The notes below the pieces were generated by a model. It saw only the letters and a list, made by a program, of their open reading frames with translations. It was not told the origin of the DNA and searched no databases. A stretch of DNA of 26,098 nt from positions 1 to 26,098 of IMG/VR virus record IMGVR_UViG_3300031951_001068; one strand, written 5' to 3'. Made by a program: the position numbers and the translations under genes. This document shows, piece by piece, positions 1 to 26,098 of this stretch. The stretch is from a virus. The number at the start of each line of letters is the position of its first letter. The stretch's first letter is position 1.

Positions 1-808
1 ACCATTTGCTGATGCCTTCGTCCCATGATACTTCGATAGGAATCTTGCTCTTTTCTTTGACGAACCGAGACTTTTCGACATTGATGATGAAGTTGTAGCC
101 AGTCACATCCTTGCCGTCTTTTTCTTGTTGACGACCGAGGATGAAGATGTTATCGGCTGAGTAGTAGATACCAGTACCGCCAGAAACGACTGCCTTTGAG
201 TACATTTCTTGAGTCTGGTATGTGTGATTGACCACGATCAGAGGAATATCCTTCAGATTGAGGTGGGGCGTAACCATACGGAACAGAGACTTCAGCTGTT
301 TTGCTCGAGTCATATCTGCGGCAGAGTTTTGCTTGAGTGCATCCTCGACTTCTTTCTTCGAAGCGAGGTTACCGACCGAATCGATCACGACGATGACATG
401 ATCACCGCGCTTGATCTCTTCGAACTGATGCATAATATCAAACTTCAACTGTTCGACATCAGTGATGGGAGTATGGAGAACTCGAGATGTGTCGATGCCG
501 AACGAGTCGAAGTAAGATTGTGGAGTACCAAATTCTGAGTCATAGAAAAGCATGACTGCGTCTTGATACTTGTCCATGTATGCCTTCGCCATGAGAAGGC
601 TGAACGAGGTTTTAAAGTGCTTTGATGGACCTGCCCAGATGGTGAGACCAGGAACGAAGCCACCATTGATCTTACCGCTGAGGGCAATGTTGATGGCAGG
701 AATAGTCGTTGCGATCATATCCTTGGCATTAAAGAACTTGGAATCCGACAGGATGTCTGAGTCTTTGATCGTTGTATTCTTACGTAGTTTGTTAAGTAGG
801 TCGGACAT
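1..808 (-). CDS. uvsX: UvsX-like recombinase (RecA family), 3' end cut by window
   Basis: T4-type strand-exchange protein that coats single-stranded DNA and drives recombination-dependent replication and repair. I translated 269 residues from ATG at 808; the frame is still open at base 1, so the C terminus lies outside. Walker A is seen around residues 59-68 (AGPSKHFKTS, very close to the UvsX form), a Walker B-like VIVVIDS near residue 140, and later VVNHTYQT and SGGTGIYYSAD segments typical of UvsX rather than bacterial RecA. A strong AAGGAG site sits 5 bases before the ATG. A TGTACA-N17-TATACT promoter (832-860) lies just upstream. Its place after polymerase and one small gene matches the order of marine T4-like phages. 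Confidence 0.95.
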   Translation of the reverse strand, partial: MSDLLNKLRKNTTIKDSDILSDSKFFNAKDMIATTIPAINIALSGKINGGFVPGLTIWAGPSKHFKTSFSLLMAKAYMDKYQDAVMLFYDSEFGTPQSYFDSFGIDTSRVLHTPITDVEQLKFDIMHQFEEIKRGDHVIVVIDSVGNLASKKEVEDALKQNSAADMTRAKQLKSLFRMVTPHLNLKDIPLIVVNHTYQTQEMYSKAVVSGGTGIYYSADNIFILGRQQEKDGKDVTGYNFIINVEKSRFVKEKSKIPIEVSWDEGISKW

Positions 809-831
809 AAATTCTCCTTGTCATATTGTTC

Positions 832-860
832 AGTATAACCGATGTATCTTTATTTGTACA
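832..860 (-). promoter_or_regulatory. Promoter of uvsX, TGTACA-N17-TATACT
   Basis: On the minus strand the -35 TGTACA (855-860) and -10 TATACT (832-837) are separated by exactly 17 bases, in the gap between the small gene and uvsX. This is the best -10 of the eight-member promoter family in this window. Confidence 0.7.
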
Positions 861-869
861 CCATAATAT

Positions 870-1100
870 TCAGCTATTCAAGATTTTATTCAGTTTAGTA
901 ATGAATAGATCGATCTTCTCGCCACGATTAGGCCAGTTGATGATCGGGTTTTTATCTGCGTCTTTCTTTAAATTTGTAAGCAAAGGCATGATGGCATCGT
1001 ACATGTAACGTGCCTTATCATTACCTTCTTGCTTGATTTCTTCTTCAGAAGAAGTCGTGAAACCGAAATCAAAGTCTAAGTCTATGTCTAGTTTTGCCAT
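870..1100 (-). CDS. Small conserved T4-like phage protein between polymerase and uvsX
   Basis: A 76-residue protein of unknown function. The N terminus is very acidic and aromatic (DLDFDFGF), the middle reads YDAIMPLLTNLKKDADKNP and the end WPNRGEKIDLFITKLNKIL. From memory, T4-like cyanophages carry a similar small gene with the same DFDFGF start and IMPLL...WPNR pattern in the same place between gene 43 and uvsX. The start was chosen because its ATG (1098-1100) overlaps the polymerase stop as TAATG, implying translational coupling. An upstream in-frame start at 1145 would run inside the polymerase gene and is less likely. Possibly a replication accessory factor, by context only. Confidence 0.85.
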   Translation of the reverse strand: MAKLDIDLDFDFGFTTSSEEEIKQEGNDKARYMYDAIMPLLTNLKKDADKNPIINWPNRGEKIDLFITKLNKILNS

Positions 1101-3607
1101 TAGCTGAACCAATCCTCGAGTGTTGCGCGTTTTTCTGCTTGCCATCCCATCGTATTAGTGATCGACTCGATAGGGCTGAGATATCCTTTCTCGAACTGTA
1201 CCGCATAGTCGATGTAAGTTTCCATCTTCAATTCTTTTGGTAGACCATTCGGACACGAGATAACATAGTCTTGTGTCGGATTGGGATTCTTGAGATAGGC
1301 AAACTTAATCTTCTCACCGCTGGTAATGGATTGATATTTATTTGTCAGCTTTTTCTTCTTCAACATTTCGTTGTAGACGACAGAGCCACGGACATGGATA
1401 GGAGTCTGGCTTTGGAACCTACCGCCTACCCAATATTTCTCGATGTCTTTGACACCACGTGTGAAGGCCACGTCTTCGAATCCGAGCGAGGAAAACTCTG
1501 ACTTGAAATTGGCCACATACTTCTGAAGATCCGATTCAGATCCACCCATGATAATCTCGAGAGACTTCTTAATGGCATCACGACATGCAGTCGGAGTCGA
1601 GGATCGAACTGCTTCGATGCCAGTCATCTTCAACTTTGGCTTCTCATACTCAACGCCTTCAGAGTTCCATACGTTGAGGATGTACATCTTCTTGGCTTTC
1701 CAGATGCCTTTGTCGGCGATGTTCTCTCGCTTCATCTGCATCTTCTGATCATAGGCATGCATATAGTCGGCAAGCTCTTGATAAGAACGATCGATGAATG
1801 GTTCGATACGTTCCTTACAAATCTTATCGATGTATTGTATCACCTTCTTGGTATCAGGAACATCGTCACCGAATACATTCTTGACGAGGTATTCGAGAGA
1901 GATATACACTGAGTCGGTATCAGAAGCCAACACATAGTCGAAGTTTTCTGTCTTGAGTAGCTTGTTCAGATAGCCATTGATCTTGTTCTCGATCCAACGA
2001 ATGCTGAGCTGACCAGAGGTGGTGATGGCTTCGGCGTTGTTCACGTCAAACCAACGGAACCACTTGTTACCGAGAGCACCATAAGCCGAGTTCAACTGAA
2101 TCTTCTTGGCCATCTGCATGTTATCGAGACGTGCAATTTCCTTGACAAGCTTTGGATCCTTCGTCTTCTCGTATTCCTTCTTGCACTCGATCATCTGCTT
2201 CTTGTACTTCGTACGATCATCATACATACGATCCATAATCGATGGCAAGAAGCCACGCTTTTCTTTTGTATAGATACAAAGGTTGGCGGCGATAGTGCAG
2301 TTCGTTTTATTAAGATAGTCACCGAACTGACTAGCGCCACCAACAAGTAGGTCGTCGATCGACACCTTATCTTTCAAGCGTGTAACAAGAGTCTCGGGCG
2401 AGATGTTGTACTGCATAATAAGGTGAGGATAAAGGGAGTTAAGATCGAACGACACAACCCATTTACTCATGCCGACCTTCGGATCTTTGACGTATCCACC
2501 TACAAAGGCTCGGTCGGGCTTGTTCTTATCGTTAAGAGGAACCACGATATTGCGATCGAGCAAGTAGTTGTGAGTGATCACGTCCCACTGTTTCACAGTC
2601 GTCATGGTATCTTCATAGTTTACTTTTGCGTCATAAGCCAAAGCATAGACCAACTCGATCAACTTTAGCTTATCTTCGAGACGCTCGACGATCTCCACAT
2701 CTCGAACGTTGTATTCGATGTAGAGTTGAAAGTTTCTTAGCCGAAGGTCGTCGAGGTCGGTATAACCTTCATCGCGGTAGTCAAGCTTTCCTTCGCCGAG
2801 CTCAACTTGAGCGATGTAGTCAAGTCGGTAAGATTCCTGCTCTGTGTACGTAAACTTCCTGTAGAGCTGGATGTAATCGAGGACTGCGATACCGATAGGC
2901 GCGTAGCATATACAGTCTCGTCCACGGCTGTTAACTTTGTATTCACGTAGCATTTTCCAGGGAGAGAGGCGTTCAGCGTGATCAGATCCAAGAACTTTTC
3001 GAATCCTGTTGACAAGATATGGGATATCGAAGAACTCGATGTTCCAGCCTGTGACAACGTCAGGCGAATAGAGTGATCCGTTCCAGACTTCGAGAAAGGC
3101 GAGTAAGAGTGCAGACTCGTCTGCGCATTTGTAATATTGTACATTGTCTTGATGCTCCTTATATTCACCGCAACCAAACGTAGTCTTTCTACCATTGCGG
3201 CCGATGGTAATAGCCGTGATTTCATTGTCTGCCTTCTCGATATCAGGAAAACCGCCTTCAATGCTGGTCTCGATATCGATCGAACAAACTGAAACGAGAG
3301 CGGGATCATACTTGATCTCACCCTTATACTTGTCATAAATATACATGTAAGGCCAATCAGAGAGGCCATAGATGTTCATGCCTGCCACGTTCTCGTAACT
3401 CTGCAGAAACTCTCGCGTCTCGGACATGGAATCGAATTGCATCTTGCCTACATATTCACCTTTCAGGTTCTTATGTTCGGTTTGTGCACTTGCTTGAACG
3501 AATAAATAAGGTTTGTATTTAACAGAAAACTTGACTGGTTTGCCGTCCGATATTCCACGTACTAAAATTTGATTACGATGACGAGTGACATTTGTATAAA
3601 AATTCAT
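1100..3607 (-). CDS. 43: Family B DNA polymerase (T4 gp43 type)
   Basis: Replicative polymerase with 3'-5' proofreading, 835 residues, slightly shorter than T4 gp43. Exonuclease motifs are complete: Exo I with D111 and E113 (SIDIET), Exo II around N189-D194 (GWNIEFFD), Exo III Y299...D303. Polymerase motif A is DLNSLYP at 388-394, motif B spans K502 to G510 (KIQLNSAYG), and motif C is SDTDS with D563 and D565. All catalytic acids are present. I chose ATG 3607 over the in-frame ATG 3631 because GGAG sits 7 bases before it. Its stop overlaps the next gene's ATG. A TGTACT-N17-TATAAC promoter lies at 3637-3665. Confidence 0.97.
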   Translation of the reverse strand: MNFYTNVTRHRNQILVRGISDGKPVKFSVKYKPYLFVQASAQTEHKNLKGEYVGKMQFDSMSETREFLQSYENVAGMNIYGLSDWPYMYIYDKYKGEIKYDPALVSVCSIDIETSIEGGFPDIEKADNEITAITIGRNGRKTTFGCGEYKEHQDNVQYYKCADESALLLAFLEVWNGSLYSPDVVTGWNIEFFDIPYLVNRIRKVLGSDHAERLSPWKMLREYKVNSRGRDCICYAPIGIAVLDYIQLYRKFTYTEQESYRLDYIAQVELGEGKLDYRDEGYTDLDDLRLRNFQLYIEYNVRDVEIVERLEDKLKLIELVYALAYDAKVNYEDTMTTVKQWDVITHNYLLDRNIVVPLNDKNKPDRAFVGGYVKDPKVGMSKWVVSFDLNSLYPHLIMQYNISPETLVTRLKDKVSIDDLLVGGASQFGDYLNKTNCTIAANLCIYTKEKRGFLPSIMDRMYDDRTKYKKQMIECKKEYEKTKDPKLVKEIARLDNMQMAKKIQLNSAYGALGNKWFRWFDVNNAEAITTSGQLSIRWIENKINGYLNKLLKTENFDYVLASDTDSVYISLEYLVKNVFGDDVPDTKKVIQYIDKICKERIEPFIDRSYQELADYMHAYDQKMQMKRENIADKGIWKAKKMYILNVWNSEGVEYEKPKLKMTGIEAVRSSTPTACRDAIKKSLEIIMGGSESDLQKYVANFKSEFSSLGFEDVAFTRGVKDIEKYWVGGRFQSQTPIHVRGSVVYNEMLKKKKLTNKYQSITSGEKIKFAYLKNPNPTQDYVISCPNGLPKELKMETYIDYAVQFEKGYLSPIESITNTMGWQAEKRATLEDWFS

Positions 3608-3636
3608 TGGATCTCCAGTATCTGGCCGCATTATTA

Positions 3637-3665
3637 GTTATACTCTAAACCCCAAATAAAGTACA
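3637..3665 (-). promoter_or_regulatory. Promoter of DNA polymerase, TGTACT-N17-TATAAC
   Basis: Minus-strand -35 TGTACT at 3660-3665 and -10 TATAAC at 3637-3642, 17 bases apart, about 30 bases before the polymerase ATG. It lies in the 75-base divergent gap shared with the endolysin gene. A plus-strand TATACT (3639-3644) overlaps the same bases and could serve the endolysin, but no matching -35 is seen. Confidence 0.65.
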
Positions 3666-3682
3666 TAGTAAAGGCGATAAAA

Positions 3683-4855
3683 ATGAAACTAACTGAACAT
3701 TTTTCTTTGGCAGAGATGATTGTTTCTCCTACTGCAAAAAGACTTGGACTCAGCAATACCCCAACTCCAGAACATATCGAGAACATGCGTTACTGCTGCG
3801 AGAAGATTCTCGAACCAGTACGTAATCACTTTGGCAAACCTGTTCAGATCAACTCGTCTTATCGTGCACCGCTGGTGAACAAGGCAGTTGGCGGATCGAA
3901 GACATCACAACACGTCAACGGCCAAGCAATCGACTTCGAAATTCCTGGTATTGACAACAAAGTAGTTGCTGACTGGATCGGTGACAACCTTGAATTCGAC
4001 CAAGTGATTCTCGAGTTCTACACAAAGGGTGATAAGAATTCTGGTTGGGTTCACGCTTCGATTAAGAAGGGCGGAGGCAATCGTAAGATGCGCATGATCG
4101 CCACGAAGTCGAAGGCAGGTGGTACAGTGTATACTACTGTTGCTGACTTTGATCCTTCGACGACAAAGGCAGCTGGTGCACCTACTGTCAATCCACAGAT
4201 CACTGACGCTGTAACGCAAGCGAAACCAGTAGCTGCAGGACTTGGTCCATTAGCTGCACTCCAAACCAAATGTGGCATTACTGCCGACGGTAAATGGGGA
4301 CCTGGCACTTATAAGGCAGCCAGAGATTATTTCAAACTGACTAACAACCAAGCTGCGCACTTCTTTGGTCAGTGTGCTCACGAGTCAGGTGGCTTTAAGG
4401 TATTCTCTGAAAACCTGAACTACTCAGATAAGGGACTTAACGGCATCTTCAAGAAGTATTTTCCTACGATCGCTTCGACTGCAGGTTATGCACGTAAGCC
4501 AGAAAAGATCGCTAATAAGGTTTACGCTAATCGGATGGGGAACGGTTCAGAAGCCTCTGGAGATGGTTGGAAGTGGCGTGGTCGAGGCCCGATCCAACTG
4601 ACCGGGAAAGACAACTATACAGCTTTTGCCGCTGACGTAAAACGTCCTGACGTCTTGAAGAATCCTGATCTTGTGGTTGGCGAGTTGGCTTTTGAGTCTG
4701 CATTATGGTTCTTCCGTAAGAATGGATTGCTTGCAATTGCAGATAAGGGTGTAACCGATGCTGTGATCACTCAAATCTCGAAGCGAGTGAATGGCGGTAC
4801 ACACGGTCTTGACGATCGTCTGAAGAAGACGAAGCAGTATGCCAACTGGGGCTAA
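3683..4855 (+). CDS. Two-domain endolysin: M15 peptidase plus GH19 lysozyme
   Basis: A 390-residue peptidoglycan hydrolase with two predicted catalytic domains. Residues 1-128 resemble the Peptidase_M15_3 (D,D-carboxypeptidase/endopeptidase) family: zinc ligands H77 and D84 in SQHVNGQAID and H124 in GWVH. After a linker rich in Ala, Thr and Pro (about 150-185), residues 187-390 match glycoside hydrolase family 19 (chitinase/lysozyme): catalytic E234 in CAHESGGF, second acid E243 in SENLNYS, and WRGRGPIQLTG. Most phage lysins carry only one of these. No signal peptide is seen, so a holin is probably needed. It is the only rightward gene; its stop overlaps the convergent oxygenase stop by a few bases. 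The ribosome site is weak (AAAGGCG). Confidence 0.92.
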   Translation: MKLTEHFSLAEMIVSPTAKRLGLSNTPTPEHIENMRYCCEKILEPVRNHFGKPVQINSSYRAPLVNKAVGGSKTSQHVNGQAIDFEIPGIDNKVVADWIGDNLEFDQVILEFYTKGDKNSGWVHASIKKGGGNRKMRMIATKSKAGGTVYTTVADFDPSTTKAAGAPTVNPQITDAVTQAKPVAAGLGPLAALQTKCGITADGKWGPGTYKAARDYFKLTNNQAAHFFGQCAHESGGFKVFSENLNYSDKGLNGIFKKYFPTIASTAGYARKPEKIANKVYANRMGNGSEASGDGWKWRGRGPIQLTGKDNYTAFAADVKRPDVLKNPDLVVGELAFESALWFFRKNGLLAIADKGVTDAVITQISKRVNGGTHGLDDRLKKTKQYANWG

Positions 4856-5373
4856 ATCTTGTTACAGAATATCTGAAGAGTAACTCTCAGTTTACCGTTA
4901 GGATGCACAGGAGTCGTGCAGTGTTCGTGACCTAGGTCGTTGATCACTGCACGATTTCTTTTAGGTAAGATGGCTTTGATCTCTGCACGATCCTCGTACA
5001 TAAAGTATCCGCCATAATCGCGGTCCCATTCAGGATTTAAATATACAGTGATAGCTGCCTGTTGTCTATCTGTGTCAGTATGCCAGGGAATATAGCTATG
5101 TGCGGTCCAAAAGTAGAATAAGATAGATCCTCCTTCTACCGGTCGATATCCATAGTTCATTGTACTATTGTAGATATTTTCAAATAAAGAACTATCTCTA
5201 TAGATGTTATGACATAAAACTGGATAGCTATCTTTTACAATTTCATACGGCCAATTTGCATTAGTAAAAAACACATTATCTCCAGCTCCATAAATCTTTG
5301 CCGCAGAGTCATAACAGTTTTGGTAAAGTTCTTCTGATAAAAAATTATCTACTATTTTTACCATAATTATCAT
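4852..5373 (-). CDS. 2OG-Fe(II) oxygenase, prolyl-4-hydroxylase-like (1 of 3)
   Basis: A 173-residue oxygenase of the 2-oxoglutarate and Fe(II)-dependent superfamily, a group common in marine T4-like phages whose substrates are mostly unknown. Iron ligands are H98 and D100 in WHTD and probably H151 in HCTTPV; R163 would bind 2-oxoglutarate. The intervening YLNPEWDRDYGGYFMY strand pattern is typical of P4H-type folds. Two starts compete: ATG 5373, or ATG 5364 three codons later, with a GGGATGA stretch before it. The gene converges on the endolysin, overlapping at the stops, and lies beyond the 5384-5412 hairpin from hsp20. Confidence 0.85.
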   Translation of the reverse strand: MIIMVKIVDNFLSEELYQNCYDSAAKIYGAGDNVFFTNANWPYEIVKDSYPVLCHNIYRDSSLFENIYNSTMNYGYRPVEGGSILFYFWTAHSYIPWHTDTDRQQAAITVYLNPEWDRDYGGYFMYEDRAEIKAILPKRNRAVINDLGHEHCTTPVHPNGKLRVTLQIFCNKI

Positions 5374-5383
5374 CCCATAAATT

Positions 5384-5412
5384 GAAGGGGACCGAAAGGT
5401 CCCCTTCTTTTT
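5384..5412 (+). terminator. Rho-independent terminator, GAAA loop, rightward T tract
   Basis: A perfect 10-bp stem (GAAGGGGACC 5384-5393 with GGTCCCCTTC 5398-5407) around a GAAA tetraloop, followed by TTTTT on the plus strand. It would stop rightward transcripts from the endolysin before they run antisense into hsp20. On the minus strand the hairpin follows the hsp20 stop directly but lacks a good U tract, so leftward termination is doubtful. Confidence 0.85.
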
Positions 5413-5893
5413 ACTTGGTTTTACCTTCTGCCAAGAATTCGGCAGCTTGCGACGGATATTCTTCGTCGTTAATTTCTACCTTCTTCGGCTTTTTTTCTTC
5501 TGGAATAAATGCTTCCAACCAAATCTTCAGCATGCCATTAACGAGAGAAGAACTCTTTACTTCAACGTTATCAGCGAGAGTGAATTCGCGTTTGAATCCT
5601 CGCTCGGCAATTCCCTTATAAAGATATTCAGTAGATTCAGGCGAGTCGCACTTTCCATGGATAGACAACTTGCCTTCTTGCAATTCAATATCAATCTCTG
5701 ACTTACCGAAACCAGCAACGGCTAGTTCGATTACATAGCGATTTTCATCGACTTTCTTGATATTGTATGGGGGATATTTAATCGGCATCATTTGTGCCGA
5801 TTGATCGGCAATATCTGCCAACTTTTTCATGACGCGATCCGCGCCAACAAAATAGCGATCCATCTGTGGGATCATTGTTGTATCAAACTTCAT
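5411..5893 (-). CDS. hsp20: Small heat-shock protein Hsp20 (alpha-crystallin family)
   Basis: A 160-residue ATP-independent holdase chaperone, a usual member of the marine T4-like phage gene set. The alpha-crystallin domain runs from about residue 40 to 135: NRYVIELAVAGFGKSEIDIELQEGKLSIHGK, then the GFKREFTLADNVEV strand and the A-x-x-x-NGML-x-I segment (SSLVNGMLKIWLE). The family C-terminal I-x-I anchor is not obvious in the tail. The start at 5893 is set by a GGAG 7-8 bases upstream. A TATAAATA late promoter at 5950-5957 suggests late expression, fitting a role in capsid or tail protein folding. Confidence 0.93.
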   Translation of the reverse strand: MKFDTTMIPQMDRYFVGADRVMKKLADIADQSAQMMPIKYPPYNIKKVDENRYVIELAVAGFGKSEIDIELQEGKLSIHGKCDSPESTEYLYKGIAERGFKREFTLADNVEVKSSSLVNGMLKIWLEAFIPEEKKPKKVEINDEEYPSQAAEFLAEGKTK

Positions 5894-5926
5894 ATATTTT
5901 CTCCTATTAAGCGAGGTTATGTTGTG

Positions 5927-6370
5927 TCACCCAGTAGGCGTGACGGTTTTATTTATAAGATAAAGCTGGACACCAGCCTCAAGAAACATCTGTTTTGTGA
6001 TGTCCCAACGCAAATGCGGTCGATCTTCTGTAGGTTCATATGATACCACCTTCGCGATACCTTTCTGAATGATCGACTTGGCACACTCATTACACGGCAA
6101 CAGCGGACTGAAGAGTGTGCAACCTTCGACAGAGAGCGGTGCATTATCAAGTGCGTTACGCTCCGCGTGTGCTACGAAGAGGTATTTTGTTTCTTTGTCG
6201 TTATAACGATCAGTGAGATCCTTGATACCACGAGGAAATCCGTTAAAGCCCAGTGATACCACACGATTCTGCTTATCGACGATCACACAGCCTACCTGAG
6301 TAGAAGGATCTTTCGACCATGTAGCTACATGCTCGGCAAGACTCATGAATCGGTCAGCCCACTTACTCAC
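5927..6370 (-). CDS. cd: dCMP deaminase
   Basis: Converts dCMP to dUMP, feeding dTMP synthesis for phage DNA. The 147-residue protein carries the zinc-deaminase signature: H68-A-E70 (proton shuttle Glu) and P92-C93-x-x-C96. The early segment DPSTQVGCVIVD and the GFNGFPRG segment are typical of the phage and ComEB-type enzymes. The start codon is GTG (6368-6370), overlapping the upstream gene's stop as GTGA, with GGAG 8 bases before it. It probably forms one transcript with the cytidylyltransferase-like gene. The end of the gene holds the hsp20 late promoter. Confidence 0.93.
   Translation of the reverse strand: MSKWADRFMSLAEHVATWSKDPSTQVGCVIVDKQNRVVSLGFNGFPRGIKDLTDRYNDKETKYLFVAHAERNALDNAPLSVEGCTLFSPLLPCNECAKSIIQKGIAKVVSYEPTEDRPHLRWDITKQMFLEAGVQLYLINKTVTPTG
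5950..5957 (-). promoter_or_regulatory. T4-type late promoter TATAAATA upstream of hsp20
   Basis: Exact late octamer on the minus strand inside the 3' end of the dCMP deaminase gene, about 57 bases before the hsp20 ATG. T4 late promoters need only this -10 element with gp55/gp33/gp45; those genes are not in the window. Confidence 0.65.
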
Positions 6371-6789
6371 TTCTTTTTCTCCGATTTAACGATACGTTCG
6401 CGCAGGCTCGATGAACTATAATCGTGCTTGCGACAGCAATAGTGGATTGGAATGCCTAAGTCAGCTCCTGTGAAATCGGTTCGATCAATGTAATCTGACC
6501 CGAGGAATCGAACACTCCAGTCGAAACTTGCAAGTAGATTATAAAGATCCGCTTCTGTGTCATATGGAATTACGTGATCGACATATTCACACGAATCTAC
6601 CTGCAAGTATCGCTCGTACATACCTTGAATCGGTTTATTTTTCTCGGGGCGATCGATTGTAGGATCTGACTGAAGAGCCACAATCAATCGATCGCATTCC
6701 TTCTTTGCTTCCATTAGCATAAGGACATGACCTGCATGAAACAGATCAAAACAACTTGCTACGATACCTACGCGTTCTTCAGATTCCAT
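6367..6789 (-). CDS. Cytidylyltransferase-like nucleotidyltransferase
   Basis: A 140-residue member of the HxGH nucleotidyltransferase superfamily (glycerol-3-phosphate cytidylyltransferase / RfaE C-domain type). The nucleotide site H18-A-G-H21 follows ASCFDLF, and the C-terminal SSSLRERI matches the family's S-T-S-x-L-R-x-R motif. Such enzymes join CTP or ATP to a phospho-sugar or polyol. Related genes occur in T4-like cyanophages, possibly for glycan or cofactor chemistry, but the substrate is not known here. The start overlaps the end of the small membrane gene; GGAG lies about 10 bases upstream. Its stop overlaps the deaminase GTG. Confidence 0.85.
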   Translation of the reverse strand: MESEERVGIVASCFDLFHAGHVLMLMEAKKECDRLIVALQSDPTIDRPEKNKPIQGMYERYLQVDSCEYVDHVIPYDTEADLYNLLASFDWSVRFLGSDYIDRTDFTGADLGIPIHYCCRKHDYSSSSLRERIVKSEKKK

Positions 6790-6898
6790 TTACCAAAACT
6801 CCTATCACCATTCCTATAACAAGCAAAAGCACCATATAGAGACAGCCTGATCGAGTCAGGCCGTCCCACATCTCGCGTTGACGAGGATGATTAGTCAT
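6779..6898 (-). CDS. 39-residue single-span membrane protein
   Basis: Unrecognised very small protein. A polar, positively charged N-terminal half (TNHPRQREMWDGLTRSG) precedes one predicted helix (CLYMVLLLVIGMVIGVLV) that nearly reaches the C terminus. Both ends overlap neighbours: its ATG lies inside the stop of the upstream gene (ATGACTAA) and its last codons overlap the start of the cytidylyltransferase gene. This tight packing in a leftward operon supports it being translated. Possible roles include inner-membrane effector or inhibitor, which is speculation. Confidence 0.7.
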   Translation of the reverse strand: MTNHPRQREMWDGLTRSGCLYMVLLLVIGMVIGVLVNGI

Positions 6899-7103
6899 AC
6901 TCGATGCCGTCATCCTGCTTACGACCCATATAATGGTCGTCACTTACACAATGAAACTGTGCCTGCAGACTGGTATTGACGATAGTCTTTGTCACCTGTC
7001 CAGCAAACTCTACACACTGCTCCGCACTGCTAGTCTCATAGACATCTTTTGCAAAGTACTCACCATCGGCGGTGAACAGATATACGATCAACCAAAAACT
7101 CAT
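6891..7103 (-). CDS. Hypothetical small protein with hydrophobic N terminus
   Basis: 70 residues, not recognised. It opens with a short hydrophobic strand (FWLIVYLF), contains two cysteines (SSAEQCVEF and QFHCVSDDHY) and ends acidic. This pattern suggests a small disulphide-bearing or nucleic-acid-binding fold, not an integral membrane protein. An AAGG lies about 9 bases before ATG 7103. It starts immediately after the upstream gene's stop and its own stop overlaps the next ATG, so it is part of the same leftward operon. Confidence 0.75.
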   Translation of the reverse strand: MSFWLIVYLFTADGEYFAKDVYETSSAEQCVEFAGQVTKTIVNTSLQAQFHCVSDDHYMGRKQDDGIEYD

Positions 7104-7104
7104 A

Positions 7105-7341
7105 TTAGTTTACCTTTACTTTTACGAGGTTAGCAGGAGCAACGCAGTATAAACCTGCATCGGTATCGACCTTAATCAGACCGCCATCATAGCAAGCCTT
7201 CGTGGTTGCTTCAGCCAGAGCTTTCTCAGCATTTTCGTTTTTGATAGCTGCTGTCAAAATAAGCATCAACAAAACAATTGCAACAGTCATAAAACCGGCG
7301 AAGCTGAATACGGCTTCAAAAATCTCTTTAACAATTTTCAT
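7105..7341 (-). CDS. Small membrane-anchored protein, 78 residues
   Basis: Unrecognised. An N-terminal amphipathic stretch (MKIVKEIFEAVFSF) leads into one strong transmembrane helix (about residues 14-33), followed by a roughly 45-residue soluble tail with two cysteines (KACYDGGL and GLYCVAP) that could form a disulphide if the tail faces the periplasm. AAAGGA sits 7-8 bases before the ATG. It lies between the HExxH protein and the 70-residue protein in one leftward run. Confidence 0.75.
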   Translation of the reverse strand: MKIVKEIFEAVFSFAGFMTVAIVLLMLILTAAIKNENAEKALAEATTKACYDGGLIKVDTDAGLYCVAPANLVKVKVN

Positions 7342-7357
7342 AACAAATTCCTTTTAA

Positions 7358-7816
7358 TTAACGATTCATCCACTTTGCATACAGGCCAACTTCACGGCCA
7401 TATGCTTCTATCTCCCAAGGAGCATCGAAGTATGCATCTTCTTTGCTCTTTGGTTTCCAGATTTCACCCATCCACTTGCTGTAGATTTTGAGACCGCCAC
7501 GAGCAGCAACCGCATGACCGGTCTGAAGTTCGTTTTTGGCGTGTTGTTTGACATGGACCATTTCGTGGCCAAGAGTCTTGATCATGGCACCAATGTCTTG
7601 GCTCTTGAGGCCGATGGTGAACCACCGAGGATTCTTAAAACCATCTTCATCTACGCATTCGCCTTCGACGTCAAGGTTGTTGTAAACTTCGATGTCGAGG
7701 GTGATGTTGCGGGCCATCCGAGGATCCATCAGTTGGTTGGCGAAGAACTCTGCGGCTTCCTTGAGGAGGGCCTTTTCTTTACGCTTGCCAATCATACCTG
7801 TGATCGTGATGTTCAT
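7358..7816 (-). CDS. HExxH zinc-metalloprotease-like protein
   Basis: 152 residues. The metal site H84-E85-x-x-H88 is in TLGHEMVHVKQ, and a plausible third ligand is E135 or E137 in PWEIEAYGRE, the layout of SprT-like or similar minigluzincin-type phage proteins. No signal peptide is visible, so it should act in the cytoplasm; its substrate is unknown. I chose ATG 7816 over the in-frame ATG 7834 because AAGGA lies 7 bases before it and the promoter at 7844-7872 would place the transcript start near base 7835. The companion promoter at 17534 has the same arrangement. Confidence 0.75.
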   Translation of the reverse strand: MNITITGMIGKRKEKALLKEAAEFFANQLMDPRMARNITLDIEVYNNLDVEGECVDEDGFKNPRWFTIGLKSQDIGAMIKTLGHEMVHVKQHAKNELQTGHAVAARGGLKIYSKWMGEIWKPKSKEDAYFDAPWEIEAYGREVGLYAKWMNR

Positions 7817-7843
7817 GTTTTCGTCCTTCATCATTATAGGTCC

Positions 7844-7872
7844 ACCTTACCAAACTTTTGATAAAATGTACA
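7844..7872 (-). promoter_or_regulatory. Promoter, TGTACA-N17-TAAGGT, before HExxH gene
   Basis: -35 TGTACA at 7867-7872 and -10 TAAGGT at 7844-7849 with 17 bases between. The 17-base block from the -10 onward (TAAGGTGGACCTATAAT) is identical to the one at 17523-17539, so this is a repeated regulatory cassette. Confidence 0.7.
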
Positions 7873-7881
7873 TGCTAAAAA

Positions 7882-8496
7882 TCAACGTGAACGATAATTT
7901 GGTCTCGGAAAATCTCTGTCTGCAAGTTCTGGCGTATCAGGATGGACATAGTGAATGAACAGCTGAACCAATGAGTCAATCTCGAGTGGATCTCGCCAAT
8001 GCCACTTTCCTCCATACTCATGACCGCCATTAAAGATAATGGCATCTCCTTCATCGAGGTCGATAGGAATGGCATCGCTTTTGTCTTCGTTCTCACTGAA
8101 CCATAAGAACGTATTGCCTTCACCTCGTTTAGACATAGTCAAAGTCATCGAGTATTGACAAGCTTCTCGATCGCGATGGATCTTGAGTTCAGATCCGCGA
8201 TAATATTCTCGTGAATAAGAGTATGATGGCACCATGTCCTCAATACCCCAAATCTTTTCTATGATATGCTTGCAATAGAGAAGAATACTATCATCGAAGA
8301 AGTTACGATCGACTTCTTCGATATGCCCATCAATATATGGTCCAAATTCTGGCTTTCTCATTCCTTTTGTGTGTGTGATGTCGATAAAAGCCTTATACAT
8401 CTCGATCATATCAGGAGACAAAACTCCTTTGATCTTTACGAATCCATTCTTTTCAAACTCATCTCTGTAAGATGCAAACATACTGTCGTCAATCAT
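7882..8496 (-). CDS. 2OG-Fe(II) oxygenase (2 of 3), last gene of curli-type operon
   Basis: A 204-residue dioxygenase-like protein. H107-x-D109 (IHRD) supplies two iron ligands; H159 or H166 in the GGHEYGGKWHWRD segment would be the third. DEGDAIIFNGG is the usual strand before the distal ligand. The start has GAGG 4-5 bases upstream and is only 6 bases past the cyclase stop, so it is probably the last gene of the operon starting at 15756. It could hydroxylate a protein or small molecule; nothing in the sequence names a substrate. It differs clearly from the other two oxygenases here. Confidence 0.8.
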   Translation of the reverse strand: MIDDSMFASYRDEFEKNGFVKIKGVLSPDMIEMYKAFIDITHTKGMRKPEFGPYIDGHIEEVDRNFFDDSILLYCKHIIEKIWGIEDMVPSYSYSREYYRGSELKIHRDREACQYSMTLTMSKRGEGNTFLWFSENEDKSDAIPIDLDEGDAIIFNGGHEYGGKWHWRDPLEIDSLVQLFIHYVHPDTPELADRDFPRPNYRSR

Positions 8497-8502
8497 ATTA
8501 CC

Positions 8503-10566
8503 TCACTTACTGGTAGCTCTATAAACTCCGTCCCACTTGAGTGGTTCATCAGTCTTCAAATCATATATTCTTTGTTCCATCATAGCATAGTATGCATTGA
8601 GCTCTTCGTTCCAGCATCGCTTGAGATCTTTTATAAGATTCAGAGCTTCATCCCATTTGCCTTGACGATAGAGATCGAGGAACTTCTTATGTAGTAATTC
8701 TCCAGCGCCGTCAGAAACATCGAGAACGGTGTAGATTCTTGCTGGTTCTGTCTTACCTTTGACAGCAATCAGATCGAGTTCGACTATTTGGTATACAGAC
8801 CCCACCAATTCGGCCGTTTGTGGCCCGACGATGAGTTTAACTCCATAAGGCTTGGTTTGACCTTCCAGACGAGCAGCCAAATTAACGCCGTCGCCCAGAC
8901 AAGTATAATCGAAACGCTGATCAGAGCCCATATTACCCACAACCACAGTGGCAGTGTTAATACCAAGACCCATACCGAAAGCTGGAATGCCTTCTCCTTT
9001 AATCTCTTCATTGAAAATCTCCAAATCTTTTAACATTTGAAAGGCAGTTCGAACAGCATCTAATGCATGCTTATTGTTATCGAGCGGAGCATTCCAGAAT
9101 GCCATTTGCGCATCACCAATATACTTATCAAGTGTGCCGTTGTTTTCGAGAATCGCCCGTGTCATGACTGTCATGTAACGATTCATAATAGAAGTCAAGC
9201 CTTGGACATCATCTCCGTAGTGTTCAGAGATTGTAGTAAATCCGCGAACGTCTGTAAACATGATCGAAAGATCACGTGATTCTCCGCCAAGCTTCAAGAG
9301 TTCTGGTTGTCTTTGTAGTCTTGCTACCAGATCTGGGCTCAGATATGTGCCGAACTGTTTCTTAATCTGTTGCTTCTGTAAATACTCTGAGATAAATTTC
9401 ACTGTATAGATATGAATGTAGATCAGCAGCGCGCCTAATACGTTGAAGCTGATATCCATCATTATACCATAAGTGCCGAATAAGTACACCGGTAAATACA
9501 CATAGGCAGCAATCAATGCTGCGATATATACATACGAGAACTTAAATCGAGAGATAACTACCAATGCCAGGAAAAGAAGAAGAAACCCGCCAAGATCTAC
9601 AAGCGGAATCCAATTCGGAATCGACACAGAGTCCCCATTTATCAGAGTCTCAAGAATACTCGCTTGGAGTTGATGGGGATGTTGGGCACCTGAAGGAGTC
9701 GCTACAGGGTTACTTAGCCCAGCTGCAGTCACTCCAACAATCGCGATTTTACCTGCCAGATCGGGCAAAGGACCCGCACCAATTTCGTATGATTGAAATT
9801 GGTAGTTCGGATTGATGAAGGTTCTTCCATACTCGTCTGTTTTAATTGTTTCAAAAGAAGGAATTCGTAATGCTTCAACCCCAGTCTGATTTATCTTGGC
9901 TTGATACGAAGAGTCTCCTGCAGCTACACGCAGCATCTCTAGAGCAAATGCGGGATAGTATTCGCCTGATGACTCAGATAGAAGAGGAACTCGCCTTACA
10001 ACCCCATCAGTCTCGGGTAGGGTTGACGTTATCCCAACACCGGCTGCGGCTTCTTGAAGAACTGAGACATTACTTAGAACGCATGGGTATTGAGGAAGAA
10101 ATTCAGTTGCTTCTCCATCGCCGATTACGGCAACGCCTGTCTTCCGAATTGTCGCGCTTGCCCGTGAACAAGAGTCGCTTACCGTCTGGCTAAGAACGAC
10201 AGGATATTGCTTTAGCGAATCCGCAAGATCTCGATCAGTCCCCAACCGATCACGCTCAGGGTAAAGTATAGTGCTACCAACAAGAGCAGCCCCTCGGCCA
10301 TAGACCTCAGAATGAATGTCAGCGTAGACTTTACGCGGGAACGGATATTGGCCATATTTCTCAATCGCTTTCTCGCCAATATTTATCAAAACGATCTGTT
10401 CTGACTTCTTTGGTTCAGAAATCATAAGGTAGTCGTAAAACTTGAGGCGAGTGGCTTCGACGAGATATGGATCCGAGATCTTTACTGTCATAAGAAGAGC
10501 GAACGTAAAGATCGCCAGCCATGGGCTCAGAAGAATCGATTTAATTTTTTGTGTAGCTGTACCCAC
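8503..10566 (-). CDS. CHASE2-domain membrane adenylate cyclase (class III)
   Basis: 687 residues. An N-terminal helix (about 12-30), a CHASE2 extracytoplasmic sensor domain (about 35-315, with YDYLM, PFPRKVYADI, GVVRRVPLL), three membrane helices (about 319-338, 343-363, 366-390), then a class III cyclase domain (about 428-612). Metal Asps D439 (FTDVRGF) and D485 (GDAQMAFW), K481 and T555 (adenine selectors), N562 and R566 are all present, so it should be an active adenylate rather than guanylate cyclase. A 60-residue helical tail follows. The start is GTG (10564-10566) with AGGA 7 bases before, overlapping the upstream gene by 26 bases. CHASE2 cyclases are common in bacteria, often beside FecR genes as here, but very unexpected in a phage. 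Confidence 0.93.
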   Translation of the reverse strand: MGTATQKIKSILLSPWLAIFTFALLMTVKISDPYLVEATRLKFYDYLMISEPKKSEQIVLINIGEKAIEKYGQYPFPRKVYADIHSEVYGRGAALVGSTILYPERDRLGTDRDLADSLKQYPVVLSQTVSDSCSRASATIRKTGVAVIGDGEATEFLPQYPCVLSNVSVLQEAAAGVGITSTLPETDGVVRRVPLLSESSGEYYPAFALEMLRVAAGDSSYQAKINQTGVEALRIPSFETIKTDEYGRTFINPNYQFQSYEIGAGPLPDLAGKIAIVGVTAAGLSNPVATPSGAQHPHQLQASILETLINGDSVSIPNWIPLVDLGGFLLLFLALVVISRFKFSYVYIAALIAAYVYLPVYLFGTYGIMMDISFNVLGALLIYIHIYTVKFISEYLQKQQIKKQFGTYLSPDLVARLQRQPELLKLGGESRDLSIMFTDVRGFTTISEHYGDDVQGLTSIMNRYMTVMTRAILENNGTLDKYIGDAQMAFWNAPLDNNKHALDAVRTAFQMLKDLEIFNEEIKGEGIPAFGMGLGINTATVVVGNMGSDQRFDYTCLGDGVNLAARLEGQTKPYGVKLIVGPQTAELVGSVYQIVELDLIAVKGKTEPARIYTVLDVSDGAGELLHKKFLDLYRQGKWDEALNLIKDLKRCWNEELNAYYAMMEQRIYDLKTDEPLKWDGVYRATSK

Positions 10567-12001
10567 TGCAAGGTCCTGTCGCGCATGTTATTGTCATTGA
10601 AGCGGAGTCAGTAGCACTCGCAGCAGTTTGCGATACAGTGACTCCAATTCCTGGATTATTTATTATCAGTTGAAACAGCTTTTGTGAAGCACCAGATTGA
10701 GTGATGGTTGCATTCAATCCGCCATAAGGTGCGCTGATATCTAAGAAGTGATTACCTGTGCCTTGTTGCAAAGTAGTAATTACATTCGAGTTACCTAAGA
10801 TATTGAAGAACGCATACTTTCCACCGGCATCTTTCTGCTGAGCAGTCAGTTGATTTCCCGTTCCATTCATTACCAGCTCTGTATACTTACCATTATTTTG
10901 TTGTGTAAGAGATACGGTGTTATTATTACCAGTGACAGACACTTCGGCAAGATTGTTTCCGAGAACGGTAGTAGCAGTGCCTTGATTAATAGTAATATTG
11001 TTGTTGCTACCATTAATTAACATGTCTTGAGAACCGTTAACACCTCTGATGGCATTAAACCTTGAGAACTGTTCGACGTTGACGGTATTATTATCGCCGA
11101 TATTTTGAATGTAAATCGAGTTACTTGTAATAGCATTCGTCTGGCCAAGCTTAATAGTCTGATTAGTCGTAATCGATACAGCAGGATATGCAGGCGCTGG
11201 AGGTGGAGGTGGAGGTGTGGTCGGTGCAGACGATCCTTCGTTTGGAGCTATAGGATTAAACGTGGTTCCATTCAGAGTTGTTGTTCCTTGCAACTGGTCG
11301 ATGAACAAGATAGGAGAAAGAGCTGTGTCACCAAGATTGAATGACGAGAAGCCGAGCGTATAGTTGCCATCAGTCGGTACAGTAAACACGGCGAGTTGCC
11401 AACCAGTGGCACCATAAGATCCTACTGAATAGTTACCAGTTCCTTGATTGGTAAATCCGAGCAGAGCATAATTCTGTGTCTGACCGTTTAAAGTTGGAAT
11501 TCCTGGTCCATTCGTCAACGTAATCATCGAGCCGTCGTTGTAAGGAACATAGTCGGTCGACAGATATTGCCAGCCAAACGTGTATGTAATTCCGGCTTGT
11601 AGGAATACGGTTCTACTCACAGACGAAGCATTCGTAGGATACATTGACCCATTCGAATAGATCGTATTTCGAATGGTTGTAATATCGGTTGAGCTTAGAC
11701 CAAGCGTAGTCATGGCTGTATTGAATTGAGGAGAACTTCCTCCTGCTTGGACCGATATCATATAAGAACCATAAGGTGTAATTGTCCAGCACTTACCTCC
11801 ACCTGGGCAATAGTTTTGCATGCCAGTTGTCACTTGAACTCCCTGACCAGAATCTGACCAACTCGTTCGAAGTGTGGTGGATCCGTTAGAAACTGTCCAA
11901 CCTGCATAAGTTCCATCTTCGAAACCATAGTTCGAAGGCGTCTGCGCATTTAACTGTACGCTAAACGTTAACAGTAGTAGTGTTAAGATCCATCTGATCA
12001 T
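10541..12001 (-). CDS. Secreted protein: globular domain, Pro-rich linker, curlin-like repeats
   Basis: 486 residues. Signal peptide 1-19 (cut near LNA/QT). Residues 22-245 look like a beta-sandwich, possibly lectin or carbohydrate-binding (NYGFEDGTYAGWTVSNGS start, FIDQLQ end); a Cys pair lies at C65 and C71. A proline-rich linker (about 259-275) joins a C-terminal region of about 200 residues with repeated G-x-x-N-x(5)-Q units (GDNNTVNVEQ, GSNNNITINQG, GNNNTVSLTQQ, GTGNQLTAQQ, LNATITQSG), the curlin pattern of CsgA/CsgB. It would leave through the Sec system and CsgG and could act as nucleator or adhesin. Its ATG overlaps the FecR stop (ATGA). Confidence 0.8.
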   Translation of the reverse strand: MIRWILTLLLLTFSVQLNAQTPSNYGFEDGTYAGWTVSNGSTTLRTSWSDSGQGVQVTTGMQNYCPGGGKCWTITPYGSYMISVQAGGSSPQFNTAMTTLGLSSTDITTIRNTIYSNGSMYPTNASSVSRTVFLQAGITYTFGWQYLSTDYVPYNDGSMITLTNGPGIPTLNGQTQNYALLGFTNQGTGNYSVGSYGATGWQLAVFTVPTDGNYTLGFSSFNLGDTALSPILFIDQLQGTTTLNGTTFNPIAPNEGSSAPTTPPPPPPAPAYPAVSITTNQTIKLGQTNAITSNSIYIQNIGDNNTVNVEQFSRFNAIRGVNGSQDMLINGSNNNITINQGTATTVLGNNLAEVSVTGNNNTVSLTQQNNGKYTELVMNGTGNQLTAQQKDAGGKYAFFNILGNSNVITTLQQGTGNHFLDISAPYGGLNATITQSGASQKLFQLIINNPGIGVTVSQTAASATDSASMTITCATGPCSGYSYTKN

Positions 12002-13134
12002 CTTGCACCTGACTCTTGTATTACGGTGATATTTCCTTGTGGTCTACCTGTACCTGTCGTAGTCCATTTATCATCCATAAAATTGTAGGCGTCGACGATT
12101 CCATTCTGTACAGAAACGAGTTGAATTTCTGTGTCTTTTGGTAACCATACGATCACAGATTGATTCTTATCCTCTGAGATTCTCGAGTATACCCATCCGA
12201 CTTGCAGTTGTTTCTTGAAAGTAGGAGATACGTTTGTGTAGATAGTTTCTGTCGGTCTTGCACCAGAATTATACTCTGCATAGATATTTTGAAGTTCATC
12301 TTGAGTAGGCAAACGAAGAGTAGCAACTGCGACTTCTTCTACGCCGTCTCCACCGGTATTTGGATCTTGGTTGTCATCAGATGCGGCTTTTGCAGGATTG
12401 ACAAATTTCTTGAGTGATTCGCGAGCAGCGTTGATGAGTGATTGTCCATCGTCTGTTTCGAGAGGAGAGATCTGAATATTGTTGTCCATACCCTTCATTG
12501 CAGGGTTAATTACGACCGGAGGAGCAGGAGGAGCGTAAGAATTCTCGACCATCGTTGCTTGGAATGGTTGAGTCAGAGTCACGATGCCGGCAGCAGTGAT
12601 AACGTCGATAGCACCTGAAGGGCACTCGAAGTTGATCTTTGTAATATCTTTATCGTTATAACATTCTGGAACGAGGACAACAGTCGATCTGCCAGCCTCA
12701 TCGACTGACATGACAAAGTCTGTGCCTCTTACGGCAATCGTTGCGGTGGGTGTCCGTATACCAACACCGCGAGCGTTGCCATGAGCAATGCCACCAGAAG
12801 TATATCTCGCAGTTCCCAAAGCCAGCTTAAGACCAAGCTTGCCTTTGCTCTTATTGTTTCCATCATAGACGAAATCATCGATGACTAACCTTGAATTTTG
12901 TGTGATGTTAACTGTGGTGGCATCGACGAATCGAATCTTAAATCTACCCTGAGAATTGGTAGAGACGGTATCGTTCTTTTCGATACTCGAGCCTTTAGCA
13001 GCAGGTGCGACCTTTGCACCACGCTTCACGGAACCTCCGCCCTGAAACTCTGATATCGATCCCACGCCTGCAAAGGCGGGAACCGATATCAGAAGTAAGA
13101 GATTAATGGCCAGTCTTGATATTAAACGTACCAT
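11998..13134 (-). CDS. Secreted FecR-domain protein
   Basis: 378 residues with a signal peptide (about 1-22, ending VPAFA). Residues 23-145 hold a FecR domain: VSTNSQGRFKIRFVDATTV, an ALGTARYTSG strand and the closing TPTATIAVRGTDF. Unlike classical FecR it has no cytoplasmic anti-sigma part, and no sigma factor gene is nearby, so it belongs to the secreted FecR type that often neighbours CHASE2 cyclases. The middle has a PPAPPVV linker and a low-complexity acidic stretch; the C terminus is unassigned. It overlaps the curlin-like gene by 32 bases with no clear ribosome site, suggesting coupled translation. Probable role: periplasmic or surface scaffold or sensor partner (inferred). Confidence 0.85.
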   Translation of the reverse strand: MVRLISRLAINLLLLISVPAFAGVGSISEFQGGGSVKRGAKVAPAAKGSSIEKNDTVSTNSQGRFKIRFVDATTVNITQNSRLVIDDFVYDGNNKSKGKLGLKLALGTARYTSGGIAHGNARGVGIRTPTATIAVRGTDFVMSVDEAGRSTVVLVPECYNDKDITKINFECPSGAIDVITAAGIVTLTQPFQATMVENSYAPPAPPVVINPAMKGMDNNIQISPLETDDGQSLINAARESLKKFVNPAKAASDDNQDPNTGGDGVEEVAVATLRLPTQDELQNIYAEYNSGARPTETIYTNVSPTFKKQLQVGWVYSRISEDKNQSVIVWLPKDTEIQLVSVQNGIVDAYNFMDDKWTTTGTGRPQGNITVIQESGAR

Positions 13135-13876
13135 TTGAACCCGTCGACTTAAGATTGATTACGGTTTCCGAAGCTCCGTATTGCTGGGTTGTAATGGTGT
13201 TCAGTGTACCTGTAAGATTCACATAGAGCGAATGTCCAAATGTTCCGCCGAGACCTGTTTGTGTCACGTCGAAGTCATTGTAGTCACCTGTGACAAGAAC
13301 AGTCTGCGTAGCATTTGGTGACAGCGCGTCGATATTGAACGTGTTGTTATCACCAGTGATATCCATCGAGTTACGGATATTTGCACCCGAACCATGGAAC
13401 ACAAGAGAGTTTGAATCGCCAGTAAAGCGAGCGTTCATATCGAACTGATTACAGATCGCGTCAGATACTAAAGTACCGCAACGAATGTCTGCAGTATTTA
13501 GGTCGCCGATTTGGCGTATTGTAGCTGTGGCAACTCCTGTGCCTCCAGTTGCGGATACGATTCCCATGTAGAGTTGGTTTCCGTTACCTGTTTGTACAGC
13601 GATGACACTTTGATTATCGCCGCGTAGGTAGATAGGATCACCAGAATCGCCAATAATGTTGGCAGTGCCTGTCTGAACAATGTTAACATCAACGTTTCCG
13701 CCTTCTTGATCAATATACACCTTGTTGGTGGTTGCAACTGCGGCTGCAGTCACTTCATTCGGAGAGGTAGTTACGATTGTTGGTGGTGTTGGGGCTGTTG
13801 GTAGCACTGTTTGTGCAACCGCAGATGTTCCATAAAGAAGAGCAGCGCCAACGAATAAAGCTTTACTTAACTTCAT
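13103..13876 (-). CDS. Secreted curlin-repeat protein (CsgA/CsgB-like)
   Basis: 257 residues. Signal peptide 1-22 (AVAQ cut region), then a Pro/Thr/Ala-rich N-terminal segment and imperfect repeats centred on N and Q spaced as in curlin: GNVDVNIVQTG, DNQSVIAVQTGNGN, GVATATIRQIGDLN, GDNNTFNIDA, GDYNDFDVTQTGLGG, GTLNTITTQQYGAS. A likely disulphide pair (IRCGTLVSDAICNQF) is unusual for curlin. ATG 13876 was chosen over 13924 because AGGA lies 9 bases upstream and the signal peptide starts there; it overlaps the csgG stop by 14 bases. Position just after csgG supports export as the amyloid subunit. Confidence 0.85.
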   Translation of the reverse strand: MKLSKALFVGAALLYGTSAVAQTVLPTAPTPPTIVTTSPNEVTAAAVATTNKVYIDQEGGNVDVNIVQTGTANIIGDSGDPIYLRGDNQSVIAVQTGNGNQLYMGIVSATGGTGVATATIRQIGDLNTADIRCGTLVSDAICNQFDMNARFTGDSNSLVFHGSGANIRNSMDITGDNNTFNIDALSPNATQTVLVTGDYNDFDVTQTGLGGTFGHSLYVNLTGTLNTITTQQYGASETVINLKSTGSNGTFNIKTGH

Positions 13877-14687
13877 TTGTTGTTTCCTTTTGCTTAAATC
13901 TCCATAGACCTTTACGTTCACCATCCTTGATCAATTCCACAACGGCCGTTTCTATGGCTGAACGGATCGCATAACTACCAGCTTCATTCGATGTTTGTTG
14001 TCCATCAAATTCAAAAGCTTTTGTTGCCATGTCAAAGAATTTAAATGCTGTCACTCCCTCGGATGTAGAGAGCAGATTCTTCTCAACAGTGACAGAGGTG
14101 AGGACTTCACCTGTCTGTACTGAGACGAGTCGCATACTAATAGTAACTTGATCTTCTGCGTACTGCTGATAAGGACCAATTCCAAGGAATCGTGCACCGT
14201 TACCACCAGTCTTGGTATTTGAACTATAGTCAATAATACCGCCTTCAAGAATGATACCTGCAACCATGAGAGGAGGAAGCGGTTCTGCACCTTCTCCGAG
14301 TTGCTGTTCTCTCATCTGTCTGACAAGCTGACGTTCTTTAATAAGAGAATCGATACCTACGCGTTCGACTGGACGAAACCACTTGCCATCGCCAGTATCT
14401 GCCAATGTTTTGATAACATAAGCATCGGCGCCTTGAGTTACCGCCGTCGAGAAGCTGGCTTGAGTAGCAGAAGGTTTACGTTGTCCTGTTCTATCAGTGA
14501 ACGAGTAGATAGCGATAGGAATCACTTGTCCATCGAGCTCTGGTAGATTTTTAAACAACTTAGGATTTGCAAATCTTTCTACCTCAGCATCTTCTCGTAG
14601 AAGATATGACTGATTCAGATGAGGATGCATTCCGCCTATGCAACCAGATGTTGCAAGAAGTATTGGAAGCAAGAGTAGTTTTTTCAT
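13863..14687 (-). CDS. csgG: CsgG curli secretion channel lipoprotein
   Basis: 274 residues, close to bacterial CsgG. A lipoprotein signal peptide ends in LATSGC (lipidated C16). The family's hallmarks follow in order: IAIYSFTDRTGQRKP, FSTAVTQGADAYVIKTL, WFRPVERVGIDSLIKERQLVRQ, PPLMVAGIILEGGIIDYSSNTKTGG, GARFLGIGPYQQYAEDQVTISMR, VQTGEVLTSVTVEKNLLS, and a C-terminal helix with IETAVVELIKDGERKGLW. CsgG forms a nine-subunit outer-membrane pore for unfolded amyloid subunits (type VIII secretion). All expected regions are intact, so it is probably functional. AAGGA sits 7 bases before ATG. No csgE is seen in this window. Confidence 0.96.
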   Translation of the reverse strand: MKKLLLLPILLATSGCIGGMHPHLNQSYLLREDAEVERFANPKLFKNLPELDGQVIPIAIYSFTDRTGQRKPSATQASFSTAVTQGADAYVIKTLADTGDGKWFRPVERVGIDSLIKERQLVRQMREQQLGEGAEPLPPLMVAGIILEGGIIDYSSNTKTGGNGARFLGIGPYQQYAEDQVTISMRLVSVQTGEVLTSVTVEKNLLSTSEGVTAFKFFDMATKAFEFDGQQTSNEAGSYAIRSAIETAVVELIKDGERKGLWRFKQKETTNEVK

Positions 14688-14696
14688 GGCTTTTCC

Positions 14697-15143
14697 TTAG
14701 AACCCAAAGGTTGCGATAGGAACAGTCACGACTGTCGTATTACCAGCTTTGTCGACAACCGTCAACGTCACTGATGTACCAGTTTTTACATAGCTAATCG
14801 TATTACCATCGAGGGTGAATATGCCCTGTTGAGCAGAACCTTCAGCAAAAAGATTGTTTGAAAGCTGCGTCGCCAGCTGAGCATATACCTGAGATGTAAA
14901 CAGTGCCATAAACTTGGCAAGCGGAGTGTTAGCTGCTTCGGATCTCGCAAGAGCTAGCTTTGCGGCTTCGGCATCTTTGATTGCTTGCTCACGAGAACGC
15001 TCTTGCGCATCGATTGCTTGCACATGTTGTGACCATCCATATCCATTGAAGGAAGGACTTTTAAACTGTTGTACAATCGGATCAGCTTTTGCCGGCGCGC
15101 TGAAGCATATCAATAACGTCAATATTGCTAGTTTCTTCGACAC
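14697..15143 (-). CDS. csgF: CsgF curli assembly factor
   Basis: 148 residues beginning with a Sec signal peptide (KKLAILTLLICFSAPAKA). The mature N terminus (DPIVQQFKSPSFNGYGW) matches the CsgF segment that inserts into the CsgG pore. The ending (GIFTLDGNTISYVKTGTSVTLTVVD...TVVTVPIATFGF) matches the CsgF C-terminal beta region. An Ala/Glu-rich helix lies between. Start taken as GTG 15143, with AGGA 8 bases upstream, because the signal peptide begins there; the in-frame TTG at 15209 would add 22 very basic residues before it. It lies 9 bases before csgG, so pore and cap are co-expressed. Confidence 0.9.
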   Translation of the reverse strand: MSKKLAILTLLICFSAPAKADPIVQQFKSPSFNGYGWSQHVQAIDAQERSREQAIKDAEAAKLALARSEAANTPLAKFMALFTSQVYAQLATQLSNNLFAEGSAQQGIFTLDGNTISYVKTGTSVTLTVVDKAGNTTVVTVPIATFGF

Positions 15144-15205
15144 TTTCTTCTTCCTTTTTCTTTTCAGAAGAAAGACTAAACTCAAGCGAGAAGATCTTAA
15201 TGATT

Positions 15206-15469
15206 TCAATCTTTAGATTTATATTCATCGTGATCTTCCTTTATCTGCAATACTACACTCACCTTCTGTTGTAACCGAATCATATCATTATCAAGCATGC
15301 GAACACGATCAATGAGAGCAATCAAAATAGCGTTTGTCTCACCAATCAATGGCATTAATTTATCTGTAACGAACTTGTAGATAAACCATACAAAATATCC
15401 CATACCCACCGAGGAGACAATAGGAAAACCATATTGTTTTACAAGTTCAGCAACCGTATTTAAATCCAT
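15206..15469 (-). CDS. Holin-like small membrane protein B
   Basis: 87 residues: a short N-terminal helix (MDLNTVAELVKQYG), one long hydrophobic segment (about 15-38, FPIVSSVGMGYFVWFIYKFV), then a heptad-like helical tail (IGETNAILIALIDRVRMLDNDMIRLQQKVSVVLQIK) and a charged end. It is a paralogue of the gene just upstream, sharing the xYGFPI / DVGFPI start and the D-R-V-R-M-x-x-x-D-x-I-R motif. The layout recalls BhlA/UviB-type holin-like phage proteins, but that is a fold-level resemblance only. Its ATG overlaps the upstream stop as TAATG. Could be holin/antiholin or an inner-membrane part of the curli export machine. Confidence 0.8.
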   Translation of the reverse strand: MDLNTVAELVKQYGFPIVSSVGMGYFVWFIYKFVTDKLMPLIGETNAILIALIDRVRMLDNDMIRLQQKVSVVLQIKEDHDEYKSKD

Positions 15470-15756
15470 TAATCTTTTCTCGCATCGTTCTTCCCGTCGG
15501 CTCGAGCGATACGATCCAGATCCGGTTTCAGTCCTAGTGCCGAACTTACAACCGCATCCATTCGGATAATGTCATGGTTCATCGTTCGAACTCGATTGTC
15601 GAGTCCCATGATAATACCTTGCATACCCTTAATGGCTTTCACAACACTTTCTAAAATATAATTAATGACGAAGTAAACAAAAACCCCAGCAATCAGCGCA
15701 GCTGCGATAGGGAATCCGACATCAGCAATCAATTTAAAAATAGCGTCGTAGTTCAT
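15469..15756 (-). CDS. Holin-like small membrane protein A, first gene of curli-type operon
   Basis: 95 residues, paralogous to the next gene: N-terminal helix (MNYDAIFKLIADVGFPI), a hydrophobic span (about 16-40), then a coiled-coil-like tail with GLDNRVRTMNHDIIRMD and a charged end. I chose ATG 15756 because it aligns with the paralogue; the longer frame from 15846 would overlap the radical SAM gene by 77 bases. A TATAAATA late promoter lies only 5 bases before the ATG, so the mRNA may be almost leaderless, or the gene may also be read from transcripts passing through from upstream. Confidence 0.75.
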   Translation of the reverse strand: MNYDAIFKLIADVGFPIAAALIAGVFVYFVINYILESVVKAIKGMQGIIMGLDNRVRTMNHDIIRMDAVVSSALGLKPDLDRIARADGKNDARKD

Positions 15757-15761
15757 ACAAC

Positions 15762-15769
15762 TATTTATA
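15762..15769 (-). promoter_or_regulatory. T4-type late promoter TATAAATA at head of curli-type operon
   Basis: Exact late octamer on the minus strand between the radical SAM stop and the first operon gene, 5 bases before ATG 15756. Transcription would start about at the ATG. It could equally serve the downstream overlapping genes through csgF, csgG and beyond. Confidence 0.6.
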
Positions 15770-16783
15770 CTACTTCGTAACTGAGGCGCTACACTTCGTA
15801 CAAATGTTATTATATGCTCTGTCGATGGTCTCGACGTGCTTATCACTCAACCACATCTCGGAGAGTTCTTGTTCAAGAACATTACCAAAAATATAGTCGA
15901 AGTTATAGTCATTGCAACAGAGAATGGCATCTCCACTCGAGTTGATACTCAGCCACTCATAGTTGCGATCACCCCAGTTTTGACAACCTACGACAGTACG
16001 ATTCTTCATACGATCTTTCATGTAGTCTTCTTCAGTAATATACTGAGCGATAAGACCGGTACGATCAATCAGATCAGACTTTTCTATATCAAACTTAGGG
16101 AACAGTTTCGTGGCAATATCTACTTGCCTCTGATGCTCTCCAGTCTGTAAGTCGAGATCGATGCCAAGCTCTTCAAACTTCGGGCCTTTCTTCAAAGATC
16201 CTGTCTTAAATGAGAGTTCGTTGACACCGTTGACGATAAGCTTCACTCTTCCTGCAAGTTTGCGAGTTACGGCATGATTATGCAGGTTTTCAAGATTCTC
16301 CATCATATCATCGAATCGCTTGGCAGGAAATCCTGATCTCTTCGACCAGACTTCTGCATTTTCATATGCAGGAATGTTCAGTGCGATTTCTTGAATGACA
16401 GAAGGAGTATACTTGTTGATGATATCGAGTTTATCAGGAGTCAGATTGACACCGTTGCTCAGAATGAAAGTCTTCAGACCATAGTGCTTTGCCAGTTCGA
16501 GTAGCTTCTCGAAGTCTTTGTACAGCAGCACTTCACTGTAGTGTGTGGTCAGAAAGAGATCAAAATCTGGACTGACGACTCCGTTTGGTGTCTCTCGTTC
16601 GACAATAAGTTTTCGAAAGATCTTCTCGACGTCCTCAATCGGCATCTGCTTCATACCAGATTCTGGTTGAGGAATGTACCTGACAGGACAATACCAGCAC
16701 TTGGCATTACAGAACCCAAAAAGGTCGATAGCCAAGCGCTGGATTTGATATGCTTTTAACCTAGAACGAATAAATGTCGACAA
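15770..16783 (-). CDS. Radical SAM protein with SPASM-type C terminus
   Basis: 337 residues. The N-terminal iron-sulphur motif is C25-x3-C29-x2-C32 (CNAKCWYC). A TIM-barrel core follows (DLFLTTHYSEVLLY, LKTFILSNGVNL). The C terminus has SPASM-like cysteines: CQNWGDRNYEWLSI, AILCCNDYNFDYIFGNV and ICTKCSA, which bind extra clusters. Such enzymes modify peptides or small molecules, and marine T4-like phages carry relatives of unknown role. The start is TTG (16781-16783) with GAGG 6 bases upstream; no ATG fits. A GATAAATA sequence at 16813-16820 may be a weaker late promoter. Confidence 0.9.
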   Translation of the reverse strand: MSTFIRSRLKAYQIQRLAIDLFGFCNAKCWYCPVRYIPQPESGMKQMPIEDVEKIFRKLIVERETPNGVVSPDFDLFLTTHYSEVLLYKDFEKLLELAKHYGLKTFILSNGVNLTPDKLDIINKYTPSVIQEIALNIPAYENAEVWSKRSGFPAKRFDDMMENLENLHNHAVTRKLAGRVKLIVNGVNELSFKTGSLKKGPKFEELGIDLDLQTGEHQRQVDIATKLFPKFDIEKSDLIDRTGLIAQYITEEDYMKDRMKNRTVVGCQNWGDRNYEWLSINSSGDAILCCNDYNFDYIFGNVLEQELSEMWLSDKHVETIDRAYNNICTKCSASVTK

Positions 16784-16818
16784 AATTCACCTCACGTGTT
16801 TGATACTGAGGTTATTTA

Positions 16819-16965
16819 TCAGCTCTTCAAGAAGAGCTGGTCGGCATTCAAAAACAATTCGTCGAACTTCTTCAACCACATCGCTTTAAACTCGGGGTTC
16901 TCGGCACGCTGAGATGCAACAAGAACGTTCTTCAAACGACGGGCAAGTACTCGATCTGGTTTCAT
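16819..16965 (-). CDS. 48-residue basic protein
   Basis: Unrecognised. Two charged helices are likely: PDRVLARRLKNVLVASQR and PEFKAMWLKKFDELFLNAD. Its ATG overlaps the upstream gene's stop (ATGA) and AGGAG lies 8 bases before, so translation is well supported. The 3' end contains an inverted repeat (CAGCTCTTC / GAAGAGCTG, 16820-16839) without a U tract, possibly an mRNA-stabilising hairpin. Confidence 0.75.
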   Translation of the reverse strand: MKPDRVLARRLKNVLVASQRAENPEFKAMWLKKFDELFLNADQLFLKS

Positions 16966-17177
16966 ATAATAACTCCTACAAAAAGAATGGTAACGATAAA
17001 GGCATTTACGACGAACAGAGCCTTATCTTTGGCAACTACGGCTACATAAGCCCAAAGGCCTGCGCCGAAGATCGAGAGAATAAGATCTATCGTATGGAAC
17101 TCAAAGGCTCGGCACGATGCGGCGATAATGACGCAGAGTGTGCCAATCCACTTGATGGTTTCGAGGAAATTAGTCAC
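16962..17177 (-). CDS. Small three-span membrane protein
   Basis: 71 residues with three hydrophobic segments (KWIGTLCVIIAAS, IDLILSIFGAGLWAYVAVVA, ALFVVNAFIVTILFVGVII) and short polar links. I chose GTG 17177, overlapping the upstream stop as GTGACTAA with a GGAG 10 bases before; the ATG at 17252 would place 25 residues inside the upstream gene. The function is unknown; it could be a small inner-membrane accessory of the phage. Confidence 0.7.
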   Translation of the reverse strand: MTNFLETIKWIGTLCVIIAASCRAFEFHTIDLILSIFGAGLWAYVAVVAKDKALFVVNAFIVTILFVGVII

Positions 17178-17505
17178 GCTGATAATTCTCCAACAGAGCA
17201 AAGCCAAACGAAGCGCAGCGATAAAGCTGACCGTTATATTCGAGGATGTCACCGACCGACATCGAAGAAACGAGGCGAGTAACCTTTTGGACCTTATCGC
17301 TATTCCAAAGGTTCATATACTCAAAAGCTTTTTCCATGTCATTGGTATCAACAGTAGCAACGTGAGTGTAGTACTGAAAATTTTCAGCTTTGAAAGTACC
17401 ATCGAAACTACGATCGAAGTAAGCCTTGATGCGGTCGCTAGTTTCACCGCTATTGATCATGTCAACTTCGGCGTCGGTAAGAGCGATCTGGTAAACCTTA
17501 ATCAT
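17170..17505 (-). CDS. YodL-like small phage protein
   Basis: 111 residues. The central and C-terminal pattern (TNDMEKAFEYMNLWNSDKVQK ... SMSVGDILEYNGQLYRCASFGF) resembles the YodL-type domain seen in phages and plasmids, where SxSVGDI and a GF ending recur. That assignment is from memory of the pattern. No catalytic residues or membrane segments are evident. GAAGGAAAC lies before ATG 17505, and the TGTACA promoter at 17534-17562 is directly upstream, so this starts a short operon with the membrane and basic proteins. Confidence 0.7.
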   Translation of the reverse strand: MIKVYQIALTDAEVDMINSGETSDRIKAYFDRSFDGTFKAENFQYYTHVATVDTNDMEKAFEYMNLWNSDKVQKVTRLVSSMSVGDILEYNGQLYRCASFGFALLENYQRD

Positions 17506-17533
17506 TTTTTGTTTCCTTCTTTATTATAGGTCC

Positions 17534-17562
17534 ACCTTATATTGTTTTCGAAATAATGTACA
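17534..17562 (-). promoter_or_regulatory. Promoter, TGTACA-N17-TAAGGT, before YodL-like gene
   Basis: -35 TGTACA at 17557-17562, -10 TAAGGT at 17534-17539, spacer 17. It follows directly after the terminator at 17575-17614, as expected for the first promoter of a new transcription unit. Confidence 0.75.
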
Positions 17563-17574
17563 TGCTTAAAACAC

Positions 17575-17614
17575 AAAAAAACGCACTCAAAATCACTCGA
17601 GTGCGTTTTTTTTT
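17575..17614. terminator. Bidirectional Rho-independent terminator
   Basis: Stem ACGCACTC (17581-17588) with GAGTGCGT (17599-17606), 10-base loop. Seven A's precede it and nine T's follow on the plus strand, so both strands end in a U tract. On the minus strand it closes the unit ending with the CxxCxxCC gene, only a few bases past its stop. Confidence 0.9.
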
Positions 17615-17616
17615 GA

Positions 17617-18069
17617 TCAGCGATCTTCCGTGTTAAAACTTTCTGCAAAGCTTTGGTCGCCGTGGCTGTGCCACGTTCCTTTGACCTGAACTCGTAGATA
17701 CATGTTATGACGAGCGCCATATTCATAGATCCACGATAAGACGCTCGGAGTTATTTCTTTACCAGCTTCTCGTACCTCAAGATACGTTCCACCTTGCCAG
17801 TCTCGATGTGTTAGGATCACGCCTGACAGATCTGGTCGAAACCATTCTGGAAATACCTTGTTACTGTCTAGCATCCACGAGCAAAAATAATTCTTACAAG
17901 TCGAAGGTCGAAACTCGTAGATAGTACAAGCTTTTCCGAGGAAGTGGCAAGGGCGACCGGGGAACATTTCATGTCCCTCGATATTCGCGCTTTGCCACCC
18001 CTCACAACATGCGGTGCAATCACCACATGAGCGATTCATTACACGAGTCGTAGCTCTATTCGTCGCCAT
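17617..18069 (-). CDS. CxxCxxCC zinc/iron-chelating domain protein (YkgJ family)
   Basis: 150 residues. The family signature C15-x2-C18-x2-C21-C22 (CGDCTACC) is followed by C41, C48 (ACTIYEFRPSTC), C58 and C63, giving eight conserved Cys that bind Zn or an Fe-S centre. Bacterial YkgJ-type proteins are largely uncharacterised. Start taken as ATG 18069, overlapping the upstream gene by 14 bases; ATG 18039 just before the motif is possible. It ends a transcription unit, with a strong terminator directly after. Neighbouring peroxiredoxin suggests a redox or metal-linked role (inferred). Confidence 0.85.
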   Translation of the reverse strand: MATNRATTRVMNRSCGDCTACCEGWQSANIEGHEMFPGRPCHFLGKACTIYEFRPSTCKNYFCSWMLDSNKVFPEWFRPDLSGVILTHRDWQGGTYLEVREAGKEITPSVLSWIYEYGARHNMYLRVQVKGTWHSHGDQSFAESFNTEDR

Positions 18070-18229
18070 TTTTCTTTGGATACCTCTGATAATATGATTC
18101 TTCGATATTTTCTCCGAAGAAATCGATATCGAGTTCGTTGAGTTCCTTGACAACACGATAGCCGAGGTAGGAAAGGATTCCTACGACTGCTACGCCTGCA
18201 ACTCCAGCAACGACCTTCTTCTTATCCAT
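18056..18229 (-). CDS. 57-residue single-span membrane protein
   Basis: Unrecognised. MDKKK then a glycine/valine-rich membrane helix (VVAGVAGVAVVGILSYLGYRVV) and a soluble acidic tail (ELDIDFFGENIEESYYQRY). The Lys-rich start suggests N-in topology, though this is uncertain. Its ATG overlaps the peroxiredoxin stop by 8 bases and its stop overlaps the next gene, so it is well embedded in the operon. Confidence 0.75.
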   Translation of the reverse strand: MDKKKVVAGVAGVAVVGILSYLGYRVVKELNELDIDFFGENIEESYYQRYPKKNGDE

Positions 18230-18812
18230 TTTCTTTCAGCCAATTTAAGATGTTTTCTGGAGTAGTTTCATCATAAGGATCTGTCTCGCAGTTATCTTCA
18301 AAACCTGGTTCGACGAACCACTTCTCGATCTTACCGTTATTGACGATACAAGCATAACGCCATGAACGTTCACCGAAGCCAAGGTTTTCCTTGTAGACGT
18401 TCATCTGCATATCACGAGTAAACTTAGCAGATCCGTCAGGAATCATCTTTACCTTCTTAATCTTCTGTTGCTTCGCCCAACAATTCATCACGAATGCATC
18501 GTTGACCGATACACAGACGATGTCGTCAATGCCAAGATCCTTGAAAGCCTTGAAGTTTTCTTCAAAACCAGGAAGCTGATACGTCGAACATGTAGGCGTG
18601 AAAGCACCAGGAAGTGAGAAGAGTACTACACGCTTCTTCGCGAAGTAGTCGAACGTTGTCTTATCTTCCCAACGATACGGATTCGATCCTTCGATAGAAT
18701 CGTCGCGGACACGAGTTTTAAATACGATATTTGGCACTACTTCTGGCAGTTCGCTAAACTCGCCATCTTTAAACTTGTGCCAATAACGTTTAACAGCAAT
18801 TGTTTCTGCCAT
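18222..18812 (-). CDS. Peroxiredoxin, Prx5-like
   Basis: 196 residues. Reduces hydroperoxides with the peroxidatic C75 in PGAFTPTCS; supporting Arg is in GERSWRYA (R149/R152). A second C175 in EPGFEDNCETDP could be the resolving residue. The N-terminal RVRDDSI...NPYRWEDKTT and the VCVSVNDAFVMNCWAK segments closely follow the Prx5/AhpE-type group common in marine and alphaproteobacteria. ATG 18812 was chosen over 18848 because AAGGA sits 8 bases before it, overlapping the preceding stop. It may protect phage replication from peroxide stress or act as a chaperone (inferred). Confidence 0.93.
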   Translation of the reverse strand: MAETIAVKRYWHKFKDGEFSELPEVVPNIVFKTRVRDDSIEGSNPYRWEDKTTFDYFAKKRVVLFSLPGAFTPTCSTYQLPGFEENFKAFKDLGIDDIVCVSVNDAFVMNCWAKQQKIKKVKMIPDGSAKFTRDMQMNVYKENLGFGERSWRYACIVNNGKIEKWFVEPGFEDNCETDPYDETTPENILNWLKENG

Positions 18813-18822
18813 AATATATTCC

Positions 18823-18972
18823 TTACCAATGATGGATTGCATTTGCAATCAGAAAAATGTTTGCTATGACGGATTGTACAATAATCAACGTCCGGATCCA
18901 AGCGACTTTATCAGACTCGCGATCACATGAAGTTGCTTTTTCGCCTAAAGCTTTTGCCCAAATACGCCACAT
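18823..18972 (-). CDS. 49-residue membrane protein (MWRIWAKALGEKA type)
   Basis: Starts MWRIWAKALGEKATSCDRESDKV.. (first half polar, charged) and ends with a membrane span (VAWIRTLIIVQSVIANIFLIANAI) and HHW. From memory, very similar small proteins with the MWRxWAKALGEKA start occur in many marine T4-like phages, but no function is known. The start has a weak GGA site; the gene ends 10 bases before the peroxiredoxin ATG and holds its ribosome site. Confidence 0.8.
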   Translation of the reverse strand: MWRIWAKALGEKATSCDRESDKVAWIRTLIIVQSVIANIFLIANAIHHW

Positions 18973-18984
18973 AACTAAATTCCA

Positions 18985-19265
18985 TGAATAAAGGCGAAGT
19001 GGGAGGATTCAGTTGTACCTCCAAGGCCCAGTCAATTACTATCTGTAATCTCAGCCTACGACTCGTTTGCCGGTTGAGCGGGAGACCAATCCCCGAGTCT
19101 ACTTTATCCCCACTGACAAGGGGATTATTCAGTCACACTTCTTACCAGGTCCGTCGACCCAGATATCTATTTGCTCTGTGGGATCCGCCCCCACGTACCA
19201 GCCCTCAATGGCCGGATCTTAGTCTAATTGCACGGACTACCGTGTCCCAGATCAAGAGCAAAACT
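18985..19265 (-). other. Gene-free, hairpin-rich stretch downstream of the beta-barrel gene
   Basis: No convincing gene was found in about 297 bases between the 49-residue gene and the outer-membrane protein. At least five short perfect stems can be seen: GGAGG/CCTCC (19001-19021), TCCCC/GGGGA (19107-19124), GGTC/GACC (19148-19159), GTGGG/CCCAC (19178-19195) and CACGG/CCGTG (19231-19244). No U tract follows any of them. It may be a structured 3' UTR or a separate RNA. Strand is assumed from the neighbouring genes. Confidence 0.4.
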
Positions 19266-19269
19266 TATA

Positions 19270-19746
19270 TTAGAACCTTACACCGAGTCCTACAAGACCA
19301 CCATGCTGGCCAACGCCACCATCAAAATCGGTGTAACGGTATTCGATCTTACCATAGACTGGACCATAAAGGTTGGCTTCAACGCCACCGCCTACGCGGA
19401 GACCTTCAAGTTCAGCAGTCGTGGTTTGCTTCCAGTTGGCATAGCCAACCTTGCCATATACAAGTGCCTTATCGGCAACTACGAAACCGAGACGAGCTGC
19501 GGCACCAATGTTGCGACGATCAAAGACATTGTCAAGCGTAGCTTCAACGCCAACAACGACGTTCTTGTAAAGCTTTGCATCAAGACCAACACCAGCACCA
19601 TATGCTACGTCAGTCGGATCAACTCCACCAGTAACATCATCTAAACCTGCAGTAACTTCTGCGCGTACACCAGCAAAGTCATTTGCCATAGCTGGAGTAG
19701 CTACAAACGCTGCCGCAACAGCAAGAGGAGCGAGATACTTTTTCAT
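19270..19746 (-). CDS. Outer-membrane beta-barrel protein (opacity/OmpA-barrel type)
   Basis: 158 residues. Signal peptide 1-21 (cut after PAMA), then an eight-strand-like barrel: GVRAEVTAGLDDV, VAYGAGVGLDAKL, VVVGVEATLDNV, GAAARLGFVV, ALVYGKVGYANWK, LRVGGGVEANL, VYGKIEYRYTDFD, and a C-terminal GLVGLGVRF. The terminal Phe is the usual outer-membrane sorting signal. It resembles alphaproteobacterial opacity-type porins, which hints at the host. A mild ribosome site (AAAAGGTAA) precedes ATG. A roughly 170-base leader and tRNA-Asn lie upstream, with a late promoter at 20000-20007. Possible roles: masking phage receptors or altering the surface (inferred). Confidence 0.88.
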   Translation of the reverse strand: MKKYLAPLAVAAAFVATPAMANDFAGVRAEVTAGLDDVTGGVDPTDVAYGAGVGLDAKLYKNVVVGVEATLDNVFDRRNIGAAARLGFVVADKALVYGKVGYANWKQTTTAELEGLRVGGGVEANLYGPVYGKIEYRYTDFDGGVGQHGGLVGLGVRF

Positions 19747-19915
19747 ACATTTACCTTTTATTGTTGTTGAGGTCGGCAGTTTAAGACATACCGAGGTCTA
19801 TTGAATGTAATGGCTACTGAGGTGTCGACACGCTACAGTCGGTAATTTCGCTCTTTACGTTCCTATCTTCCCCCAAATCGCTTGGTCGCCACAGGAACTT
19901 CCATCACATTCAAAC
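19747..19915 (-). other. Long leader between tRNA-Asn and the beta-barrel gene
   Basis: About 169 bases without a credible gene. On the minus strand it contains GGAAGTTCC and GGTCG/CGACC-like short inverted repeats and then the AAAAGGTAA ribosome site. If transcription comes from 20000-20007, this would be the 5' UTR left after tRNA processing. Confidence 0.4.
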
Positions 19916-19990
19916 TGGCTCCTCAAGATGGATTCGAACCACCGACCAGGCGATTAACAGTCGCCGGCTCTACCGCTGAGCTATTGAGGA
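19916..19990 (-). tRNA. tRNA-Asn(GUU)
   Basis: Acceptor TCCTCAA/TTGAGGA, anticodon arm GGCGA-CTGTTAA-TCGCC with GUU at the centre, T loop TTCGAAT, G73 and encoded CCA. Reads AAC/AAU. Confidence 0.95.
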
Positions 19991-19999
19991 ATAACTCTT

Positions 20000-20007
20000 T
20001 ATTTATA
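20000..20007 (-). promoter_or_regulatory. T4-type late promoter TATAAATA before tRNA-Asn and beta-barrel gene
   Basis: Exact octamer on the minus strand at the 3' end of the 83-residue gene, 10 bases before tRNA-Asn. It suggests that tRNA-Asn and the outer-membrane protein are made late. Confidence 0.55.
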
Positions 20008-20254
20008 TACTATTGCTATCTTTGTTCATTGCCATCTGATCAAGTACACGCTGTTCTTCTTTCAAACGAGCTGCTTTCGCAGCAGGCGTTTCAATCTTCT
20101 TTGCATTATGCTGATCACGCTCTTCAACCGTCATCTTGTTTGTCATATCAAGAATGATATTAAACAACCGATTAAACTCAGAAGAGTTAGGAAAATAGCG
20201 CTGAACTGATGCGAAACGATTTTCAGCCATAGTCAAATAATCAGAATTAGTCAT
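20003..20254 (-). CDS. Hypothetical 83-residue helical protein
   Basis: Unrecognised soluble protein. It starts MTNSDYLTMAENRFASVQRYFPNS and ends with a Lys/Ala/Glu-rich, probably helical or coiled segment (AAKAARLKEEQRVLDQMAMN). ATG 20254 was chosen over 20266 because GGAG lies 6 bases before it. The TGTACA promoter at 20279-20307 drives it directly. Confidence 0.75.
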   Translation of the reverse strand: MTNSDYLTMAENRFASVQRYFPNSSEFNRLFNIILDMTNKMTVEERDQHNAKKIETPAAKAARLKEEQRVLDQMAMNKDSNSI

Positions 20255-20278
20255 TATAATCTCCATTTCTTATTATTC

Positions 20279-20307
20279 AATCTACTACAGTTTACATAAT
20301 TTGTACA
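20279..20307 (-). promoter_or_regulatory. Promoter, TGTACA-N17-TAGATT
   Basis: -35 TGTACA at 20302-20307 and -10 TAGATT at 20279-20284, spacer 17, about 25 bases before the 83-residue gene. Confidence 0.6.
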
Positions 20308-20311
20308 CCGT

Positions 20312-20839
20312 TTATTTCCACCAAAGCGCTTTTATTGGATAATCTGCCGGCTTAAGGACATACCAAATTGATAGTGTGTATCGATGATCATGTGCAATCA
20401 TACTGACACCATGCTTTAGTTTATGTCCATTGAAGCCAACCATTCTTCCGCATTTTGGTTGAACACTTACTGGCTCTTCTGATTCGATGTACGTGTTTCC
20501 ACCTGAGTATGTATCATTCAAATACAAAACGGTTGTAAACGATCCAAAGTCTCCAGCTCTCTCATCAAAGTGAGCCACGTGTTCAGTGTTCGGAGATCTA
20601 CACTCAATTTGTGCTCTTTGCACTAAGAAGTTCTCGTCAATCGGCGTAAGCACTTTTGTTAAAATGCTTTTGATATAGTCATCATATGGTTGACGATCAT
20701 GACGTGAAACTACAGTTTTGAAAACATAGTTATAGCCTTGACCATGAAGAATCGGACTCGACTCGTAGAAACGAATCAAGTCTTGACACTCTTCGTGAGT
20801 CAACACATCATTAAGGATTGTGATATCTTTTTTAAACAT
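20312..20839 (-). CDS. 2OG-Fe(II) oxygenase, P4H-like (3 of 3)
   Basis: 175 residues. H90-x-D92 (HFDERAGDFG) and H143 (LKHGV) are the probable Fe ligands and R153 (HRYTLSIWY) the 2-oxoglutarate anchor. The TTVLYLNDTYSGGNTYI stretch is the classic P4H core pattern, where GG-x-T-x-I marks the double-stranded helix fold. The first M (20839) follows tRNA-Arg(ACG) by only 12 bases; no strong ribosome site is seen, which is odd. Substrate unknown. Confidence 0.87.
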   Translation of the reverse strand: MFKKDITILNDVLTHEECQDLIRFYESSPILHGQGYNYVFKTVVSRHDRQPYDDYIKSILTKVLTPIDENFLVQRAQIECRSPNTEHVAHFDERAGDFGSFTTVLYLNDTYSGGNTYIESEEPVSVQPKCGRMVGFNGHKLKHGVSMIAHDHRYTLSIWYVLKPADYPIKALWWK

Positions 20840-20851
20840 ACTTTATATATC

Positions 20852-20928
20852 TGGTGCCCTCGGCAGGATTCGAGCCTGCAACCTTTTGATTCGTAATCAA
20901 GAGCTCTATCCAGTTGAGCTACGAAGGC
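20852..20928 (-). tRNA. tRNA-Arg(ACG)
   Basis: Acceptor GCCTTCG/CGAGGGC, anticodon loop TTACGAA, T loop CTCGAAT, A73 and encoded CCA. A34 would need host TadA to become inosine. Confidence 0.93.
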
Positions 20929-20934
20929 ATAAAA

Positions 20935-21009
20935 TGGTACCGGATGACGGGATTGAACCGCCGACCCTCTCGGTGTAAACGAGACGCTCTACCGCTGAGC
21001 TAATCCGGC
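20935..21009 (-). tRNA. tRNA-Val(UAC)
   Basis: Acceptor GCCGGAT/ATCCGGT, anticodon stem TCTCG/CGAGA around TTTACAC (UAC), T loop TTCAATC, A73, encoded CCA. Confidence 0.95.
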
Positions 21010-21016
21010 ATTAAAC

Positions 21017-21100
21017 TGGTACGGATGAAGGGACTCGAACCCCCACGACCGAAGTCACTGGTACCTAAAACCAGGGCGTCTACCATTCCGCCACATCCGC
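21017..21100 (-). tRNA. tRNA-Leu(UAG)
   Basis: Class II tRNA of 84 bases with the long variable arm expected for leucine. Anticodon stem CTGGT/ACCAG around TTTAGGT (UAG), T loop TTCGAGT, encoded CCA. Confidence 0.95.
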
Positions 21101-21101
21101 A

Positions 21102-21177
21102 TGGTGCCTTTGGAGAGATTCGAACTCCCGACACGTGGATCTTCAATCCACTGCTCTACCAACTGAGCTACAAAGGC
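21102..21177 (-). tRNA. tRNA-Phe(GAA)
   Basis: Acceptor GCCTTTG/CAAAGGC, anticodon stem GTGGA/TCCAC around TTGAAGA (GAA), T loop TTCGAAT, A73, encoded CCA. Confidence 0.95.
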
Positions 21178-21321
21178 ATTATAAGTGACCACCTGCAGTG
21201 TGCCTTGATTGCTTACTTCCGGACGTTGCAATCTTCCCAGATAGTCTTTACTGTTGCAACAGCAAGTGCTATCACCTTCTCTAGTGCTTTCGCTGCGGGG
21301 TTCAGCAGAGGTGGTCTATAT
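21178..21321 (-). other. Inter-tRNA spacer without a recognisable gene
   Basis: 144 bases. One minus-strand frame reads protein-like (NPAAKALEKVIALAVATVK) and stops inside the spacer, but it has no ATG and begins inside tRNA-Ala. It may be a gene remnant. No tRNA fold was found. Confidence 0.35.
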
Positions 21322-21529
21322 TGGTGGAGGATAACGGGATCGAACCGTTGACCTTCTGCGTGCAAGGCAGACGCTCTCCCAGCTGAGCTAATCCCCCAAT
21401 ATCTTTAAACACAATTTTAATATTCGAAACTTTATATATCTCTGCTAAAACGGTTTCATCTGTAAACGCCGCACGATTCAAAGGTGTATCGGGCACATAC
21501 ATCACACATTCCGCAGATTCGCTTCTCAT
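21302..21529 (-). CDS. Candidate small gene running into tRNA-Ala (doubtful)
   Basis: 75 codons from ATG 21529. The first 45 or so residues look like real protein (VMYVPDTPLNRAAFTDETVL, then AEIYKVSNIKIVFKD), while the rest is tRNA-Ala read as codons. Either a true short gene lost its stop to the tRNA, or the spacer is decayed coding sequence. The ribosome site is poor. No known family recognised. Confidence 0.25.
   Translation of the reverse strand: MRSESAECVMYVPDTPLNRAAFTDETVLAEIYKVSNIKIVFKDIGGLAQLGERLPCTQKVNGSIPLSSTNIDHLC
21322..21397 (-). tRNA. tRNA-Ala(UGC)
   Basis: Acceptor GGGGGAT/ATCCTCC, anticodon stem TCTGC/GCAGA around CTTGCAC (UGC), T loop TTCGATC, A73, encoded CCA. Confidence 0.95.
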
Positions 21530-21544
21530 ATTCACATTCCCAAA

Positions 21545-21619
21545 TGGTGACACAGGATGGATTCGAACCACCGGCTAACGGCGTATGAGACCGTCGCTCT
21601 ACCACTGAGCTACTGTGCC
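21545..21619 (-). tRNA. tRNA-Met(CAU), elongator type
   Basis: Anticodon loop CTCATAC (CAU). C11-G24 in the D stem excludes a bacterial initiator; A4-U69 and A27-U43 favour Met over the lysidine-type Ile tRNA. Encoded CCA. Confidence 0.85.
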
Positions 21620-21625
21620 ATATTC

Positions 21626-21699
21626 TGGTGCGGACGGAGAGAATCGAACTCTCAACTACTGGGTGGAAGCCAGTCACGTTACCACTACGCCACGCCCGC
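21626..21699 (-). tRNA. tRNA-Gly(UCC)
   Basis: Acceptor GCGGGCG/CGTCCGC, anticodon stem ACTGG/CCAGT around CTTCCAC (UCC), encoded CCA. Confidence 0.95.
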
Positions 21700-21798
21700 A
21701 TTAATTCTGCTACTCATTTATCAGACCCGCGAGTTGTGCGAAGTCACCTCTGACCCGAAGCATCAGTAGGAGGTTTAGTAGCTAACCTATTTAATATC

Positions 21799-21874
<76 letters not shown>

Positions 21875-21878
21875 GAAA

Positions 21879-21956
21879 TGGTCGGGAATGTAGGATTCGA
21901 ACCTACGACCTCCTGCTCCCAAAGCAGGCGCGCTGACCAGACTGTGCTAATCCCCG
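21879..21956 (-). tRNA. tRNA-Pro(UGG)
   Basis: C1-G72 typical of proline, anticodon stem CCTGC/GCAGG around TTTGGGA (UGG), T loop TTCGAAT, encoded CCA. Confidence 0.95.
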
Positions 21957-21980
21957 TTATTGGCCTACTATATATACAAG

Positions 21981-22133
21981 TTATAGTCGACTATCAACTA
22001 ATTTCCACATAATTTGTTCAATAATATTCGCTTCTTCATCCATATCTGCTTCAAACAATGCGTTCTGCAGGGATCCGACGTCACCGTTAACTAGTTCATC
22101 GAAATACGGAGAATCTTCCAAAAGCTTACTCAT
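21981..22133 (-). CDS. 50-residue acidic protein inside tRNA array
   Basis: Unrecognised. Starts MSKLLEDSPYFDELVNGD and continues as an acidic helical segment (FEADMDEEANIIEQIMWKLVDS). ATG 22133 has AAAGGA 7 bases before it; the longer frame from 22226 runs through tRNA-Gln and is rejected. Placed between tRNA-Pro and tRNA-Gln, so it is probably co-transcribed with tRNAs. Confidence 0.7.
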   Translation of the reverse strand: MSKLLEDSPYFDELVNGDVGSLQNALFEADMDEEANIIEQIMWKLVDSRL

Positions 22134-22149
22134 AATATATCCTTTATAA

Positions 22150-22225
22150 TGGATGCCCCTCCAGGGATCGAACCTGAACTCTTCTGAATCAAAATCAGAC
22201 GTGTTGCCAATTACACCAAGGGGCA
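22150..22225 (-). tRNA. tRNA-Gln(UUG)
   Basis: U1-A72 weak first pair as in glutamine tRNAs, anticodon stem TCTGA/TCAGA around TTTTGAT (UUG), encoded CCA. Base 73 is U, whereas bacterial tRNA-Gln normally has G. Confidence 0.93.
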
Positions 22226-22232
22226 ATAAAAG

Positions 22233-22317
22233 TGGTGGGAAAGTGAGGTATCGATCCTCCCCCGCGAACGGATCAGATTTACAGTCTGACTGCCGGAGCC
22301 ACCGGCTTTACCTTCCC
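22233..22317 (-). tRNA. tRNA-Tyr(GUA)
   Basis: Class II, 85 bases. Anticodon stem CAGAC/CTGAT-like around TGTAAAT (GUA), short variable stem (CCGTTCGCGG), encoded CCA. The T loop reads ATCGATA, with A at position 54 instead of T. Confidence 0.9.
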
Positions 22318-22444
22318 TTATTCCATACACCCTATCGGTTAACCCCATTCTAGATTGCGGTAAGGAATCCGATATTCGCCAGCGTTCCCCGTCTGTTAGT
22401 CTGGCATAGGTCTCTCCGGTAGGTTCTAGAATACCGGATAATTC
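22318..22444 (-). other. Inter-tRNA spacer, no gene seen
   Basis: 127 bases between tRNA-Tyr and tRNA-Lys. An open minus frame without a start codon (EPTGETYARLTDGERWRISD) is protein-like, so this may be a gene remnant. A TCCGGTA/TACCGGA inverted repeat lies at 22416-22439 (minus strand TCCGGTATTCTAGAACCTACCGGA has the arms at its ends). Confidence 0.35.
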
Positions 22445-22520
22445 TGGTGAACGATCTGGGGCTCGAACCCAGGACCTACAGGTTAAAAGCCCGTTGCTCT
22501 ACCTACTGAGCTAATCGTTC
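22445..22520 (-). tRNA. tRNA-Lys(UUU)
   Basis: Acceptor GAACGAT/ATCGTTC, anticodon loop CTTTTAA (UUU), T loop TTCGAGC, A73, encoded CCA. Confidence 0.95.
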
Positions 22521-22524
22521 GAAA

Positions 22525-22600
22525 TGGTAGACGATGTAGGATTCGAACCTACGACCTAAGGATTAAGAGTCCCGCGCTCTACCGACTGAGCTAATCGTCC
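22525..22600 (-). tRNA. tRNA-Lys(CUU)
   Basis: Acceptor GGACGAT/ATCGTCT, anticodon loop CTCTTAA (CUU), T loop TTCGAAT, encoded CCA. A second lysine tRNA dedicated to AAG is uncommon in phages. Confidence 0.93.
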
Positions 22601-22608
22601 ATTAAACT

Positions 22609-22809
22609 TTAACCGATGTAGATCCGATGACGATCGGAATCTACAGGTGCACCGACTACACGATGTTCTATATAGTAGGACTGAATGAACTGATCACCGT
22701 CACGAGTATACACACCGTAAGCAGTCCGCGCTTCTTCTTCGGATGCATACACACCCAGTAGAATCGAACCTTCGTAATCCCATTCACCTAACAATGCAAA
22801 AACTTCCAT
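22609..22809 (-). CDS. 66-residue hypothetical phage protein
   Basis: Unrecognised by name. The pattern MEVFALLGEWDYEGSILLGVYASEEEA followed by YYIEHRVVGAP is a beta-beta-alpha-beta layout recalling small phage proteins with a LLGxWxYEG...GVYAS motif. No catalytic residues seen. AAAGGA is 7-8 bases before ATG. It sits between tRNA-Lys and another small gene. Confidence 0.75.
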   Translation of the reverse strand: MEVFALLGEWDYEGSILLGVYASEEEARTAYGVYTRDGDQFIQSYYIEHRVVGAPVDSDRHRIYIG

Positions 22810-22830
22810 AATAAATTCCTTTAATTCAAA

Positions 22831-22995
22831 TTAGATAGACAAAGCTGAACGTTGATACTTGATCTCGCGCATAAACTGATTAGTAGTTGCTTCGCTGAAA
22901 TCAAAACCATTGCATTCCATTTCGTCTTGAATGCGAAGAGCATCATCAAGGCTAATTTCAAGAATCTTAGCAATTTCACGTGTGTAGTAGTTCAT
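22831..22995 (-). CDS. 54-residue protein, possible helix-turn-helix
   Basis: MNYYTREIAKILEISLDDALRI then QDEMECNGFDFSEATTNQFMRE. The N-terminal segment could form a helix-turn-helix, making a small regulator conceivable, but similarity to a known family was not recognised. ATG 22995 was chosen over 23013 because AAGGA sits 8-9 bases before it. Promoter at 23027-23055. Confidence 0.7.
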   Translation of the reverse strand: MNYYTREIAKILEISLDDALRIQDEMECNGFDFSEATTNQFMREIKYQRSALSI

Positions 22996-23026
22996 GACAA
23001 AATTCCTTTTCAATCTGTATATTCTT

Positions 23027-23055
23027 ACCCTACTGCATAAGAGATAATTTGTACA
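23027..23055 (-). promoter_or_regulatory. Promoter, TGTACA-N17-TAGGGT
   Basis: -35 TGTACA at 23050-23055 and -10 TAGGGT at 23027-23032, spacer 17. It would drive the 54- and 66-residue genes and the tRNAs after them. Confidence 0.6.
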
Positions 23056-23085
23056 CCCTAAAAACGAATTTTATTAAAAATAATT

Positions 23086-23163
23086 TGGTAGGGGTAGTGG
23101 GATTCGAACCCACACTGTGCGAATTTTAAGTCCGCTGACTCTAACCATTTGGCCCATACCCCC
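23086..23163 (-). tRNA. tRNA with UAA anticodon (Leu codon UUA) but short variable loop
   Basis: Acceptor GGGGGTA/TACCCCT, anticodon stem GCGGA/TTCGC around CTTAAAA, T stem GTGGG/CCCAC with TTCGAAT, A73, encoded CCA. The anticodon loop is that of tRNA-Leu(UAA), yet only about five bases lie between anticodon and T stems. Leucine tRNAs normally need a long variable arm. Identity is therefore uncertain. Confidence 0.8.
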
Positions 23164-23168
23164 GTTGA

Positions 23169-23327
23169 TTACCATTCATTGATAATCTGAATTCCTTTTT
23201 TGCGGTAGTGCTGCCTCCAATAGAAGCATTCATCCATCATAGCATGACCGCTATAGTTCTTATACTCAATCTTACGAAGAACCCTGTTGGTTTTAACGTT
23301 GCGAATGGTGAGAGTGTAATTGAGCAT
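23169..23327 (-). CDS. 52-residue basic protein
   Basis: Unrecognised. MLNYTLTIRNVKTNRVLRKIEYKN gives two beta strands, followed by a helix (HAMMDECFYWRQHYRKKG). Basic and small, so nucleic-acid binding is possible. AAGGAAACGAAG precedes the ATG, and its own TGTACA promoter (23355-23383) lies just upstream. Confidence 0.75.
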   Translation of the reverse strand: MLNYTLTIRNVKTNRVLRKIEYKNYSGHAMMDECFYWRQHYRKKGIQIINEW

Positions 23328-23354
23328 CTTCGTTTCCTTTCTGATTATAGATTC

Positions 23355-23383
23355 ATCTTACATCAGAAATGGAATAATGTACA
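23355..23383 (-). promoter_or_regulatory. Promoter, TGTACA-N17-TAAGAT
   Basis: -35 TGTACA at 23378-23383 and -10 TAAGAT at 23355-23360, spacer 17, directly after tRNA-His. The downstream ATGAATCTATAAT resembles the cassette at 7844 and 17534. Confidence 0.7.
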
Positions 23384-23391
23384 CCAAAAAA

Positions 23392-23467
23392 TGGGGTGAT
23401 CGACGGGTATCGAGCCCGCAACTCCGGATTCACAATCCAGCGTGTATCCATTAACACCTCGACCACC
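23392..23467 (-). tRNA. tRNA-His(GUG)
   Basis: Encoded extra G at position -1 paired with C73, acceptor GTGGTCG/CGATCAC, anticodon stem CTGGA/TCCGG around TTGTGAA (GUG), encoded CCA. Confidence 0.95.
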
Positions 23468-23628
23468 ATAAACTCGTGTCAGACCCCGCCAGCTACCCAG
23501 CACCTCACGACACTCGCTACGCAAGCACCGTCTGACATTGCCCTAGCGTTACCCTCAACTTGGCGGAGTTGCCAATCGCGCAAGAGAACACCACAGCGAT
23601 CAACCATTACCGTGTACTCGACTCCATA
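23468..23628 (-). other. GC-rich inter-tRNA spacer with closing helix
   Basis: 161 bases, clearly richer in GC than the genes around it. It shows an 8-bp inverted repeat TGTCAGAC/GTCTGACA (about 23478-23540) and a TTGGC-GGAGTT-GCCAA hairpin (about 23561-23576). A 42-codon minus-strand frame starts at an ATG near 23607 but has no ribosome site. It may be a structured RNA. Confidence 0.4.
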
Positions 23629-23714
23629 TGGCGGAACGTCAGGGAGTCGAACCCTGTCTACCCTAAGGTAGTACACCTTAGCAGGGTGCTGCATTACCGT
23701 CCTGCCCACGTTCC
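23629..23714 (-). tRNA. tRNA-Ser(GCU)
   Basis: Class II, 86 bases. Acceptor GGAACGT/ACGTTCC, anticodon loop CTGCTAA (GCU), long variable arm CTACC/GGGTAG, G73, encoded CCA. Confidence 0.94.
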
Positions 23715-23721
23715 TGAAACT

Positions 23722-23796
23722 TGGTAGCCCCGAGCGGTTTCGATCCGCCTTCTCGTCAGTGAAAGTGACGTGTCCTAGCCAGTAGACGACGGGGCC
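23722..23796 (-). tRNA. tRNA-Glu(UUC)
   Basis: Acceptor GGCCCCG/CGGGGCT, anticodon loop CTTTCAC (UUC), encoded CCA. The T loop is ATCGAAA, with A54 in place of T54. Confidence 0.93.
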
Positions 23797-23797
23797 A

Positions 23798-23887
23798 TGG
23801 AGGAAGCGGTGGGATTCGAACCCACGGTACCCGCGAAGGTACGCTGGTTTTCAAGACCAGATCAATCGACCGCTCTGACACGCTTCC
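23798..23887 (-). tRNA. tRNA-Ser(UGA)
   Basis: Class II, 90 bases. Acceptor GGAAGCG/CGCTTCC, anticodon stem CTGGT/ACCAG around CTTGAAA (UGA), long variable arm, encoded CCA. Base 73 is U, not the usual G. Confidence 0.94.
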
Positions 23888-23893
23888 AAATTT

Positions 23894-23969
23894 TGGTACG
23901 GGTAACAGGGATCGAACCTGTGACCTAACGATTATCGGTCGTTTGCTCTACCAGCTGAGCTATACCCGC
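23894..23969 (-). tRNA. tRNA-Ile(GAU)
   Basis: Acceptor GCGGGTA/TACCCGT, anticodon stem AACGA/TCGTT around CCGATAA (GAU), T loop TTCGATC, A73, encoded CCA. Confidence 0.95.
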
Positions 23970-24002
23970 ACATAAACTTTATAACAATGAGAAAGAACAA
24001 AC

Positions 24003-24076
24003 TGGCCCCGGTGGAGGGAGTCGAACCCTCGCTAGCGGTTTTGGAGACCGACGTGCTACCGTAACACTTCACCGGA
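24003..24076 (-). tRNA. tRNA-Trp(CCA)
   Basis: Acceptor TCCGGTG/CACCGGG, anticodon loop CTCCAAA (CCA), T loop TTCGACT, G73, encoded CCA end. Confidence 0.94.
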
Positions 24077-24082
24077 ATAACT

Positions 24083-24158
24083 TGGCGAACTTGATGGGTT
24101 TCGATCCCACTACCTCCAGCGTGACAAGCTGGCGCTCTCCCGATTGAGCTACAAGTCC
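24083..24158 (-). tRNA. tRNA-Asp(GUC)
   Basis: Acceptor GGACTTG/CAAGTTC, anticodon stem CCAGC/GCTGG around TTGTCAC (GUC), G73, encoded CCA. T loop ATCGAAA with A54, as in the Glu tRNA. Confidence 0.94.
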
Positions 24159-24168
24159 AATGAACTCT

Positions 24169-24176
24169 TATTTATA
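24169..24176 (-). promoter_or_regulatory. T4-type late promoter TATAAATA at head of main tRNA array
   Basis: Exact octamer on the minus strand 10 bases before tRNA-Asp and directly downstream of the TGTACA promoter, so the array can be read in two phases. Confidence 0.6.
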
Positions 24177-24178
24177 CC

Positions 24179-24207
24179 CTTCTACACAATTCACGCTTAA
24201 TTGTACA
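24179..24207 (-). promoter_or_regulatory. Promoter, TGTACA-N17-TAGAAG, at head of main tRNA array
   Basis: -35 TGTACA at 24202-24207 and -10 TAGAAG at 24179-24184, spacer 17. It lies directly after the RNase H-like gene and points into tRNA-Asp. Confidence 0.6.
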
Positions 24208-24216
24208 TGTTTATTT

Positions 24217-24660
24217 TCAGTTTAAATGACGTACAGCGTGATCGGCAGCATGAGTAGCAGCAAAAGCAGAAGGCTTGATCTTGGCATCAATACCAAGAGA
24301 ACCCTTCACCCAACCAAGGGCTTCCTTCACCGCAACCGAAGACTTATGCTTCGGATTAGGATTAATATCAAGGTGGATCTCCATATGGCGATCACCGAGT
24401 ACTTCAATGATTTCAGTCGCAGTAGCCACAGCGTGCTGAACCTCAGTCAACAGACGTTGCTTTAGGTTACCATAGTCAGGCATATCGACAGACTCATGGA
24501 ACAGACGGCAACCTTTCTTGGAATCCATGTGTACAATCACGACTGTGCTGTACTTGGCATACCACATCTTGTTCTTACGAAAACGAATCGAGTCACAGCC
24601 GATATAGACCGATGACTCTTGACTCGAATCGAGAATTGCTTGTTTAGCTTCTTCAATCAT
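24217..24660 (-). CDS. RNase H-like DUF458 (YkuK-type) protein
   Basis: 147 residues resembling the DUF458 RNase H-fold family. The family features are seen in order: YIGCDSIRFRKNKMW (strand with an acidic residue), an HLDINPNPKHKSSVAVKEALGWV segment, and IKPSAFAATHAADHAVRH near the end; acidic D23, D98-type and D-H pairs would form a metal site. Bacterial relatives are mostly uncharacterised, with a possible nuclease role. The ATG at 24660 is 3 bases past the purT stop, so the pair is probably one operon. It could process or cut RNA or DNA (inferred). Confidence 0.8.
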   Translation of the reverse strand: MIEEAKQAILDSSQESSVYIGCDSIRFRKNKMWYAKYSTVVIVHMDSKKGCRLFHESVDMPDYGNLKQRLLTEVQHAVATATEIIEVLGDRHMEIHLDINPNPKHKSSVAVKEALGWVKGSLGIDAKIKPSAFAATHAADHAVRHLN

Positions 24661-24663
24661 AGC

Positions 24664-25821
24664 TCAAACCACTTTAATTCTTCCTGCTGCTTCACGAGCT
24701 TCTTCTATACTGTGAGCCAGTACAACACCCATGCGTCGATTTTTACGACAGTATGGCTTACCGAAAACACGAACCTCAACACCTGGTGTTTTTAGAGCAT
24801 CTTCAATACCTTCATAACGCGGTTTTGTATACGTATCTTTTTCAGCAAGAATAACAGCTGATGCACCAAAACCACCGGCAATCTTAATATTTGGAATAGG
24901 AAGACCAAGAATTGCTCTGAGGTGAAGATCGAACTGTGAGATATTCTGACTAATCATAGTTACCATACCAGTATCGTGTGGACGTGGTGATAGTTCTGAG
25001 AAGTAAACAACGTCACCCTTGACAAAGAACTCAACCCCAAACAAACCGGCACCACCCAAGTCATCCGTAATCGTCTTAGCCATAGCCTGCGTTACACCGT
25101 ACGTTGCGATATTTTTAAATGGCTCCGGCTGCCATGAATATTGATAGTCTCCGTTTACCTGAACGTGTCCGATAGGATTACAGAAGAGAGTCGGGCCATC
25201 TTTCTGCTTAACAGTCAGAAGAGTGATCTCATAATCAAAATTAATAAACTCTTCGATGATAACTCGTTGACGATTACCGCGCATATTTTCACATGCATAA
25301 TGCCATGCAGAACGTACTTGAAGTTCGATATCAACATCAGTGTCACAATCTACTACGGATTGTCCTTTACCCGATGATGACATAACTGGCTTGATAACAG
25401 CTTTCTTTGATGCTATCTTATTATAAGCGTCGACAAGTTCTTGCTCTGATTCAGCATAAGCAAATGCAGCTACCTTCAACCCAAGCTCATGAGCACGATC
25501 GCGAATAGCATCGCGATTCATTGTAAGGTTAACAGCTCGTGCGGACGGAACAACCTGAGTACCAGCGGCCTCTACTCCATAGAGTACATCGGTAGCAATT
25601 GCTTCAATCTCAGGCACAATAATATCTGGGCAGTAAATGTCAATCATGGTTTCAAGTCTACGAGCGTCGAGCATATCGAACACTTCATACGTATCTGCTA
25701 CCTGCATTGCTGGTGCATTCCGATAAGAGTCACACGCAATAACATAGTGACCCATACGCTTGGCTGAAATTACAAACTCTTTGCCCAGTTCACCCGAACC
25801 AAGTAACATAATTACTTTCAT
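24664..25821 (-). CDS. purT: Formate-dependent phosphoribosylglycinamide formyltransferase PurT
   Basis: 385 residues, near E. coli PurT length (392). PurT makes formyl-GAR from GAR, formate and ATP, step three of purine synthesis without folate. An ATP-grasp fold is clear: MLLGSGELGKEF start, PEIEAIATDVL, VVPSARAVNLTMNR, a KPVMSSSGKGQS glycine loop, and the GLFGVEFFVKGDVVYFSELSPRPHDTGMVT metal-binding segment, then FDLHLRAILGLPIP. All hallmark blocks are present. ATG 25821 was chosen over 25845 because AAAGGA lies 7 bases upstream. Phages often carry purN, purM or purL; purT is unusual. tRNA-Cys is just upstream in the same direction. Confidence 0.95.
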   Translation of the reverse strand: MKVIMLLGSGELGKEFVISAKRMGHYVIACDSYRNAPAMQVADTYEVFDMLDARRLETMIDIYCPDIIVPEIEAIATDVLYGVEAAGTQVVPSARAVNLTMNRDAIRDRAHELGLKVAAFAYAESEQELVDAYNKIASKKAVIKPVMSSSGKGQSVVDCDTDVDIELQVRSAWHYACENMRGNRQRVIIEEFINFDYEITLLTVKQKDGPTLFCNPIGHVQVNGDYQYSWQPEPFKNIATYGVTQAMAKTITDDLGGAGLFGVEFFVKGDVVYFSELSPRPHDTGMVTMISQNISQFDLHLRAILGLPIPNIKIAGGFGASAVILAEKDTYTKPRYEGIEDALKTPGVEVRVFGKPYCRKNRRMGVVLAHSIEEAREAAGRIKVV

Positions 25822-25836
25822 ATTGTATCCTTTAAA

Positions 25837-25914
25837 TGGAGTCACGGGCGGGATTCGAACCCGCGGCTTTCAGGTTTTGCAGACCTGTGCATTGGACCAC
25901 TCTGCCACCGTGAC
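25837..25914 (-). tRNA. tRNA-Cys(GCA)
   Basis: Acceptor GTCACGG/CCGTGAC, anticodon stem CAGGT/ACCTG around CTGCAAA (GCA), U73 as usual for cysteine, encoded CCA. Confidence 0.95.
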
Positions 25915-25915
25915 G

Positions 25916-25990
25916 TGGTACTCCTGAAGGGACTCGAACCCCTAACCAAGCCGTTATGAGCGGCCGGCTCTACCATTGAGCTACAGGAGT
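25916..25990 (-). tRNA. tRNA with CAU anticodon, probably Ile2 (lysidine type)
   Basis: Anticodon loop CTCATAA (CAU). C4-G69 and C5-G68 in the acceptor are the known TilS features of tRNA-Ile2, and the GGCTTGG after the loop recalls ileX. C11-G24 argues against an initiator. Encoded CCA. Confidence 0.8.
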
Positions 25991-25995
25991 GGAAT

Positions 25996-26072
25996 TGGTG
26001 CGCCGTGCAGGACTCGAACCTGCTACCTCAAGTTTAGAAGACTCGCGCTCTATCCAGGTGAGCTAACGGCGC
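25996..26072 (-). tRNA. tRNA-Arg(UCU)
   Basis: Acceptor GCGCCGT/ACGGCGC, anticodon stem CGAGT/ACTTG around CTTCTAA (UCU), T loop TTCGAGT, A73, encoded CCA. The 26 bases to the window end are too short to assign. Confidence 0.95.
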
Positions 26073-26098
26073 ATTCGATTAGGCGATACGACCTATTC

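Follow-up and report, generated by a model that had tools for sequence, protein, structure and literature searches.

Small outer-membrane β-barrels are encoded by many phage genomes and, to our knowledge, few of them have a known job. Lom of phage lambda is a phage-borne barrel of the Ail-Lom-OmpX group. Phage curli (type VIII secretion, T8SS) clusters form a second body of work that bears on the locus described here. They are known from pelagiphages and a methylophage (PMC7029224, PMC9599517, PMC9004378), and the uses proposed for them in the available text of these papers are sibling capture, superinfection protection, import and lysis timing (PMC7029224, PMC9004378, PMC9599517). The freshwater SAR11 myophages of PMC7029224 were reported, in the text available, to be without a curli operon. 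The available text of the three papers names no outer-membrane barrel beside CsgG, and the words 'porin' and 'barrel' are absent from the main text of PMC9599517. The literature covered by our searches, most subscription journals lying outside it, contained no report of the present barrel in phage curli clusters or of its leader pseudoknot.

We analysed a 26 kb virus record (IMG/VR IMGVR_UViG_3300031951_001068, positions 1 to 26,098; the whole of this stretch is called the window) that encodes a small barrel (Table 1). Relatives are cited by our locus numbers. Phage barrels are already known as a kind; new, within the searches made, are the setting of this one, its mosaic hairpin and its leader.

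The barrel gene, its product and its relatives

The barrel ORF encodes 158 amino acids from an ATG start, with AAAAGG ahead of it that reads by eye as a ribosome-binding site; plus-strand ORFs of 185 and 138 amino acids overlap it. Its N-terminus, also by eye, is a type I signal peptide of the n/h/AxA kind (MKKYLAPLAVAAAFVATPAMA, with ND following the boundary), in which P18, A19 and A21 are invariant across an alignment of 32 rows (the window protein and 31 relatives). The C-terminus reads ...LGVRF, and a terminal Phe is present in 83 of 84 viral barrel contigs. The protein matches Pfam PF13505 (OMP_b-brl) over residues 9–158 with 47.4 bits (cut-off 28.7), and all 32 alignment rows, window included, match this family at E 0.01. 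The Pfam Opacity family (PF02462) gave no match to the window barrel up to E 0.1 and none to any of the 32 rows at E 0.01; a distant relative, L090, reached E 0.0025 but only 18.3 bits against a cut-off of 21. The similarity to alphaproteobacterial opacity porins claimed in the initial annotation is supported for the bacterial group, since the named bacterial relatives were alphaproteobacterial in six of six cases in a pattern scan of genome contigs (which used only six short peptide patterns, all from one sequence), and not for the Opacity family of Pfam.

An AlphaFold2 model, run with the 32-row family alignment, has eight strands (residues 26–36, 47–60, 63–72, 78–90, 94–106, 112–127, 130–141 and 145–157), with a mean pLDDT of 81.1 and a pTM of 0.72. 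The predicted turns T1–T3 span 2–3 residues and the loops L1–L4 span 10, 5, 5 and 3 residues, respectively. In barrels of such topology L1–L4 face outward, as they would here. The predicted arrangement, eight antiparallel strands, is that of an OmpA/OmpX-type fold. With the predicted model as query, Foldseek placed OmpX, NspA, OmpA and Ail within the first nine solved-structure matches. The top VIA-align matches were a Thermus outer-membrane protein (3dzm, Z 17.5), Legionella porin III (9nh2, Z 17.0) and OmpA (1qjp, Z 16.8, rmsd 1.9, 120 aligned), which we count as tied, with NspA (Z 16.3), OmpX (13.5), Ail (12.6) and Opa60 (11.2) in lower rows. Phage proteins named outer-membrane barrels were among the best matches in a viral structure library, many such proteins being listed. 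Variability along the protein peaks in loop L3 (mean entropy 2.03), whose length differs by up to about 15 residues; loop 2 is the least variable loop (0.40), and loops 1 and 2 are conserved together with the strands.

A first scan found barrel relatives at 66 viral loci, and an alignment-based scan found 97, of which 80 were kept. The dN/dS values of the window gene against L004, L010, L011, L013 and L014 were 0.066, 0.067, 0.124, 0.130 and 0.058, respectively, and six other compared pairs lay between 0.05 and 0.20; the barrel gene is under purifying selection. Because 66 viral loci encode relatives and dN/dS is 0.058–0.130, the barrel is not a chance ORF. Family membership, model, fold matches and selection agree, and the assignment as a phage-encoded eight-stranded outer-membrane barrel is well supported; the protein would be expected to insert into the membrane. 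The initial annotation had proposed such a barrel from a signal peptide, eight strands and a terminal Phe, all of which are present, in the sequence or the model, within exactly this minus-strand ORF, for which it had given no strand; it had named the failure to predict a barrel as one outcome that would speak against it, and an eight-stranded barrel was predicted.

The protein phylogeny suggested for finding the donor host comprised 46 phage and 28 bacterial rows (rows longer than 330 amino acids were dropped; the bacterial rows L068 and L212 are the same gene). All 46 phage barrels group together in a single clade, separate from the 28 bacterial rows (UFboot 100, SH-aLRT 99), and because they do so no recent donor is visible. 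The closest bacterial row, from the alphaproteobacterium Sphingomonas sediminicola, is a long branch that meets another long branch where Sphingomonas joins the phages. Barrel matches occurred in 72 of 398 sampled Pseudomonadota genomes. A tblastn search of 50,697 phage records with the window barrel gave no match at E 0.01, and a search of the phage records with the distant relative L090 gave one.

The barrel family spans two distant phage lineages. The T4-type DNA polymerase encoded by the window shares about 50% identity with cyanophage polymerases; the DNA polymerases of the second lineage (for example L029, L031, L032, L038, L047–L051 and L057) have only about 24–34% identity to it. For L057, the one member of that lineage compared with jumbo phages, the nearest polymerases are those of Phosso of Sinorhizobium (47.6%) and Atu_ph07 of Agrobacterium (44.8%). 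The hint at a host group that had been seen in the barrel is weak: the separate phage clade counts against it, and the nearest named bacterial proteins and the L057 polymerase both point to Alphaproteobacteria. The donor can be named only as perhaps alphaproteobacterial.

Neighbouring elements and the curli cluster

The barrel gene stands between tRNA genes and a peroxiredoxin gene (Table 1). A PurT-like ATP-grasp enzyme is encoded within the tRNA cluster of the window (24664–25845, minus strand), and GOLLD RNAs occur in the tRNA clusters of two other barrel phages (L022:7056-7518 and L080:6275-6746), each with a tRNA match inside. The manA RNA downstream of the barrel belongs to a class of riboswitch candidates of marine samples and cyanophages, the motif of which is described in PMC2864571; the string 'peroxi' is absent from the main text of that paper. 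Further manA RNAs lie at L010:9568-9736, L011:9545-9716, L012:1687-1858, L018:8814-8983 and L080:8434-8605. The RNA precedes a peroxiredoxin gene in the window, L010 and L018, and the barrel in L011.

Table 1. Features of the window in and around the barrel gene, from the highest positions to the lowest.
Feature	Position	Strand	Evidence or remark
tRNA-Asn(GTT), next upstream of the barrel	19916..19990	minus	ARAGORN; last of 24 tRNA genes in the direction of transcription
Candidate H-type pseudoknot, barrel 5' leader	19773..19799	minus	P1 AGAC/GTCT, P2 TCGGTA/TGCCGA; ends 26 nt before ATG
Outer-membrane 8-stranded β-barrel gene (predicted fold)	19270..19746	minus (reads 19746 to 19270)	ORF, Pfam OMP_b-brl, AlphaFold2, fold matches, purifying selection
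Signal peptide, codons 1-21 (MKKYLAPLAVAAAFVATPAMA)	19684..19746	minus	Read from sequence
manA RNA (Rfam RF01745), between the barrel and peroxiredoxin genes	18992..19161	minus	60.7 bits (gathering 55.2), E 7.4e-14
Peroxiredoxin gene, next downstream of the barrel	18222..18848	minus	Pfam Redoxin E 2.5e-25; phrog_2281 peroxyredoxin E 2.5e-65
CsgF gene	14697..15209	minus, as barrel	Pfam CsgF E 3.1e-17
CsgG gene	13863..14687	minus	Pfam CsgG E 2.8e-52; relatives in HTVC008M and Melnitz phages
Curlin-repeat protein gene	13103..13924	minus	Pfam Curlin_rpt 26.6 bits (cut-off 20.7)
FecR-domain protein gene	11998..13134	minus	Pfam FecR E 1.4e-12
Second, weaker curlin-repeat gene	10541..12001	minus	Curlin_rpt 16.2 bits, below cut-off 20.7
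CHASE2-adenylate/guanylate cyclase gene	8503..10566	minus	CHASE2 E 2e-34; Guanylate_cyc E 3.6e-16

Positions 8503–15209 of the window (minus strand) make up a phage curli (T8SS) cluster with genes for CsgF, CsgG, two curlin-like proteins, a FecR-domain protein and a CHASE2-cyclase; a radical SAM/SPASM protein gene adjoins it (15770–16783, minus strand). The barrel and the cluster share a strand and are ~4 kb apart, the cluster being downstream, with the peroxiredoxin and other genes between. In the second lineage, where the contig is long enough, the order is CsgF, CsgG, curlin, FecR, CHASE2-cyclase and then the barrel, and the cyclase is the last gene of the curli cluster wherever the cluster is visible. 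A cyclase relative is the nearest gene upstream of the barrel in 30 of 84 distinct contigs, on the same strand and with a gap of 70–98 nt (28 of 74 among barrel contigs with at least 400 nt upstream). The 30 barrels so preceded represent 12 distinct sequences over their C-terminal 130 residues.

The barrel might accordingly be an accessory part of the curli (type VIII secretion) system that helps to anchor or present curlin fibres, or compensates for the stress that the CsgG pore puts on the envelope. Besides the frequent cyclase neighbour, the presence of CsgG on the same contig in 15 of the 29 barrel contigs searched argues for such a role, as do the other exported proteins that stand behind the cyclase (in L195, L196, L185 and L137). 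It is weakened by the 14 of 29 barrel contigs, possibly fragments and including ones of 90, 77 and 52 kb, on which no CsgG was found, and by the distance between barrel and CsgF in the window. In the search from the other side, the fetched stretch included a barrel scoring above 100 bits at 9 of 36 CsgG loci and at 19 of 80 cyclase loci. No barrel match came from HTVC008M or Melnitz-3, both of them complete records. Of 42 curli or cyclase records selected for a whole-contig search, 8 matched a barrel, two of them weakly, a ratio that is no frequency because the 42 records omitted most contigs already known to carry both. The barrel is not a constant member of the phage curli cluster and its link with curli is loose; we regard an accessory curli function as unlikely.

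Other genes were seen in the same place. Directly behind the cyclase, L195 (12128–12694) and L196 (1354–1959) encode porin-like proteins of 188 and 201 amino acids, with Porin_4 below cut-off, and L185 (8957–11236) encodes a TonB receptor, on a presumed phage contig. A Gcw_chp protein follows the cyclase in L137 (4882–5604) with one small gene between, a protein without a Pfam match follows it in L160 (12184–12744), and a phosphate-binding-like protein of the PBP superfamily does so in L187. CHASE2-cyclase relatives also occur on contigs of jumbo-phage size, L162 (258,859 bases), L186 (360,683) and L201 (328,068), and L186 also has a barrel immediately after that gene. To judge from the other contigs, the curli cluster may end in a slot for envelope genes.

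Candidate leader pseudoknot and mosaicism of the barrel gene

Many barrel leaders can form a covarying pseudoknot. In a scan with a fixed canonical H-type geometry, 17 of 37 leaders (representatives picked by hand) scored at least 20. In 100 rounds of dinucleotide shuffles this number averaged 1.77 and never exceeded 5, and among 419 control leaders, which belong to other predicted genes at the same loci, 41 scored as high. The Fisher p value for barrel versus control leaders, 1.4e-7, overstates independence since the leaders are related. The remaining 20 of 37 scored under 20, and the canonical pseudoknot is absent in 15 of 37. A looser scan placed 63 of 301 control leaders at 23 or above, with some barrel leaders wrongly counted as controls. 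The control matches of the fixed-geometry scan include tRNA-like and terminator-like stretches.

Base pairs were counted in a hand-set group of 20 leaders, of which 19 head the barrel and one, from L022, heads the gene behind it, with helices set by hand and positions counted from the helix end rather than from an alignment. P2 occurs as 19 distinct strands among the 20 leaders, with four or five pair types at each of the four positions nearest P1. In the 19 barrel leaders it ends 23–29 nt before the ATG. In L078 P2 is incompletely paired, and in L063 and L081 P1 has 3 pairs. Because the L022 leader heads the gene after the barrel, the pseudoknot is not strictly tied to the barrel. Rfam gave no match at 19773–19799 of the window up to E 1, and none at the barrel leaders of L064, L079, L017, L012, L013, L020 and L087 up to E 0.5.

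The leader may regulate the gene behind it, and could act through protection of the mRNA at its 5' end, as a ligand-sensing switch or through translational control. The mRNA of ompA is protected at its 5' end, and T4 gene 32 has a leader pseudoknot. A translational operator of the gp32 type was not supported: the gp32 leaders of the relatives L237 and L238 showed no pseudoknot by eye, a negative that is thin because gp32 was found in only 2 of 13 contigs. Nor is the conservation of the leader likely to be owed to a T4-type late promoter, since the TATAAATA-like stretch that separates P1 from P2 in L014, L020 and L076 is retained neither in the window nor in the other leader class. A sigma-70 promoter of the barrel's own, plausible by eye in several leaders, was rejected as evidence after comparison with shuffles: 9 of 12 consensus positions were reached in 8 of 37 leaders, where single-base shuffles gave 7.4 on average and 13 at most, and 10 of 12 in 3 leaders, where the shuffles averaged 1.5. 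A promoter may still be present, since some of the hexamers picked by eye fail the rule of the scan.

Judged from DNA identities, the barrel gene is mosaic, comprising an inter-lineage chimaera and an exchanged β5-L3-β6 hairpin. The chimaera is in L018, which has window-lineage neighbours on both sides and 84% DNA identity over 5.5 kb downstream. Its barrel gene is 90–93% identical to that of the window over the first ~120 nt and 50–68% over the middle, where L047, a member of the second lineage, matches it at 75–82% identity. The last ~90 nt are not clearly closer to either (L047 62–68%, window 62–72%), and because this end is not nearer L047 the mosaic is not one of two clean blocks. The exchanged hairpin is seen in L037 and L027, which are 96–100% identical in the first and last gene windows and 62–64% identical across the β5-L3-β6 hairpin; over this hairpin L037 is 80–88% identical to L033. 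A second, milder mid-gene stretch of L037 and L027 (78–93% DNA identity) is mostly silent, with one residue changed, and outside the hairpin the two proteins differ by one residue. We take the hairpin exchange to suggest selection for variety at one exposed hairpin. Since L027 and L037 are nearly identical and carry a swapped hairpin, they make the exclusion hypothesis developed below directly testable.

Proposed role and comparison with known systems

In our reading the gene is an accessory one of a T4-like phage and encodes a small barrel of the OmpX/OmpA type, which would be expressed during infection, exported by Sec and folded by Bam into the outer membrane of the host with its four loops outside. 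There it would alter the surface of the infected cell for the phage, and its likeliest use would be to hide or block a receptor or a DNA-entry step against competing phages. We favour this surface-remodelling barrel, likeliest for receptor masking or superinfection exclusion, tentatively and at somewhat less than an even chance. The superinfection block or envelope change that the initial annotation had put forward is plausible, and fits the swapping of a surface hairpin between phages. Several points count against parts of the proposal. Loops 1 and 2 are conserved, which suits a docking or structural face better than a shield under rapid evolution; the hairpin exchange could come from pressures other than phage competition, or from drift; and about half of the leaders show no pseudoknot or an unclear one.

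We rank exclusion of rival phages first, a curli-module helper second and simple stabilisation of the envelope third. As the last of these, the barrel would be a general envelope helper that stabilises the outer membrane or occupies the Bam or stress pathway and has no anti-phage role. The fold class, the conservation of loops 1 and 2 and the strands, and the named phage barrels among the structure matches are consistent with this, and the swap of a surface hairpin, which suggests selection on the exposed face, speaks against it; we consider it less likely again than the curli helper. A solute porin that feeds the infected cell is very improbable: family names such as porin and the PBP-superfamily protein behind the cyclase in L187 would suit it, but there is no sign of a channel here, and the interior of eight-stranded barrels is filled or very narrow. 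Least probable of all is a virion part or particle-borne host-range factor, for which we found no supporting point, while the signal peptide and the C-terminal barrel signal predict export and the window barrel lies away from recognised structural genes.

Returning to the surface-remodelling barrel, a wider form of the proposal is that an exchangeable 'surface cassette' is common to T4-like and jumbo-type phages: an OmpX-type barrel with its own covarying H-type pseudoknot, which would control translation or mRNA life, slotting behind curli clusters or other genes, with an exposed hairpin that is swapped in competition for the infected cell. We hold this version to be doubtful, less probable than the surface-remodelling role taken by itself, though more probable than a curli accessory. 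The barrel family offers three handles: a recurring place behind curli genes, a natural hairpin swap and a candidate regulatory RNA.

Among described families the window barrel is closest to OMP_b-brl (PF13505), with which it shares a score above cut-off, the signal peptide, eight predicted strands and the terminal Phe; it differs in being phage-borne, the tree places it in a separate clade, and its modelled loops 2 and 4 are very short. To the cyanophage outer-membrane-like barrels of PF24653 (Phage_OMP) and phrog_417 it has a weak match over its first two thirds (E 0.0019 and 0.0016, respectively), but at 18.9 bits against a cut-off of 27 it falls outside PF24653, which 10 of the 32 alignment rows match at E 0.01 or below. 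With the Ail-Lom-OmpX group the likeness is one of fold only: the fold class agrees in Ail and OmpX, the members of the group that were compared, and the Ail/Lom family gave no match to the window barrel up to E 0.1. Like lambda Lom, the barrel would give the phage a means of altering the cell surface, but its setting is T4-like rather than a lambdoid prophage. The curli cluster of Melnitz-3, as annotated, has the CsgF-CsgG-curlin-FecR-curlin-cyclase order of the window, and that of HTVC008M has the same order but for two unnamed genes between curlin and cyclase; the window differs from both in carrying, on the same strand as its curli cluster, a gene for an outer-membrane barrel.
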